From the NCBI GenBank assembly GCA_947492905.1, contig CANLOL010000001.1, forward strand, positions 2,210,578 to 2,274,577: 64,000 bases of DNA, given 5' to 3'. Below, piece after piece: positions 1-64,000 of this stretch. The stretch comes from an uncultured Sphingorhabdus sp. Its GTDB lineage: Bacteria > Pseudomonadota > Alphaproteobacteria > Sphingomonadales > Sphingomonadaceae. The translations under genes were made by a program, and so were the position numbers. Each line of letters begins with the position of its first letter. Within the stretch, counting starts at the first letter, position 1. Below the pieces are notes generated by a model. That model worked only from the letters and a program-made list of their open reading frames with translations, was not told where the DNA came from and did no database searches.

Positions 1-1316
1 TTTTTCATAATATCCAAAGTTGCTGCTAATATAGCTTCCGTTCCGGTTGCCACTACTTTTTCAGCATCGGGCGCCCAAAAGGGTGAATGAAGCGAGGGCA
101 AAGCATTACCGCTCTCTTTTGCCGCTTTATATTCATCATGCGGAACGCCGCCTACCCAAAATATAAAGCTTTTTATATTTTCAGGATCAGCGCGTCTGTA
201 ACGGCTAAAATCTTCCCCGCCCATAACTGGCGGTGCACTAATAACGCGCTCGTCACCAAATCTTTCTGTGAATATTTTCACAACAGGTTCAACCAATTCT
301 GGATTGTTAAATGTCGCGGGCGTATATTCATCTTCACGGTGAATGACGGTTGGCATCTTATCTTCTGGTAAACCAGCCGCTATCGCCTCTCCCTTTGCAA
401 TACGCCGAATTCCAGAAATTAGAGCATCGCGTGTTTCGTCTGAATAGCTTCTTACGGTTAATAATAATTTGGCTTCATCGGATATGATATTATGCTTTGA
501 CCCTGCATGAAAACTGCCTACCGTTACAACAGCGGGTTCTTGTGGGCTAATTTCACGGCTTACCAATGTTTGTAATGAAGTAACTATCCTGCTTGCCAAA
601 ACAACAGGATCTTTGGTTGTATGCGGATATGCCCCATGGCCGCCAACACCTTTAACAATGATATCGACGCTATCCACATTGGCCAATGCAAAACCGCTTG
701 AAAAACCAACGATACCAGCTGGAACACCTGCTGCATCATGAAATGCAAAGACATATTCAGGTTTCGGGAAACGTGTATATAGTCCATCTTCCAACATAGC
801 GCGTGCGCCAGAGCCAATTTCCTCAGCAGGCTGCAAAATCATAACTAATGTACCAGACCATTTGTCTTTATTGGCCGAGAGGTAACGCGCAGCACCCACC
901 CAACCCGTCATATGCGTATCATGGCCGCACGCATGCATCACGCCAGTCTCAATACCTTCTGGTGTCGTTGCTTTAACTTTAGAAGCATATGGTAATCCAG
1001 TCTGTTCCACAACAGGCAGAGCGTCCATGTCTGCGCGCAACATAACAGTAGGACCTTCGCCATTTTTCATAACAGCAACCACGCCAGTGCGACCAACTTT
1101 TTCGGTGACATCAAATCCTAATTTGCGAGCTTCATCTGCTAATTTTTTGGCTGTACGAAATTCCTGAAAGCTTAATTCAGGATTGCTATGCAAATCGCGA
1201 TATATTTCCATAAGCGACGGCATTTGCGCCGCCACAGCATCGCGCAATTCATCTGCATGAGCAGGTGTAGTTAATGACAAGAGAGCGGCAAAGGCCGTAG
1301 CATATTTAAGTTTCAT
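1..1316 (-). CDS. Secreted M20-family amidohydrolase (partial, C-terminus beyond left edge)
   Basis: The reading frame is open from the ATG at 1316 to the left edge, so about 438 residues are present and the end is missing. The product starts with a signal peptide (MKLKYATAFAALLSLTTPAHA), which places it in the periplasm. It then matches the M20 peptidase/amidohydrolase family: LRADMDALPV, HACGHDTHM and LQPAEEIGSGA carry the metal-binding Asp, His and Glu residues, and VMGGEDFSRY is the late conserved His/Glu region. Family members hydrolyse N-acyl amino acids or small peptides (hippurate hydrolase, IAA-amino acid hydrolase type). The exact substrate cannot be read. The next gene, on the same strand, ends its coding sequence only 72 bases upstream. 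Confidence 0.9.
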   Translation of the reverse strand, partial: MKLKYATAFAALLSLTTPAHADELRDAVAAQMPSLMEIYRDLHSNPELSFQEFRTAKKLADEARKLGFDVTEKVGRTGVVAVMKNGEGPTVMLRADMDALPVVEQTGLPYASKVKATTPEGIETGVMHACGHDTHMTGWVGAARYLSANKDKWSGTLVMILQPAEEIGSGARAMLEDGLYTRFPKPEYVFAFHDAAGVPAGIVGFSSGFALANVDSVDIIVKGVGGHGAYPHTTKDPVVLASRIVTSLQTLVSREISPQEPAVVTVGSFHAGSKHNIISDEAKLLLTVRSYSDETRDALISGIRRIAKGEAIAAGLPEDKMPTVIHREDEYTPATFNNPELVEPVVKIFTERFGDERVISAPPVMGGEDFSRYRRADPENIKSFIFWVGGVPHDEYKAAKESGNALPSLHSPFWAPDAEKVVATGTEAILAATLDIMK

Positions 1317-1388
1317 GATCTTTTATCCCCAAATGTAAATGCATCATGTCATTGCCTTATGGGATCGTCAAATCATTATTGGCCTTTA

Positions 1389-2174
1389 CTATTGCGCAGT
1401 CCAACCGCCATCTATTTTTATTTCGCTACCTGTAATAGCCGAAGCATCATCTCTGCATAAATATAGCGCCATTGAAGCCACTTGCTCAATAGTCACAAAT
1501 TTCTTACTCGGTTGATTGGCCAATAATACATCATTGATAACTTCATCATAACTCATATCACGCGTCTTCATCGTGTCGGGAATTTGCCCCTCTACCAATG
1601 GTGTCCAAACATATCCTGGGCAAATACTATTCACTGTAATGCCTTGCTGCGCTACTTCTAATGCAACGGTTTTGGTAAAGCCCGATATTCCATGTTTCGC
1701 AGCATTATAGGCTGACTTATAAGGGCTAGCGACTAAACTATGCATCGAACCTGTATTGATAATACGGCCCCATCCTTTTTCTTTCATCGCCGGTAAAGCG
1801 GCTTTGGTAACATGGAAAGTTGATGATAGGATAATCGCAATAATCGCATCCCATTTCTCTTCTGGGAATTCATCTATCGGGGCTACATGTTGTATCCCTG
1901 CATTATTGATAATAATATCTGGCGTACCTAACGTTGCCCCGCATTCTGCGACCATATCCCGAATTTCTTGGGGCTTGGTCAAATCAGCACCATTATAAGC
2001 GGCCTCATCACCATTGAGCATCGTTAACTCATCAACATAAGAAGCAATTTCATTGGGATCACCAAAGCCATTAAGCATGATTTTAGCGCCTTCACTGGCT
2101 AATGCACGAGCATATCCCAAACCGATGCCCGATGTAGAGCCTGTAATTAGCGCCGTTTTTCCTTTTAAGAACAT
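1389..2174 (-). CDS. bdhA: D-3-hydroxybutyrate dehydrogenase (SDR family)
   Basis: This 261-residue classical short-chain dehydrogenase is predicted to interconvert D-3-hydroxybutyrate and acetoacetate with NAD, a step in polyhydroxybutyrate and ketone-body use. The dinucleotide-binding motif TGSTSGIG is at residues 11-18, NNAG at 90-93, and the catalytic Ser143, Tyr156 and Lys160 are in place (YNAAK). The sequence IQHVAPIDEFPEEKWD and the tail KIDGGWTAQ are typical of 3-hydroxybutyrate dehydrogenases rather than 3-oxoacyl-ACP reductases. The length is right for the family. It lies divergent to the zinc metallopeptidase, with a 115-bp spacer holding both promoters. Cofactor and stereospecificity are inferred from family resemblance only. 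Confidence 0.88.
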   Translation of the reverse strand: MFLKGKTALITGSTSGIGLGYARALASEGAKIMLNGFGDPNEIASYVDELTMLNGDEAAYNGADLTKPQEIRDMVAECGATLGTPDIIINNAGIQHVAPIDEFPEEKWDAIIAIILSSTFHVTKAALPAMKEKGWGRIINTGSMHSLVASPYKSAYNAAKHGISGFTKTVALEVAQQGITVNSICPGYVWTPLVEGQIPDTMKTRDMSYDEVINDVLLANQPSKKFVTIEQVASMALYLCRDDASAITGSEIKIDGGWTAQ

Positions 2175-2289
2175 TATGATGACCTTGTAATCTAGTGAAT
2201 CACTGCTGATAAGAGAATAAGACTGTTGCGCTTTTATCGAAATACCGCAATGCTATTGTCTAGATAAAAGAATATTAGGGGGAATTTTC

Positions 2290-3204
2290 ATGCGTCTAGA
2301 TGATTTAGATCCAAGCAATAATGTCCGTGATTTAGGGCGCGGATCAGGGCGTTCAGGTTTTGGCGGCATGGGCGGCGGACGTATGGGTGGAGGCATGGGT
2401 TTACTCATGACGATATTACCCTTTCTCCTTCGCAGCAAATTAGGCTGGGCCATTTTAATCATCGGCGGTATTGGTTATTTCATGTTTGGTGGAGGAGGAA
2501 ATATTGCCTCTCTATCGGGTGATGCACCTATTGGACAGCAAAGCTCAGCAACAGGGTCACAAACCGCTTGCGATACAGAGGAAGAGCTATTTGCTTGCCG
2601 CGTTTTAGCATCAACCGAGCAAAGCTGGTCGCAATTATTTTCCGCTGGCGGACAGCAGTATAAAGCACCTACCCTTAATTTTTATACCGATCAAAACAGC
2701 AGCGCATGCGGCGCAGCACAGGCCGCTATGGGTCCTTTTTACTGCCCTGCTGATCAAGGCATTTATCTCGATACAAATTTCTTTGATGAGATGAAAAACA
2801 AGCTTGGGGCATCAGGTGATTTTGCATATGCTTATGTTATTGCTCATGAGGTTGGTCATCATATTCAAACTATTACAGGTATTTCTAATAAAGTCCGTCA
2901 GGCCCAATCTCGTGTATCAAAAGCAGAGGGTAATGCTCTGCAAGTTCGTATGGAATTACAGGCCGATTGCTATGCGGGCGTATGGGCAAATTTGAACCAA
3001 GATCGTTTAGAAGCTGGCGATATCGAAGAGGGTATGACAGCGGCTAATGCCATTGGCGATGACACATTATCGCGCGCTGCAGGCAGACGTCCCGTGCCAG
3101 AGAGCTTTACGCATGGCACGAGCGATCAGCGCAAAGAGTGGCTACGACGCGGACTTCAAAGCGGTAACCCCAATAGTTGTGACACATTCAAAGGGATATT
3201 ATGA
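2290..3204 (+). CDS. Neutral zinc metallopeptidase, YpfJ-like
   Basis: The 304-residue product belongs to the putative neutral zinc metallopeptidase family (YpfJ type). A charged N-terminus with a Gly/Met-rich stretch (residues 22-38) leads into a membrane segment at about 51-66, so the catalytic part should lie in the periplasm. The zinc site HEVGH is at 186-190 and the likely third ligand is Glu222 in [11 protein letters not shown] strong ribosome-binding site (AGGGGGA) precedes the ATG. The stop overlaps the ATG of the next gene, so the two are probably translationally coupled. The physiological substrate is not known for the family. Confidence 0.87.
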
Positions 3205-3695
3205 TGAAACTATCATTTTTGATATTATTATTGGCCCCAATATCATTGGCGGCTTTGCACGCACAATCGACCAAAGATACGGCATCCGATATAGCCACGC
3301 AGCCAGCGCAAGATGTGAATGCTAAAAAAATAAAAATACCCGAAAAATTAAAAGATATTCAAAAAAAACCATACTCGCTTAAAAATTTAGACAGCTGCTC
3401 TGCACTGATAAAAGAGGTCAATGAATTGAGTGAATTGCTCGGCCCTGATCTTGATGAAAAAGTCGATAAAGAAGCTTCCAAAAAAAGGAAAGAAACCGCA
3501 AAACGAGTAGGCGGTTCCATCACTGGCAGTATCATTCCATTTCGCGGTATTGTGCGCGAAGTATCTGGCGCAGCAAAGGCGCAGCGAAAATATAATAAAG
3601 CTGTAACGGCGGGCATAACACGCAGAGCCTTCCTGAAGGGCGTTGGCCAAGAGCGCAAATGCGCTATTCCTGCACGCCCAACATCCGTTAAATAA
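3201..3695 (+). CDS. Secreted protein of unknown function
   Basis: I do not recognise this 164-residue protein. It begins with a signal peptide (cleavage near ALHA-QS, residue 22), then a Lys-rich linker and a short region with two cysteines. A Gly/Ile-rich stretch near residues 104-118 ([21 protein letters not shown]) could insert in or lie on a membrane. The ATG overlaps the stop of the metallopeptidase by four bases, so it probably shares that mRNA and perhaps that protein's work at the cell envelope. No catalytic motif is visible. Confidence 0.65.
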
Positions 3696-3709
3696 GTTAG
3701 AATCATCTA

Positions 3710-4858
3710 ATGAAGCTCTCGCAATGCCACAATGTAAAAGACTTTCGAGAGCTTGCCCGAAGACGATTGCCTTATCCGATATTTGATTATATCGACGGGG
3801 CAGCGGATGATGAAGTAACAAAAAATCGCAATGCATCCTCTTTTGATGATTGTGATCTTATCCCCAATGTTTTGGCGGGCGTTGAAAATGTCGATATGTC
3901 GGTAACGGTCATGGGACAGAAAATGGATATGCCATTATTTCTCTCCCCAACAGCATTACAGCGATTATTTCATTGGCAAGGCGAGCGAGCAGTGGCAAGC
4001 GCTGCACAAAAATATGGGACTTTCTTTGGTATAAGTTCGCTTGCAACCGTTAGCATAGAGGAAATAGGCGAGAGCATCACCACGCCCAAAATGTTTCAGC
4101 TCTATATCCACAAAGACAAAGCATTAAACGCATCGATGATAGAGCGCTGTAAAGCAGCGAATTTTGATGCACTAACTTTGACAGTTGATACTATCGTTGG
4201 CGGTAACAGAGAGCGTTGCCTGCGTAGCGGGTTTACTAGCCCTCCGAAAATAACCCCGCGTAGTTTTTTGAGCTATGCTGCTAAACCAGCTTGGGGGTTA
4301 AATTATATGTTGCGCGAGAAATTTGAGCTCTCCAACTTAAAAGATCATGTCGATGAAGGGTCAAATGTTGCGCTTTCGGTCGGCGAATATTTCAATACAA
4401 TGCTCGATCAATCTATGGATTGGGATATGGCGGCGCAAATTTGCCAACATTGGGGTGGCCAATTTTGTCTAAAAGGCATTATGTCCGCTGATGATGCGCG
4501 CCGCGCCGTCGAAATAGGCGCTGATGCTATTATGATTTCCAATCATGGTGGGCGGCAGTTGGATGGATCGCGCAGCCCCTTTGATCAAATCTCTGAAATA
4601 GCCGATGCTGTTGGCGGTCAAATAGATATTATTTGCGATGGTGGCATTACGCGCGGGTCTCATATCCTCAAAGCAATGGCTTGCGGCGCGACTGCTTGTT
4701 CGGGCGGAAGGCTCTATCTTTATGCACTAGCCGCTGCGGGGCAAGAGGGCGTTGAGCGTATCATGGGTAAATTGCGCGAGGAGATTGAACGCGACATGAA
4801 ACTCATGGGCGTTACGTCATTGTCTCAGCTTGATCGTTCGATGCTAAGGTGGCGATAA
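3710..4858 (+). CDS. lldD: FMN-dependent alpha-hydroxy-acid (L-lactate) dehydrogenase
   Basis: The 382-residue protein belongs to the FMN-dependent alpha-hydroxy-acid oxidase/dehydrogenase family. The opening NVKDFRELARRRLPYPIFDYIDGAADDE is typical of LldD. The catalytic base His279 and substrate-binding Arg282 sit in ISNHGGRQLDG, and the FMN phosphate site is IICDGGITRGSHILKAMACGA. The closest known function is quinone-linked oxidation of L-lactate to pyruvate at the inner membrane. Mandelate or glycolate are possible substrates too, since these enzymes share all the visible motifs. Its 3' end overlaps the convergent gene at 4844-5575 by 15 bases. Confidence 0.85.
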   Translation: MKLSQCHNVKDFRELARRRLPYPIFDYIDGAADDEVTKNRNASSFDDCDLIPNVLAGVENVDMSVTVMGQKMDMPLFLSPTALQRLFHWQGERAVASAAQKYGTFFGISSLATVSIEEIGESITTPKMFQLYIHKDKALNASMIERCKAANFDALTLTVDTIVGGNRERCLRSGFTSPPKITPRSFLSYAAKPAWGLNYMLREKFELSNLKDHVDEGSNVALSVGEYFNTMLDQSMDWDMAAQICQHWGGQFCLKGIMSADDARRAVEIGADAIMISNHGGRQLDGSRSPFDQISEIADAVGGQIDIICDGGITRGSHILKAMACGATACSGGRLYLYALAAAGQEGVERIMGKLREEIERDMKLMGVTSLSQLDRSMLRWR

Positions 4859-5575
4859 TATAGCCGCCCTTGACGCCAAACATAAATAGATAGCAAATAT
4901 CAGAGGGCACAAGATTAAAAAATCAGATGTTGTAACTACAGTCAAACCAGATATTAAAAATATTAATATGATCAAACCAAAGACAATCGAAACTATCCAT
5001 GATTTTAATGGTTTTTCATAATCCCATTCCCATAAACTCACTGGTAATGCGCCAAAATAAAATGATATTATAAAACCCATAATTATTGAGATTATTAAAA
5101 TTACCGGTAACGCCATTAAATTATAAAAAATGGGTATAGCTATACTGTCACTATGTATTGGAAACATATTTCTAACCAAGTCTAATTCTAAACCGAGGAT
5201 AATACCCACAGTAGTTCCAAGGCATATTGCTGTACCAATCATAAAATATTGCAATTTACTAGAGGGCGAACGCCACAAACTAATATTTTTATGACGATTA
5301 TTCGATAACCATGAATGCAAAGCTAATAATGTAAGAGATGTTATAATTAGAGACGATCCTAAATTAATAAAGTCATATCTATAGGTACGCAAACCATCAC
5401 GTTCTTTATGCCAATTAGCGCAATCACCTTGGCAGCCTGTTAAGAACAAATCAGCCGCCGCTTCAGCATCAGTAAATGCTGGCAATGCTCTACCATAAAT
5501 TATGGCACAAATTCCAATTACAATAAGCAACCTAAAGCAGATTGAAAATCTACTCTTAAGTCTTGTTTTCATCAA
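4844..5575 (-). CDS. Multi-pass membrane protein of unknown function, in the sdhCDA operon
   Basis: The 243-residue product has about six hydrophobic segments (roughly residues 11-30, 69-88, 110-130, 147-173, 192-213 and 216-236) and no motif I recognise. A Cys-containing loop ([18 protein letters not shown], about 46-63) probably faces the periplasm. The ATG overlaps the stop of sdhA by four bases, so it is expected to be cotranscribed with the succinate dehydrogenase genes and occupies the place where sdhB usually sits. It does not resemble an iron-sulfur subunit: the cysteine spacing of SdhB is absent. Its base composition is noticeably AT-rich compared with sdhA. Confidence 0.6.
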
Positions 5576-7383
5576 TAAACACGCTTCTTCGGTTTGATAT
5601 ATTCTGCATCATCGGTCAGTGTAAATTCATGGACTGGGCGATAGTCAATTTTGACTTTGCCATCTTTACCGCCCCAACCATCAAAATTAGCAATGGTATG
5701 TTTCATCCATTTTTTATCATCACGATCACCATAATCTTCATGCATATGTGCACCGCGGCTTTCTTTGCGATTTTCAGCACTATTCATGGTGCAAACCGCT
5801 TGGCCAAGAAGATTATCAAGCTCTAATGTTTCGATAAGATCGGTATTCCAAATTAATGAGGTATCGGTCACATGCACATCTTCCATGCGCTTATTAACCT
5901 TTTGCATCAAATCTTTGCCTTCGCTGAGCAGCGCATTATCGCGGAACACAGCACAATGTTTTTGCATTGTTTTTTGCATTTCCAAACGAATTTCAGCGGT
6001 TGGTGATCCGCCCTTCGCATTGCGGAAATGATCAATCCGCGCCAAAGACATATCCGCGCTATCTTTTGGTAGTGGCTGATGCGAAGTACCGGGTTTAATA
6101 GTCTCTTTAAGGCGCAAACCAGTAGCACGGCCAAATACGACTAAGTCGATTAAGCTATTAGAGCCCAAGCGGTTCGCACCATGTACCGATACGCAAGCGG
6201 CCTCGCCCACGGCATAGAGGCCAGGAACTGTTGCATCAGGATCTTTCTTGGTCGCCAATATTACTTCGCCATGATAATTGGTTGGAATACCGCCCATATT
6301 ATAGTGAACGGTTGGCACAACTGGGAGCGGTTGACGGGTCAGATCGCGACCTGCGAAAATTTTACCTGTCTCGGTAATACCAGGCAAACGCTCTGCTAAT
6401 ATGTCTTGGTCAATATGATCAAGGTGCAGATAAATATGGTCATTTTCTTTACCGACGCCGCGTCCTTCACGGATTTCGGTTGCCATGCAGCGCGATACAA
6501 CATCGCGGCTCGCCAAATCTTTGGCGGATGGCGCATAACGCTCCATGAAACGCTCGCCTTCGGAATTGGTCAAATAACCGCCCTCACCGCGCGCACCTTC
6601 CGTAATCAATACACCAGCGCCATAAATACCCGTTGGGTGGAATTGGACAAATTCCATATCTTGAAGCGCAATGCCCGCACGAAGAGCCATACCGCCACCA
6701 TCGCCGGTACAAGTATGCGCAGAGGTCGCTGAGAAATAGCAGCGGCCATAGCCGCCCGTTGCCAATGTCACTGCATGGCTGCGGAAACGATGGATAGAGC
6801 CATCTTCCATACACATAGCGATAACGCCTCGGCAGGCACCATCTTCCATGATGAGATCGATAGCGAAATATTCTACAAAGAAATCCGCATCATATTTTAA
6901 GCTTTGTTGATAGAGTGCATGGAGCATCGCATGGCCGGTCCTATCCGCAGCTGCACAAGTACGTTGCACCGGAGGGCCCTCGCCCATATTTTGCATATGA
7001 CCACCAAAAGGACGCTGATAAATAGTCCCATCATCATTACGTGAAAAGGGAACACCAGCATGTTCCAATTCATATACGGCTGCGGGTGCTTCGCGCACCA
7101 AATATTCAATCGCATCTTGATCGCCAAGCCAATCAGAACCTTTGACTGTATCAAACATATGCCATGACCAATGATCGGGCGTATTATTTCCCAAAGAAGC
7201 GGCAATACCGCCTTGAGCCGCCACGGTATGGCTGCGGGTTGGGAACACTTTGGTAATGCAAGCGGTTTTCAATCCTGCTTCTGCGCTACCCATAGTGGCA
7301 CGAAGACCAGAACCACCAGCGCCCACAACAACGGAGTCATAGGTATGGTCAATAATTTTATAGCTTGGTTGAGTATCCGACAT
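5572..7383 (-). CDS. sdhA: Succinate dehydrogenase flavoprotein subunit
   Basis: This 603-residue protein is the FAD-carrying subunit of respiratory complex II, which oxidises succinate to fumarate on the cytoplasmic face of the inner membrane. The ADP-binding motif [12 protein letters not shown] lies at about residues 19-30, the covalent FAD-binding His is in [10 protein letters not shown], and the active-site segments [13 protein letters not shown] and [13 protein letters not shown] are intact. The C-terminal [22 protein letters not shown] is typical of alphaproteobacterial and mitochondrial SdhA. It overlaps sdhD by one base (TAATG). The usual partner sdhB does not follow. Confidence 0.97.
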
Positions 7384-7772
7384 TAAGAAGCAACTCCCGT
7401 AAAGGCCAATTTAGCAACAACGAAAATACCAAAAATGGCACCAGCGAAGGCGTAGAAATTTAATAAGGTTAGAGCGATCAACCGAAGCGCAGTGTCAGGC
7501 ACATAATCCTCTATCATAACTTGCATACCCAATTTTAGATGCCAGAATATGCTGATAAGCATCAATATCATGGGTACGGCAACTGAAATTTGCGATAGCC
7601 AAGCGGCCAATGTTTCATGCTCATAATTGGTGAGCGTCAAAATGGAAAATAACAGCCATAATGTAAGCGTTAAATTCCCAAGAGCGGTTAGTCGCTGAAC
7701 GATCCAGTGATGCGAACCATGTTTAGCTGATCCAAGCCCTCGAACGCGGCCTATTCCTGTTCCTTGTCCCAT
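7383..7772 (-). CDS. sdhD: Succinate dehydrogenase membrane anchor subunit
   Basis: This 129-residue protein with three membrane helices matches the SdhD anchor of complex II. The N-terminal [22 protein letters not shown] holds the conserved region before the first helix. The haem-ligand region is [19 protein letters not shown], with the typical H-x-x-x-G-M-Q-V-x-x-E-D-Y pattern. It lies between sdhC (three-base gap) and sdhA (one-base overlap). With SdhC it anchors the flavoprotein arm and forms the haem b and ubiquinone sites. Confidence 0.93.
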
Positions 7773-7775
7773 GGA

Positions 7776-8180
7776 TTAACCCTCCAACATATTCGTAAAG
7801 ATATAAGCCCAGACAAGTCCTGTCGCAACGATTGCGCCAACAAATGTCATTATCGACCAGAATTTATTACCGGTTAATTCATAGCCTGCACCTGCATCCA
7901 TCACCAAATGGCGAATCCCGCCAAAAAGATGTTGAAAAAATGACCATGTAATGCCGACCAAAACGACATAACCTAGATAATAAAAATCAAACCAGCTTTT
8001 CAAATAATCCAAAGCCTCTGGCCCGGTTGAAACAGCGTATAGCCACCACAAAAGAACCAGCGCACCAACAGTTGCCAGCGCATTACCGACAATACGATTG
8101 ACTATGGAAACCAGCATAGCCGGCCCCCAGCGATATACGCCCAAATGCGGGGATAATGGTCTAGATTTATTTTGGCTCAT
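7776..8180 (-). CDS. sdhC: Succinate dehydrogenase cytochrome b556 subunit
   Basis: I choose the ATG at 8180 (MSQNKSRPLSPHLGVYRWG), because this is where family similarity begins; the frame is open for 17 more codons upstream. The product has 134 residues. The RPLSPHLxVYRW motif, the Ser/Arg quinone-site region (VSIVNRIVG) and the haem-ligand segment FFQHLFGGIRHLVMDAG are present, with three membrane helices. It is the first gene of sdhCDA. The spacer upstream is shared with the divergent SDR gene and should hold the operon promoter. Confidence 0.92.
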   Translation of the reverse strand: MSQNKSRPLSPHLGVYRWGPAMLVSIVNRIVGNALATVGALVLLWWLYAVSTGPEALDYLKSWFDFYYLGYVVLVGITWSFFQHLFGGIRHLVMDAGAGYELTGNKFWSIMTFVGAIVATGLVWAYIFTNMLEG

Positions 8181-8343
8181 AGCGAAGCTCATCCTGTAGA
8201 AAAATCTAATCAAACAAATGCTTTTCAGCAAATAATGAAACAGTCTTTAACCGATTGCCATAATGTTGCAAGTGGCCCTTAGCCTTTTTGCACAAATTTT
8301 TGTCTTTCGCCTGCTCTCTCTATCATTATTCTTTCAATTTATA

Positions 8344-8362
8344 CCAATCAGCCTATGATTGG
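8344..8362. promoter_or_regulatory. Inverted repeat directly before the SDR start codon
   Basis: CCAATCA and TGATTGG form a perfect seven-base inverted repeat around a five-base loop, ending three bases before the ATG at 8366. No Shine-Dalgarno sequence is visible, so in mRNA the hairpin would occlude the initiation region, or in DNA it could be an operator. Function is inference. Confidence 0.35.
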
Positions 8363-8365
8363 CAT

Positions 8366-9088
8366 ATGTCAAAATTAAATATAGTGATTACAGGGTCCAG
8401 CCGCGGTATTGGCAAAGCCATATATGATATGTTGGATCAAAAACAATGCCATATTGTCGGACATTCCAGCCGAGAATATGACACGCAACCCAATAATATT
8501 GTCTGCGATTTATCCCAAGATGAAGCAGCGCAAACTCTCTGGCAAAGTGCATTAGAGAGATGCGATGGGCGCATTGATGTTTTGATTAACAATGCAGGCA
8601 TTTTTGATCCCAATCCCATTGATGTAGATGATGATATTTGGACAGAGAATTGGCGCAAAACCATGACCATTAATTTGGATGCCGCAGCTCAATTGTGCCG
8701 CTTTGCCGTTAAGCATTGGCAGGATTCAAGACGCGAAGGACGTATCATTAATATCGCCAGCCGCGCAGCCTATCGAGGCGATTCTCCGCATCATTGGCAC
8801 TATGCTGCTTCAAAAGCGGGTATGGTGGCTATGACAAAAACCATTGCACGCGCTTATGCCAACCAGTCTATTTATGCTTTTGGGATTTGCCCTGGCTTTA
8901 CCATGACTGGCATGGCCGAAGATTATTTGGAAAGTCGTGGCGGGGATAAATTATTGGCTGATATTCCACTGGGCAAAGTGGCCGATCCAGATGAGATTGC
9001 TGAAATTGCTACATTTTGCGCGCTGAATGCACCGCCTTCTATGACAGGAAGCATATTGGATGCCAATGGCGCTAGCTATGTCCGATAA
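8366..9088 (+). CDS. Short-chain dehydrogenase/reductase
   Basis: The ATG at 8366 is chosen because MSKLNIVITGSSRGIGKA is the normal start of an SDR; the frame extends 26 codons further up without family similarity. The product is 240 residues, with the cofactor motif TGSSRGIG near residue 9, NNAGIFDPN, catalytic Ser in NIASRAAYRG and the YxxxK pair in HYAASKAGM. The ending TMTGMAEDYLESRGG...GSILDANGASYVR has the C-terminal layout of FabG-like SDRs. The substrate is unknown. The gene overlaps prmA by 11 bases, so the two are likely cotranscribed. Confidence 0.82.
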   Translation: MSKLNIVITGSSRGIGKAIYDMLDQKQCHIVGHSSREYDTQPNNIVCDLSQDEAAQTLWQSALERCDGRIDVLINNAGIFDPNPIDVDDDIWTENWRKTMTINLDAAAQLCRFAVKHWQDSRREGRIINIASRAAYRGDSPHHWHYAASKAGMVAMTKTIARAYANQSIYAFGICPGFTMTGMAEDYLESRGGDKLLADIPLGKVADPDEIAEIATFCALNAPPSMTGSILDANGASYVR

Positions 9089-10067
9089 TCAAATCGACCA
9101 TTATAAATTATCACTACCCTGCACACGGGCTGATGCTGAAACCATCAATATAAAGTTAGAGATTGATAATGAATGGACAGATAATTCACCAACGGTCGTG
9201 GCGCGGGAAACTATTGAATTTGATAATGATAGCTGGGTGATAGAAATATATCTAACCCAATTGCCAGATGACAGATTATATACAGATTTATCGCGATTAA
9301 TGGGTAGGCCGATAGATAGTGACATTCAAATCGACAAATTTATGGATGAAGATTGGGTCACGCTCAGTCAAAGCGGCCTAGAGCCTATCGCAATTGGTCA
9401 ATTTCATATCCATAATAGCCAACAACGCCCATTAGATGGCAAGACCAATATAGAAATTTCTGCTGGCCAAGCATTTGGCACGGGCCATCATTATACGACT
9501 TCGGGTTGTTTAGCTGCACTTAATAAGCTGCATCAGCAAGGACAGAGCTATTCTAATATTGCAGATATTGGCACTGGCACAGGGCTGCTGGCATTTGTCG
9601 CAAAAAAACTATGGCCTGACAGTGCAATTATGGCCAGCGATAGTGATCCTGTGGCGGTCGATTTTGCGATAAAAGCGGCCCAAGATAATCGTATATCTAC
9701 GGGCAGCGAAAGCAGCGAAATTTTAATGTTATGTGCATCTGGCACAGATCATGATACAATCCTTAATCGGGCCCCATATGATCTGGTGATTGCCAATATA
9801 TTGGCTGGCCCACTGATAGAGCTCGCCACTGCATTTCATCACATATTGGCCAAAGACGGTTTGTTAATATTAGCGGGGTTATTGGATAGCCAATTGAAGC
9901 AGGTGGTTGATGCTTATCAAACCATGCCTATGCAGCTCATAGAAAAAGATATGGAGAGCCATTGGCCCATATTGATTTTCAAAAAAACCGACGATTACAG
10001 AGAAGATTCAATAAATAAAACCAAAGGTCGCACTAGTCAAAAAGACGGCGATTATGGCGAGTGGTAA
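9078..10067 (+). CDS. prmA: Ribosomal protein L11 methyltransferase
   Basis: The ATG at 9078 (MSDNQIDHYKL) is preferred over one six codons upstream. PrmA methylates lysines and the N-terminus of ribosomal protein L11 with S-adenosylmethionine. The AdoMet site IADIGTGTGLLAFVAKKLWP, the acidic ASDSDPVAVDFA, and the PrmA-type NPPY-like motif IANILAGPLIELA are present, as is FGTGHHYTTSGCL just before the AdoMet domain. At 329 residues it is slightly longer than usual because of a hydrophilic tail (about residues 300-329) after ILIFKK. That tail is probably non-essential. Confidence 0.87.
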   Translation: MSDNQIDHYKLSLPCTRADAETINIKLEIDNEWTDNSPTVVARETIEFDNDSWVIEIYLTQLPDDRLYTDLSRLMGRPIDSDIQIDKFMDEDWVTLSQSGLEPIAIGQFHIHNSQQRPLDGKTNIEISAGQAFGTGHHYTTSGCLAALNKLHQQGQSYSNIADIGTGTGLLAFVAKKLWPDSAIMASDSDPVAVDFAIKAAQDNRISTGSESSEILMLCASGTDHDTILNRAPYDLVIANILAGPLIELATAFHHILAKDGLLILAGLLDSQLKQVVDAYQTMPMQLIEKDMESHWPILIFKKTDDYREDSINKTKGRTSQKDGDYGEW

Positions 10068-10113
10068 TGTTTACATTTTAAGCTTTTTTTCGTTTCTAAT
10101 AATTTTTCAGCAT

Positions 10114-10989
10114 TTATACCTTTTTTGCTTTATTTTGAGCATAATGCTGCGTCCCATGCGTCATAACACTATCGCTATCTATAATATCGGCAACGGCAAT
10201 ATCAGGCAGTGTTTTTAGCGTTTCATAAAGCGGAGCAAAATCGGTTTGCTGCGTAACTTCTAAGAGCTGTTTCAAATCATCAATGACAAAATAATTTTGC
10301 TGATAATCATCAATTCGATATTCGCTGCGCATGATACGCTCTAAATCAAATTTAATCCTATTGGGGCTATCATCATCCAGCGCAAAAACACTCTCACCAT
10401 AGCTAGACACAATACCAGCGCCATAAATACGCAAACCCTCTGCCTCTTGGATTAATCCAAATTCAACAGTGTACCAATATAGCCGTGCTAAATTTTTCAG
10501 CGCATCATATTTCAAAGAACGCAAACCGCCCTGCCCATAGGCCTGCATATAATCTGCAAATGTCTGATCGGCGAGCATAGGGACATGTCCAAAAACATCA
10601 TGGAAAACATCTGGCTCTTGTAAATAATCCAATTGGTCACGCTGCCTGATAAAATTACCCGACACAAAACGCCTATTGGCCAGATGATCAAAAAACACAT
10701 CATCAGGAACTAGGCCCGGCACAGCAACCACTTGCCATCCCGTCTTATCCATCAATATCGCATTCAGATCCTTAAAATCTGGGATTCCCGCCTTATCCAG
10801 TTTTAGTACATTCATGCCATCAATAAAGGCTTTGCATGCGCGTCCGGGTAGCATTTTATACTGCCGTTCAAACAATATATCCCAAGTCTCATGCTCATGA
10901 TCGGTAAATTTATCCCATGCTTGGTCTATCGTCCAATCATCATTTGCGCCTTCTGGAGGGCTATCAAAAATATGCGTTTCACTATTCAT
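10114..10989 (-). CDS. phhA: Phenylalanine 4-monooxygenase
   Basis: The start is set at the ATG at 10989 (MNSETHIFDSPPEG). The 291-residue product is a bacterial aromatic amino acid hydroxylase that converts phenylalanine to tyrosine with iron, tetrahydropterin and O2. The iron ligands His130 and His135 lie in PDVFHDVFGHVPML and Glu176 in YWYTVEFGLI, the classic facial triad. The N-terminal regulatory domain of animal enzymes is absent, as in other bacteria. No pterin carbinolamine dehydratase gene is nearby. Divergent to the DUF2459 gene with a 45-bp spacer. Confidence 0.93.
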   Translation of the reverse strand: MNSETHIFDSPPEGANDDWTIDQAWDKFTDHEHETWDILFERQYKMLPGRACKAFIDGMNVLKLDKAGIPDFKDLNAILMDKTGWQVVAVPGLVPDDVFFDHLANRRFVSGNFIRQRDQLDYLQEPDVFHDVFGHVPMLADQTFADYMQAYGQGGLRSLKYDALKNLARLYWYTVEFGLIQEAEGLRIYGAGIVSSYGESVFALDDDSPNRIKFDLERIMRSEYRIDDYQQNYFVIDDLKQLLEVTQQTDFAPLYETLKTLPDIAVADIIDSDSVMTHGTQHYAQNKAKKV

Positions 10990-11034
10990 CCCACTATAGT
11001 AGCATGAAATTAAAGTGGAGCAAACAAGTTTCAA

Positions 11035-11721
11035 ATGAAACCGAATAATATCTATATAATTACGTTTCGGCGGATCATCACCCTCTTATTGGGGCTTATT
11101 TCTGCATTCTTAATCGCAATAATACTCGGCGGTTTAATCCCAGCGAATATCAATTGGCAAGAACCAGAGCGTTTATCGCAACAGGGCATTGATATATTTG
11201 TTGAAACCAATGGAATCCATGTCAGTATAATTTTACCTACGGCCAATGATAATGGCATCTTAAGCGATAAATTACGCGCATCAGATATGGAAAATCCAGC
11301 TTATCATAGCAACCATGCGATGATCGGTTGGGGCCATAAAGGCGTTTATCAAAATGCACAAAATTGGAATGATCTCACACTATCAGATGCTGCTAGCGCA
11401 GCCTTTGGAACGGGAGAATCACTATTACATGTCTATTATCGGCAAAACCCCAAAGCCAATAGTTATCGAAAAAAGATACGGATTACACAAAAACAATATC
11501 TGCATATTTTGAACAATATCGCTTCTTATTTCCAATATGACGAAAATGGCAAATTGCGCACCTATAGTGGCTATGGACAGGATAATATATTTTATGCCGC
11601 CAATGGTCGCTATAGCGCATTAAATACATGCAATACATGGGCCGGAAGAATATTGAGAGAGGCCGGCATTAAAATTGGATATTGGACCCCCCTATCACAA
11701 AGCATAATGTATCGCTTTTAA
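11035..11721 (+). CDS. TIGR02117/DUF2459 family membrane-anchored protein
   Basis: This 228-residue protein has one N-terminal membrane helix (about 11-33) and a periplasmic domain with the pattern of DUF2459: ETNGIHVSIILP, IGWGHKGVYQNAQNW, LHVYYRQNP, YFQYDENGKLRTYSGYGQDNIFYAANGRYSALNTCNTWAGRILREAGI. The conserved His and Cys residues in HVSIILP and NTCNTWAG recall a papain-like fold, but an activity has not been established to my knowledge. It is a single gene, divergent to phhA. Confidence 0.78.
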   Translation: MKPNNIYIITFRRIITLLLGLISAFLIAIILGGLIPANINWQEPERLSQQGIDIFVETNGIHVSIILPTANDNGILSDKLRASDMENPAYHSNHAMIGWGHKGVYQNAQNWNDLTLSDAASAAFGTGESLLHVYYRQNPKANSYRKKIRITQKQYLHILNNIASYFQYDENGKLRTYSGYGQDNIFYAANGRYSALNTCNTWAGRILREAGIKIGYWTPLSQSIMYRF

Positions 11722-11733
11722 TACAATGTTTGC

Positions 11734-11756
11734 CTAGGGTTAACACGTAATCCTAG
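11734..11756 (+). terminator. Candidate hairpin after the DUF2459 gene
   Basis: CTAGGGTTA pairs with TAATCCTAG over nine bases with one G-U pair and a five-base loop, 12 bases after the stop. There is no U-run, so termination is uncertain. Confidence 0.3.
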
Positions 11757-11833
11757 ATTGACATTTACCATTTTATAGCCCAGAAATTAATCCATTGATT
11801 AAATCATGCCCGCGATGATGAGGAGTATTGCGC

Positions 11834-12688
11834 ATGCCTACATCTACTTATTTTATCATAGGAATATTCATTGTCTTTGGACTGCTGGAATTTGCTTATA
11901 CCAATTTTTTTAGCAAAGATGAGCAAACTCGCGATGATGCCATTGTTGAAATATTGGGCTCCGCAGTATTGGTGATATTAACCCAGCCTGCCATCATATT
12001 ATTCGTTCAATTTGCGATGGGAAATATTGTCCCGGATTGGGCAAATGCCATTGCTGGAATTAATATCTTTGCGGCGATTGCTCTATTCCTAATATTTGAT
12101 GATATGACCCAATATTGGTTGCACCGCGCATCCCACAATTTTGAATGGCTCTATAATCTGCATCGTGCGCACCATAATGCCAAATATATGAGCATCAGAT
12201 TGGTCTATCGCAACAATTTCTTCTATTATTTGTTCATGCCCGGTATCTGGTTTTCAGCCGTTTTAATCTATCTAGGTTTAGGATGGGTTTTCGCAGGATA
12301 TATTGTGTTCAAAATGCTCGTGATAGTGGGCGCGCATAGTGATGTAGCATGGGATAAAAAATTATATGCTATTCCGGCACTATCGCCCATTATGTGGGTT
12401 TTGGAACGCACCATATCAACGCCCGCTACGCACCATGCCCATCATGGTCGCCATAAAGAAGATGATGCCGTTAATTACAAAGGAAATTTCGGAAACTTAT
12501 TGTTTTTTTGGGATGTTTTATTTGGTACTGCAAAAATTACACGCCGTTACCCAAAAAGCTATGGCGTTGAAAATTTAGAAGAAATTAGCGCCGCAAGAAT
12601 GTTGGCTTGGCCTATTTTTAGAGCAAAGCCACAAACAATGAAAAAAAATCTGGACAGCGGTGAACAGATTGATAAGGTTGTATTTTAG
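11834..12688 (+). CDS. Sterol desaturase/fatty acid hydroxylase family membrane protein
   Basis: The ATG at 11834 follows AGGAG with an eight-base gap; the TTG two codons earlier is less likely. The 284-residue membrane protein carries the histidine boxes of the di-iron fatty acid hydroxylase superfamily: HRASH, HRAHHNAKY and HHAHHGRH, between four or so membrane helices. Relatives hydroxylate or desaturate sterols, carotenoids (CrtZ-like), or fatty acyl chains. The motif spacing fits the broad sterol-desaturase group and does not settle the substrate. No carotenoid genes lie nearby. It is transcribed alone and ends before a strong hairpin. Confidence 0.82.
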   Translation: MPTSTYFIIGIFIVFGLLEFAYTNFFSKDEQTRDDAIVEILGSAVLVILTQPAIILFVQFAMGNIVPDWANAIAGINIFAAIALFLIFDDMTQYWLHRASHNFEWLYNLHRAHHNAKYMSIRLVYRNNFFYYLFMPGIWFSAVLIYLGLGWVFAGYIVFKMLVIVGAHSDVAWDKKLYAIPALSPIMWVLERTISTPATHHAHHGRHKEDDAVNYKGNFGNLLFFWDVLFGTAKITRRYPKSYGVENLEEISAARMLAWPIFRAKPQTMKKNLDSGEQIDKVVF

Positions 12689-12711
12689 CGTTGGAGAGAG
12701 CGCTAAACAAT

Positions 12712-12748
12712 TGCGGTGCGTCTGTGTGGGGGCATTAGACGCACCGCA
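12712..12748. terminator. Perfect 12-bp hairpin between convergent genes
   Basis: TGCGGTGCGTCT and AGACGCACCGCA are perfect complements around a 13-base loop, lying between the stops of the fatty-acid-hydroxylase-type gene and ligA. There is no long U-run on either strand, but its position and stability suggest a bidirectional transcription stop. Confidence 0.6.
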
Positions 12749-12778
12749 CCATTTCCAACAACATTTCTGATCCTTTAA

Positions 12779-14929
<2,151 letters not shown>

Positions 14930-14941
14930 CTAACCTCATAT

Positions 14942-15289
14942 TCAGAAATCTTGCAGCCCAAATTCATCATAACATTTTTTATCTTCAATACGAAAAATAT
15001 GAGGCTGAATATAACCACTTGTTATATAACCAATACTGCACTTAGATGTTAATCCATCTTCATATTCCACATTAATCAATCCACCAGCATCACCGTCATT
15101 ATCCCAAGAAGCAAACCATAACCAACCAAAGTTAGACATCTCAACTTTATCATCTAGCAATTCAAGTTTCATAGAAACAACATTATCAGTTGTAGTAACA
15201 ATAAAATAATGAGGAGGGGCAAATAATACGGAAAATAGACAGAATAAAAATACAGGTAAGGCAACAAGAAGAAACAAAAAAGTGCGCAT
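14942..15289 (-). CDS. Small membrane-anchored protein of unknown function
   Basis: This 115-residue product has one N-terminal hydrophobic helix (residues 3-26) and a short extracytoplasmic domain with two cysteines (Cys94 region KCSIGY and KKCYDEFG). I do not recognise a family. It lies 18 bases upstream of ligA and seven bases downstream of the ABM-domain gene, and is more AT-rich than both, so it may be a lineage-specific insertion in the recN-ligA block. Confidence 0.5.
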   Translation of the reverse strand: MRTFLFLLVALPVFLFCLFSVLFAPPHYFIVTTTDNVVSMKLELLDDKVEMSNFGWLWFASWDNDGDAGGLINVEYEDGLTSKCSIGYITSGYIQPHIFRIEDKKCYDEFGLQDF

Positions 15290-15296
15290 GTGAATA

Positions 15297-15680
15297 TCAA
15301 CCCGCCTTCGGTGTTACCTCAAAACGATGGCCGAAACCTTCGATAAATTCGCGCCCTTGCGCAATGGCATTTTGTACCGCTGCTATTTGCAATGATGCGC
15401 TATGATCTTCTTTGCTAAGCCAATATTCGGTGACCCATATGCTATTTTCATCCGCCATATCTTCGGAAATGATATAGGAAATATTACCGGGCATCTTGCG
15501 CGTTCCATTGGCCAATATTTCTATTAACGCATCGCGTTTTCCCGCCTTAACGTTAATTTGTGCAATAATTCCATAAGGAAATATTTCTTCCATATCAGCT
15601 CCTATTAATTGATTAAGCGGTAGGGACGCCGCCACAGCCGCTCCGCCTATCTGCTGCAACAAGACACGCCGGCCAATCAA
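15297..15680 (-). CDS. Antibiotic-biosynthesis-monooxygenase (ABM) domain protein, exported
   Basis: The 127-residue product has an N-terminal GRRVLLQQIGGAAVAASLPLN that looks like a twin-arginine export signal. An ABM-type ferredoxin-like domain follows: INVKAGKRDALIEILANGTR, ISYIISEDMADENSIWVTEYW and the final GFGHRFEVTPK are the pattern of YgiN-like quinol monooxygenases. The reaction is not determinable from sequence. Its start overlaps the stop of recN by four bases, so it is translationally coupled to recN. Confidence 0.7.
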   Translation of the reverse strand: MIGRRVLLQQIGGAAVAASLPLNQLIGADMEEIFPYGIIAQINVKAGKRDALIEILANGTRKMPGNISYIISEDMADENSIWVTEYWLSKEDHSASLQIAAVQNAIAQGREFIEGFGHRFEVTPKAG

Positions 15681-17350
15681 GCGACCTCCAACAATCTATC
15701 TGCTTGTGCTTTGGCTTCTTCGGTTACTTCTGCCCCCGATAGCATCCGCGCGATTTCTTGGCGGCGGTCATCGGAATTCAATGCTTTCACATCGGTACGC
15801 GTTACGATGCCTGCTTTGGGTCCGCTAGATGATTTGGCGATATAATAATGCGCAGATCCTTTAGCAGCCACCTGCGGGCTGTGCGTCACGGCGAGCATTT
15901 GTTTACCGCTTTGCGCAAGCTTAAACAGCCTTTCCCCAATGGCCGATGCCACCGCACCACCAACACCCCGATCAATCTCGTCAAATATAATTGTCTGCGC
16001 TCCGCCCTCTTCTGCCAAAGCGACTTTCAGCGCCAATATGAAGCGCGATAATTCACCGCCAGATGCTATTTTTGTGAGCGGAGCAAAAGGCGCACCGGGA
16101 TTGGTAGAAATCAGAAATTCGACCTTATCCATGCCGCTCTCACCCCATCGGCTCTCATCGAGCAAGGCTACATCGGTTTGAAATTTAGCAGCATCTAATT
16201 TGAGCGGAACAAGTTCAGAAATCACCGCTTTATCCAGAGCTTTTGCGGCTTTTTGACGTTTTTGGGAAAGTTCCCTCGCAGCATCAAAATAGCTTTGCCT
16301 TTTGCTTTCAACTTCGGCTTCTAATTTCGCAAGCCCCTCACCACCCGCTTGAATAGCGGATAATTTCTCTGAGAGATCAGATAGCAAAACGCCAAGAGCA
16401 TCGGGCGCAACATTATGTTTTCTAGCCAGAGCGCGCAGCTCGAATAGGCGCACTTCAATATCATCCAAACGTTGCGGATCAAATGTCAGCGAAAAACTAG
16501 CCTCATTCAATTTACTCTCAGCCTCATTCGCTTCTATGATAGCGCGATCAAGCGAGGATAATGCTTCGCTCAATGTCGGATGTTCTGGCGCGATACGCTC
16601 TAATTTTCGCGCCGATGCGCGCAATTTGGTTACGCCGCTATCTTTGCCATCAAAGCTGCTTAAAACTGATTTCAGCTCTTCGGTTAGCCGCTCACCCTTT
16701 TGCATGTCACTGCGCTCGCCAGCCAATTCTTCTTCTTCACCATCAATCGGATTAAAGGCCTGTAATTCTTCTACGCTATGCTCCAACCATTCACGGTCAC
16801 GCTCGGCTTGATCTAGGCTAGCCCGCGCTGTTTCCAATGCTTTTGCGGCCTCTTTCCAATCCCGATAATGATGCGCCACTTTTTCGCTATTACAGCGGCC
16901 ATAATTGTCGAGCAAATCCCGATGTCCCGATGGATTGAGCAATCCGCGATCATCATGCTGTCCGTGGATTTCAACCAAATGCCGCCCAATGATACGCAGC
17001 AATGCCGCGCTGCAAGGTTGGTCATTAATATAGGCTTTGCTGCCGCCATCAGCTTTTAAGCTGCGCCTTATGATGAGCGATTCATCTGGCTCGCAATCTA
17101 TTTCATTATCTTGAAGCGCCGATAATAATGCGCCCGATGGCGTTTCAAAAGTCGCAATGACTTGGGCTTTATCGCATCCATTTCTAACCAAACTACTCTC
17201 TGCACGCGCGCCCAAAACAAGGCCCAATGAATCCAATAATATAGATTTACCAGCACCTGTCTCGCCCGTTAAAACGCTTAAACCACCCTGAAAATCGAGA
17301 GACAATGCCTCGATTAGGACGATATTACGAATATTTAGATTCTGGAGCAT
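15677..17350 (-). CDS. recN: DNA repair protein RecN
   Basis: The 557-residue SMC-like ATPase acts in double-strand break repair. The Walker A motif GETGAGKS is at residues 29-36, EIHGQHDDRGLL marks the RecN-specific region, two coiled-coil stretches fill the middle, and the C-terminal signature ASGGELSRFILALK and Walker B TIIFDEIDRGVGG are intact, followed by AVTHSPQVAAKG. It sits in the order bamD-recN-ABM protein-small membrane protein-ligA. Confidence 0.96.
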   Translation of the reverse strand: MLQNLNIRNIVLIEALSLDFQGGLSVLTGETGAGKSILLDSLGLVLGARAESSLVRNGCDKAQVIATFETPSGALLSALQDNEIDCEPDESLIIRRSLKADGGSKAYINDQPCSAALLRIIGRHLVEIHGQHDDRGLLNPSGHRDLLDNYGRCNSEKVAHHYRDWKEAAKALETARASLDQAERDREWLEHSVEELQAFNPIDGEEEELAGERSDMQKGERLTEELKSVLSSFDGKDSGVTKLRASARKLERIAPEHPTLSEALSSLDRAIIEANEAESKLNEASFSLTFDPQRLDDIEVRLFELRALARKHNVAPDALGVLLSDLSEKLSAIQAGGEGLAKLEAEVESKRQSYFDAARELSQKRQKAAKALDKAVISELVPLKLDAAKFQTDVALLDESRWGESGMDKVEFLISTNPGAPFAPLTKIASGGELSRFILALKVALAEEGGAQTIIFDEIDRGVGGAVASAIGERLFKLAQSGKQMLAVTHSPQVAAKGSAHYYIAKSSSGPKAGIVTRTDVKALNSDDRRQEIARMLSGAEVTEEAKAQADRLLEVA

Positions 17351-17392
17351 AGATCCCTGTCTAAAGCGACATTAGAAATATGTCAGCAAATA

Positions 17393-18178
17393 TTATGCGT
17401 CTGATGCGTGTTTTTGCATCAATTCAAATGCTTTTTCATACCATTCGCTGCCAGGATAATTGCTCCCTAAAACGGCGCTAGCGCGTTTCGCTTCATCCAA
17501 AACACCCAATGCCAAATAGCTTTCGGTTAGGCGAAATAGCGCTTCTGGCGTGTGAGTTGTGGTGTCAAATTTATCAACCACTTCACGGAAACGAATGACA
17601 GATGCCAACCATAGAGAACGACGCTGGTAAAAACGGCCAATTTCCATTTCTTTACCGGCCAAATGATCGCGCACTAGATCAATTTTTAAGCCAGCATCCG
17701 CAGCATAACGCGTATTGGGATAACGGCGCTGCACTTCGCCAAGTGCTGCCAAAGCATTACTGGTTGTTTTTTGATCGCGCGTCACATCGCTAATGCGTTC
17801 ATAATGGCATAGGGCGATCAAATAATAAGCATAGGGCGCGTCTTTATTACCCGGATGGATAGAGAGGAACCGACTCGCCGAGCGGATAGATTCGTCATAT
17901 CTATTATCAAGATAATAGCTAAATGCACTCATCAGCTGAGCTCGGCGTGACCAAGGTGAGAATGGGTGCTGACGCTCCACTTCATCAAACAGGGCTGCGG
18001 CCACAGCATAATTTTTATTATCAAGCCGCTCTTTCGCTGCATTATAGAGCGTATTCACATCGCGTGCGATAAATTTAGTGTCTGCTTTTTGCCCACCCGT
18101 TGAACAACCAGCGAGTAAAGCAACTGATACTGCCAAAATCATCGGCTTGGAAAATGAAGTAAGAAATTTCTTTGTCAT
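17393..18178 (-). CDS. bamD: Outer membrane assembly lipoprotein BamD
   Basis: The 261-residue lipoprotein has the lipobox LLAGCSTGG (acylated Cys25), then tetratricopeptide-like repeats, seen in YNAAKERLDNKNYAVAAALFDEVERQHPFSPWSRRAQLMSAFSYY. This is the hallmark of BamD (ComL), a BAM-complex subunit that inserts beta-barrel proteins in the outer membrane. Length is normal. It lies upstream of recN on the same strand. Confidence 0.94.
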   Translation of the reverse strand: MTKKFLTSFSKPMILAVSVALLAGCSTGGQKADTKFIARDVNTLYNAAKERLDNKNYAVAAALFDEVERQHPFSPWSRRAQLMSAFSYYLDNRYDESIRSASRFLSIHPGNKDAPYAYYLIALCHYERISDVTRDQKTTSNALAALGEVQRRYPNTRYAADAGLKIDLVRDHLAGKEMEIGRFYQRRSLWLASVIRFREVVDKFDTTTHTPEALFRLTESYLALGVLDEAKRASAVLGSNYPGSEWYEKAFELMQKHASDA

Positions 18179-18260
18179 TCTTTATCCTTAATCGCTGTTG
18201 GCTCTTTCGCCAACTGTTAAATAAAAAAAAGCCCAGCTTCAAAAGAGATAACTTCTCAAA

Positions 18261-18292
18261 TAAAAAAGCCGCGGGCAAATCACCCACGGCTT
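18261..18292 (-). terminator. Rho-independent terminator of pnp
   Basis: On the minus strand AAGCCGTGGG pairs with CCCGCGGCTT (one G-U pair) and is followed by TTTTTTA, 55 bases after the pnp stop. It closes the rimP-to-pnp transcription block. Confidence 0.85.
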
Positions 18293-18347
18293 ATTCTATT
18301 AAACAGTCAATCTGTATCGAGTATGAATTAAACCCGTCAGATTAAAT

Positions 18348-20630
18348 TTATTCACCCGTGATAAAATCTGGCAATCCAGCGTCACCGCCATCTTTGCTAT
18401 CATTATCCTTGGCATCATCATCACGACGTGGACCGCGTCCTTTGCCGCCGCGACCATCACGGCGAGGCTTGCGATCACCGCCTCTATTGCCTTTGGGTTT
18501 ATTCTCACGTGGAGGGCGGGTATCTTCTAATTCTTCACCCGTTTCTTGATCGACAACGCGCATAGACAGACGCACTTTTCCGCGTTGGTCAATCTCAAGA
18601 ACTTTCACCTTAACTTCTTGACCTTCGGAAAGTTCATCAGCAACTTTTTCGACGCGCTCATCTTTAATCTCGGACACGTGAACAAGGCCGTCTTTGCCGC
18701 CCATAAAGTTCACAAAAGCACCAAAGTCCACAAGGTTTACGACTTTACCGTCATAAATTTTGCCAACTTCGGCTTCTTCGACAATGCCTTCGATCCATTT
18801 CATCGCAGCATCAATTTGTGATTTGTCAGAAGATGAAACTTTGACCAAACCTTCATCGTCAATATCAACTTTAGCACCAGTTTCAGCAACGATTTCGCGG
18901 ATAACTTTACCGCCAGTACCGATGATGTCACGGATTTTTGATTTGTCGATTTGGATCGTTTCAATACGCGGTGCATGCTCAGAAAGCTCTGTACGCGCAT
19001 TGCCCAATGCTTTGGTCATTTCGCCCAATATGTGCGCACGGCCTTCGCTCGCTTGATGTAATGCAGTTTTGAATATTTCTTCGGTAATACCCGCAATCTT
19101 AATATCCATTTGCATTGTGGTGATGCCTTTTTCGGTACCAGCCACTTTAAAATCCATATCGCCAAGATGATCTTCGTCACCCAAGATGTCGGATAGAACG
19201 GCAAAATCATCGCCCTCAAGAATAAGGCCCATTGCGATACCTGAGACCGGACGCTCGATTGGAACGCCAGCATCCATCATGGACAAACAACCACCGCAAA
19301 TGGTGGCCATTGATGATGAACCATTGGATTCTGTAATGTCCGATAGGATACGGATCGTATATGGGAAATCTTCTAATGTCGGCAATACGGGGCGCAATGC
19401 GCGGAATGCCAATTTACCATGACCAATTTCGCGGCGACCAGGAGCACCAAAACGGCCTACTTCACCAACAGAATAAGGCGGGAAGTTATAGTGCAACATG
19501 AAATTGCTATAGCTTAATCCATCCAGACCATCGATCATTTGCTCAGCATCTTTTGTACCCAATGTTGTGGTACAGATGGCTTGCGTTTCACCGCGTGTGA
19601 ACAATGCACTACCGTGCGTACGCGGCAAGAAACCAACAGTGGATTCAATTTGGCGTACTTCATTGGTTTTACGACCATCAATACGCTGACCATCCTTAAG
19701 GATAGCACCACGAACAATATCAGCCTCTAATTTTTTCGCTTGCTTCATAGCGGTCATCATGGCTTGGCCATCGACTTCTTGAGCTTCGAAATGTGCTTTG
19801 GCTTTATCGCGTGCTGCATTCAATGCATTGCTACGCTCGCTCTTGTCAGTAATTTTATAAGCCGCAGCAATATCATCACCGATAAGACCGCGAATTTCTT
19901 CTTTTACCTCAGCATTACCATCGCTGGTAACAAGCTCCCAAGGTTCTTTCGCAGCTTGTTCTGCAAGATCGATAATAAGGTTCACAACCTTTTTAATCTC
20001 ATCATGCGCAAACATAACAGCGCCAAGCATGACGTCTTCAGATAATTCTTTCGCTTCTGATTCCACCATCATCACGGCATTACCAGTCGCAGCCACAACT
20101 AGATCAAGTTCGCCCTCAGCAACTTTTTCCATATTAGGGTTTAGTTGATATTCGCCTTCGGCATAGCCAATACGCGCGGCCGCAATTGGCCCCATGAATG
20201 GCACACCAGAGATGGTCAATGCAGCAGATGCAGCAATCATCGCCAAAATATCAGGTTCATTTTCGCCATCATAGCTAAGCACCTGACAAATAACGTTAAG
20301 TTCGTTATAAAAACCTTCTGGGAATAGAGGGCGTACAGGACGATCGATCAAACGGCTAGTGAGTGTTTCTTTTTCAGTCGCACCGCGCTCGCGTTTGAAG
20401 AAGCCACCGGGAATACGTCCAGCGGCTGAGAATTTTTCTTGATAATGGACGGTTAACGGAAAGAAATCCTGCCCATCTTTTACTGATTTTGCAGCCGTTA
20501 CTGCACATAAAACAACGGTTTCGCCTAATGTTGCGATTACTGCACCATCGGCTTGGCGGGCAACCTGCCCTGTTTCAAGAGTGAGGGTTTGTCCGCCCCA
20601 TTCCATTTCTACTTTTTTAATATCAAACAT
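18348..20630 (-). CDS. pnp: Polyribonucleotide nucleotidyltransferase
   Basis: The 760-residue PNPase degrades RNA 3' to 5' by phosphorolysis and is a core degradosome enzyme. Two RNase PH domains are present, the second with the active-site segment [31 protein letters not shown] and [25 protein letters not shown] domain ([15 protein letters not shown]) and an S1 domain ([20 protein letters not shown]) follow, and the tail from about residue 705 is Arg/Gly/Asp-rich. It follows rpsO, the classic arrangement. A hairpin in its leader suggests autocontrol. Confidence 0.98.
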
Positions 20631-20645
20631 GTATTTTCCTTATAT

Positions 20646-20670
20646 CCCACATCGCCCTATGCGAAGTGGG
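20646..20670 (-). promoter_or_regulatory. Hairpin in the pnp leader
   Basis: Read on the minus strand, CCCACTTCGC and GCGATGTGGG pair over ten positions with one mismatch and a five-base loop, ending 15 bases before the pnp ATG and next to its AAGGA ribosome-binding site. In enterobacteria, the pnp leader forms a duplex that RNase III and PNPase use for autoregulation. A similar role here is inferred. Confidence 0.45.
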
Positions 20671-20757
20671 GCCTTTTTCTGGGAAATTCCGCCCCAATGC
20701 GGTTGGGTAATTTTCTAACCCTTTGCTATTCCACCTTATTGTAGAATAGCCCTTATG

Positions 20758-20782
20758 CAAAAAGCGGCCCCGTGAGGCCGCT
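20758..20782 (-). terminator. Terminator after rpsO
   Basis: On the minus strand AGCGGCC and GGCCGCT form a perfect seven-base stem followed by TTTTTGC, ten bases after the rpsO stop. It should partly separate rpsO from pnp transcription. Confidence 0.8.
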
Positions 20783-20791
20783 CTCTTATTC

Positions 20792-21061
20792 TTATTTACG
20801 CAGACCGAGTTTCGCGATCAGCTCTTTATAACGTGCTTCATCTTTGCCTTTTAGATAATCTAAAAGCGAGCGACGCTTATTCACCATCATCAATAGACCG
20901 CGGCGCGAGTGATTATCTTTATGATGACCTTTAAAGTGATCTGTTAAGTTCACAATACGTTCGGTCAAAATAGCCACTTGTACTTCTGGAGACCCTGTGT
21001 CGCCTTCCATACGGCCATATTCTTTTGATAATTCTGCTTTGCGTTCAACTGTAATCGTCAT
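20792..21061 (-). CDS. rpsO: 30S ribosomal protein S15
   Basis: The 89-residue protein is a full-length S15: [63 protein letters not shown]. It binds 16S rRNA early in small-subunit assembly. It lies 21 bases after truB and before pnp, as in most proteobacteria. Confidence 0.98.
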
Positions 21062-21082
21062 ATATTTTTTCCTTCGAACACC

Positions 21083-22240
21083 TTAAAAATTAAAACCGCG
21101 AATGACCCGAATTTCTGTATTCGAGAGATCAACCAATGCCAGAGGAACGTCATTTTCGTCCTTTGCCAAATAGTGACCATTATCACCTGCAATCCCAGTT
21201 AAGACGCGTCCTTGCTGGATCGCTTTTGCCTGCTCTGGGGAGAGGATTAGTGCCGGGGTGTCGTCCAGCGCTGCCTCCATAGGCAAAATTATGTCTTTCA
21301 AGGGCGCGCCTTGGCCGATTTCATTCAATTTGTCTAGTGAAATCGCATGTTTTAGCGAAAAAGGGCCCGCTTTTATTCGCCTAAGCATTGTTACATGCCC
21401 AACTGTCCCTACATTTCGGGCAATATCGCGCGCCAAAGAGCGTATATAAGTCCCTTTCGATACATGCGCCCGAAGCGTTATTTGCTCTAGTTTCTGCGTA
21501 TCCTGTCCTTCGACAAGCTCAGGACGAACGGAAGGCTTGTGCAGATCATCGTCATTGAAATCGTCATGCTGAACTTGGTTCAGTACAGCAGCCTCATCAT
21601 TATCTTTAATATCGTCATACTGAACTTGTTTCAGTATCTTATTGTCATGTGATCCTGAAATAAATTCAGGATGACGGTGGGTATTTTTAATATGATTGTT
21701 AGCGGTTTCATAATCTTGCTTCGCAGCTCCAGAATGATTAGAATCTGGATGAACAATATTCAAACCATATATCGTAACATTGCGCATCTTCATTTCAACA
21801 TCAACGCCAGAGCGCGCAAGATCATAGGCCCGCTTACCATCAATTTTAAGCGCACTATATTTCGGCGGTATCTGTTCAATATCTCCTGTGAAATCGGCCA
21901 ATGCATATTCAATATGGGCTAATGTTGGCCGCACATCTGATGTCTCGCTAACATCACCTTCGCTATCTAATGTTTCGGTTTCGATCCCGAATTGGATAGT
22001 AAATTCATAAATTTTAGACGCATCGAGCATCCGCCCACATAGTTTAGTCGCCTCACCCAATGCTATCGGCAAAATACCGCTGGCCAGCGGATCAAGCGTG
22101 CCGCCATGCCCTACTTTGAGCTTATCTTTGCCTTTTCCCAGCAAACCAGCCTCGCGCAAATTGCGCTTGACCGCGCCTACGGCCTGCGTTGAACCCAGCT
22201 CTAATGGCTTGTCCAATATAATCCAGCCATGATGTTTCAT
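21083..22240 (-). CDS. truB: tRNA pseudouridine-55 synthase with a repeat-derived insert
   Basis: TruB makes pseudouridine 55 in the T-loop of tRNAs. The catalytic Asp50 is in GHGGTLDPLASGILP, with YSALKIDGKRAYDLAR, SKGTYIRSLARDIA and the C-terminal PUA-like part all in frame. At 385 residues it is longer than the usual 300-320, because about 85 residues (about 166-252) are inserted between the strand MRNVTIYGLNIV and the strand ITLRAHVSKGTYIRSL. The insert is a string of translated palindromic repeats (separate entry). No frame break is present, so the enzyme is probably functional with a surface loop expansion. Starts 34 bases after rbfA. Confidence 0.92.
   Translation of the reverse strand: MKHHGWIILDKPLELGSTQAVGAVKRNLREAGLLGKGKDKLKVGHGGTLDPLASGILPIALGEATKLCGRMLDASKIYEFTIQFGIETETLDSEGDVSETSDVRPTLAHIEYALADFTGDIEQIPPKYSALKIDGKRAYDLARSGVDVEMKMRNVTIYGLNIVHPDSNHSGAAKQDYETANNHIKNTHRHPEFISGSHDNKILKQVQYDDIKDNDEAAVLNQVQHDDFNDDDLHKPSVRPELVEGQDTQKLEQITLRAHVSKGTYIRSLARDIARNVGTVGHVTMLRRIKAGPFSLKHAISLDKLNEIGQGAPLKDIILPMEAALDDTPALILSPEQAKAIQQGRVLTGIAGDNGHYLAKDENDVPLALVDLSNTEIRVIRGFNF
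21505..21675. repeat. Four palindromic repeat units inside truB
   Basis: Four related palindromes lie in tandem: one with the cores GTCCT/AGGAC (21505-21525), one with CTGAA/TTCAG (21569-21583), one with ATACTGAA/TTCAGTAT (21617-21637), and one with ATCCTGAA/TTCAGGAT (21652-21672). They resemble the widely dispersed proteobacterial intergenic repeats of the types TCATCCTGAAC...TTCAGGATC and TTCGACAAGCTCAGGACGAA. Translated in the truB frame they give HPEFISGS, ILKQVQYDD, LNQVQHDD and VRPELVEG, the familiar peptides of such repeats. Confidence 0.88.
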
Positions 22241-22274
22241 GATTTAGGCATTTCTAGAAATTCTAATGATGAAT

Positions 22275-22676
22275 TTAATCATCAATTTCCAAATCACGCA
22301 TGACTTTTGGATCATTGAGCAAATTATCAATGCGTGCCACTTCGTCAAAACTCTCATCGGGAAGAAATTTTAATTTGGCCGCATATTTCATTTTGGTGCG
22401 CGCAGCGACTTCCTTTTGAAAAAAAGCCGTATTGGTGCGCAATGCCTTTATCACAGCGGCTTCATCACTGCCCAGCAAAGGTTTCACAAACACCTTAGCA
22501 TGACGTAAATCGGGCGACATACGCACCTCTGTCACGCTCACGCTTTGGCTATTGAGCACTTCGTCATGGACTTCACCGCGCAGCAATAATTCCGATAATA
22601 TATGCCGTACTTGCTCACCCACGCGCAGCAAACGGACCGAGCGCCCCTCTGGCGATATATCATTAAATTTAGCCAT
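22275..22676 (-). CDS. rbfA: Ribosome-binding factor A
   Basis: The 133-residue protein matches RbfA, a 30S maturation factor with a KH-like fold: [49 protein letters not shown] and the final [25 protein letters not shown] are typical. It overlaps the thioesterase gene by eight bases and lies between infB and truB. Confidence 0.95.
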
Positions 22677-23073
22677 TGGACGCCCCTTGCGGTATCTCTG
22701 TCAGCATTGCGGTCGATGTCGATTTAACCAGCAGATTTCCATCTTCATCGAATAATTCGCCTTCGATAAAAGCGACGCTGCGGCCTAATTTCAATACTCT
22801 GCCTTTGCCGATTAATTTCCCAACAGGCACAGGCTTAATATAGCTCATATTCATGTCAAGATTAAGCGTCAGCAATTTGCCGCCCGATGCGGCCATCACT
22901 GCGCTGCCCATCACTTCATCCATAAAGCCGCCAATTAAACCGCCCTGCACAAAACCGCGCGGGCTTTTGAAACTCTCTGGGGCGATAAATTCCATAGTGG
23001 AAATATCACCCTCAGAGGATATTGGCCTCGATTGCATAAGCCTAGAGGAAGGCGAAGAAATATTATCCGTCAT
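22669..23073 (-). CDS. PaaI-type hotdog thioesterase
   Basis: The 134-residue product has a single hotdog fold of the PaaI/YdiI type: [50 protein letters not shown], then [36 protein letters not shown]. The family hydrolyses acyl-CoA thioesters; the substrate is not predictable here. It sits between infB and rbfA and is translationally coupled to rbfA by an eight-base overlap. Confidence 0.82.
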
Positions 23074-23092
23074 AACCGCCCTCTATTTGCTA

Positions 23093-25573
23093 TTACAATA
23101 CGCGTTCGCGCTCTTCTGTTTCAAATACCTCTAGCATATCGCCAGCTTGAACATCATTGGTATCTTCCAAGACAACACCGCACTCAAGACCAGTGCGAAT
23201 TTCATCAACATTGTCTTTAAAGCGGCGCAAGGATGCAATAATAGTAGAGCTAATAATCACATCATCGCGCGTAAGACGAGCATGGATGCCTTTCTTGATA
23301 TAACCATCGGTAACCAATAGACCAGCGGCCTTGTCTTTTTTGCCAGATTTGAAAACATCTTTAACTTCGGCACGACCAACAACGGTTTCGATAATCTCTG
23401 GACCTAGCTCGCCCGCCATTTCTTTGCGGATGTCCTCGGTTAGATGATAAATCACATCAAAATATTTGAGACGCACAGACTCGCGTTTCAAAATTTCCCG
23501 TGCCTTGCTGTTCGGACGAACATTAAAACCAATAATCGGCGCATTAGATGCATTGGCCAAAATCACATCAGATTCGGTAATCCCGCCAACACCGCTATGC
23601 AGCACACGCACTTTAATATCATCGGTAGATATTTTATTCAGCGCCGTCACAATCGCCTGCATAGAGCCTTGAACATCGGCCTTCACCACCACAGGATATT
23701 CCATCGCATTATTCGCCGACAATGCAGAGAACATCGAATCCACAGAAGTAGGCGCTAATGCAGTACGTGCTTTTTTCGCTTGCTCTTTACGATAGAGCGC
23801 AACTTCACGCGCACGTTGATCATTTTCCACCACAGTGAGCATATCACCCGCAGATGGAACACCGCTCAGACCAAGCACCTCAACAGGTTGCGATGGGCCA
23901 GCTTCTTTCACTTGCTTGCCTTTATCATTGATAACCGCACGCACTTTGCCCGATTCCTCGCCAACGACAAAAATATCGCCGCGACGCAATGTACCGCGCT
24001 TCACCAATACTGTCGCGACCGCACCGCGCCCTTTATCAAGCTGCGCTTCCACCACAATAGCTTCAGCAGCACGATCTGGATTGGCTTTCAATTCCATCAA
24101 TTCAGACTGCAATGCTAATTTTTCAAGCAGCTCGTCTAAATTGATTTTCTTAAGTGCAGAAACTTCGACATCTTGGACTTCACCGCCCATTTGCTCGACA
24201 ATGATTTCATGCTCCAGCAAACGCTCGCGCACTTTTTGCGGTTTAGCGCCTTCTTTATCGATTTTATTGATCGCTACAATCATCGGCACATTGGCTGCTT
24301 TACAATGATTAATTGCTTCTATGGTTTGCGGCATTAATCCATCATCAGCTGCAACAACCAAAATCACAATATCGGTCACCATTGCGCCGCGTTGACGCAT
24401 TTCTGTAAAGGCTTCGTGACCAGGCGTATCAAGGAAAGTGATTTGATCACCTGCCTTAGTTTTAACCTGATATGCGCCAATATGTTGCGTAATACCGCCA
24501 GCTTCGCCAGCGGCAACATCTGCACCGCGCAGCGCATCAAGCAAGCTTGTTTTACCATGATCGACATGCCCCATCACAGCAACGACGGGCGCGCGTGGTT
24601 TCAATGTTTCTTCTGGATCAATATCGGTCTCAACATCAATCTCAATATCAGATTCTGATACGCGGCTGATGGTATGGCCAAATTCTTCAACGAGTAATTC
24701 GGCTGTATCTTGGTCAATGGTCTGGTTAACCGTCACCATCATATCCATGTTGAACAAGGCTTTGACCAATTCAGCGCCTTTTTCACCCATACGCTTGGCA
24801 AGCTCTTGCACCGTAATAGCTTCTGGTACTTTTACATCGCGTATTTTTTTAACCTGCGGCTCTCTGGAACCACCGCCCGATTGCGCACGTTTTTCCTTTT
24901 CGCGCGCACGCTTGAGCGCAGCCAATGAACGCGCTCTTGCGCCATCATCTTCGTTTAAGGCACGGCTAACGGTTAATTTACCCGACTGACGACGATCATT
25001 GCGATCGCGCGATGGCCTGTTTGGTTTTTTATCTTCACGAGGAGGACGAGCTGGCGATTCAACCGGCGAGAATTTGCGTGGTGGTGGCTGCACGGCCTTA
25101 GCTTTTTTAGGCGCTTCTGGCTCTGGTGCAACTTCTACAGGAGCTTCAACTTTTGCCTTATTCTCTTCTTCAATCTGTTTTTCCGCCGCGCGTTTTTTAT
25201 CTTCTTCTTCGCGCTGTTTCTTTTGCTCTTCTTCACGGCGGCGCGTTTCTTCTAATATATTAAGACGCGATTCCTCTGCTTCACGCAGCAATTTTGCTTG
25301 CCGTTCTTGACGCGACATATTCTCATCAACCGCGCTTTTGCGGGCTGGTGCAGGTTTTTCCTCTACAGGCGGCGGAGGTGGCGGCGGTGCCACTTCTTCT
25401 GGCTCAGCGACATAACCTGGCTTGCCCACCAATTTACGGCGCTTAACCTCGACAACCACTTTATTGGTGCGTCCGTGGCTGAAAGTCTGCTTCACCTCGC
25501 CAGAATCAACTGCGCGTTTCAAACCCAATGGTTTGCGCGTTAGCTTTGGCTTTTCTTCTTTTTCATCACTCAT
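23093..25573 (-). CDS. infB: Translation initiation factor IF-2
   Basis: The 826-residue GTPase places initiator tRNA on the 30S subunit. A charged Lys/Glu/Pro-rich N-terminus (about 1-220, with coiled-coil tendency) precedes the IF2-N domain. The G domain carries G1 [11 protein letters not shown]3 DTPGHEAF and G4 NKID, followed by the beta-barrel domains and the fMet-tRNA-binding C-terminal domain ending [22 protein letters not shown]. The length is normal for alphaproteobacteria. Confidence 0.98.
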
Positions 25574-25582
25574 CGAACAGAC

Positions 25583-26290
25583 CTAGTCCCTTATATCTTG
25601 ATTGGCAAATGATGCATCGACATCATTGTTCAACCCATTGTTGTCTGGATTAATAGAACATCCAGTAAAATTTATCCAGCGGCGAAGATGATGCTCCAAA
25701 CGCTGGGCTGCTTTTTTATCATTAATCCCTATATGCACGGCATTTTCTTTGCCCAAAGCCGCCGATATTGCATCGCGATGTGCGGGAATTATCGTCCCTT
25801 GCATACCGCTACCTTCTTTATCGCTGCCAACGCGCCATGCTTGATCTAATTTCTTTCGGCCATCTTCGCTCGCATCATTGGCATGATATAGCGCATATAT
25901 CTGTCCGCTACGTGCTGCGGCCGCAATTTTTTCAGAACCAGTTAGCAAATATCCGCCGCGCGATTCCAAACCTAAACGATTCAAAACGGCATTTTTCAAT
26001 TCTGATGCTATTTTATCCGTCAAATCATCTGGAAGCGTTAGCGATGCGCCTTTGTATGCGCGCGCCAATGCAGCGCGCAATTTACCGTTATTCAGCGCCT
26101 CGCGAATAGCAGCCTCATCAACACCAACCCACGCACCGCGCCCAGGGGCTTTTGCCCTGACATCAGGAGCAATCACACCTTCAGGATCAATGGCAAGCCT
26201 AACGAGCGCCTCTTGGGACGCTCGATCGCCTGTCAATATACACCGCCTTACAGGAGTATTTGAGGTCTCATTGAGGGTTTTCCGCAGCAA
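25583..26290 (-). CDS. YlxR (DUF448) RNA-binding protein with L7Ae-like domain
   Basis: I set the start at the TTG at 26290, six bases after a strong AGGAGG. The only upstream ATG (26329) would add 13 residues and make a 62-base overlap with nusA, and no Shine-Dalgarno sequence was noted for it. The 235-residue product has an N-terminal YlxR domain (VRRCILTGDRASQEALVRLA, AKAPGRGAWVG) and a second domain resembling ribosomal L7Ae (VLNRLGLESRGGYLLTGSEKIAAAARSGQIYALYHANDASEDG). YlxR proteins bind RNA or DNA and are encoded between nusA and infB in many bacteria. The start choice needs N-terminal proof. Confidence 0.85.
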   Translation of the reverse strand: MLRKTLNETSNTPVRRCILTGDRASQEALVRLAIDPEGVIAPDVRAKAPGRGAWVGVDEAAIREALNNGKLRAALARAYKGASLTLPDDLTDKIASELKNAVLNRLGLESRGGYLLTGSEKIAAAARSGQIYALYHANDASEDGRKKLDQAWRVGSDKEGSGMQGTIIPAHRDAISAALGKENAVHIGINDKKAAQRLEHHLRRWINFTGCSINPDNNGLNNDVDASFANQDIRD

Positions 26291-27926
26291 CGGCGTCCTC
26301 CTCAATTTTTGGCTCAACTTTTGGCTCATCGGCCTTTACTTCAGCCTCTGGTTCATCTTCGAACCAATGTGCACGCGCGGCCATGATAATCTCATTGCCC
26401 TGCTCTTCGGTCAGCGCATAAACGGCCAAGATTCCTGGTTTATCATCTACTTTATGACGATCATTACGGCGATCATTGCGTTTTTGCGGTGGACGCGCTT
26501 TTTGGATCAATTCATCAGTCGCCAAATCGGCCAAATCATCCAATGTCTTGATGCCAGCTTTGCCCAAATCAACCAACATGCCTTCGGTAAGATGCGGCAA
26601 TTCGGCTAAATCATCTTCAACGCCTAACTCTTTACGCTCGGTACGTGAAGCTTCCTCGCGGCGCTCCAACGCTTCGGTAGCGCGGCTTTGCAGCTCAGCT
26701 ACCAATTCTTCGTCAAAGCCTTCGATAGTTCCAAGCTCTTCAGGGGCAACATAAGCAACCTCTTCAAGCTCACTAAAGCCTTCGGCTACCAATAGCTGCG
26801 ACAATGTTTCATCCACATCCAGCTCTGTTTGGAACATATCACTACGTTCCATAAATTCTTTTTGACGTTTTTCGCTCGATTCAGCTTCGGTCATAATATC
26901 AATAGCGCGGCCAGTTAATTGGCTAGCGAGACGAACATTCTGTCCGCGCCGCCCAATGGCTAAGCTTAGCTGATCATCAGGAACAACCACTTCGATACGA
27001 TTTTCATCTTCGTCAATGACAACGCGGCTCACGGTTGCAGGCTGCAATGCATTCACAATGAAGGTCGCTGTATCTTCGGACCAAGGAATGATGTCGATTT
27101 TCTCACCCTGCATTTCCTGCACAACGGCTTGAACACGGCTACCCTTCATACCAACACATGCGCCAACTGGATCAATAGAGGTATCATGGCTAATCACGCC
27201 GATTTTCGCACGGCTGCCCGGATCACGCGCAGCGGCTTTAATTTCAATAATGCCATCATATATTTCAGGCACTTCTTGCGTAAATAATTTGCGCATAAAA
27301 TCAGGGTGCGCTCGGCTTAAAAGGATTTGCGGACCGCGATTTTCGCGTTGAACCTTTGTAATGATAGCGCGCACACGATCATTAGCACGCAGCACTTCAC
27401 GCGGGATTTGTTGATCGCGGCGAATAACACCCTCTGCGCGGCCAAGATCAACAACAACATGACCAAATTCAACAGATTTAACAACGCCAGTAATCACTTC
27501 ATTGACGCGATCTTTATATTCATCAAATTGACGCTCGCGCTCTGCATCGCGTACTTTTTGGAAAATAACTTGTTTAGCGGACTGCGCATCAATGCGGCCC
27601 AAATCCACTGGCGGCAATGGATCAATAATGAAATCACCGAGCTTAGCATCTTTTTCAAGTTTCTTACCTTGTTTCAAATCAACTTGCTTGAAATGATCTT
27701 CAACTTCTTCGACAACCTCCACAACGCGCCATAACCGCAAATCGCCCGTTTCAGTATCAAGCTTAGCGCGAATATCATTTTCAGCACCATAGCGCGCACG
27801 AGCTGCGCGTTGAATAGCTTCTTCAAGCGCTTCAACAACAATCGATTTGTCGATCATTTTCTCACTCGCAACTGCATTGGCAATTGCTAAAAGTTCGGCT
27901 TTATTAGCAGAAATGGGACTGGCCAT
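26268..27926 (-). CDS. nusA: Transcription termination/antitermination factor NusA
   Basis: The 552-residue RNA polymerase partner controls pausing, termination and antitermination. The N-terminal domain, the S1 domain (EVITGVVKSVEFGHVVVDLGRAEGVI), the KH domains (GVISHDTSIDPVGACVGMKGSRVQAV and LSLAIGRRGQNVRLASQLTG), and C-terminal acidic repeats are visible. The extreme C-terminus is rich in Glu and Asp. It is followed by the overlapping ylxR gene and preceded by rimP. Confidence 0.97.
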   Translation of the reverse strand: MASPISANKAELLAIANAVASEKMIDKSIVVEALEEAIQRAARARYGAENDIRAKLDTETGDLRLWRVVEVVEEVEDHFKQVDLKQGKKLEKDAKLGDFIIDPLPPVDLGRIDAQSAKQVIFQKVRDAERERQFDEYKDRVNEVITGVVKSVEFGHVVVDLGRAEGVIRRDQQIPREVLRANDRVRAIITKVQRENRGPQILLSRAHPDFMRKLFTQEVPEIYDGIIEIKAAARDPGSRAKIGVISHDTSIDPVGACVGMKGSRVQAVVQEMQGEKIDIIPWSEDTATFIVNALQPATVSRVVIDEDENRIEVVVPDDQLSLAIGRRGQNVRLASQLTGRAIDIMTEAESSEKRQKEFMERSDMFQTELDVDETLSQLLVAEGFSELEEVAYVAPEELGTIEGFDEELVAELQSRATEALERREEASRTERKELGVEDDLAELPHLTEGMLVDLGKAGIKTLDDLADLATDELIQKARPPQKRNDRRNDRHKVDDKPGILAVYALTEEQGNEIIMAARAHWFEDEPEAEVKADEPKVEPKIEEDAVAAENPQ

Positions 27927-27929
27927 CTT

Positions 27930-28463
27930 CTATTCTTCCTTATCGTCATGTTCTACGACATCAACACCATCGCTTATCAATGGGGCAGTTGCCGCAATTA
28001 ATCTATCTGTCAAGAGAAGCTTTGCATTATCTACATTATTGTAGGAAAATTCAAAATCTCCAAATTTACGGTCTTCAAAGTTAATTTGATCGCCAATAAC
28101 GTTAGCAATTGTTCCGCGCAGCTTTTTGCGATCTTTGACTGCATCAATCAAAACTATGCGCGCTTCATGTCCTGCCCAATCGGCAAAATCGCTTAATCGC
28201 GTTAATGGACGGTCTATTCCGGGCGAGCTAACCTCTAATCGATAGGCTTCTTCAATAGGGTCTAGCTCATCAAATTTTTCAGATATGCGCCGCGATAATG
28301 CCGCGCAATCCTCTATCACCAATTGGCGTGTATCAGGACGCTCTGCCATGACTTGCAGGGACAATTCATCATCCTTGCCCATCCATTGAACCCGCACCAA
28401 ATCAAACCCTAAAGCTTTTGCTTCTAGTTCGATTAATGCTTTTAATTGCCCAATATCGCTCAC
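27930..28463 (-). CDS. rimP: Ribosome maturation factor RimP
   Basis: The 177-residue protein is RimP, needed for 30S maturation. It has the two-domain layout with ALGFDLVRVQWMG, TRQLVIEDCAALSRRISEKFDELDPIEEAYRLEVSSPGIDRPLTR, and the C-terminal SH3-like part. It is the first gene of the block running to pnp, and the promoter should lie in the 287-bp spacer with the divergent sugar dehydrogenase gene. Confidence 0.95.
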   Translation of the reverse strand: MSDIGQLKALIELEAKALGFDLVRVQWMGKDDELSLQVMAERPDTRQLVIEDCAALSRRISEKFDELDPIEEAYRLEVSSPGIDRPLTRLSDFADWAGHEARIVLIDAVKDRKKLRGTIANVIGDQINFEDRKFGDFEFSYNNVDNAKLLLTDRLIAATAPLISDGVDVVEHDDKEE

Positions 28464-28498
28464 GTCATTCCTTTAATTCTTAGGTCTTTTATATCCTT

Positions 28499-28533
28499 GG
28501 GCCAGCATCATAGAATATTGTTTGTGCCGGCCC
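28499..28533 (-). promoter_or_regulatory. Leader hairpin upstream of rimP
   Basis: On the minus strand GGGCCGGCA pairs with TGCTGGCCC (one G-U pair) around a 17-base loop, 35 bases before the rimP ATG. No U-run follows. It may be part of a structured leader; the function is unknown. Confidence 0.3.
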
Positions 28534-28750
28534 CTTTAGCGCCAGCCCATCAAAAACTCTCAATGTTGGGATAAAAGTCAAATATGCCATATTTATAATA
28601 TATGCAAGCTGTAAGTTTATAAGTGTCACTGAAAAGAAGTAATTTTATTACTTTAAGGCATCTTATTATTGCGCCATCTGAGCAAACATTCTATAAATCA
28701 CTCTACACAGATTCAAACAGGATAGCTATTTCATTCCCCTAGGAGATATC

Positions 28751-29905
28751 ATGATTAAATTATCAAAAACTGGTCTAATATGTTCATTATCTATATTAGC
28801 ATTAGCCACTACTGGATGCAGCAATGGAAATGCCAATGCATCCAGCGAAGCCGCAAATGCTGCAATCGGATTTAACATTGAAGATATTGCTGATTTCAAT
28901 GAACCTTGGGCCATGACATTTTTGCCTGGCGATGCGGTAAAAGCGCTTATCACAGAAAAAAGCGGTAAATTATTCCTATTCGAAGAAGGCGGCGAAGTTG
29001 CTGAAATAGCAGGCGCGCCAAAGGTCGATTATGGCGGCCAAGGCGGATTGGGCGATGTTGTTCTGTCTCCTAATTTCGCTAATGATTCCATGGTCTATCT
29101 TAGCTGGGCAGAGTCTGGTGCTAATGATACGCGCGGCGCAGTCGTTGGCATGGCCAAGCTTAATATGGACGGCGAACTCAAACTGGAAGATATGAAAGTC
29201 ATCTGGACTCAATTCCCCAAAGTAACAGGGCGCGGCCATTATTCGCATCGCATCGCATTCTCACCCGACGGTAAATATTTATTCATCGGCTCTGGCGAGA
29301 GACAAAAATTTGATCCATCACAAGATATGGACAGCAATATGGGCAAAATCGTTCGTTTATACCCCGATGGCTCTATCCCAAAAGATAATCCATTTTATAC
29401 CGAGGGTAATGAAGTCCGCTCGCAAATATGGTCCTTGGGGCATCGCAACATATTGGGCCTAGCATTTGATGCGGATGGCCAATTGTGGAATCAAGAAATG
29501 GGCCCTGCGCATGGCGATGAGGTCAATCTGGTCAAAGCAAAAGCCAATTATGGCTATCCTATTGTATCCAATGGCAATCATTATAATGGCGATGATATTC
29601 CCGATCATAGCGAGGGCGATGGTTTTGAAGCCCCTAAAGTATTTTGGAATCCCACTTTAGCGCCCAGCGGATTGATAGCCTATACAGGGGAAATGTTCCC
29701 CGAATGGCAAGGGTCATTAATGCTTGGCGGTCTTGCGGGACAAGCCTTGGTCCGCCTTAAAATTGATGGTGAGAACCTCACAAAAGCGGATGAATGGCCT
29801 ATGGAAGCGCGCATCAGAGAGGTTGAACAAGGGCCAGATGGAGCGCTGTGGATTTTAGAAGATGGCAAAGGCGGCAAGCTGCGCAAACTGACCCCAGCTG
29901 AGTAG
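28751..29905 (+). CDS. PQQ-dependent aldose sugar dehydrogenase-like lipoprotein
   Basis: The 384-residue lipoprotein has the lipobox LATTGCSNG (Cys23), then a six-bladed beta-propeller of the soluble glucose dehydrogenase/YliI (Asd) family: FNEPWAMTFLPGD, GGLGDVVLSPNF, GRGHYSHRIAFSPDGKYLFIGSGER, SQIWSLGHRNILGLAFDADGQLWNQEMGPAHGDEVNLVKAKANYGYP and LAPSGLIAYTG. The conserved His (GHYSHR) and Arg-Asn (GHRN) fit the PQQ site. Members oxidise aldose sugars with PQQ in the periplasm. No PQQ biosynthesis genes are in the window. It carries AGGAGA eight bases before its ATG. Confidence 0.85.
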   Translation: MIKLSKTGLICSLSILALATTGCSNGNANASSEAANAAIGFNIEDIADFNEPWAMTFLPGDAVKALITEKSGKLFLFEEGGEVAEIAGAPKVDYGGQGGLGDVVLSPNFANDSMVYLSWAESGANDTRGAVVGMAKLNMDGELKLEDMKVIWTQFPKVTGRGHYSHRIAFSPDGKYLFIGSGERQKFDPSQDMDSNMGKIVRLYPDGSIPKDNPFYTEGNEVRSQIWSLGHRNILGLAFDADGQLWNQEMGPAHGDEVNLVKAKANYGYPIVSNGNHYNGDDIPDHSEGDGFEAPKVFWNPTLAPSGLIAYTGEMFPEWQGSLMLGGLAGQALVRLKIDGENLTKADEWPMEARIREVEQGPDGALWILEDGKGGKLRKLTPAE

Positions 29906-29924
29906 GTTGAATTATAACACCGAT

Positions 29925-30332
29925 TCAATCATTAGATCTGATAATACCAGTCAAGGCGAATGAGAAACCAATGACCGTCCATACAAAAAGCACGCTAACA
30001 AATATCATGACGATAGATTCAACGCTATTTGGATCACGTTGATATTCTTGAAAATATAAAAAGAAGGCCATCCAAAACATAGCGCAGGCAAAACCCCAAC
30101 CACCTGTCAGAAGTGCAACGCACCTCATATTATGAGCCTTTGGTCCTTTTTTAACCTGCCTAAACCAATCCATTGCGCCAGCAAAAACAAGCGCACAAGC
30201 AACATAATCAATAATCCAAAAGGCAGGGTTACCCCAATCTCCCCAATTATGCACGGTTTCAACAATTGCTAGAAAAGGTGCAAAAATTAGACCCAGATAA
30301 GCAGATATATTTAATAATATATTCTTATTCAT
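29925..30332 (-). CDS. Four-helix membrane protein of unknown function
   Basis: The ATG at 30332 (MNKNILLNISAYLGL) is preferred: the upstream part of the frame overlaps the DUF1499 gene and is Arg-rich. The 135-residue product has four hydrophobic segments (roughly 5-22, 37-55, 69-91, 108-131) and no known motif. A short helix-loop with WFRQVKKGPKAHNMR faces the cytoplasm. It lies eight bases after the DUF1499 gene, so the two likely share a transcript. Confidence 0.55.
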   Translation of the reverse strand: MNKNILLNISAYLGLIFAPFLAIVETVHNWGDWGNPAFWIIDYVACALVFAGAMDWFRQVKKGPKAHNMRCVALLTGGWGFACAMFWMAFFLYFQEYQRDPNSVESIVMIFVSVLFVWTVIGFSFALTGIIRSND

Positions 30333-30339
30333 AGCTTGC

Positions 30340-31212
30340 CTAATTCGCCGATGTAGTGCCCGATAAATCAGCCAAAAAGCTCTCGACCCTCTCTGCATTA
30401 GCGCCCAAATCGCTCTGACCTACACGGCTTACGCTGCGCATATCAATAATGCTGCTAGCGCCATTTTGTGTTGGTCGCACGCGCAAAACCACATCATCCT
30501 TAAACCGGAAGATGCTAGTGGTCTCGGTTGCTTCTAATCGTCCCTGTTCAGGAACGGATGATGCAATGTCCCAGCCACGATCTTTAGCCAAACGCTCTGC
30601 TTTAATAATAACATCAGCCACCTTCATATCGATACGAACCGAACGAATGGTGGGGTATGCTTCTTGGTGAAGGCGCGTCCAACGTTGCAGAGGAGATAGG
30701 CCCTCCATATCATCATCATTGGGGATATTATCCAGATTATCAGTGCGTAATGTTAATGTTTGAAATGCTGGCGGATCAGCAAGATCGGTTGATATGTCAT
30801 GAATAGCGGGCAAGCTCTGCGCCGTGCCAACCAGTTTCAACATATACCCGACATATAAAAGCGCAATCGCCAAGGCTAATATACGCAACACCCATGATGG
30901 TTTGTTATTTTTGAACTTATCCCAAATGATAAAAATGATAGCAAGGACAATCACCGCTACCGCCAAGAAAAAGGAATAGCGAAGCCCCGCAAAGCCAGTA
31001 GGAAATTCCCAAAACCCAAAACCGCTGCCAAATGATGCGACAAGCCCCCATAATGTTGCACCAATAGCAGCAAAAATTAACAGGCTGGCGCGCCAATCTC
31101 GCAGCAAGAAACTTCTATTGCTAATGGCTGCGTTAGAGGATTTTTCCGATTGGAAAACACGCAAGTTTTCGTCTGTTTTTTGATTGCTATCATTATCATT
31201 TTGATCGGACAT
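30340..31212 (-). CDS. DUF1499 domain membrane protein
   Basis: The ATG at 31212 (MSDQNDNDSNQK) is chosen over one seven codons upstream. The 290-residue product has about three N-terminal membrane helices (roughly residues 40-135) and a C-terminal DUF1499 domain: TLRTDNLDNIPNDDD, HQEAYPTIRSVRIDMKVADVIIKAERLAKDRGWDIASS, LEATETTSIFRFKDDVVLRVRP, SRVGQSDLGANAERVESFLADL. The family is conserved in proteobacteria and photosynthetic organisms without a proven role. It is followed by a small membrane protein gene. Confidence 0.8.
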   Translation of the reverse strand: MSDQNDNDSNQKTDENLRVFQSEKSSNAAISNRSFLLRDWRASLLIFAAIGATLWGLVASFGSGFGFWEFPTGFAGLRYSFFLAVAVIVLAIIFIIWDKFKNNKPSWVLRILALAIALLYVGYMLKLVGTAQSLPAIHDISTDLADPPAFQTLTLRTDNLDNIPNDDDMEGLSPLQRWTRLHQEAYPTIRSVRIDMKVADVIIKAERLAKDRGWDIASSVPEQGRLEATETTSIFRFKDDVVLRVRPTQNGASSIIDMRSVSRVGQSDLGANAERVESFLADLSGTTSAN

Positions 31213-31363
31213 AATATTACACCTGCTTATCAATTTATATCTTCAACTATGGTGCTTTGATCATAAAAACAAGCTTATCATTAGACAAAAGATAATTTGA
31301 ATGACAAAGGAACTGAATTAACAGCGCAAATAACAGTTCATATCATTAGGTTTTTCAATCCCC

Positions 31364-32590
31364 ATGCAAACGGCATTGCACATTAAAAATTCCAAACGCT
31401 TCATATTGCTGGCCGTATTTATTTATTCGGTTGGTTTTGGGATTATTATGCCTGTTTTACCCGACCTGATAATAGAGTTAGAAAATATAACATTGGATGA
31501 AGCAACCTATCTAGCCGGCCTTATGGGCGCTAGCTATGCTATATTCCAATTTCTAATGGGTCCATTGATGGGCAGCTTGGGCGATAAATATGGTCGGCGG
31601 CCTGTTTTTCTGATTAGCTTGTGTGCTTTTGGTGTCGATTTTCTGCTGATGGGATTAGCGCCATCTATAATATGGCTATTTATTGGCCGTTCGATAGCCG
31701 GCGGATTGGGCGCAATATTTGGCCCTGCTAATGCTGCCATGGCAGATTTATCAAATGATGATGAGCGCGCTGCTAGTTTTGGTTTGGTCGGAGCAGCCTT
31801 TGGCGTTGGTTTCATAATCGGCCCAGCCATTGGCGGTTTTTTGGGTGATTTGGGAACAAGAGTGCCATTTTTCATAGCTGGGTTTTTGGCGCTATCGGTT
31901 GCACTCTATGGATATTTCTTTTTCCCCGAGACTATTTCTAATGAAGATCGAAGAGATTTCGTCTGGAAAAAAGCAAATCCGCTCAGCACATTCCTGAAAT
32001 TATCCAAAGAAAATCAGATAATACCGGTTGCTATTATCTATTTCATCTGGATATGCGCCACCAATGTATATCCTGCATCATGGACATTTTATGCCAAAGC
32101 GCAATTCGGTTGGGATAGCAAAATGATAGGCATTTCGCTGACGATTGTTGGAATATCTATGGTCATCACGCAAATGTTTGTGCTGGGGAATATGGTCAAA
32201 AGATTTGGTGAGCGCAAAACCGCCTTAATTGGGCTGGTTGGGGCTATCATTGGTTTTTGCATTATGTCGCAAATCACCAATGGTATTTTTGCACTGCTCA
32301 TTAGCACAATTATGGGCATTCAAGGCGTTATAATGCCATCGCTCAACGCGATTATGTCACGCCGAACATCGGCTAGGAATCAAGGCGAATTGCAAGGCTT
32401 TAATGGTAGTATGGCAGCGCTTGCTTTGCTAATCGCTAATCTATCATATAATAGCCTATTATCTTATTATACGAGCAGCGATGCACCTTTTCGTTTTGCT
32501 GGTGCGCCCTTTGTTTTAGCAGCATTTTTCGCAATTATTTCAATATTATTATTGCTCAAACTGCCCAAAGAAAATAGCACATCGTCATGA
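31364..32590 (+). CDS. MFS transporter, TetA-like multidrug efflux type
   Basis: The 408-residue protein has 12 predicted membrane helices and the major facilitator loop motif [21 protein letters not shown] between helices 2 and 3, with the antiporter motif [16 protein letters not shown] in helix 5. The overall shape fits the TCR/Tet-like drug:H+ antiporters. Specificity cannot be given; chromosomal copies in proteobacteria are often not resistance genes. It overlaps the GNAT gene by four bases and starts the five-gene operon to cca. Confidence 0.82.
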
Positions 32591-33132
32591 ATATTATCGC
32601 ACGGCAAGCGGAGCATTATGACGCTATTGAGACTTTGCTCGATGAGAGTTTTGGCAAAGATCGCCATCAGCGTATATCCTATGCCATAAGAGCGGGCACT
32701 TCCTTCATACCAGATTTAAGTTTTGTGATGATCGAAAATCAGAAACTCATCGCTACCATTAGCTGCTGGCCAATATATTTGAGCACATATAAGGATGATA
32801 AGCCCCATAATTTAGCATTGATTATGGTTGGCCCTATTGCCGTAGCGCAGTCCCATCAAAATCTTGGATATGGCCGAAAATTGGTCAATAAAGTCATAGA
32901 AATTGCCCATGAAAATGCGTTAGATGATTTGATTATGATCGGTGATCCTGAATATTATTCGCAATTTGGTTTTGCATCTATGGATGCGTGTGATTGGCAA
33001 TTGCCAGGCCCTTATGAAAACCACAGATTATTGGTGCATGGTGATGCTGTTAATAGGCTCCCGAACGAAGGCATATTAGGGCATAAACCGCAAAATCCAG
33101 CTGCAGGTCAAACTAGAGAGGCTCATATCTAA
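32587..33132 (+). CDS. GNAT-family N-acetyltransferase, YhbS-like
   Basis: The 181-residue protein has a GNAT fold similar to YhbS: ALIMVGPIAVAQSHQNLGYGRKLVNKVIEIAHENALDDLIMIGDPEYYSQFGFASM contains the acetyl-CoA motif (Q-x-x-G-x-G-like QNLGYGRKL). The acceptor is unknown. It overlaps the MFS gene by four bases and the DUF1285 gene by one (TAATG). Confidence 0.8.
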   Translation: MNIIARQAEHYDAIETLLDESFGKDRHQRISYAIRAGTSFIPDLSFVMIENQKLIATISCWPIYLSTYKDDKPHNLALIMVGPIAVAQSHQNLGYGRKLVNKVIEIAHENALDDLIMIGDPEYYSQFGFASMDACDWQLPGPYENHRLLVHGDAVNRLPNEGILGHKPQNPAAGQTREAHI

Positions 33133-33695
33133 TGCCCTATACACCTCCAGAGCTTCAAAATCTATCCCTTGCGGATATTGCCGCCCTAGCGCAGCAGCGC
33201 AAATTACCGCCCGTTGCGCAATGGAATCCAGAACATAGCAGCGATAGTAAAATGCAAATATTATCCGATGGCAGATGGTTTCATGATGGTGGAGAGATTA
33301 AGCGAGCATCAATGGTGCGTGCTTTTTCATCACTATTGCGCAAAGATAGTGATGGCTATTGGCTTGTTACGCCCTATGAAAAACAATCCATCATTGTCGA
33401 AGATACGCCTTTTGTTGCCGTAGAGCTAAATAGTGAAGGCAGCGGAGAAGATCGCACGATATTCATGCGCCTCAATGTAGATGAAATTGTTGTGATTGGC
33501 CCTCAAAATGCCATATTCATGCGCCCTTCTTCCGAAGGCGATCATATTCCCTATATAGAGGTACGTAATGGTTTGATGGCCAAATGTGCGCGGGCCGTGG
33601 CCTATGACCTTTATGAAATTGCCATAGAAGAATCTGAAACAGACGATATCGGATTATGGAGCGGTGGTTCTTATTTCAGCTTGAACAACTCATGA
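33132..33695 (+). CDS. DUF1285 family protein
   Basis: The 187-residue protein matches DUF1285: QWNPEHSSDSKMQILSDGRWFHDGGEIKRASMVRAFSSLLRKDSDGYWLVTPYEKQSIIVEDTPFVAVEL. The family is widespread in proteobacteria without a known reaction. Alphaproteobacterial genomes often place it next to a CoA-pyrophosphatase-like Nudix gene and cca, as here. Start codon at the TAATG junction. Confidence 0.85.
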   Translation: MPYTPPELQNLSLADIAALAQQRKLPPVAQWNPEHSSDSKMQILSDGRWFHDGGEIKRASMVRAFSSLLRKDSDGYWLVTPYEKQSIIVEDTPFVAVELNSEGSGEDRTIFMRLNVDEIVVIGPQNAIFMRPSSEGDHIPYIEVRNGLMAKCARAVAYDLYEIAIEESETDDIGLWSGGSYFSLNNS

Positions 33696-34297
33696 GTTAT
33701 AATCCTGAAATAAATAGATTAATTACTGCTTTTCATAGCAATGATGATTTCAAAATAGAAGATGAAAGCGATATGTTTGAGAATGGGAAGCCTCTTACCA
33801 AAGCAGCAGTTTTAATCGCTATTACCAATCAATCTAATCCAACTGTCATATTAACGCAGCGGCCCACTTGGTTGCGCGATCATGCTGGGCAAGTTGCTTT
33901 TCCGGGCGGCAAAATGGATGATAGCGATACAGATATTTCGCATACCGCGCTTAGAGAAGCGCATGAAGAATTATCGATTGAACCATCTGCCGTAGATATT
34001 ATTGGCCAATGTCCAGAATATTGCACAGGTAGCGGTTACCGCATAACACCTATCATTGGGATTGTGCCATCTGATATAGAGATAAAAGCTAATGCCGATG
34101 AGGTTGAAAGTTGGTTTGAAACTCCAACGTCATTCTTGTTTAATAGAGAAAATTTGACCAAAAAATCTGCAATATGGAATGGTCAGAACCGATCTTATTA
34201 TGATATGCAATGGCAAGAATACCGTATTTGGGGCGTTACGGCAGGTATAATAGCGAATATAGCCCGCAGGATTAATGATTTTCAAAATGGCCAATAA
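33692..34297 (+). CDS. Nudix hydrolase, CoA pyrophosphatase type
   Basis: The ATG at 33692 overlaps the DUF1285 stop (ATGA), giving a 201-residue protein. The Nudix box is present: GQVAFPGGKMDDSDTDISHTALREAHEELSIEP, with G(5x)E(7x)REUXEE-like spacing. The upstream LTQRPTWLRDHAGQVAFPGG is the CoA-pyrophosphatase (NudL) signature. It probably hydrolyses CoA or its derivatives. Its end overlaps the CCA-adding enzyme gene. Confidence 0.85.
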   Translation: MSYNPEINRLITAFHSNDDFKIEDESDMFENGKPLTKAAVLIAITNQSNPTVILTQRPTWLRDHAGQVAFPGGKMDDSDTDISHTALREAHEELSIEPSAVDIIGQCPEYCTGSGYRITPIIGIVPSDIEIKANADEVESWFETPTSFLFNRENLTKKSAIWNGQNRSYYDMQWQEYRIWGVTAGIIANIARRINDFQNGQ

Positions 34298-35507
34298 TAA
34301 CGATAATATTTCACCCCAACATTGGTCAAAGATTGAGGGCCTAGATCGTATCATAGATGCTCTTTACAGCAGCGATCATCCTATTCGTATCGTTGGCGGT
34401 GCTGTGCGCGATACATTAGTTGGCGGCCATGTTCATGATATTGATTTAGCAACGCCATTACTGCCCGATATTGTCATGCAAAAATTGAACGATGCAGGCG
34501 TGAAAACAATAGCAACCGGATTACAGCATGGAACGATTACTGCAATTTCCAACAGCAATAGTTTCGAAGTCACGACTTTGCGCAAAGATACAGAAACCGA
34601 TGGAAGGCACGCTATTGTTGAATTTTGCGATAATTGGCTAGAAGATGCTCAGCGCCGCGATTTTACCATGAACGCGCTTTATGCAGACCCCATAACGGGA
34701 GAAATTTTCGACTATTTTGGAGGATTTGAAGACCTTCGAAATCAACGCGTTAAATTTATCGGTCATGCGCATGACCGCATAGAAGAAGATCATTTGAGGA
34801 TATTGCGCTATTTTCGTTTCCTTGCACGGTTTGAAAATGTGGAAATTGATGTTGATAGCCTAGAGGCTTGCGCCGCTTTATCAAAACGGCAAATGACATT
34901 AGCGCGCGAGAGGATAAGCGATGAGCTTATAAAAATATGCTCTGTCCTAAACCCTTATCGCGCAATCAGCACAGCCTATGAAAATGGTATTTTCCAATCC
35001 TTTTTACCCGAAATACAGCCGCACAATATAGATAATTTAAAGCGCCTCATACAGCGTGAGCAAAACTATAATATTGCTCCTTCAGCGCTGCGGCGCTTGG
35101 CTGTTTTGCTGCCCAATGATGGGAAGGTTTTAGATAAGATTGCCTCGCGCTTAAAATTCTCAAATATTATGCGCAAATCGCTTACATCCAGAGCCCATAA
35201 AGATATATTAGAAACAGATGCTATCCGAAAATTGGCTTTCTTAATTGGTATTGATGCTGCACTGGACATTATTCTAATCTATGGTGATGCAAATCTCGAA
35301 GCTATGATAGATCAATTGAAAAATTGGGATATTCCAAAATTTGAATTAAAAGGCGGCACTTTGATTGAGCGCGGTTTGCCCGCTGGACCAATAGTCTCTG
35401 AGACATTACAAGAAATCCGGCAGATTTGGATGGATGCAGGATTCCCAGATCAAGAAGCCTTAAACGCCCTTATTGATAGGGTGATTTCTGAGAAATTAGC
35501 GGATTAA
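34287..35507 (+). CDS. cca: CCA tRNA nucleotidyltransferase
   Basis: The start at 34287 is favoured: it lies in a short overlap with the Nudix gene. The 406-residue enzyme adds or repairs the 3' CCA of tRNAs. The nucleotidyltransferase core is IRIVGGAVRDTLVGGHVHDIDLATPL (catalytic DxD), followed by EVTTLRKDTETDGRHAIVEF, RRDFTMNALYAD and the RNA-binding ERISDELIK. Both tRNA-Arg genes in this window already encode CCA, so repair may be a main role for them. Last gene of the operon; it overlaps the convergent EAL gene by four bases. Confidence 0.93.
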   Translation: MANNNDNISPQHWSKIEGLDRIIDALYSSDHPIRIVGGAVRDTLVGGHVHDIDLATPLLPDIVMQKLNDAGVKTIATGLQHGTITAISNSNSFEVTTLRKDTETDGRHAIVEFCDNWLEDAQRRDFTMNALYADPITGEIFDYFGGFEDLRNQRVKFIGHAHDRIEEDHLRILRYFRFLARFENVEIDVDSLEACAALSKRQMTLARERISDELIKICSVLNPYRAISTAYENGIFQSFLPEIQPHNIDNLKRLIQREQNYNIAPSALRRLAVLLPNDGKVLDKIASRLKFSNIMRKSLTSRAHKDILETDAIRKLAFLIGIDAALDIILIYGDANLEAMIDQLKNWDIPKFELKGGTLIERGLPAGPIVSETLQEIRQIWMDAGFPDQEALNALIDRVISEKLAD

Positions 35508-37240
35508 AATTTGCTTTTAATCTCATCGGATGCCAAAAATTCATAAGCTCTTTGGCCATCCAAGGGTTTAGCATAATAATAACCTTGACCAAATGAACAG
35601 CCTAGCCCCGTTAAAACGCGCGACAATTCTTGAGTTTCAATACCCTCTGCTGTGGTCTGCATTCCCAAACTTCTAGCCAGAGAAAGTACAGCGCTTACGA
35701 TTGAGCGTTTATCTTTATCGGCAATCATATCTGTTACAAAACTGCGATCAATTTTCAAAACATCGATCGGCAATTGCTGCAAATAGGCCAAATTAGAATA
35801 ACCCGTCCCAAAATCATCCATCGCCAAATATATATTAAGAGCTTTCAGCTTCTCCATTATCTTTCTAGCATTGCTTGGATCTTCGATGAAGGCACTCTCT
35901 GTCAATTCAACCGTGATGCGCTCTGCAGAAATATTGGCATTACGAAGCGCATCATCAACCGCATAGGCAACATCATCGCGCACCATTTGTACAGCAGACA
36001 TGTTGATTGACATTTTTAACGGCAATTCAGAACCAAATTCTGTATCCCATTGTTTTAATTGACTTGCCGCTTTTGCCAAAGCCCATCGGCCTAATGGAAT
36101 TATTAAACCGCTCTCTTCTGCAACTGGGATAAAATCAACCGGTGATATAAAACCGCGATCAGGATCGTTCCAACGCGCTAATGCTTCAAATCCATTTAAT
36201 TTGCCTGTTTCTAAATCTATCAAAGGTTGATAATTTAGAGATAGCTCATCGCTTTCAATCGCTCGGCGTAAATCTGTTTCCAACGAAAAGCGATGCTTCA
36301 CATTATTCATTGCATCGCTGGTGTATAGTTCATAATCTTTGCTATGCTTCGCTTTTTTGAGCGCAATCTGCGCGTTGCGTAAAATATCCATCGGATCGTC
36401 TTTTTTGGCATAACCCACTGCGCTCGCAACGGCGCACTCAACTTGAATTTCCAAATCCGCCAATTGGCAAGGCTGCTCAAATACGCCCTGTAATCGTTCT
36501 GCTACTTTTTTCACAGCATCATCGGAACCATCATATTGCATGAATAAAGCAAATTCATTACCATTGAGCCTTGCCAAAAATTCATTGGCACGAGCTTGAC
36601 CGTTTAACCGACTAGCCACTGTGAGAATAAGTTCATCACCCGCCATAGCGCCTACAGATTGATTGACGAGGCTGAAACGTGCCATATCCAATATGATAAT
36701 AGCAAATTTTTGAAAAGATTTGACCTTATCACTGCGATCATAGCTTATTTTTTCTTCAATCTTTTCTTCAAAACCAACACGGTTAGAAAATCCAGTGAGG
36801 CTATCCGTCATCATTTCACGGCGCAGATTATTCCGATTATTTTCTTCGCTAGTCTTATCGAAAAAAGAGACGATAAACATATTCTCGGCTTGATTATAGC
36901 GTGCTATATTAATGTCTAACTGCCGATAAGATATAAATTCTTTTGAATGCCAACATTCCGAATATTGCGATTGGCTATTCTCTATCATTCCCGAAATCAT
37001 GTAGGATATATTAGGGTAAAGCTCAGTGTCTAAATCCTTGAAACTCTGCATAATCAGAGTGAATGCATCATTTTGAGAGACCAACCCAATATTATCTTCT
37101 TCAAATTGATAAATCGCAGTAGCAATGGGCAAACTGTCAAGCCAGTGAAATTGCTGAGCAGACATCTCTTCTATCGGAGAGCCGCTATATGCCTCATTGC
37201 TTTTATCTATATGAAAGTTTGATTGTATACCCATTACCAT
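35504..37240 (-). CDS. PAS-GGDEF-EAL protein with degenerate GGDEF site
   Basis: The 578-residue cytoplasmic protein has a PAS-like N-terminus (about 30-130), a GGDEF domain (about 145-305) and an EAL domain (about 320-570). The GGDEF active site reads NGNEF at 226-230, so it is probably not an active diguanylate cyclase. The EAL motifs are intact: FEALARW (351-357), NMSAVQM, ELTESAF, DDFGTGYSNL (475-484), KIDRSF and AEGIET. It should therefore hydrolyse c-di-GMP, with the GGDEF part as a possible GTP-sensing domain. No membrane segment is visible. Alone on its strand with parC 157 bases downstream. Confidence 0.85.
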   Translation of the reverse strand: MVMGIQSNFHIDKSNEAYSGSPIEEMSAQQFHWLDSLPIATAIYQFEEDNIGLVSQNDAFTLIMQSFKDLDTELYPNISYMISGMIENSQSQYSECWHSKEFISYRQLDINIARYNQAENMFIVSFFDKTSEENNRNNLRREMMTDSLTGFSNRVGFEEKIEEKISYDRSDKVKSFQKFAIIILDMARFSLVNQSVGAMAGDELILTVASRLNGQARANEFLARLNGNEFALFMQYDGSDDAVKKVAERLQGVFEQPCQLADLEIQVECAVASAVGYAKKDDPMDILRNAQIALKKAKHSKDYELYTSDAMNNVKHRFSLETDLRRAIESDELSLNYQPLIDLETGKLNGFEALARWNDPDRGFISPVDFIPVAEESGLIIPLGRWALAKAASQLKQWDTEFGSELPLKMSINMSAVQMVRDDVAYAVDDALRNANISAERITVELTESAFIEDPSNARKIMEKLKALNIYLAMDDFGTGYSNLAYLQQLPIDVLKIDRSFVTDMIADKDKRSIVSAVLSLARSLGMQTTAEGIETQELSRVLTGLGCSFGQGYYYAKPLDGQRAYEFLASDEIKSKF

Positions 37241-37397
37241 TTTTCATTAATTGATAGTGAGCGTACATTCTCATTAATTGTTCAATAAAAGATTAATTGT
37301 TCACTTGAAATGCTATTATTAATCATATTCGTTCCACGAAACATTCATGATCGCCATGAAAAGATAAGGTTTTATTTTAGATTCATAGGTTTAACTA

Positions 37398-39674
37398 TCA
37401 ATCAAATTTTCCATTTTTTGGAAAACCCGTCGGCGGCAAGCGACCAGCAGCACCGCGCGCGACACGCCATAGTGACATATCACTCTCTGTACGCGTACGC
37501 CCGCTGTCACCGCCCATAGCCCAGCTAAGCCCTTCGCTCATTTTAAAGCAAATAGCATCAGATAACCCGCCATCTTTATAACGTTGCAACATAACGCCCT
37601 GCCCTTTAGCAAGCTCTGGCATTTCACTGATTGGGAATACCACCAATTTGCGATTCTCGCCGATCACGGCAATATATTGGTCACTATCATCGCTATTGGT
37701 GGGGGCATTGCGGACCACTTGTAATTTAGAATTGCCTTTTTGATTAACAACCTGACGCCCTTTGCGAGTTTCAGCGATAATATCGCTTACCTTCGCAATA
37801 AAGCCTTTGCCATTAGAGGATACCAACAGCAAACGTCCATTAAGCTGCGCATCCATCAGCGCGATAATATCATTACCAGCCTCTATATCCACCATAGTGG
37901 TCAAAGGTTCACCAAAGCCCCGCGCACCCGGTAATTTATCAGCACCTAATGTATAAAAACGCCCAGAAGCCGTTGCTATGAGCAATTTATCCGTCGTTTG
38001 AGTATGAAAAGCAAAAGCAGGGCCATCACCTTCCTTAAACTTGAAATCACCATCGAGAGCCGCATGACCTTTCATGGCCTTTATCCAGCCGCGTTTCGAC
38101 ATAATAACCGTAATCGGTTCTTTTTCGATCATCGCTTCGAGCGGGATTTCGCGCGGAGCAGAAGCTTCAACCAATAATGTTCTGCGCGCGCCAAGGGCCG
38201 TATCTTCTGCATAACTTTTACGAAGCTGGGCAATATCACGTTTCAAGCGCGTGCGTTGCCGTGCGGGGCTATCAATTAATTTTACCAGCTCTTCTCGCTC
38301 TTTAAGAAGCTCTTCTTGCTCGCTCTTAAGCTCCATTTCTTCTAACTTGCGCAAGGAACGCAAACGCATATTCAAAATGGCTTCTGTTTGACGATCGGTA
38401 AGATTAAATTCGGCCATCATAATTGGCTTTGGTTCATCTTCGTTTCGGATAATTTCAATCACGCGATCCAAATTGAGAAAAGCAATAATATATCCGCCCA
38501 ATAATTCAAGCCGATCATCAATTTTGGTCAGTCGATATTTTGATTTGCGCACCAAAACTTCGATTTGATGAGCAAGCCAATGCCGCAATAATTCTCCTAT
38601 TCCCATCACATGCGGAGAGCGATTAGCATCTAATACATTCATATTGAGCGAGAAACGATTTTCCAAATCGCTCATCCGAAATAGTGAATCCATCAACAAA
38701 TCTGGATCCACTGCACGGTTTTTAGGTTCTAATACCAAACGGATTTTATCATCCGATTCATCACGAATATCGGCCAATATGGGTAATTTTTTATCGGCAA
38801 TTAAATTGGCAATATTCTCTATCAATTTGCCTTTGGTCACTTGATAAGGAATCTCTGTGACAACGGCAACCCAAGCCCCCCGACCTTCATCTTCTTTATG
38901 CCATTTGGAGCGCACGCGCATAGCACCGCGGCCACTTTCATAAGCGGCATCAATAACATCTTTGCTATCAACCAAAATACCGCCCGTTGCAAAATCGGGG
39001 CCTTTGATGATTTGCATGATATCCGAATGCTGAGCGGATGGATTATCAATCAATAATGTTGCAGCATCCAAAATTTCCGCAACATTGTGCGATGGAATAT
39101 TAGATGCCATACCAACCGCAATACCCGATGCTCCATTGGCCAATAAATTCGGGAATAAGCCCGGCATGACTTCGGGTTCTTCGTCTTCGTCATTATAGGT
39201 TGGTTTAAGGTCTGCCCCATTTTGATCGAGGCCAGCCATCAACTCTATGGCTGTTTTGGTGAGGCGTGCCTCTGTGTAACGATAGGCAGCTGCATTATCG
39301 CCATCAATATTACCAAAATTGCCTTGCCCATCAACCAGAGGATAGCGCAGCGAAAAACTCTGTGCCAAACGCACCATAGCATCATAGACAGATTGATCGC
39401 CATGCGGATGATATTTACCAATAACATCACCCACCACACGCGCGCATTTTTTATAACCAGATGCAGGGTCAAGCTTTAGCAAGCGCATCGCCCACAATAA
39501 ACGCCTGTGCACAGGTTTTAATCCATCGCGCAAATCAGGCAAAGAACGCGCCGTAATTGTTGACATTGCATAGATTAAATAGCGTTCCGATAAAGCCGCA
39601 TCAAAAGGGGCATCTACGATTTGATCGAATGGATCGTCAGAGGGTGCATCGGTGCGTTCAGTAATATCATTCAT
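37398..39674 (-). CDS. parC: DNA topoisomerase IV subunit A
   Basis: The 758-residue protein decatenates and relaxes DNA with ParE. The catalytic tyrosine is Tyr133 in AAAYRYTEARL, and YHPHGDQSVYDAMVRLAQ is the quinolone-resistance region. The long C-terminal part from about residue 500 is the beta-pinwheel domain. I call it ParC rather than GyrA from its shorter length and the missing GyrA-box-like motif (QRRGGKG). parE is not in the window. Convergence of EAL gene and parC is absent: both are on the minus strand. Confidence 0.92.
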   Translation of the reverse strand: MNDITERTDAPSDDPFDQIVDAPFDAALSERYLIYAMSTITARSLPDLRDGLKPVHRRLLWAMRLLKLDPASGYKKCARVVGDVIGKYHPHGDQSVYDAMVRLAQSFSLRYPLVDGQGNFGNIDGDNAAAYRYTEARLTKTAIELMAGLDQNGADLKPTYNDEDEEPEVMPGLFPNLLANGASGIAVGMASNIPSHNVAEILDAATLLIDNPSAQHSDIMQIIKGPDFATGGILVDSKDVIDAAYESGRGAMRVRSKWHKEDEGRGAWVAVVTEIPYQVTKGKLIENIANLIADKKLPILADIRDESDDKIRLVLEPKNRAVDPDLLMDSLFRMSDLENRFSLNMNVLDANRSPHVMGIGELLRHWLAHQIEVLVRKSKYRLTKIDDRLELLGGYIIAFLNLDRVIEIIRNEDEPKPIMMAEFNLTDRQTEAILNMRLRSLRKLEEMELKSEQEELLKEREELVKLIDSPARQRTRLKRDIAQLRKSYAEDTALGARRTLLVEASAPREIPLEAMIEKEPITVIMSKRGWIKAMKGHAALDGDFKFKEGDGPAFAFHTQTTDKLLIATASGRFYTLGADKLPGARGFGEPLTTMVDIEAGNDIIALMDAQLNGRLLLVSSNGKGFIAKVSDIIAETRKGRQVVNQKGNSKLQVVRNAPTNSDDSDQYIAVIGENRKLVVFPISEMPELAKGQGVMLQRYKDGGLSDAICFKMSEGLSWAMGGDSGRTRTESDMSLWRVARGAAGRLPPTGFPKNGKFD

Positions 39675-39932
39675 GATTCATCAATTAGCATTGCCTTTGG
39701 ACTCTGGGTAGAAAAAATATGTATCTATTGGGCCAGAGCCACTTTATCCGCATCTTATCCACTGCTATTTTATGAATAAAACAGGCGAATGCAGCATTGT
39801 TCAAAAAATAAACCAAATCATCTGTTCATCAATGTTTGCGCTAGCCACCATTATCCACTAAACGGGCAACATATTTGGCATTGAGTCTCTGTTCGGCCCC
39901 AATGCATGTGATGCTAAAAAGATTGGATTATC

Positions 39933-40709
39933 ATGAACCGCCGTAAAATATATGAAGGCAAAGCCAAAATTTTATATGAAGGCCCAGAGCCAGGCACGAT
40001 CATTCAATATTTCAAAGATGATGCAACGGCATTTAATGCTGAGAAAAAAGGCACCATCAATGGCAAAGGTGTTATAAATAATCGCATCTCAGAACATGTA
40101 TTTACGCGCCTATCACAAATTGGGATACCAACGCATTTTGTTCGCCGCCTCAATATGCGTGAACAATTGGTCAAACAGGTTGAGATTGTGCCCATCGAAG
40201 TGATTGTTCGTAATGTCGCTGCGGGGTCATTGACCAAGAGATTGGGTGTCGAAGAAGGCACAACTCTGCCCCATACATTATTGGAATATTGCTACAAAGA
40301 CGATGCCTTAGGCGATCCACTCATTGCCGAAGAACATATTGCTTGCTTTAATTGGGCTACCCAAGATGAAATGCAAGATATTGCTGCTATGGCAATTCGT
40401 ATCAATGATTTTATGTCCGGTATGTTTGCTGCCATTGGCATTAGACTGATAGATTTTAAACTAGAATTTGGCCGTTTATTTGACGGTGATTTTTCGCGCA
40501 TAATTTTGGCCGATGAAATCAGCCCAGATGGTTGCCGTCTCTGGGATATGGAAACCAATGAGAAATTGGATAAAGACCGTTTCCGCAGAGATTTAGGCGG
40601 TGAAGAAGAAGCCTATCAAGAAGTTGCAAGGCGTCTTGGACTGCTGCCAGAAGAGAGTGATGCTGATGTATTGGATATGGAGCATCATCGCGCTAAAAAG
40701 GGTAAATAA
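39933..40709 (+). CDS. purC: Phosphoribosylaminoimidazole-succinocarboxamide synthase
   Basis: The 258-residue enzyme joins CAIR with aspartate using ATP in purine synthesis. The start [50 protein letters not shown] and the motifs [12 protein letters not shown] and [14 protein letters not shown] are typical PurC. It heads the purC-M16-purS-purQ run. The 258-bp spacer with the divergent parC gene holds its promoter. Confidence 0.97.
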
Positions 40710-40819
40710 ACTCTCAGAAAATATCATTTTCATGCACCAAAATAGTCATGAGGATAGGTTACAGCTTCAAAAAAAATATATTTCTTGCGCGCTTGCGCAA
40801 AAAATTGTTCAACAGTGTA

Positions 40820-43801
40820 ATGTATAAAAAATCCCTATGCCGCTTATTTGGCTTTCTCGCTCTTACATCAATATCAATTCACGCGCATGCATCGCAAGCT
40901 CCAGAAGGAGCCACTCGCACAGCGGCATGGAATAGTGAGAAATCAGAATATACGCCTGATAAAAGCATTATTTATGGAAAATTGGATAATGGTCTTACCT
41001 ATGCCATTAAACCCAATGACCGCCCTCAAAACCAGATATTATTGCGCATGGCGATTGATTTTGGTTCCGCAGCAGAGGCCGATGATGAACTGGGCTTAGC
41101 GCATTTTATTGAACATATGGCTTTTAACGGATCTACTAATATTCCCGAAGGCGAGATGGTCAAAATATTAGAGCGATTAGGCCTCTCATTTGGAGCCGAT
41201 ACTAATGCTTCAACAGGATTTACACAAACCCAATATACGCTAAATATACCCAATCTTGATCCTGAAACATTGGAACAATCGCTCTTCCTCATGCGCGAAA
41301 CAGCCAGTGAAATTTCATTCAATCCAGCAGCAGTAGATCGGGAACGCGGCATCATTTTAGAAGAAAAGCGCGTTAGAGAGAATTTCCAAGCACGAAGCGG
41401 CAGAGCTTCTGTTGAATTATTTTATCCCGATACTTTTTTTGTCAACCGCAGCCCTATTGGCACCGAAGAGATATTAAGAAACGCGCCAGCGGAACGGATG
41501 AAGAGCCTCTATAAACGCTATTACACCCCAGATCGAACGAAATTGGTAATTGTTGGCCCTGTCGATCCCGTGAAAATTGAGAGAATGATTGTCGAGCAAT
41601 TTAGTTCTTGGCAAGGCGAAAGCCGTTCTTTGGGAGAATTTGATAGCTGCAAAGTAGATACAAACCGCAAATCTGAAGCCGCTATTTTCTCTCATCCTAA
41701 AATTACGGAAACTTTGAGTGCCAATCAATTTTTGCAGGACCGTCAAAGACATGAAGGCATAGATCGCAGCATCATTTCATCCAAAATGACAATTGCAAAT
41801 TCCATCATTGCTAACCGCATTAACAAGCAATTGCGCGGCGAAGATACTCCAATATTAAGAGCCAATCTAAATTTTTCTTTTAACCTATGCGATCAATATG
41901 CAAGCATTGGCTATGGTGTGTCTGGCAAAGATGGTAGCCGAGATGCTATGATCCCCTTCATACAAAAGCATATCAATAGCGCTTTGGCATTTGGGTTTCA
42001 AAAGAGTGAAGTAGATGAGATTATCAAAGCATTAGATAACCAAAGACGCAACGCCATTAAATCAGAGGCCACGCGCCAAAGCTTTGGATATGCGGCTGCT
42101 TTATCAAGCCAAACTGACAATGTTATAAATGATAGCCAACAAAGTTTGCAAACATGGCTGCAAGTAAAGCCATTTTTGACACCCGAAGCTATTCACCGCG
42201 AATTTAATCATTGGTTTAGCCAGCTTAAAGAACCTCTATTCTTTCATACGACCAAAAATATCAACGCGCAAAATTTTGATGCCAATGGCGATGCAGCGAC
42301 GCGCATCACGCAGGCTAGTATTGATGAAAATAGCAATGATATTGCAGAAGCTGAATTAAGCGACGCTGATAAAAGTAAAATAGAAGAAATTAAATCAAAT
42401 CTCATTTCTTCTTTCAAGAAGAGCCTATCCGAACCGGCCGAGCCTTTAGAAGAAAAGAAAGAAGTTATTTTCGCTTACACAGATTTTGGTGAAACTGGAA
42501 AAATAGCAAAAGATAGCAAAATAGATGATCTTGATATCCGCACTGTCAGTTTTGAAAATGGTGTGAAGCTCAATATTAAATCGACCGACTTTGAAGATAA
42601 TCGAGTCCGTTATTCTTTCCGTATAGCAGGCGGTTCATTCCATTTAGGGTCAGATAACAGCACATTATCTCAATTTATCAATCGAACGATAACCACTGCT
42701 GCTCTTGGCAAGCATGATATTGATGAATTACGCTCTGTGATTTTGGGCACTACGGCCTCTCCCGGAATAGGGGTATCCACTACCTATTTTGGAACTTATG
42801 GCGCCGTTGCGCCCAAAGATTTATTACTCCAACTGCAATTACTCGCTGCCTATACAACCGATCCTGGTTATCGCGAAGAAGCCTTACGCCTTTTCAGGCG
42901 CCCATTGGATGAAATCTATAAAAGCTTAGATTCCTCTCCGGGCCGCGCATTGTCTTTGGAAAGCAGCAAAATATTAAATGATAATGATCCACGATTTATA
43001 TTTCCAGAGCGCGAGGAGTGGGATGATCTGGATTTTGAAAAAGTGCGCAATGCTCTGGGCGATGCGCTGCAAAGCAATGCCCTAGAAATAGGGATAGTGG
43101 GCGATATATCCGAAGAAGAAGCCATAGCTGCTGTTGCAAAAACCTTTGGAGCCCTGCCAGCTCGCAAAACAGATATTCCAGCTTATGAAGAGCAAAGAAC
43201 AGCCAATTATTCAACTCAATATGGTACCTATACTATTAAACATAAAGGCGAGCCCGATCAACTCGCTTGGCAGCGGATTTGGACCACCGATGATGATAGT
43301 GATTTCAAACTTGAACTTACCATGGAATTGCTGGCCGATATTATCAATTTAAACTTAACCGAAGAATTGCGTGAAACATTAGGTGCAACTTATGGATCAA
43401 GCGTTAGATCCTCAATGAGCAGCATCTATAAAGGACGCGGCAGTTTTACGATCGGAACATCAGGAGACGTTGATAAATTAGATTTGATTGAACAAACCGT
43501 TGATGAAGTCGTCGCAGATATAATTGCCAATATGCCGGAAGAAGATATTTTTGAGCGCGCTCGCAAACCTCAATTTGAGAGCTATAAAGATTGGCGTCTG
43601 CGCAATAGCACATGGGTGAGCATTGTTGACACGGCGCAAACGGAAAAAATCTGGTTAGATCGGTTTCTTATCAATGAAAAACTCTATCGCTCTATCACGC
43701 GCGAAGATATTTGGAATGCCGCCAAGAAATATTTAACGCGCGATTCATTCACATTTCGCTCTATTCCAGAGGGCTTTACCCTCCCAAGTGAAAAAGAGTG
43801 A
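40820..43801 (+). CDS. Secreted M16 family zinc peptidase, two-domain pitrilysin type
   Basis: The ATG at 40820 gives MYKKSLCRLFGFLALTSISIHAHA, a signal peptide. An upstream start would add 24 residues and spoil it. The mature 970-residue protein has two M16 halves: the first with the inverted zinc motif HFIEH (residues 95-99, zinc and catalytic Glu) and the later E in EERGIILEEKR. The second half (about 560-970) lacks the motif and is the structural domain. It degrades peptides in the periplasm. Unusually it lies between purC and purS, a spacing that could place it in the purine operon. Confidence 0.88.
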   Translation: MYKKSLCRLFGFLALTSISIHAHASQAPEGATRTAAWNSEKSEYTPDKSIIYGKLDNGLTYAIKPNDRPQNQILLRMAIDFGSAAEADDELGLAHFIEHMAFNGSTNIPEGEMVKILERLGLSFGADTNASTGFTQTQYTLNIPNLDPETLEQSLFLMRETASEISFNPAAVDRERGIILEEKRVRENFQARSGRASVELFYPDTFFVNRSPIGTEEILRNAPAERMKSLYKRYYTPDRTKLVIVGPVDPVKIERMIVEQFSSWQGESRSLGEFDSCKVDTNRKSEAAIFSHPKITETLSANQFLQDRQRHEGIDRSIISSKMTIANSIIANRINKQLRGEDTPILRANLNFSFNLCDQYASIGYGVSGKDGSRDAMIPFIQKHINSALAFGFQKSEVDEIIKALDNQRRNAIKSEATRQSFGYAAALSSQTDNVINDSQQSLQTWLQVKPFLTPEAIHREFNHWFSQLKEPLFFHTTKNINAQNFDANGDAATRITQASIDENSNDIAEAELSDADKSKIEEIKSNLISSFKKSLSEPAEPLEEKKEVIFAYTDFGETGKIAKDSKIDDLDIRTVSFENGVKLNIKSTDFEDNRVRYSFRIAGGSFHLGSDNSTLSQFINRTITTAALGKHDIDELRSVILGTTASPGIGVSTTYFGTYGAVAPKDLLLQLQLLAAYTTDPGYREEALRLFRRPLDEIYKSLDSSPGRALSLESSKILNDNDPRFIFPEREEWDDLDFEKVRNALGDALQSNALEIGIVGDISEEEAIAAVAKTFGALPARKTDIPAYEEQRTANYSTQYGTYTIKHKGEPDQLAWQRIWTTDDDSDFKLELTMELLADIINLNLTEELRETLGATYGSSVRSSMSSIYKGRGSFTIGTSGDVDKLDLIEQTVDEVVADIIANMPEEDIFERARKPQFESYKDWRLRNSTWVSIVDTAQTEKIWLDRFLINEKLYRSITREDIWNAAKKYLTRDSFTFRSIPEGFTLPSEKE

Positions 43802-43875
43802 AGAATATCTCTTGAATGACAAAGGGTGCTGTTATATTCGCCATTAATAAATAAGCATCTGGGATGATAGATTCT

Positions 43876-44106
43876 ATGAAAATTAAAGTATTTGTGACTT
43901 TGAAAAATGGTGTACTTGATCCCCAAGGGAAAGCCATACACCACGCCCTAGAAGGATTAGGTTTCGGCGGCGTCAATGATGTTCGTGCAGGCCGTTTAAT
44001 CGAATTAGATGTTGATGAAAATGTTAGCGACGAAGATGTTCAAGACATGTGCAAGAAATTGCTAGCCAACACCGTCATTGAAAATTTTGAAATAGAACGC
44101 AATTAA
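43876..44106 (+). CDS. purS: Phosphoribosylformylglycinamidine synthase subunit PurS
   Basis: The ATG at 43876 gives a 76-residue protein beginning MKIKVFVTLKNGVLDPQGKAIHHALEGLGFGGVNDVRAGRLIEL, the PurS pattern. PurS, PurQ and small-type PurL form the FGAM synthase complex. purQ follows after 41 bases. purL is not found downstream. Confidence 0.93.
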   Translation: MKIKVFVTLKNGVLDPQGKAIHHALEGLGFGGVNDVRAGRLIELDVDENVSDEDVQDMCKKLLANTVIENFEIERN

Positions 44107-44147
44107 TCAATTTCACCACTAAGATTTGGCTATAGAAAGCATTAATC

Positions 44148-44810
44148 ATGAAAGCTGCTGTCATTCAATTCCCTGGGTCTAATTGTGATCGCGATATGAA
44201 AGTGGCGCTTGAACATATTATGGGAGCCGATACTATATTGCATTGGCATGGCGATGCTGATTTACCCAATGATTTAGATTTTATCGCAATCCCCGGTGGT
44301 TTTTCCTATGGTGATTATTTACGCTCTGGCGCTATGGCGGCGCGCTCTCCTGTGATGAAAGCTATCATAACTGCCGCAAATCAAGGCGTCCCAATTCTTG
44401 GGGTTTGCAACGGATTTCAAATTTTAACCGAGAGCGGACTATTGCCCGGCGCTTTAATGCGCAATGCCAGCCAAAACTTCATATGCCGCGATGTTGAATT
44501 GCGTGTTAACAACGGAACAATGTTCACCAAAGGCTATACAGATGGTGAGACTATTTCTATCCCAGTAGCGCATCATGATGGCAATTATTTTGCTGATGAA
44601 GCCACCATCAAAACATTAGAAGATAATGACCATATTGCTTTTCGCTATGCTGAAGATGTTAATGGTTCACGGGAAAATATTGCTGGTATCACCAATGATG
44701 CGGGAAATGTTTTGGGCATGATGCCCCACCCGGAGCGCGCTGTTGATAGCAAACATGGCGGCACAGACGGACAGAGGTTATTCCAATCGCTTATTAGAGA
44801 ATTGGTGTAA
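44148..44810 (+). CDS. purQ: Phosphoribosylformylglycinamidine synthase subunit PurQ
   Basis: The 220-residue glutaminase subunit supplies ammonia for FGAM synthesis. The triad is visible: nucleophile Cys in [19 protein letters not shown], and the His/Glu pair in [10 protein letters not shown]. Opening [17 protein letters not shown] is standard. Its partner PurS lies just upstream; purL must be elsewhere. Confidence 0.96.
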
Positions 44811-44815
44811 AACTC

Positions 44816-45169
44816 TTATCCTTCTTCAATATTGTGACTTTGCTCAACAGCCTCTTTTTTCTTGCGGCTTACATAGGGTAAAAAACCAATAAAAACCGCT
44901 AATATGGTTGGCCATAGCATAGTGCTGAACAGATCTTTCCAATGCTCAATCCAAACTGCACTCGTAATATCATTGGTTATGGCTATATGATCGAGCCATT
45001 CCCCGCTTAGCGCCGCCAATAATGCCCCAAGCCAAGCAATAAAGCGCGCGCCGCGCCAGCGCCACAAGAGCCAAATCAACAAAAATATAGCCATCCCAAC
45101 ATGGATATGCATCGCATCCCTAGACAATAGGGTCATATCGATAATAAACCGTTTTAAATCATGGAACAT
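44816..45169 (-). CDS. Small membrane protein, unknown
   Basis: The 117-residue product has three predicted hydrophobic segments (roughly 21-38, 40-55, 73-95) and a charged C-terminus (SRKKKEAVEQSHN). I see no family motif. It lies 14 bases after the yhhQ-like gene and may be cotranscribed with it. Convergent to purQ with a five-base gap. Confidence 0.5.
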   Translation of the reverse strand: MFHDLKRFIIDMTLLSRDAMHIHVGMAIFLLIWLLWRWRGARFIAWLGALLAALSGEWLDHIAITNDITSAVWIEHWKDLFSTMLWPTILAVFIGFLPYVSRKKKEAVEQSHNIEEG

Positions 45170-45183
45170 GTAGAAACGAAGCC

Positions 45184-45912
45184 CTATATTTTGGTTTGGA
45201 ATGGCGTGAAATTGGTATCATGGTCATAAACATCTATATTCTCACGCGATTTTAAGAATGAAACCGCCTTATAAGTGATAGGCGTTAATAAAATCTCCCA
45301 CCCTAATTTTAACAACCAATTGGTTATCATGACAATGAAAACTGTTTGCGTCTCCCATACACCCAAAAATGCTAATGGATAAAAAATCAAACTATCAACG
45401 CCCTGCCCAACAAATGTAGAACCTATTGTACGCGACCATAGATGCTTGCCTTGCGTCCATATTTTCATACGCGCCATGACATAGCTATTTACAAATTCGC
45501 CAGCCCAAAATGCGGCTATAGAAGCAAAAACGATGCGCGGTACTTGACCAAAAACTTCTTCATAGGCGCCCTGCCCAGTCCATCCATCCGCAGGCGGTAA
45601 ATTTACTACTACCCAGCTCATAAAAGCCATGAATATGAGGGCCGCAAAACCAACCCATATAACCCGCCGTGCCCGCGCATAGCCATAAACCTCAGTTAAA
45701 ATATCACCTATGACATAACCAATGGGGAAGAATAATATCCCAGCCCCATAAATATAGCTCTCATCAAAGATGGTAATAGTGGTCTGCTTTGCCGCACCCA
45801 ATACATTAGAGAGCAGCAAAATGGTCACAAATGCGGCCATAACATAGTCATAATAGCGAAATTGCGTTGCTGATGATGCGCTATTGCTTGGCGATTCTGA
45901 TATTTTTTTCAT
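45184..45912 (-). CDS. Queuosine precursor transporter (YhhQ family)
   Basis: The 242-residue protein has six or so membrane helices and the YhhQ/VUT family features FFPIGYVIGDILTEVYGYARARRVIW, FASIAAFWAGEFVNSYVMARMKIWTQGKHLWSRTIGSTFVGQGVDSLIF and NWLLKLGWEILLTPITYK. The family imports queuine or preQ bases for tRNA modification. It sits next to a tRNA-Arg gene, but queuosine does not occur in tRNA-Arg, so this adjacency is likely accidental. Confidence 0.9.
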   Translation of the reverse strand: MKKISESPSNSASSATQFRYYDYVMAAFVTILLLSNVLGAAKQTTITIFDESYIYGAGILFFPIGYVIGDILTEVYGYARARRVIWVGFAALIFMAFMSWVVVNLPPADGWTGQGAYEEVFGQVPRIVFASIAAFWAGEFVNSYVMARMKIWTQGKHLWSRTIGSTFVGQGVDSLIFYPLAFLGVWETQTVFIVMITNWLLKLGWEILLTPITYKAVSFLKSRENIDVYDHDTNFTPFQTKI

Positions 45913-45968
45913 AATATCACATTAGCTGCTTTGCAGAGCCGTGCAAACTGGTTATGGGGAATGTGTGT

Positions 45969-46045
45969 GCGCCCGTAGCTCATCTGGATAGAGCGCGAGA
46001 CTTCTAATCTTGAGGCAGCAGGTTCGAGTCCTGCCGGGCGCACCA
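45969..46045 (+). tRNA. tRNA-Arg (anticodon TCT)
   Basis: A full cloverleaf: acceptor GCGCCCG/CGGGCGC, D-arm GCTC/GAGC, anticodon stem CGAGA/TCTTG with loop CTTCTAA, T-arm GCAGG/CCTGC with TTCGAGT, discriminator A and encoded CCA. The anticodon TCT reads AGA and AGG. Confidence 0.96.
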
Positions 46046-46349
46046 TTTCTATATATAACATTGCAATATTCGAATTTTAGAATTCGCCCATGCAGCTCGC
46101 TGCAAGCAGATGTATCTTTATCACATCATTTTGTAGAAAAATTAAATCCACTCTCAGGTCTAATATATTCGACATGATGAAATCACAGAGTAAATCTGAC
46201 ATAAATCCAAACAATATGCACAATCAATTAAGATAGAAACGATGACGATTGAAATATGTTTTGTGTACTTACAGCGACATCTCAATAATGAGAATTTGGC
46301 CAGACAAATTAACGGAACAATCTCTAATTTCTATTGCAGAACCATAGAA
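46046..46349. other. 304-bp gap between tRNA-Arg and the sigma-factor gene
   Basis: No reading frame with a believable product. The stretch is AT-rich. A short inverted repeat CGAATT-TTAG-AATTCG about 25 bases after the tRNA may help to end its transcript. No integrase remnant or copy of the tRNA 3' end is visible. Confidence 0.5.
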
Positions 46350-46895
46350 TCAGGCTGTCTCTTTACAATAGTTGTTATGCAAAATTTTGCGTGCATAATG
46401 TAAACGCGATTTCACAGTGTTCTCAGGACAATTCATAGCTAATGCAATTTCACTGAGTGACATTTCTTCATAATAGAAAAATTGTACCGCTTCTCTTTGT
46501 TGAAGATTAAGATCGCTCAATGCGCTTATTAACCAATTGCGATCGCTTATCTGTGATTCCATTTCATCCACATTAACGATTTGATGGCTTTCCAAGTTAC
46601 CTAGCATAGATGATATATCGATTTTTATGCCTCCATATTTACGCAACCAATCCACTGCCTTATTGCGCACTATCCGCCGTAACCAACCAATATCATTACC
46701 CTGTTCTGAATAAACAGCAGCCTTCTTCCAAATATCCAAAAATGCATCATCGACAACATCTTCGGCGGCATTCAGGTCACCTGCTAATAAAGTAGCGGCA
46801 TAGCTAACCAGCCCTCTTCTTTGCAGTTTATAATATTGCGAAAAAGCATCTCTATCCCCTTTGCCGATTTTGCGCAAAACTTCTCTGTTACTCAT
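46350..46895 (-). CDS. RNA polymerase sigma factor, ECF type
   Basis: The 181-residue protein has sigma region 2 (about residues 20-85: VDDAFLDIWKKAAVYSEQGNDIGWLRRIVRNKAVDWLRK) and region 4 (about 125-177: ALSDLNLQQREAVQFFYYEEMSLSEIALAMNCPENTVKSRLHYARKIL), without sigma 1 or 3, so it is an ECF sigma factor. Its ATG overlaps the stop of the methyltransferase-like gene by four bases. No zinc-finger anti-sigma gene is adjacent on the strand. An anti-sigma-like membrane protein is encoded in the divergent operon (54151-54843), which I infer to be its partner. Confidence 0.88.
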   Translation of the reverse strand: MSNREVLRKIGKGDRDAFSQYYKLQRRGLVSYAATLLAGDLNAAEDVVDDAFLDIWKKAAVYSEQGNDIGWLRRIVRNKAVDWLRKYGGIKIDISSMLGNLESHQIVNVDEMESQISDRNWLISALSDLNLQQREAVQFFYYEEMSLSEIALAMNCPENTVKSRLHYARKILHNNYCKETA

Positions 46896-47749
46896 GGTAT
46901 CACTCCCCCCTGATAATACTGAACACCCTGTTTAAATTCGCCCCAATTGAGGCTGCCGCTGGCATCTTGAAATTGCGAAAGAACAAGCCCTGCTGCGACA
47001 GCACTTTCCAATAATTTACTTTGAGAATGGCATTTGATGACATGATATTCGCACACTCTATTCCAACCTGCGCCGGCATGATTTTCCAAGAATGTGGATA
47101 TATTCAATCGCCCTTTTGGAGCCAGAATCTGTGCAACCATTATGATAAAATCGTCCAACGCATCATCATCCCAATGATCGGCAATGGACGGGGCAATTAT
47201 CCGATCGAATTTATGACCAGCAGAGATAATATTGGATAAAATGTCTGCTACACTCTGACGATCGGGCAAGTGAATAATAGCGCCATCATCCTGTATCGTT
47301 GTGGGTAATTCCCCGACATTATATAATGGAGTCAGAGCGGCTTGATGGATGAAAATATCATTTGGCGGGGCAACTATATCGCCTAACAAACAGATTGTTT
47401 CGCCGCTTTTATAGGCATTTTCTATTACAGAATTACAAAGTTTCCAACGCTCCGATTTAGCTCTATTATGTGCCAAGCCAGCCATAGCGATGTGCATTTT
47501 TTGCGCCGTTGAGGAAACACATTCATCAAAAGAACCGATAGTGATGGCTCTTGATACTCCGCCCTCTCGCAAGAAATCTGCTATTGGGTGGTCAAAGAGA
47601 ATAGTTTTTAAATAGGCCTCATCATAACCAGCTGCTATTGCGCCGTCCAACACTCCAGCTAGCGAAATTATCGCATTGTTAAAATTTGCGGATTCCATTT
47701 CCAACAGCAATTGGTCGAATATCTGATAAAGGTGAATTTCACTGTTCAT
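46892..47749 (-). CDS. Methyltransferase-like protein of unknown function
   Basis: The 285-residue protein has no recognised family match in my reading. The C-terminal half resembles a degenerate class I methyltransferase: ETICLLGDIV (motif I place, glycines incomplete), then KFDRIIAPSIADHWDDDALDDFIIMVAQILAPKGRLNIS for motifs IV-V. The N-terminal half (about 1-110) is helical with several His and Cys residues. It is cotranscribed with the ECF sigma gene (ATGA overlap) and divergent to the TPR regulator. Methyl transfer is a guess; it could bind AdoMet or a related ligand only. Confidence 0.55.
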   Translation of the reverse strand: MNSEIHLYQIFDQLLLEMESANFNNAIISLAGVLDGAIAAGYDEAYLKTILFDHPIADFLREGGVSRAITIGSFDECVSSTAQKMHIAMAGLAHNRAKSERWKLCNSVIENAYKSGETICLLGDIVAPPNDIFIHQAALTPLYNVGELPTTIQDDGAIIHLPDRQSVADILSNIISAGHKFDRIIAPSIADHWDDDALDDFIIMVAQILAPKGRLNISTFLENHAGAGWNRVCEYHVIKCHSQSKLLESAVAAGLVLSQFQDASGSLNWGEFKQGVQYYQGGVIP

Positions 47750-47779
47750 TACCCATGATTAGGGCAAGGCCATCTTCTG

Positions 47780-47810
47780 AATGTGAAATATGCGTTCCAA
47801 TAATGTGAAA
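47780..47810. promoter_or_regulatory. Direct repeat AATGTGAAA in the divergent promoter region
   Basis: Two identical nine-base copies (47780-47788 and 47802-47810) lie 22 bases apart, two helical turns on one DNA face, in the 125-bp spacer between the methyltransferase-like gene and the regulator gene. Tandem direct repeats with such spacing suit OmpR- or SARP-type winged-helix regulators such as the one encoded next to it. Binding is inferred. Confidence 0.4.
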
Positions 47811-47874
47811 AATATAGTGATTTTTGAATTAAATATGTTAGCCTTCAGTCATATTGTAGGGGGCAATATGAATT

Positions 47875-49536
47875 TTGCACAATGATGGGGTCTATAAATT
47901 GACGCTGGTTGGGCCATTCCGTTTGGAAGGGCCAGATGGCTCACGGATTGAAATTCGCAGCAAACGCGGACAAGCGCTTGTCGCTATGCTTGCGATTGCA
48001 AAAGATGGCGAACATAGCAGGCCATGGTTACAAGAGAGGCTATGGGGATCGCGCAGCCCCGAACAAGCCAATTCAAGCTTGCGAAAAGAATTATCCAACA
48101 TCAGAAAAATTCTAAACAAGGACGATATTACTATCTTGGATGCCGATAATGGCCGTGTCTGGCTTGACCTAGAACATATTGATATTGATGTGCGCCAGGT
48201 TTTGAACGATAATCATGATGAATTGCTCGAAGGATTGGATATTGCCGGAGAAGATAGTTTTGAAGAATGGCTACGATTAGAGAGGAATGCACTAAAAGCA
48301 AGGCAACCCCCTATGGCGATGAAGCCTTATAACACTGATGATTTTGTCAATTTAGAACAATTTTCTCAAAAGCCAGCGATTGCGATACTACCTTTCAAAA
48401 CGATAGAAGATGAACCAGCCTTGCAACATATGGCGCATGGGTTAAGCGAAGATCTGATCGATAGATTATCCCGTTTGCGATGGCTACCCGTTATAGCACG
48501 TAGTTCTAGTTTTGCTGTGCAAGAGGGTGACACGCAAAATATAGCGCGAAAACTGGGAGCGCAATATATTGTCGAAGGCACTCTGCGCCGAGAGAAAGAC
48601 AAATATATATTATTAGCTATGCTAAATGATGCCAGAAACGGACAATCGATTTGGTCTCAAAAAATTGAATTGCCTTTAGAGAGTGAAACAATAGCTTTGG
48701 AAATATTGATCGCGGAAATCAGCTCTGCATTGGGAACACAGGTTGATCTGCAAGAGCAGAATAAAGCACAGCGCAAACCGCAAAGCGATTTGAACGTGAA
48801 TGAAATCATTTGGCGTGGACGATGGCATTTGAATACATTAACACCAGAGGGGTTTCAGGAAGCTGAAAAATGTTTTGATGAAGCCCTGTCCAAAGAACCC
48901 CATTCCCCCGAAGCATTAATACAGCGCACATGGGCTGCGCTATGGCAACAATGGTTTACCCGCGGATCAGAATCCGATATTCGTACGGTTCGCAAAATGG
49001 CGCAAAAAGCGATTATCGCCGATTATGATGATGCGCGCGGGCACATGCTAGCAGGTATTGCAGAAAGCTGGCTGCATCAACCTTTGCGGTCACAAGCATT
49101 GTTAGAACGGGCATTAGAGCTTAATCCCAGCCTTGCTTTTGCTTATGCCCAATTGGGCAGCACATTATATTTAAACGGTAAACCCAACCAAGCGCTCGAA
49201 AGCATTGATTTTGCAATCCGGCTTAGCCCGAACGATCAGCATCTTTTCTACTTTTTGGGCGAACGTGCCATCTCCAATTTATTATTGGGTGAGTATGAAC
49301 AGTCAATTGCCGACTCTGATGCATCCATCATGCGGCGTAATGCTTTTTGGTATAGCCATGTGATTAAAATAAACGCCTTGGTACGCCAACAAAAAGTGAT
49401 CGATGCCAAACATGCATTGCAAGAATTATATACCGCATATCCAAAATTTAAAGATCATTATATTGATTGGATCCCCTTTGTGGATAGCAGTTGGAATGAT
49501 TTTTTAAAGGAGGGCTTGAACCTTTCGCGCCAATAA
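47875..49536 (+). CDS. Winged-helix regulator with TolB-like and TPR domains
   Basis: The 553-residue protein has an OmpR/SARP-like winged helix (about residues 8-100: KLTLVGPFRLEGPDGSRIEIRSKRGQALVAMLA, LWGSRSPEQANSSLRKELSNIRKIL). A FlgO/TolB-N-like domain (about 162-285: AIAILPFKTIEDEPALQHMAHGLSEDLIDRLSRLRWLPVIARSS) and TPR repeats (about 300-540) follow. This architecture is common in alphaproteobacterial transcription regulators. The start is uncertain: TTG at 47875 is in frame, while an ATG with a good AGGGGG site (47868) is one base out of frame. It begins the operon with the P450-peroxidase, 34 bases downstream. Confidence 0.8.
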   Translation: MHNDGVYKLTLVGPFRLEGPDGSRIEIRSKRGQALVAMLAIAKDGEHSRPWLQERLWGSRSPEQANSSLRKELSNIRKILNKDDITILDADNGRVWLDLEHIDIDVRQVLNDNHDELLEGLDIAGEDSFEEWLRLERNALKARQPPMAMKPYNTDDFVNLEQFSQKPAIAILPFKTIEDEPALQHMAHGLSEDLIDRLSRLRWLPVIARSSSFAVQEGDTQNIARKLGAQYIVEGTLRREKDKYILLAMLNDARNGQSIWSQKIELPLESETIALEILIAEISSALGTQVDLQEQNKAQRKPQSDLNVNEIIWRGRWHLNTLTPEGFQEAEKCFDEALSKEPHSPEALIQRTWAALWQQWFTRGSESDIRTVRKMAQKAIIADYDDARGHMLAGIAESWLHQPLRSQALLERALELNPSLAFAYAQLGSTLYLNGKPNQALESIDFAIRLSPNDQHLFYFLGERAISNLLLGEYEQSIADSDASIMRRNAFWYSHVIKINALVRQQKVIDAKHALQELYTAYPKFKDHYIDWIPFVDSSWNDFLKEGLNLSRQ

Positions 49537-49570
49537 TACGACCTTAGCATGTCGTAATTTAGGAGTTATC

Positions 49571-52500
49571 ATGCCGCAATCGAAATATTTTGATACAATA
49601 ATGGCCGCAATCGCAAAAGATGCTGATTATCCTAATGGCCAACTCCAGCCTTTTGATTTTAAGAGCCTAGCTTCAAACGGCATGATAGCAAAGCTAAAAA
49701 GTCGCGCAATACAACCTGCGATCAAAATACTATATCGCGGTGCACGGGCTTTCTTTCCTATATTCAACTTCAACGGTTTCACTCATGTTGTGCGTGATAG
49801 CGAGGTACGGCAGATACTATCTCGACCTATGGATTTTCAAGTCCCATTTGGACCAGAGATGAAAGAATTAGCTGGTGGTGCAACCTTTGTTCTTGGCTTA
49901 GAAGGTGAAGAACAATCACGTCAAAATACATTGATACGCAAAATAATATTACCCTCAGATGTTGAACGCATATTAAACCTAACCCGCAAATTTGGTGAAG
50001 CTTTGCTGGAAAATAGCGCTGGCGAAATCGATGCGATGAATGATTATATCAAACGGGTAATTAGCGAGACCTGTATCCGCTATTTTGGCTTTTCTACTGA
50101 TCAAGCCGATGAATTTGCTGATTGGACAATCTCTAGCTCAGCGATATTATTTGCTGATCCTTTTGGTGACCCTAAGATACGTAAATTAGCGCTAAATGGT
50201 TCAGTCCGCCTGTGCGCTTTAATCGATGATTCAGTAGCCCGCATAAAAACTACCAAATCATATAATGCAGTATTTGATTTTAATGAAGCCACATTGATAG
50301 AGAGATTGTTGTTTTTGCAAGAACAGCAAAAAGATAGTGACCCAATCTCACATGCAGAAATCAGAGCAATTCTATATGGTTTGGCCACAGGTTTCATTCC
50401 TACAAATGGATTGGCCGGCGGTAAAATATTAGAAGAATTGGTCAGACGTCCAGATGCATTAAAAATGGCAATTACTGCCGCCAGAAATGATGACCGTGAT
50501 GCTTTGCGTAAGATCGTATTAGAGGCTGGCCGACTTAACCCAGCATTGTCCCCAGGGCAGTGGAGATATTGCCCCAAAGATACATATATTGAAGTTGGAA
50601 ATAGCAAAAAAACCATCAAAGCAGGAACATTGCTGCTTATATCCACAATGTCGGCGATGCGTGACAGAAGGGCCTATCCAAAACCATATGATTTTTGGCC
50701 AGATCGCGTCGATGCATCGGGGCAATGGGTAGAACCTGATCTTATTTTTGGTAGCGGTGTTCATGAATGTATTGGCAAATATTTAGCAACTGAACAAATT
50801 ACTGAGTCACTGAGGGTTTTACTCTCGCAAAATAAAATTCGCCCTGCTGGGAAAAAAGGTCGGATGCAGTCTATAGGTATTTTTCCGCGGCATTTGGATA
50901 TGGTGTATGAAACACCATCATCCACTCAATCAATGTTTATTGTTCTAGCTGATATTATGGATGGCATTAACAAAGAGCAGGCAGATGCAAATCTATCTCA
51001 ATTGGGGCATCCTGCCGATAAAGCCATCCAAGTAGCTTTAGATAAGACGGACATTGTTCATTTTGCTTCGCTTTCTAGTATCGCAACGGAAAAAGGGCTG
51101 AAGCTTGCATTTGAATTGAGCGTAGATGGTGAAGCCGCCGATGCCTTGTCTAAAATTTCCGTAATTGCTCATGATTATTTGAGACCTGCATTTGAAATGG
51201 CGGGTTTGACCGATGAAGAAAATTTATATGATTTTATGATAGCGCGTATCGTTAACCTGCATTTAAAACCATGGGGCGCAACGGGAATTAATTATAATGG
51301 ATTAAGCGAATTTCCAATCCTCAAAGTCAAGAAACAAAGACGCTTCTCTGAGTTTGCAGGACGCGTGCTGCGGAATTATGTGACCACAGAAACTGCGCGA
51401 GGCAATCATCCCACGCTGATATTATCACATTTCCGACGTATATTGCGACAAGATATAGCGTTAAAAGCGCAAGCAACATCAGAGCAATTGTCATTGATGC
51501 AAGAGGCGCAAGATGAGGGATATGATGCATTTTATCTCACTACTGAGAAAATGCGTCTGAAACTCACTGCCTATCGAGAAAAAAGCCACTTTGAAAAAGC
51601 GATCCAATATTTTCAATCGAGTGACTTTCGCCCTTATCTCTTATCCTTTTTTGGCATGACAACATTATCTACTATATTGTTCTGGCCAGCCATTGGCGGA
51701 TCAATTTTTGCTAAGATCTTGATTGTGCCCTTATTAGCACTACTCTCTGTTATTGCTGTTCTTTTAACAGGTTTTGCAATATTCATAGCAATATTACGCT
51801 ATCATGAACGCAAAGATAAGCCCTTTGAACATAAAGCTCCTTTATCAAAATTACGCGCCATAATGGAAGGCGAAAACCATTCCGGTTATGAACAAAATCA
51901 TGTGATGGCGGTAGGGCAATTGAAAGCTGGTATATTCCGAAAACTGATCCACGCATTATCTTTATGGATGATTGGAATGTCAGTAAAACACTGGTTTAGA
52001 AAAGGCTTGGTTAATCATATGGGCAGCATTCATTATGCCCGATGGTGGCGTATCCCAGGAACAAATTCTGTCTCATTTTATTCTAATTTTGATGGCAGCT
52101 GGGAAAATTATTTGGAAGATTTCATCATGCGCAATCGTTGGGGGCAAAGCGCAGGCTGGAGCAATTGGCAGGGTTTTCCCGAAACACGCTATTTGGTTAT
52201 GGGCGGTGCAGCTGATGCCAATGGTTTTAAAAAATGGGTGCGTATCGTTCAACAAATTGCGCCTTTTTGGTATTCACGATTCCCCGATATTACCACCGAC
52301 AGAATTCGCAGCAATGCCATAGTGCATATTGGAGCTGGATTAGCCGAATCCTCGACCGAAGCAGAGGAATGGCTTCGCTGTTTTGGCTCTATGCCGCGCA
52401 TTGAGAATCGGGTTGAAAGCGACGAGGTGCAAGCATTGGTTTTTCGCGGTATGAAGAACTTACCCTATTCAAAATGCTTATCCATAAAATTACCAAAGGA

Positions 52501-54154
52501 TAGGTCAGACTTAGGAGAATGGCTTTGCTGGATACGCGGCAAAGCTATGCGCGCTGAAGGCTTAATTCCCAATGGTGATGAAGACGCAATTGCACTATTA
52601 ATCGCTGAAGGAATTTTGGTACCTGTGCCGCGTCCCGAGGGTCAAGAAGATGAATATGCACTAGCCCATTCTATGACCATCACATTTGGCGATAGGCCCT
52701 TAGATGGAGGGAAATCTTGTAGAGATGCAAACAATGATTGCCCTTCGCAGCGCGATGCAAAAGCATCTATGACACAAGCCCTTATTTTCGGCTTATCGGC
52801 TGCTGGAATAGCAAAATTCAACACATCAAATAGCAATGCAAAACCGCTCGAAAACTATTTCCCAGAATCTTTTCAAATGGGCATGGCAGGACGTAGCCGT
52901 ATATTGGGCGACGTTGGCGTGAATGATCCAAAGCATTGGCGATGGAATGATGATATTCGCAATGACAATGCGTCCGAAGCGGTTTTGATGCTCTATGCTA
53001 GTGATACCACATCATTAGAACGAATGCTGCAAACCCATATTGCATTATTAGAAAATCATGGTGGATCATTCATATCACAAACAAACTGCGCACCTGCTTG
53101 GCATGATAACGAAAAAGCTAATTTTGAGCATTTTGGCTATCGTGATGGTATCTCCCAGCCCGTGATAAAAGGAAGCAGCCGAAGCATGAAAGGTGTTCCA
53201 GAGCGCGATATATTAGAGGCTGGAGAATTCATAATGGGTTATCCCGATAGTATGGGTCATTATCCAGCATCACCTTTATTGTCCCCAGAGGCAGATATGG
53301 GCGGCGCCTTACCAGTCATGATCGATGATAATTTGTCCAAATATCCTGATTTTGGAGATAAAAGTTTAACCGATGTCCCACGTGATTTGGGCCGTAATGG
53401 AAGTTTTTTAGTTATCCGTGAATTAAAGCAAGATGTAGAAGGGTTTGAGAATTTTGTTCAAAGCACAGCCGAAAAACTCAACAGCGGTTCCTTAACAGAT
53501 TTATATAAAGTTGTCGGCCAAAACCCAGATACAGAATGGGTGAAAGCCAAATTAATGGGCCGCTGGACCAATGGTCGTCCGATGATTGATAATCCAGTTT
53601 TCAAACCTTCAAATGCTAATACTCTGCTTGCTGAGACGGAAAATGATTTCAGCTATGGAGAGGATGACCCCCAAGGGTTAGCCTGTCCCTTTGGATCACA
53701 TATCCGCCGCACCAACCCGCGTGATAGCAAATTGCCAGGCGATAAAGGAGCATTGGAAATATCCAATAGACATCGCATTTTGCGACGCGGACGCCCCTAT
53801 AGTGATTCACAATCGGGCGAGAAAGGCTTACTGTTTGCTTGTTTTTGCGCTGATATTAATCGACAATTTGAATTTGTGCAGCAATTTTGGTCCAATGCTC
53901 CATCATTTCATGGCCTTAAAAATGAACCTGATCCGATCATTGGTTCATGTCCTATAAGTGCTCATGATGGTGAAACCAAAGACCGTGTTTTCACCATCCC
54001 AACAGCAGCAGGCCCTTTACAAATCGAGGGGTTAAAGAATTTTGTGCAAATGATGGGCGGTGGCTATTTCTTTGTGCCCAGCAAATCCGCACTCAGTTGG
54101 CTATCTGATACCGCACTTCATTCCCACACTATAGAAAATGAGGACCCATCATGA
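49571..54154 (+). CDS. Cytochrome P450 - DyP peroxidase fusion with a membrane segment
   Basis: The 1527-residue protein joins two haem enzymes. Residues 1-445 are a P450: ExxR at Glu318-Arg321 (EAGR) and the haem-Cys motif FGSGVHECIG with Cys400. The I-helix (268-290, ATGFIPTNGLAGG) lacks the acid-Thr pair used for O2 activation. A segment at 455-560 and one at 815-1000 (HYARWW, SNFDGSWENYLEDF) look like two related ferredoxin-like domains, with two membrane helices between (about 696-743). Residues 1040-1510 are a DyP-type peroxidase: distal Asp1192 in GYRDGISQP, haem-ligand His1377 in CPFGSHIRRTNPR, Arg1405-Arg1406 in ILRRGRPY. AGGAG lies five bases before the ATG, and the stop overlaps the next gene (ATGA). 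The substrates are unknown. Confidence 0.85.
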   Translation: MPQSKYFDTIMAAIAKDADYPNGQLQPFDFKSLASNGMIAKLKSRAIQPAIKILYRGARAFFPIFNFNGFTHVVRDSEVRQILSRPMDFQVPFGPEMKELAGGATFVLGLEGEEQSRQNTLIRKIILPSDVERILNLTRKFGEALLENSAGEIDAMNDYIKRVISETCIRYFGFSTDQADEFADWTISSSAILFADPFGDPKIRKLALNGSVRLCALIDDSVARIKTTKSYNAVFDFNEATLIERLLFLQEQQKDSDPISHAEIRAILYGLATGFIPTNGLAGGKILEELVRRPDALKMAITAARNDDRDALRKIVLEAGRLNPALSPGQWRYCPKDTYIEVGNSKKTIKAGTLLLISTMSAMRDRRAYPKPYDFWPDRVDASGQWVEPDLIFGSGVHECIGKYLATEQITESLRVLLSQNKIRPAGKKGRMQSIGIFPRHLDMVYETPSSTQSMFIVLADIMDGINKEQADANLSQLGHPADKAIQVALDKTDIVHFASLSSIATEKGLKLAFELSVDGEAADALSKISVIAHDYLRPAFEMAGLTDEENLYDFMIARIVNLHLKPWGATGINYNGLSEFPILKVKKQRRFSEFAGRVLRNYVTTETARGNHPTLILSHFRRILRQDIALKAQATSEQLSLMQEAQDEGYDAFYLTTEKMRLKLTAYREKSHFEKAIQYFQSSDFRPYLLSFFGMTTLSTILFWPAIGGSIFAKILIVPLLALLSVIAVLLTGFAIFIAILRYHERKDKPFEHKAPLSKLRAIMEGENHSGYEQNHVMAVGQLKAGIFRKLIHALSLWMIGMSVKHWFRKGLVNHMGSIHYARWWRIPGTNSVSFYSNFDGSWENYLEDFIMRNRWGQSAGWSNWQGFPETRYLVMGGAADANGFKKWVRIVQQIAPFWYSRFPDITTDRIRSNAIVHIGAGLAESSTEAEEWLRCFGSMPRIENRVESDEVQALVFRGMKNLPYSKCLSIKLPKDRSDLGEWLCWIRGKAMRAEGLIPNGDEDAIALLIAEGILVPVPRPEGQEDEYALAHSMTITFGDRPLDGGKSCRDANNDCPSQRDAKASMTQALIFGLSAAGIAKFNTSNSNAKPLENYFPESFQMGMAGRSRILGDVGVNDPKHWRWNDDIRNDNASEAVLMLYASDTTSLERMLQTHIALLENHGGSFISQTNCAPAWHDNEKANFEHFGYRDGISQPVIKGSSRSMKGVPERDILEAGEFIMGYPDSMGHYPASPLLSPEADMGGALPVMIDDNLSKYPDFGDKSLTDVPRDLGRNGSFLVIRELKQDVEGFENFVQSTAEKLNSGSLTDLYKVVGQNPDTEWVKAKLMGRWTNGRPMIDNPVFKPSNANTLLAETENDFSYGEDDPQGLACPFGSHIRRTNPRDSKLPGDKGALEISNRHRILRRGRPYSDSQSGEKGLLFACFCADINRQFEFVQQFWSNAPSFHGLKNEPDPIIGSCPISAHDGETKDRVFTIPTAAGPLQIEGLKNFVQMMGGGYFFVPSKSALSWLSDTALHSHTIENEDPS

Positions 54155-54843
54155 GCAAGGATGATTTTAGAGCACTTGAAGCCATGCTTCCCCAATATGT
54201 TAATGGTACGTTATCGACCGCAGATAGCGCACGTATTGATACAGCATTAGAGACATCATCTGATTTGCGTAATTCCCTAAGTAAAGAGAGAATAGTGCAA
54301 CAGAAAATCAAAAATGGCTTAGATAATATAACAGAAGAAAGCGAAAAAAATACCGATACCAGGTTGGAGGCTTTAATGGAAAAGACAAAAACCACTCCCC
54401 AAGAAAATAATGATCAAAACACCGATACAGCTAATAAAAATGATGAAAAACAATCATCTCTCACGGCAGCACTTTCCATATTAAATCCGCGTAGATGGCA
54501 TCCAGCTATGGCTCTTTCTTTGGCAATCGCATTACCAGCACAAGCATTGATAATTGGTGGTCAAGCAGCAACCATTGCTTCTTTAGAAGATGAAAATTTC
54601 CGCCTTGCATCTGGACCATGCAAAGACGAAAATATTAAAGGCGGAATATTGTTAGAATTTGTAGATGGCTCTTCTTGGCAAGATATTGCAAACTTGCTGG
54701 ATGAACAGGAACTTGCCATTTTCAAACAAGGCGGTTTTGGCGCACTCAATGTGCGTAGCAAAAAAGAAGGGCATGCATTAACATCGCAAATAGATGCGTT
54801 ACGAACATCGCCATTGGTGAACAGCGCAGAGCCTATTGGATGA
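54151..54843 (+). CDS. Membrane anti-sigma-like protein with subtilase-propeptide-like domain
   Basis: The 230-residue protein has an N-terminal cytoplasmic part (1-105) starting DFRALEAMLPQYVNGTLSTADSARIDTALETSSDLRNSL, a layout seen in anti-sigma factors without a Cys/His zinc motif. One membrane helix is at about 118-140. The periplasmic part (163-229), GGILLEFVDGSSWQDIANLLDEQ...FGALNVRSKKEGHALTSQIDALRTSPLVNSAEP, has the pattern of the propeptides of subtilisin-like proteases. The gene is translationally coupled to the P450-peroxidase and to the subtilase that follows. The anti-sigma role and its partner (the ECF factor at 46350-46895) are inferred from architecture and neighbourhood. Confidence 0.6.
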   Translation: MSKDDFRALEAMLPQYVNGTLSTADSARIDTALETSSDLRNSLSKERIVQQKIKNGLDNITEESEKNTDTRLEALMEKTKTTPQENNDQNTDTANKNDEKQSSLTAALSILNPRRWHPAMALSLAIALPAQALIIGGQAATIASLEDENFRLASGPCKDENIKGGILLEFVDGSSWQDIANLLDEQELAIFKQGGFGALNVRSKKEGHALTSQIDALRTSPLVNSAEPIG

Positions 54844-56456
54844 AAAACCATATAATCACAGCGAGTTTGATGGGATTATTGCTATTACCGCAATTGAGTG
54901 CTCAAGATCGCTCACGCTTCCAAATTGACCTAAATAAGGCGAAAGACAAAGCTAAAAAAGCTGAAGAGCTACTTAGCGATATAATCCCAAATAAAAATGA
55001 CAAAACGCCTAAAGATGATAAGCGACCTAGGGATGAAAATGCCGCTGAAGACAATCAAGCAGCTATAGAAAATAAATCTTCTATAGATGATTCCCCCTCT
55101 AAAACTGACCCCCAAAAAGAGAGACCTACAAAAGTTCAACCCCCTAAAGAACCATCCCCCAAAATTCCGAATACTAATACTGATAACTCGCCAATAGAAA
55201 TGATCGATGCCGATATTCCAAAATATGTATCGCGCCAAATTCTCTATTTCTCCAAAGCATCGCGCGCGGAGTTACAATTGATTGCGCATACCAATAATAT
55301 TGGCATCTTGGATATCGTGACATTAGATCAGATTGGGATATCAATGGTGCTAGGCATAATAGAAACCAATGATAATATTCAAAATGTCATACGCCGCATA
55401 AAGACACAAGAAGATGTAATCTGGTCACAGCCCAACCATTATTTTCAACTGCTAAACCAAGGATCAAATAGGCCAAAATCAGCCAGTACAACATCACGCG
55501 AGAAAGGGTTATCTTTGCATGGTATAATAAGCAGCTCATCGCAAAAGAATGGCACTATATTAATGATAGATAGCGCGGTCGATACGAACCATATATCCCT
55601 CAAAAATACAGATATTACGCAAAGCCTATATGGATCAAAAGGGATGCCCGATGCACATGGAACCGCTATTGCTGAATTATTGATCGGTGAAGGAGATTAT
55701 GGTGGAGTGGCAGCAGGAAGCAAACTTATTAGCTTGGCTGCATTTGAACCAACACAAAAGAATATATGGCTTTCTCAAACATTCCATTTGGCACGCGCAT
55801 TAAACGAAGCCGTGCGCCTACGTCCAAATGTGATAAACTTGTCTTTTGGTTCCAATTATGATGATCTTATTCTATCAATGCTGCTGAATAAAATGGAAGA
55901 AAAAGGCATTTGTATTGTATCAGCCGCCGGCAATGGTAACGGCGGAAAAGTCTTATTCCCCGCACGTCATAAAAACACATTGGCTATTACAGCAGTGGAT
56001 GGTCGCAAACGTATTTACAAATATGCATCAAAAGGGCCAGAGGTCGATATCGCTGCGTGGGGTGTGGATATGAATGCTGCTGTACCCAATGGGCGGCGCA
56101 CCGTGTCGGGAACATCCTTTGCAACAGCGATAGTTTCGGGATCATTGATGCAATTAGATGCTTGTAATGAAAACAGAAAACCCTCTAACATGCGAAAAAT
56201 AGTAACACAATATGCGCAAGATTTAGGCGATACAGGCCGAGATACTATTTTTGGTTATGGTTTGTTCCGTCTTGATAAATCGCAGGATGCTATAGTATCC
56301 ATGTCTATCAACCAGAACGAAGTATTAAAATCAAAAACAATGTCTCAAGAGGATTCAAAGTCGAATCTGTTATATTATCTATGGGGTATTGGCGTGCTTT
56401 GCCTAATTTTATTATTTGGATGGCACCGCCGTAAAAAATCTAAAGCAGCGCATTAA
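54840..56456 (+). CDS. Membrane-anchored subtilisin-like serine protease (S8)
   Basis: The 538-residue protein has a signal peptide (residues 1-21), a Lys/Pro/Asp-rich linker (about 30-120), a propeptide-like domain (about 128-205), and an S8 catalytic domain with Asp244 (MIDSAVD), His273 (DAHGTA), the oxyanion Asn365 (AAGNGNGG) and Ser426 (SGTSFATA). One C-terminal helix (510-528) followed by HRRKKSK anchors it, so the protease faces the periplasm. ATGA overlap with the anti-sigma-like gene. I infer it may cleave that neighbour's propeptide-like domain. Confidence 0.88.
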   Translation: MKNHIITASLMGLLLLPQLSAQDRSRFQIDLNKAKDKAKKAEELLSDIIPNKNDKTPKDDKRPRDENAAEDNQAAIENKSSIDDSPSKTDPQKERPTKVQPPKEPSPKIPNTNTDNSPIEMIDADIPKYVSRQILYFSKASRAELQLIAHTNNIGILDIVTLDQIGISMVLGIIETNDNIQNVIRRIKTQEDVIWSQPNHYFQLLNQGSNRPKSASTTSREKGLSLHGIISSSSQKNGTILMIDSAVDTNHISLKNTDITQSLYGSKGMPDAHGTAIAELLIGEGDYGGVAAGSKLISLAAFEPTQKNIWLSQTFHLARALNEAVRLRPNVINLSFGSNYDDLILSMLLNKMEEKGICIVSAAGNGNGGKVLFPARHKNTLAITAVDGRKRIYKYASKGPEVDIAAWGVDMNAAVPNGRRTVSGTSFATAIVSGSLMQLDACNENRKPSNMRKIVTQYAQDLGDTGRDTIFGYGLFRLDKSQDAIVSMSINQNEVLKSKTMSQEDSKSNLLYYLWGIGVLCLILLFGWHRRKKSKAAH

Positions 56457-56493
56457 ACCTAGTTGCATTGCATAATTTTAACATATCAACGCA

Positions 56494-56537
56494 ACAAAAA
56501 AGAACCGTCCCAATCGCAGTGATAGCAATTGGAACGG
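56494..56537 (-). terminator. Terminator downstream of the discoidin-like gene
   Basis: On the minus strand a 13-base stem (CCGTTCCAATTGC/GCGATTGGGACGG, two G-U pairs) is followed by TTCTTTTTTG. It lies 143 bases after the stop of the gene at 56680-57603. Confidence 0.72.
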
Positions 56538-56679
56538 CAGTCTAATTATCATGATCCGCGTTAGGATGAAATTGGATCATGAAACCGCGATCTATGTTAG
56601 GTGACCGTCGGCTTGGGAGAGACTGTTATTAGTTTGAACCGTCTGAGGTCGCATATTATACTTATGCAGCTATGGTTGG

Positions 56680-57603
56680 TTATTTGCGTACACGACGTGC
56701 ATTAGATTGATTTGCACGTGATGGTCGAGCAGACGTTTCTTTGTTATGACGTTTTGAAGAAATCATACAAATTTGATCAGCATGACCCGTGATAAAATTG
56801 TTGGTTTCCAACTTATTCTGGATCTGGACATTTTGTTGGGTTTGACGTCCATCAACATCAAATATCTCATAACAAACCAGATGGTCCTTATATTGCTTGG
56901 CCATATTGGCAGGAGTAGCTCCGCGCTTGTTTAAAGCAACTGGGTTACAGAGTTGTACTGGGTGTCCAATTACTGTTCTGCTTTGACCAAATTGATCCAC
57001 CATAGTGAAACGCTTGTTAGTTTCTTTTCCACGATGACCCATTAAATCATAACAGCGATACGCCTCGGCTTGTGGTGCTCTTGCTGGTGCACCTTGAAAA
57101 GCGACCTCTCGGATTTCTACTCTTCTGATGCTTGTGGTTGTGCGTACACTGTCTACGATCAAATCAACGCGTTTTACCCCTAATTTTGAAAAATTAGTGA
57201 TATGAGGTGCTACTTGACCGCTATTTGTAGTAAGACCAGTTACATCTGGTCCAATTACATTATTATTGGCATCATAAAACCGTAAACGATAATTTTGTAC
57301 ACCTTCTGCTCTTACATTAATATCATTCCACAAATAAAATGATGTTAGATCATAAGCTTGATCGAGTGTTAATGTGATAATACCTGTGCGACCATTACTG
57401 GCTTGATAACCATTAAATGGATCAGCATCAGAACTGTTGCCATCGACCATTTCTGATATAGGAAATCTGCTGGTACCATTACCCAAAATTGGATTTGCAG
57501 TGGCCGTTATTTTGCTTGGGCCTTGAATATTCTGAGCCATTACAGGTGTAGTGCTAATCATGCCAGCTACTGCCATCATGGCAAATTTTATTCGCTTGTT
57601 CAT
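56680..57603 (-). CDS. Secreted discoidin-like (F5/8 type C-like) protein
   Basis: The 307-residue product has a signal peptide (cleavage after VMAQ, about residue 24), then a domain with the look of an F5/8 type C/discoidin fold (about 28-170): RFPISEMVDGNSSDADPFNGYQASNGRTGIITLTLDQAYDLTSFYLWNDI, RRVEIREVAFQG. The rest has several Cys (CYDLMGHRG, LCNPVAL, CYEIFDVDG, CMISSK), suggesting disulfides, and a basic tail. The domain would bind carbohydrate or another ligand outside the cell. It is convergent to the subtilase gene with its own terminator. A 17-base inverted repeat (ATGGTC...GACCAT) lies upstream at 57658-57674. Confidence 0.6.
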   Translation of the reverse strand: MNKRIKFAMMAVAGMISTTPVMAQNIQGPSKITATANPILGNGTSRFPISEMVDGNSSDADPFNGYQASNGRTGIITLTLDQAYDLTSFYLWNDINVRAEGVQNYRLRFYDANNNVIGPDVTGLTTNSGQVAPHITNFSKLGVKRVDLIVDSVRTTTSIRRVEIREVAFQGAPARAPQAEAYRCYDLMGHRGKETNKRFTMVDQFGQSRTVIGHPVQLCNPVALNKRGATPANMAKQYKDHLVCYEIFDVDGRQTQQNVQIQNKLETNNFITGHADQICMISSKRHNKETSARPSRANQSNARRVRK

Positions 57604-57727
57604 ATCAAGTTGCTCCTTTTATCCATTTCAAAAGATAATTCTTATGAAAATCGAAGCATGGTCGTTTTGACCATTAAAAAGGTTCAATAAGCTCTAAAAA
57701 AAAAATACAAACCAAAGGAATTAAGCA

Positions 57728-57925
57728 TTGTATCTTGCTACGGAAATGACGGATATTAATCGCAGGTTAAACGCGGTCTGGGTTCGTAGGTCTCGGGCGC
57801 ATATTGAAAAAGTAAAGCGTCAGATTGCCCTTATTGATATACCCGTTGATAGCGTCATTCTTGAAACTGAATTTGTTGAGTTGAGCGAAACAGGATCACG
57901 CAATATTGGTGTCGATTATGGGAAT
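57728..57925 (+). pseudogene. Truncated secretin-like fragment
   Basis: A 66-codon stretch reads LNAVWVRRSRAHIEKVKRQ, IALIDIPVDSVILETEFVELSETGSRNIGVDYG, which matches the N1-N3 to barrel junction of GspD/PilQ-type secretins (LDxPxxxVxxExxIxEvse...lGvdw). No start of a full secretin and no barrel are present; downstream the frame runs into the cspA terminator. The short frame may be a decayed remnant. Length and the missing rest make a functional protein unlikely. Confidence 0.5.
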
Positions 57926-57934
57926 GGCGCAGGC

Positions 57935-57966
57935 AAAAAAAAGGCCAGCGCAAAGCCAGCCTTTTC
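57935..57966 (-). terminator. Terminator of cspA
   Basis: On the minus strand AAGGCTGGC pairs with GCTGGCCTT (two G-U pairs) over a five-base loop, followed by TTTTTT. It lies 22 bases after the cspA stop. Confidence 0.85.
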
Positions 57967-57987
57967 CCATAATATTTGCTCAGCAAA

Positions 57988-58194
57988 TTATGCAGATTGT
58001 AGATTTACAGCTGCTTGCTTGCCATTTTGACCGGTTTCGATCTCATAGCTTACGCGCTGATCTTTATCCAATGTTTGCATACCAGCTGCTTGTACTGCTG
58101 TGATATGCACAAAGCTATCATCGCCGCCATCTTCAGGAGCGATAAAGCCATAGCCTTTGTCTGAGTTGAAAAATTTTACTGTACCGATAGGCAT
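57988..58194 (-). CDS. cspA: Cold shock protein
   Basis: The 68-residue protein is a single cold shock domain: GTVKFFNSDKGYGFIAPEDGGDDSFVHITAVQAAGMQTL with both RNA-binding motifs (KGYGFI, FVH). It binds single-stranded nucleic acid and melts RNA structure. The 270-bp region upstream (58195-58466) contains only a long leader with several inverted repeats, fitting a regulated 5' UTR, though none of the known cold-shock motifs can be assigned. AAAGGAAAC lies before the ATG. Confidence 0.95.
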   Translation of the reverse strand: MPIGTVKFFNSDKGYGFIAPEDGGDDSFVHITAVQAAGMQTLDKDQRVSYEIETGQNGKQAAVNLQSA

Positions 58195-58466
58195 ATTAGT
58201 TTCCTTTATGAAACGAGTTTAACCCGCTGCAAAAGCGCAACGAGTCGGATCGCCGTTAGTCGTGTCGTGAAAGGAAAATAGTCTGCAGCCTAGCGGTTAG
58301 CTGCAATATTTGCAGAAAACATATAATGCGCCATAGTCCGTCGCAAATTCCGACGCTAGCATTTGATTATCTAGCAGCACTATAATAATATAGCAAATTA
58401 TGTATTGTTTCATTTAATTTACGACTATGTTACAGAGGGTTATATCAACAATAATGGTGAAATGAC

Positions 58467-58880
58467 ATGAAAATTCTAGGTGAAAATTGGATCAGAAATC
58501 TATTATTGATTGTTTTGGCGGTCGTGTATTTCTTAGCGGGCGTAGCGCATATTAGATCGCCCGAGGGGTTTTTAGCGATTACACCGCAATGGGTTCCCTA
58601 TCCAGAATTGGTTATTTTTTGGACAGGAATAGCAGAAATATTGGGCGCAATCGGTTTGTTCATTCCCAAATTTCGGAAAGCCGCTGGCATTGGTTTAGCG
58701 CTCTATGCCTTATGTGTTTACCCGGCCAATATAAATCATGCCATCAATAATATAGCGATGAACGGTGAAACATTAAGCTGGTGGTATCATGGCCCTAGAC
58801 TAGCTTTCCAACCGATAGCCATTTGGTGGGCATTATGGGCGAGCCGCGCAATAGATTGGCCTTTTAAAAAATCAAATTAA
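58467..58880 (+). CDS. DoxX-like membrane protein
   Basis: The 137-residue protein has four membrane helices and the DoxX/DoxD-like pattern: LLIVLAVVYFLAGVAHIRSPEGFLAITPQWVPYPELVIFWTGIAEILGAIGLFIPKFRKAAGIGLALYALCVYPANINHA. Function in the family is uncertain (some members in thiosulfate:quinone oxidoreductase or redox complexes). Alone on the strand, divergent to cspA. Confidence 0.8.
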   Translation: MKILGENWIRNLLLIVLAVVYFLAGVAHIRSPEGFLAITPQWVPYPELVIFWTGIAEILGAIGLFIPKFRKAAGIGLALYALCVYPANINHAINNIAMNGETLSWWYHGPRLAFQPIAIWWALWASRAIDWPFKKSN

Positions 58881-58949
58881 ATCCTGTTTGTGCGTAACAT
58901 TTTTGTACAATTGTCCGAAACTTGTTTTAGATATATTTAGGAGAATGAA

Positions 58950-59666
58950 ATGATTATGAATAAACGCGTTACTGGTAATTCTCTTAAAAAGCCCTCAATC
59001 ACTGCAAGCTTCATGGCTTTACCATTATTATTCGTAACCGCCCCTGCCTGCGCGCAAGAAGCAGAAGAGCCTGTTCAAGAGAGTGCTGATCCTTCTGAGA
59101 TCGCGCAAGAGCAGGCCGCACCCTCTTTGCCAGAAACAGCACCAGAAACGCCAATATTTGATCCTGATGCCCCCGAAGAAGCAGCAGCAGAACCCTCTGC
59201 GGAAGCTATTGCATCATTGGATATGATCGATGAAGCGCTCAAAGAAATTGATGATACAATTGAACGTGAGGGTAATAGCTGGCAGTTCACAATTAATGAA
59301 ACGCAAGTATTGGTTGTGAGCGATCCTGTCGCAGCAAGAATGCGGATCATGGTTCCTATCATTCAAGCAGATTCGCTTAGCCCTGAATTATTGGCGCGCA
59401 TGATGCAGGCCAATTTCGATAGTGCATTGGATGCGCGCTATGCGATAGCTAATGGTCTATTATGGGGAACCTATATCCATCCATTGACCAATTTATCAAA
59501 AGAGCAATTTCTATCTGGACTTGGCCAAACCATATCTATCGTCAATACATTTGGTACAAGCTTTTCAAGCGGCACTGTCGTTTTTGGCGGTGGTGACAGC
59601 CAAGATATCATCGAAGAACAGATTGAAGAGCAAGAGGAAGAGCGCGAAGCCAATAGCTTTACCTAA
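58950..59666 (+). CDS. Secreted protein of unknown function, Glu-rich
   Basis: The 238-residue product has a signal peptide (cleavage after APACAQ, about residue 36), an acidic Pro/Glu/Ala-rich linker (37-80), a folded middle (about 85-210) with WQFTINETQVLVVSDPVAARMRIMVPIIQADSLSPELLARMMQANFDSALDARYAIANGLLWGTYIHPLTNLSKEQFLSGLGQTISIVNTFGTSFSSG, and a Glu-rich tail. The middle has the look of the type III secretion-chaperone-like/YbjN-type fold, weakly. AGGAG precedes the ATG. Confidence 0.6.
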   Translation: MIMNKRVTGNSLKKPSITASFMALPLLFVTAPACAQEAEEPVQESADPSEIAQEQAAPSLPETAPETPIFDPDAPEEAAAEPSAEAIASLDMIDEALKEIDDTIEREGNSWQFTINETQVLVVSDPVAARMRIMVPIIQADSLSPELLARMMQANFDSALDARYAIANGLLWGTYIHPLTNLSKEQFLSGLGQTISIVNTFGTSFSSGTVVFGGGDSQDIIEEQIEEQEEEREANSFT

Positions 59667-59710
59667 GGCACGGCTTTGATGGCTCGCCTCATCTTTTGTC
59701 TCTAAATATC

Positions 59711-60832
59711 TCAACTAAATAATAAATCGCTTAATTTCGATCTATGCCATGCTGCATCACCAAATTGTGAAGCGTGAAATATGGCCGCGCGCCGATGCAA
59801 TCCAGCATCGCAATCATGAGTAAAACCAAATCCGCCATGAAATTGAACCGCGCGATCAGCAGCATTACTATAGCTGCCATCCGATGATGCCTTGGCCATG
59901 CGCACAGCAATTTCGCCAACGCCTTGATCATTATAATTATGCGCTGCGCTATAAAGATGCGAGCGCGCTTTCTCATAGCTTACATATGCATCCACCGCAG
60001 GATGTTTAAGGGCTTGATATTCGCCAATCACCTTGCCAAATTGTTTGCGCGTTTTTAGATATTCAACCGTATAATCAATCACGCTTTGTGAACCACCGCA
60101 CATTTCCGCGCTTTGCAGTAATGCGGCTGAAAGCTCGATATGCGCAAAAGCAGCAGCATCATTATCAGCGGCTAAAATAGCATCTTCATTAAGCGTTATA
60201 TTGGCCAAATTAAGGCTATAGCTGCGTTTTGTTTCATCGATAATAGCTTCACGTCGAAGCGCATTTTCTGGGATATTGGACTTTTCGATAATGGCTAATT
60301 TGGGTTTATTATCTATTAGAATGGAAATAATGATGATGTCCGCAACATCAGCCCATAGGCAAAATTGTTTATCACCCTTTAGATCATATTGATTGCCATT
60401 TTTTAGTGCCTTTGATTCTATATTGCGCAAATCCCAATCACCATTATTCTCTGATAATGCTAGGGTTGCAATTGATCCTGCGGCAATCATTGGCAAATAT
60501 TTTGATTTTTGTACATCGCTGCCCGCCATTAATATTGCTTGTGCTGCTAGGGTCGATGCAACAAAGGGCGATGCCATTAAGTGACGGCCCATCTGCTCTG
60601 CGATTGGAACGACTTCGGACAATGATAATCCAATGCCTTCATATTCTTCGGGTATGGCGATGGCCAACCAGCCCAATTCCGCCATTTCTTGCCATACAGA
60701 TAGATCAAAACCAATATCGCTCTCCATAAGCTCCCGAACTTTATCAATCGGTGATTTATCGCGGCAAAAATTTGTAGCGACATCCAAAATTTCAATCTGT
60801 TCTTCGCTGAAACCTAAATTACCCAATTCCAT
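59711..60832 (-). CDS. Acyl-CoA dehydrogenase family protein
   Basis: The start at 60832 (MELGNLGFSEEQIEIL) follows AGAGGA. The 373-residue protein has the acyl-CoA dehydrogenase layout: N-terminal helices, AELGWLAIAIPEEYEGIGLSLSEVVPIAEQMGRHL, TLALSENNG in the middle barrel, and the C-terminal RKQFGKVIGEYQALKHPAVDAYVS and QFHGGFGFTHDCDAGLHRRAA. The usual catalytic Glu position is not clear, as in many family members that act on odd substrates. A perfect palindrome lies 55 bases upstream. No partner gene is adjacent. Confidence 0.85.
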   Translation of the reverse strand: MELGNLGFSEEQIEILDVATNFCRDKSPIDKVRELMESDIGFDLSVWQEMAELGWLAIAIPEEYEGIGLSLSEVVPIAEQMGRHLMASPFVASTLAAQAILMAGSDVQKSKYLPMIAAGSIATLALSENNGDWDLRNIESKALKNGNQYDLKGDKQFCLWADVADIIIISILIDNKPKLAIIEKSNIPENALRREAIIDETKRSYSLNLANITLNEDAILAADNDAAAFAHIELSAALLQSAEMCGGSQSVIDYTVEYLKTRKQFGKVIGEYQALKHPAVDAYVSYEKARSHLYSAAHNYNDQGVGEIAVRMAKASSDGSYSNAADRAVQFHGGFGFTHDCDAGLHRRAAIFHASQFGDAAWHRSKLSDLLFS

Positions 60833-60887
60833 ATAACATCCTCTCATGATGACATTGCCACTGCCTATCATAGGATGCAATATAAGA

Positions 60888-60903
60888 TTAACCGATCGGT
60901 TAA
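60888..60903. promoter_or_regulatory. Perfect 16-bp palindrome, likely TetR-type operator
   Basis: TTAACCGATCGGTTAA is perfectly palindromic and lies 55 bases upstream of the acyl-CoA dehydrogenase start. Such short palindromes with a central CGATCG are bound by TetR-type repressors of fatty acid and acyl-CoA genes. No TetR gene is in the window. Confidence 0.6.
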
Positions 60904-60913
60904 ATTATTGCCT

Positions 60914-60935
60914 GAGAGAGAGTGTGTGTGTGTGT
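60914..60935. repeat. Microsatellite (GA)4(GT)7
   Basis: GAGAGAGA followed by seven GT units lies between the operator-like palindrome and the tRNA-Arg(CCT) gene. Copy number could vary between strains. Confidence 0.7.
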
Positions 60936-61017
60936 TTGTGAAGCAATAGGAGAATATAAAGGTGCGCTCATAGCGCATCAGCATAACACGAACAAAACAT
61001 TCATTATGAAGCGAAAA

Positions 61018-61094
61018 TGGTGCGCCCAACAGGATTCGAACCTGTGGCCCCCAGATTAGGAATCTGATGCTCTATCCGACTGAGCTATGGGCGC
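61018..61094 (-). tRNA. tRNA-Arg (anticodon CCT)
   Basis: A complete cloverleaf on the minus strand: acceptor GCGCCCA/TGGGCGC, D-arm GCTC/GAGC, anticodon stem TCAGA/TCTGG with loop TTCCTAA, T-arm ACAGG/CCTGT with TTCGAAT, discriminator A and encoded CCA. Anticodon CCT reads AGG. Confidence 0.96.
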
Positions 61095-61146
61095 AACAAA
61101 GTCATCGCTAATCCGACCTTCACTAAGCGTCAATCAGATATTTGAA

Positions 61147-61689
61147 TCAATTCTTTAGATCAGGCGGGATATAGGGCAATGGCAGTGCAGCTATTTCAAT
61201 ACCCTCTTCTTGTAATTCATGCGCTTCTTTTTGCGTTGCATGACCATGAATTTTCCTTTTATCAGCTTCACCATAATGCATAGAGCGGGCTTCTTGGGAG
61301 AATTTATTTCCGACAAATACCGACTCTTTGAGCACCGCTTCTTGCACTTTTGATAATGCTTTTGCTGCTTCTTTTATTGCAGCTTCATTTTGATTTATAA
61401 TGGGCGTATCAGATATAGAATTTGTAGCAATTGGTTGTGACTCTGCATCAGGTGCTGTTTGCGTCATAGGTTGAGGCGCAGATTGCTGAAGAGATTGCGG
61501 TGGGCTTGTTTTCTTCTGATTGGTCTTCAAGCCTATATTAGGCGCCATGACAGATTTTTTAATATCCTCTGATCCACAGCTTGGACATAGTAATAATTTA
61601 TTCTCTTTTTGCGTCTCATAATCTTTTGAGGATGAGAACCACCCTTCAAATATATGATTATGCGAACAAATAAGGTCGAATATTATCAT
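61147..61689 (-). CDS. DUF1178 family protein
   Basis: The 180-residue protein starts MIIFDLICSHNHIFEGWFSSSKDYETQKENKLLLCPSCGSEDIKKSVMAPNIG, the DUF1178 signature with a CPxCG zinc-knuckle. A Pro/Gln/Ser-rich stretch follows, then the conserved end AREARSMHYGEADKRKIHGHATQKEAHELQEEGIEIAALPLP. The role is unknown. It lies downstream of grxC in a block with comF. Confidence 0.88.
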   Translation of the reverse strand: MIIFDLICSHNHIFEGWFSSSKDYETQKENKLLLCPSCGSEDIKKSVMAPNIGLKTNQKKTSPPQSLQQSAPQPMTQTAPDAESQPIATNSISDTPIINQNEAAIKEAAKALSKVQEAVLKESVFVGNKFSQEARSMHYGEADKRKIHGHATQKEAHELQEEGIEIAALPLPYIPPDLKN

Positions 61690-61690
61690 C

Positions 61691-61948
61691 TTAGGCCTGT
61701 ATCAAAGGGTCCAATTTACCGGCACCATCTAGCGCGTAAAGATCATCGCAGCCGCCAATATGTTTATCGTCGATAAAGATTTGCGGTACGGTACGCGCGC
61801 CATTGGCCCGTTCTATCATTGCCTGTTTTAATGCACCGCCTAAGGTAACATTATGTTCGGTAAATTCGACGCCTTTTTGTTTCAAAAGGGCTTTTGCACG
61901 ATGGCAAAATGGGCATGTAAAGCTACTATAAATCTCAATATTCGCCAT
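61691..61948 (-). CDS. grxC: Glutaredoxin 3
   Basis: The start at 61948 (MANIEIYSSFTCPFCHRAKALLKQKGVEF) gives the usual 85 residues; the upstream frame has no similarity. The redox site CPFC is at residues 12-15, and the GSH-binding TVPQIFIDDKHIGGCDDLYALD is intact. It lies between comF and the DUF1178 gene on one strand. Confidence 0.95.
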   Translation of the reverse strand: MANIEIYSSFTCPFCHRAKALLKQKGVEFTEHNVTLGGALKQAMIERANGARTVPQIFIDDKHIGGCDDLYALDGAGKLDPLIQA

Positions 61949-62004
61949 AATATTTTCCTTTCTACAAAGATGGTAGTTAGGGGCTATAAAGTCAATATGG
62001 ATGC

Positions 62005-62808
62005 CTATTTTATTACACGCGTCCAACAATAAATAATGACTTTTGCAGCACCAGCGGATTTTAATATTTTAACGCAAGCATCGGTAGTAGCCCCGCTGGT
62101 ATAGACATCATCGACTAATATTATGTTGCGGCCCTTTATTTGCTGCGCATATTTGGGATTAAGGGCGAAAGCATCTTTCAATAATTTCTTGCGGTCTTTG
62201 CCGCTATTGCCTTTTAAGGGCGGCGTGCGCTTCACCCGCTTTAATAGATCAACCCTATGTTCAACTATATCATTGCTGCCACCATATGCTTTAAGCATGG
62301 CATCAACTATCAAGGCTGATTGATTATAAGTCCGTTTCCAAAGCCTCGTCCAATGCAATGGTACAGGAACCATCCAAATATTATCGCCAAATTTTTCCAA
62401 ATCATCATGCAAGAACCGTTGCAAATGATCCGCAATCAGATTGGCAATCGCAATGCGCCCAGAATATTTAAGCTTTAAAACAACTTTGCTATTAATATCA
62501 TCATAAATTAATGCAGCCCTTATTCCATCATGCTCTGGCGGCTTATCTATACAATATCCGCATAACAATTGTTCGCTTTTCGCTCCTTGCTCGATAAATT
62601 CAAATGGTCGAGCGCAGCTTATGCACCATGGCGGCGTTAAAAATTTAAGCTCGCTCCAGCATGATATACAAAAACCACTTTGCTTCAATAAGGTGTCATT
62701 CTGATTATTGCGCACAATCTCCCCACAAGATGGGCATCGCGATGGCAATATTGTCGCTACCGACAAATTGGCGACATTAGAAATCATCTGAGAGATAGAA
62801 TATTGCAC
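62005..62808 (-). CDS. comF: ComF-type phosphoribosyltransferase-like protein
   Basis: The 267-residue protein has two zinc-binding Cys pairs (LPSRCPSCGEIVR and FCISCW...CISCARPF...CGYC) and the phosphoribosyltransferase motif IILVDDVYTSGATTDACVKIL. ComF relatives help DNA uptake in some bacteria, though the biochemical activity is not known. The start ATG at 62808 is kept because it gives a full-length protein; the N-terminal LSVATILPSRCPSC is the conserved opening. It precedes grxC. Confidence 0.87.
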   Translation of the reverse strand: MQYSISQMISNVANLSVATILPSRCPSCGEIVRNNQNDTLLKQSGFCISCWSELKFLTPPWCISCARPFEFIEQGAKSEQLLCGYCIDKPPEHDGIRAALIYDDINSKVVLKLKYSGRIAIANLIADHLQRFLHDDLEKFGDNIWMVPVPLHWTRLWKRTYNQSALIVDAMLKAYGGSNDIVEHRVDLLKRVKRTPPLKGNSGKDRKKLLKDAFALNPKYAQQIKGRNIILVDDVYTSGATTDACVKILKSAGAAKVIIYCWTRVIK

Positions 62809-62849
62809 AATATCTTGTCGCGCCTATTTTTTATAGGCACAAGGATTAA

Positions 62850-63713
62850 ATGAGTGAATCGAACCAGACACCGCAAATATTTAATATGCACAAAAGACGC
62901 GCTAAGTTTGAGCGGGCAAAAAGTCGATTGGCACTCAATGGACATACCAGCTTTATTTGGGATCATATAGCAGCAGAATTTTGCGAGCGATTAGCGGCAA
63001 TCACACGGCAATTTCATAATGTGCTTATCACGGGTCCTATGACGCATTATGCGCAAGATTTTAGAGCAGCAGGCGATAATGCCATATTAGAAGACGCAAA
63101 TATTACATTAGAAACGCATCACAATGAAGATGCTCTGCCGTATGAAGCAGAGCAATTTGATGTCATTATATCGGGCGGGACATTAGACAGCGTCAATGAT
63201 CTGCCTGGGGCTCTTATCCAAATGCGCCGTTTCTTAAAGCCAGATGGTTTATTATTGGGCAGCATATTTGGCAGCGGTTCATTATCTATTCTGAAATCTA
63301 TCATGATGGCCGCCGATGGCGATGCAGTTCGCCCACATATTCATCCGCAGATAGACATAAGGACAATGGCCGATCTGTTGGTGCGCGCCGGATTCAAATT
63401 GCCCGTTGCTGATAGAGACAGTCTTATCATTCGATATTCAAACCTGTTCGATATGGTTAGCGATATTCGAGATATAGGCTTGGGTAATAGTCTTTCTGCG
63501 CATACGCCCGCCTATAATAAAGCATCATTATATAGAGCGTTAGAAAGATGGAATGAATTGCAAGAAGAAGATGATAAAGTATCAGAGCATTGCGAATTGA
63601 TACATTTCAATGGATGGTCACCATCAACCGATCAACCAAAGCCTGCGAAACGCGGTAGCGGGAAAATATCACTAGCCGATGCTTTGAAACCTAATGCCGA
63701 TAAATTAGAATAA
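62850..63713 (+). CDS. SAM-dependent methyltransferase (NDUFAF5-like)
   Basis: The 287-residue protein matches the BioC/NDUFAF5-like group: the opening FNMHKRRAKFERAKSRLALNGHTSFIWDHIAAEFCERLAAI, VLITGPMTHYAQ in the AdoMet motif I position (glycines partly missing), EQFDVIISGGTLDSVNDLPGALIQMRRFLKPDGLLLGSIFGSGSL for motifs IV-V. The mitochondrial relative acts on complex I assembly, so a similar role is plausible, but motif I is weak. Divergent to comF with a 41-bp spacer. Confidence 0.72.
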   Translation: MSESNQTPQIFNMHKRRAKFERAKSRLALNGHTSFIWDHIAAEFCERLAAITRQFHNVLITGPMTHYAQDFRAAGDNAILEDANITLETHHNEDALPYEAEQFDVIISGGTLDSVNDLPGALIQMRRFLKPDGLLLGSIFGSGSLSILKSIMMAADGDAVRPHIHPQIDIRTMADLLVRAGFKLPVADRDSLIIRYSNLFDMVSDIRDIGLGNSLSAHTPAYNKASLYRALERWNELQEEDDKVSEHCELIHFNGWSPSTDQPKPAKRGSGKISLADALKPNADKLE

Positions 63714-63729
63714 GCGGAGAGAATTAATC

Positions 63730-64000
63730 CTACTTGTGTAGAATTTTTTTCAAATTAGCCACAAGGGGTATGTCCGCTGGCGGCATATCAAGCTTAGAAA
63801 TTGTATCCAAATCAAACCAATCAAATTTCTGATCCTCTTTTGCTATTATATCCCCTTCCCATTTATCTGCTGTATAGAGCAATAAGAGCAAATTTTTTTC
63901 TCCTAATGGTTCGCTAGCAAAGCAAGTTGGCGTTAAGTTTTGAGCCGATATAGAGATATTAAGCTCTTCATTTATCTCTCTGACCAGAGCATCCTCTGGT
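63730..64000 (-). CDS. mutT: MutT-like Nudix hydrolase (partial, N-terminus beyond right edge)
   Basis: The minus-strand frame runs from the right edge to the stop at 63730-63732, giving the last 90 residues. It opens within the Nudix box (PEDALVREINEELNI) and continues ISAQNLTPTCFASEPLGEKNLLLLLYTADKWEGDIIAKEDQKFDWFDLDTISKLDMPPADIPLV, the C-terminal half of 8-oxo-dGTP diphosphatase MutT. The protein would cleanse the nucleotide pool of oxidised dGTP. The start is outside the window. Confidence 0.82.
   Translation of the reverse strand, partial: PEDALVREINEELNISISAQNLTPTCFASEPLGEKNLLLLLYTADKWEGDIIAKEDQKFDWFDLDTISKLDMPPADIPLVANLKKILHK

Follow-up and report, generated by a model that had tools for sequence, protein, structure and literature searches.

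The window analysed here, a stretch of 64,000 nucleotides from an uncultured Sphingorhabdus sp., carries a single frame that joins a cytochrome P450 to a DyP-type peroxidase, which raises the question of whether such a protein is real and, if so, what two haem domains in one polypeptide might do at a membrane. The frame is made up as follows.

49571..54154, + strand: P450 - domain A - membrane hairpin - domain B - DyP fusion, 1527 aa
49571..50905, + strand: P450 domain, residues 1-445 (Pfam and alignment)
50399-50404, + strand: P277-T278 of the I-helix GFIPTN, within the P450 domain
50522-50533, + strand: ExxR of the P450, residues 318-321
50768-50770, + strand: haem Cys400 of the P450, motif FGSGVHECIG
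50906..51640, + strand: domain A, residues 446-690, related to domain B (profile comparison)
51059-51061, + strand: His497 of domain A, invariant in 39/39 aligned middle regions
51641..51799, + strand: predicted hairpin of two membrane helices, residues about 691-743, with a strong helix at 724-742
51800..52450, + strand: domain B, residues 744-960, the best-conserved part
52031-52033, + strand: conserved His821 of domain B
52796..54130, + strand: DyP domain, residues 1076-1520 (Pfam, NCBIfam, PDB and alignment)
53135-53149, + strand: GYRDG of the DyP, residues 1189-1193
53699-53701, + strand: His1377 of the DyP, proximal His
53774-53776, + strand: Arg1402 of the DyP (alignment)
53783-53785, + strand: Arg1405 of the DyP (alignment)

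The frame at 49571-54154 (+) contained 0 internal stops over 1527 codons, as the first-pass annotation had claimed, and domain searches returned both a P450 and a DyP. Pfam p450 matched residues 258-420 with 38.7 bits (cut-off 22.8), and P450s among the PDB sequences matched from residue 140 onward (best 1e-5). For the other half, Pfam Dyp_perox_C matched residues 1398-1440 with a score of 37.7 (cut-off 20), DyPs among the PDB sequences matched residues 1270-1513 (best 1e-42), and NCBIfam TIGR01413 Dyp matched residues 1169-1507 with 97.9 bits, slightly below its cut-off of 100.5. The residues named earlier (ExxR at 318-321, Cys400, GYRDG and His1377) were found where they had been placed, and E318, R321, C400, G1189, D1192, G1193 and H1377 were invariant in 12/12 aligned fusion proteins. 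The haem-thiolate Cys and the ExxR pair of the P450 superfamily (C400 and E318/R321) were also present in 8 other fusions. The GxxDG motif of DyPs was likewise present, with the catalytic Asp in 74/75 loci and a gap in one; its final Gly was Gly in 61 of the 75 loci, Ser in 11, Ala in 2 and a gap in 1. H1377, R1402 and R1405 were found in 75/75 loci, in agreement with the proximal His and distal Arg of DyPs, either R1402 or R1405 being the presumed distal Arg. Searches of the fusion protein with Pfam and NCBIfam matched no reductase or ferredoxin domain, and PF03098 (peroxidase-cyclooxygenase type) was unmatched with Pfam.

A sequencing error merging two genes, a weakness that the first-pass annotation had itself raised, was ruled out because the same domain order sits in one frame in 20 distinct intact genes: that of the window and those of L001, L003, L004, L005, L007-L010, L013-L015, L120-L125, L163 and L164. 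In all 20, the P450 retains its ExxR and Cys, and the DyP its His. This count leaves out L079 (the same as L001), L002 and L080 (in-frame stop), L006 (gene cut by the contig end) and further Sulfitobacter plasmids, and L139-L142 were taken to be the same genes as L003, L004, L008 and L010. The earlier remark that a fusion of this order was not known agrees with a full-text literature search, in which no title or opening abstract text described a P450-DyP fusion or gene pair.

The two domains reported as ferredoxin-like between the P450 and the DyP, here termed ab domains, were recovered at residues 446-690 and 744-960 and proved mutually homologous. When profiles of A and B were first compared, with 12 sequences, the signal was weak (probability 1.9); comparison of the separated regions gave a probability of 97 and a score of 74, with 20 column-shuffled controls reaching at most 16.6. 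A value of 1e-34 from iterated A/B profiles was set aside as evidence of this kinship because those profiles contain members of both. Domain B had no match in the PDB and no credible match in Pfam. The ab domains were also considered as DyP homologues, and profile searches found no homology. Each has a conserved His, and they could hold substrate or even further haem.

The helix pair that had been placed near residues 696-743 held up in part: the helix at 724-742 was strong, but the first helix formed no separate segment in the window protein at the threshold used. We read the region as a two-helix hairpin because most relatives have two membrane segments. Across 12 fusions the K/R totals were 35 before the hairpin, 10 in its loop and 43 after it, with the segments chosen by a script, two per protein by construction. 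These totals support the earlier proposal that both haem domains lie on one side of the membrane, which we regard as likely.

The first-pass annotation treated the fusion alone and overlooked the larger gene system to which it belongs. With the best-conserved ab domain as the probe, 76 loci were recovered (the longer L175 standing in for L165), each viewed over a fetched stretch of up to about 17 kb, shorter at contig ends (6 kb for L138). A DyP was fused or adjacent at 76/76 loci. The further partner was a P450 at 49 and a catalase-family haem protein at 18, with both at 0 and neither at 9. A first census of 75 loci had given 47, 14, 0 and 14, respectively, and the counts changed through divergent P450s (L113 and L145), Pfam-Catalase proteins (L156, L158 and L159) and the added L174. 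The P450 was very divergent at 6 of the 49 loci (L111, L113, L114 and L143-L145); the single one of these scanned, from L145, scored 21.5 against the Pfam cut-off of 22.8. Since the parts are found as separate genes elsewhere, the full fusion represents one version of a broader ab-DyP-(P450 or catalase-like) system, in which DyP-P450 (L136) and DyP-catalase-like (L126) fusions were also seen. The hosts of the loci were Proteobacteria, plus one Acidobacterium and one Actinobacterium in which they are plasmid-borne. Because the loci share ancestry, a Fisher value for the P450/catalase split was set aside. In a DyP tree of 75 rows, with long branches for L166, L136, L127, L138 and L106, the 14 loci then assigned to the catalase type required 3 changes, at least 2 of them forced, indicating that the exchange recurred.

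The acid-alcohol pair of O2-activating P450s is absent from the window protein, which has P277-T278 instead. The I-helix was compared in 43 P450 rows of ab loci, representing 42 proteins because L136 contributes a second fragment, with the P450s of L108, L111, L114, L143 and L144 falling below the cut-off for this count. The acid site was Pro in 38/43 rows, one of which (L166) falls in a poorly aligned stretch, and Asp in 2 (L112 and L138). Thr278 is retained in the window fusion and Thr was found in 32/43 rows, while 9 rows showed a Pro-Gln form with neither acid nor Thr. The P450 at L108, outside the 43 rows, was Asp-Thr at this site, and other P450s from the same genome or genus, where alignable there, were Asp-Thr or Glu-Thr. 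No ferredoxin (Fer2) gene lay near the fusion locus; the genome encodes four Fer2 proteins, all far from it, the nearest at about 195 kb. Among the best 60 of 477 PDB matches to the P450 profile, mostly bacterial monooxygenases, the closest was EryK. In this O2-using monooxygenase, Ile occupies the aligned position of the acid, and the missing acid therefore does not prove peroxide use. CYP152 peroxygenases have Arg-Pro in helix I, where the window protein has IPTN, and no CYP152 name was among the best 60 of 477 matches. The CYP74 clan is described as having an I-helix groove with Asn and an insertion in the haem-binding loop (passages in PMC8124189). The window motif GFIPTN does include Asn279, and no CYP74 name occurred among the same 60 of 477 matches.

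Fatty-acid hydroperoxide isomerases are known among both P450s and catalase-related proteins. A profile of nine of the catalase-like proteins matched catalases (best 2j2m, 2e-6), the allene oxide synthase-lipoxygenase chains 1u5u (1e-5) and 3dy5 (2e-4), and 3e4w (2e-6), presumably MAP-2744c of mycobacteria. Pfam Catalase matched 4/9 of them, the position of the distal His varied, and the partners at the 18 loci were mostly of a remote AOS/HPL-like type. Catalase-related AOS and HPL are described in part of PMC5617202. According to passages in PMC13049297, thromboxane and prostacyclin synthases work without an electron transport chain, the P450s paired with fungal fatty-acid dioxygenases are termed self-sufficient, and a Nostoc dioxygenase yields a product that a separate catalase-related hydroperoxide lyase then cleaves. 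When 75 loci (L174 outside) were probed with single proteins from L090 and L126, phospholipase-type patatin genes adjoined 4 P450-type loci and cyclooxygenase-type animal-haem-peroxidase genes 3 catalase-type loci, giving 7/75 loci with 0 full fusions among them. The P450/catalase alternation, the loss of the I-helix acid and these neighbours lend likelihood to the peroxide-driven chemistry, perhaps on a membrane lipid, that the first-pass annotation suggested. Its interpretation as a whole is partly supported: the fusion with a membrane segment between the haem domains stood, as did, with likelihood, their placement on one side.

The genes around the fusion bear on its possible role.

46350..46895, - strand: ECF sigma factor, transcribed divergently and conserved beside 8/20 fusions
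46892..47749, - strand: 285-aa protein with no match in Pfam, adjoining the ECF sigma gene; present in 6/20 fusions
47805..47820, + strand: direct repeat GTGAAAA-N5-GTGA preceding the regulator gene, read by eye
47875..49536, + strand: TPR regulator, SARP family in the public annotation of a relative
54151..54843, + strand: anti-sigma-factor-like protein (weak matches, all under curated cut-offs)
54840..56456, + strand: subtilase (S8) with a membrane segment at its C-terminus

A TPR or cyclase-TPR regulator was upstream of the fusion in 20/20 distinct intact cases, split over two overlapping frames in L005. The anti-sigma-factor-like protein, with one membrane segment, was a conserved neighbour in 8/20 fusions and the subtilase in 7/20, the contig of the eighth (L005) stopping before the subtilase is reached. 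At 12/20 fusions, among them L120-L122 of the window's own family, the regulator was present and the sigma set absent. The repeat was the sole match to its pattern within the window, and the pattern with N4 or N5 occurred in 5/8 of the intergenic regions printed, the window counted. A regular expression for ECF-type promoters gave one match (L009), of doubtful worth, in the eight divergent intergenic regions. In Granulicella, an ab-ab-DyP operon was followed by a siderophore-annotated TonB-dependent receptor, a Fur-type regulator and katG, and a gene with a transferrin-binding protein-like annotation and a surface lipoprotein assembly modifier lay downstream of the Sulfitobacter fusion. An anti-phage defence role was unsupported by PADLOC models: among 10 proteins, the fusion, the regulator and their relatives of the P450, ab, DyP and catalase-like kinds were all unmatched, the sole matches being a generic one for the subtilase and a weak one for the sigma factor.

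We tentatively suggest, with a little under even confidence, that the fusion is a membrane-anchored di-haem enzyme, both haem domains being cytoplasmic, which splits O-O bonds of (lipid) hydroperoxides without a reductase. The P450 would split the O-O bond rather than use O2 plus a reductase, and might either rearrange a hydroperoxide or hydroxylate with a hydroperoxide or H2O2; the DyP would spend peroxide on the same or a preceding intermediate. Together, the ab pair and the hairpin would keep both sites, if both are loaded with haem, at the membrane, within reach of a lipid or other hydrophobic substrate, and transfer between the sites might occur. Points against this reading are the 9/76 loci with neither partner in the stretch read and the inconstant distal His position of the catalase-like partners. 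Peroxide-driven chemistry has against it the Asp kept at L112 and L138, the Asp-Thr of L108 and the mostly bacterial monooxygenases among the best 60 of 477 matches, and the lipid substrate has against it that patatin or animal-peroxidase neighbours are limited to 7/75 loci, no full fusion among them. A broader reading, possible though doubtful, is an independently arisen bacterial counterpart of the cyclooxygenase/oxylipin cascade, in which the DyP, the ab pair and an exchangeable haem partner make oxidised-lipid signals. The O-O-bond-splitting partner would then be an acid-less P450 or a catalase-related protein, and the window's lineage would have all parts fused into one di-haem polypeptide.

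The P450 could instead be a conventional O2-dependent monooxygenase supplied by a ferredoxin from another locus; the DyP would then clear uncoupling peroxide and so protect the P450 and the membrane. The four Fer2 proteins, the retained Thr278 (Thr in 32/43 rows) and a profile resembling bacterial monooxygenases, with the likewise acid-less EryK best (best 60 of 477), are consistent with this, yet it leaves unexplained why at 18 loci the DyP is retained but a catalase-family protein replaces the P450, as well as the Pro in 38/43 rows and the 9 Pro-Gln rows, and we regard it as unlikely. Breakdown or tailoring of aromatic or secondary metabolites, the DyP oxidising a phenol that the P450 modifies, seems still less probable: DyPs are known for aromatic substrates, and large plasmids of soil or hydrocarbon isolates carry several homologues, whereas the conserved neighbours (regulator, sigma, anti-sigma-like and subtilase genes) include no aromatic-degradation enzyme and the fusions contain a hydrophobic hairpin.

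The regulatory genes could alternatively point to a sensing and response role in peroxide or membrane stress: the haem enzyme would generate or destroy a signal, and the adjacent ECF sigma, anti-sigma-like and subtilase genes would read it. The sigma and anti-sigma-like genes at 8/20 fusions, the regulator at 20/20 and the TonB receptor, Fur-type regulator and katG behind one ab-ab-DyP operon agree with such a role, but the sigma set is missing at 12/20 fusions that have the regulator, L120-L122 included; we give it a low probability, and it is compatible with hydroperoxide splitting, not opposed to it. Haem or iron handling, with the ab domains as haem carriers and a deferrochelatase-like DyP, is highly improbable. 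It draws on the one conserved His per ab domain and on the iron-related genes behind the Sulfitobacter fusion (transferrin-binding protein-like, surface lipoprotein assembly modifier) and the Granulicella operon (siderophore-annotated receptor, Fur-type regulator); the other annotated stretches inspected held no haem or iron uptake gene, and the P450/catalase alternation would go unexplained.

If hydroperoxide splitting by a di-haem fusion is correct, this would be another independently evolved natural haem-protein fusion beside DOX-CYP and catalase-lipoxygenase, and a P450 family possibly driven by peroxide and accompanied by a peroxidase in the same polypeptide. The exchange of P450 for catalase predicts that both partners act on the same class of peroxide, and the ab domains provide a marker for locating the system.

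Among known systems, the DyPs 8re3, 7anv ('D-type'), DyP2 and Alr1585 share the GxxDG, proximal His and conserved Arg with the window DyP; the matched DyP chains, at 411-493 residues, are too short to be such fusions. CYP102 and CYP116B are also one-polypeptide P450 systems and carry a fused reductase, whereas no reductase domain was matched in the window protein (Pfam and NCBIfam). The catalase-related AOS/HPL proteins (coral AOS-LOX, the Nostoc 10S-DOX partner and, presumably, MAP-2744c) resemble most of the catalase-family proteins that fill the place of the P450 at 18/76 loci; the window protein has a P450 there. The catalase-family proteins at these loci are partnered by a DyP, joined at 3 loci by an animal-haem-peroxidase gene. 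In fungal DOX-CYP proteins the peroxidase-type domain, of the peroxidase-cyclooxygenase superfamily, precedes the P450, whereas in the window fusion a DyP follows it, with two ab domains and a membrane hairpin between. The fungal enzymes (linoleate diol, allene oxide and epoxy alcohol synthases) likewise hold a haem peroxidase-type domain and a P450 in one polypeptide, as passages in PMC13049297 describe. The two fusions are analogous, not homologous as wholes.

A single open frame of the window had been described in the first-pass annotation as a cytochrome P450 fused to a DyP-type peroxidase across a membrane helix pair. Both ends were confirmed by Pfam, with p450 and Dyp_perox_C above their cut-offs, and by PDB sequences, where the N-terminal part matched P450s and residues 1270-1513 matched DyPs. 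The haem and motif residues that it had named were correctly placed, and the same residues were invariant in 12/12 aligned fusions. The features of the locus (window coordinates, or residues of the fusion protein) are as follows.

46350-47749, minus strand: ECF sigma factor and 285-aa companion
47805-47820: direct repeat GTGAAAA-N5-GTGA, upstream of the TPR regulator gene
49571-54154, plus strand: fusion open frame, 1527 codons
Residues 446-690: domain A, between the P450 and the predicted membrane hairpin
Residues 744-960: domain B, between the predicted membrane hairpin and the DyP
54151-56456, plus strand: anti-sigma-like protein (weak matches) and S8 subtilase

Domains A and B ("ab" domains) were homologous to each other by sequence comparison, with no detectable relationship to DyP. 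Domain B was the most conserved block of the fusion, with a mean column identity of 63% (P450, 53%; A, 51%; DyP, 46%). Neither domain had a PDB match at an E value of ≤1. A Pfam scan of the whole window protein returned nothing for the domain A region, and domain B gave no credible Pfam match, the sole hit being Pectate_lyase22 at 0.016 in 1 of 12 members.

The same fusion was found by genome searches in further Sphingomonadales and one Hyphomicrobiales genome, by plasmid searches on pNL2 of Novosphingobium aromaticivorans and on plasmids of Pararhizobium and Sulfitobacter, and in eight further genomes (loci L120-L125, L163, and L164). The occurrence of 20 distinct intact fusion genes, including that of the window, rules out a sequencing artefact joining two genes. 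ExxR, the haem Cys, and the DyP His were present in all 20. The locus is accessory, since within the window's genus the fusion was present in 3 of the 41 genomes searched, one of these copies having an in-frame stop. A close relative (L002, L080) was broken by an in-frame stop within domain A (540 + 927 aa).

A TPR regulator gene lay upstream of the fusion in 20/20 cases, as two overlapping frames in L005. Eight of the 20 loci (the window, L001, L003, L004, L005, L008, L009, and L010) also had an ECF sigma gene in divergent orientation and a gene for an anti-sigma-like protein, with the S8 subtilase in seven; the L005 contig stops before it. With the 285-aa companion, these genes look like a regulated-proteolysis signalling set. 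The remaining 12 fusions, some from the window's own family, had the regulator only. The GTGAAAA-N5-GTGA repeat, spaced by about one turn, had a single match in the window (0.07 expected), and the pattern recurred in 5 of the 8 intergenic regions inspected; it is possibly an autoregulatory site. In Sulfitobacter, one fusion (L015) was followed at 14053-16490 by genes annotated as transferrin-binding protein-like and surface lipoprotein assembly modifier.

The membrane claims stood in part. For each of 12 fusions two hydrophobic segments were chosen by script, and Lys/Arg residues totalled 35 before, 10 in the loop between, and 43 after them; by the positive-inside rule, both haem domains are therefore predicted to be cytoplasmic, on the same side as proposed. 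However, in the window protein the second segment alone was strong and the first helix weak, so the hairpin there is a prediction that leans on the relatives, and a single helix would place the haem domains on opposite sides.

With domain B as a probe, matches were found in 10/385 genomes of the class, 46/396 of the order, and 24/398 of the phylum (overlapping samples), giving 74 genomes and 76 loci, and the surroundings were read at all 76. A DyP lay in the ab frame or ≤109 bases from the ab gene at every locus. The partner was a P450 at 49 loci, a catalase-family protein at 18, neither at 9, and both at none. P450, ab, ab, and DyP occurred as four genes (L088, L089, L090, L161, and L162; in other orders in L091, L092, and L094) or as three, ab-ab, DyP, and P450 (e.g., L104, L115, L116, and L146-L149). 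In the earlier 75-locus census, 10 loci had ab-ab-DyP as a single frame and 13 the full fusion. Records outside the census were in agreement, with ab profile matches in Rhodococcus koreensis (ab, peroxidase, "catalase family protein"), Rhizobium rosettiformans (peroxidase, ab, "catalase family peroxidase"), and Granulicella (ab, ab, dyp-type peroxidase), the last with no adjoining P450 or catalase-like gene and katG further along.

Other arrangements were also seen. The reverse-order DyP-P450 frame of L136 (710-3733, minus strand; 1007 aa) is an independent fusion. At L126 (2679-10890), an ab-ab gene was accompanied by a DyP-catalase-like frame of 900 aa, by another catalase-like gene, and by a gene for an animal haem peroxidase (PF03098) of 1008 aa. 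The ab-ab-DyP proteins of L111, L113, L114, and L143-L145 adjoined a very divergent P450-like gene, whose product in L145 fell slightly under the Pfam cut-off; L111, L113, and L114 had a large regulator as well, a cyclase-AAA protein in L114. Rhizobium ab-ab-DyP genes lacking a P450 (L017, L018) adjoined a DNA/RNA non-specific endonuclease gene, and a RoxA-like cytochrome c gene was close to an ab-DyP pair lacking P450 and catalase (L165/L175).

In a DyP tree of 75 rows, full fusions and ab-ab-DyP proteins fell together in a single branch of 23 rows with strong support (99/98), within which the full fusion required two changes. The catalase-type label, then on 14 loci, took three changes, at least two of them forced, and the partner swap thus occurred more than once. 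DyP His1377, Arg1402, and Arg1405 were retained at 75/75 loci, the Asp1192 equivalent at 74 (one gap), and the final Gly of GxxDG at 61. At the O2-activating acid position of the P450s (43 rows, leaving out five loci below the cut-off, among them L108 with Asp-Thr), Pro was found in 38, Asp in 2, Ala in 1, Gly in 1, and a gap in 1; the residue after it was Thr in 32 rows and Gln in 9. Where other P450s from the window's genome or its genus could be aligned at this position, they had Asp-Thr or Glu-Thr. This replacement hints at O2-independent chemistry; it is not proof, because EryK, an O2-using P450, has Ile aligned there. The catalase-like proteins retained R-x3-Y, with a variable distal His position; among PDB sequences they matched catalases, 3e4w, and chains of allene oxide synthase-lipoxygenase.

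Four P450-type loci had a patatin gene, and three catalase-type loci had a gene for an animal haem peroxidase; probes for both found no neighbour at the window or full fusions. The patatin-like phospholipase gene adjoined the P450 of the four-gene operon in L089, L090, L161, and L162 (identified by Pfam in L090 and, in the other three, by similarity). As described in the cited papers, reductase-independent P450s and catalase-related proteins both isomerise or cleave fatty-acid hydroperoxides (PMC13049297, PMC5617202, PMC8124189). Because P450 and catalase-family proteins alternate beside a constant DyP, with these patatin and animal-haem-peroxidase neighbours, our best reading, a tentative one, is a membrane assembly handling peroxide or hydroperoxide, in which the P450 or catalase-like partner and the DyP would act together. 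Iron-related annotations near two relatives count against it and fit a role of the fusion or its relatives in haem or iron handling, which we consider very improbable. For the peroxide or hydroperoxide assembly, we infer that the substrate of the fusion may be a lipid and that transfer may occur between its two haem sites.

In full-text searches of open-access journal papers, no title or abstract beginning among the matches listed described a P450-DyP fusion or gene pair, and no paper joining DyP and oxylipins was found. We file the window fusion as a new variant among haem-protein fusion enzymes. Its working mode may be like that of the DOX-CYP fusions, but it is not a member of that group, because its peroxidase domain belongs to another superfamily and is placed after the P450.
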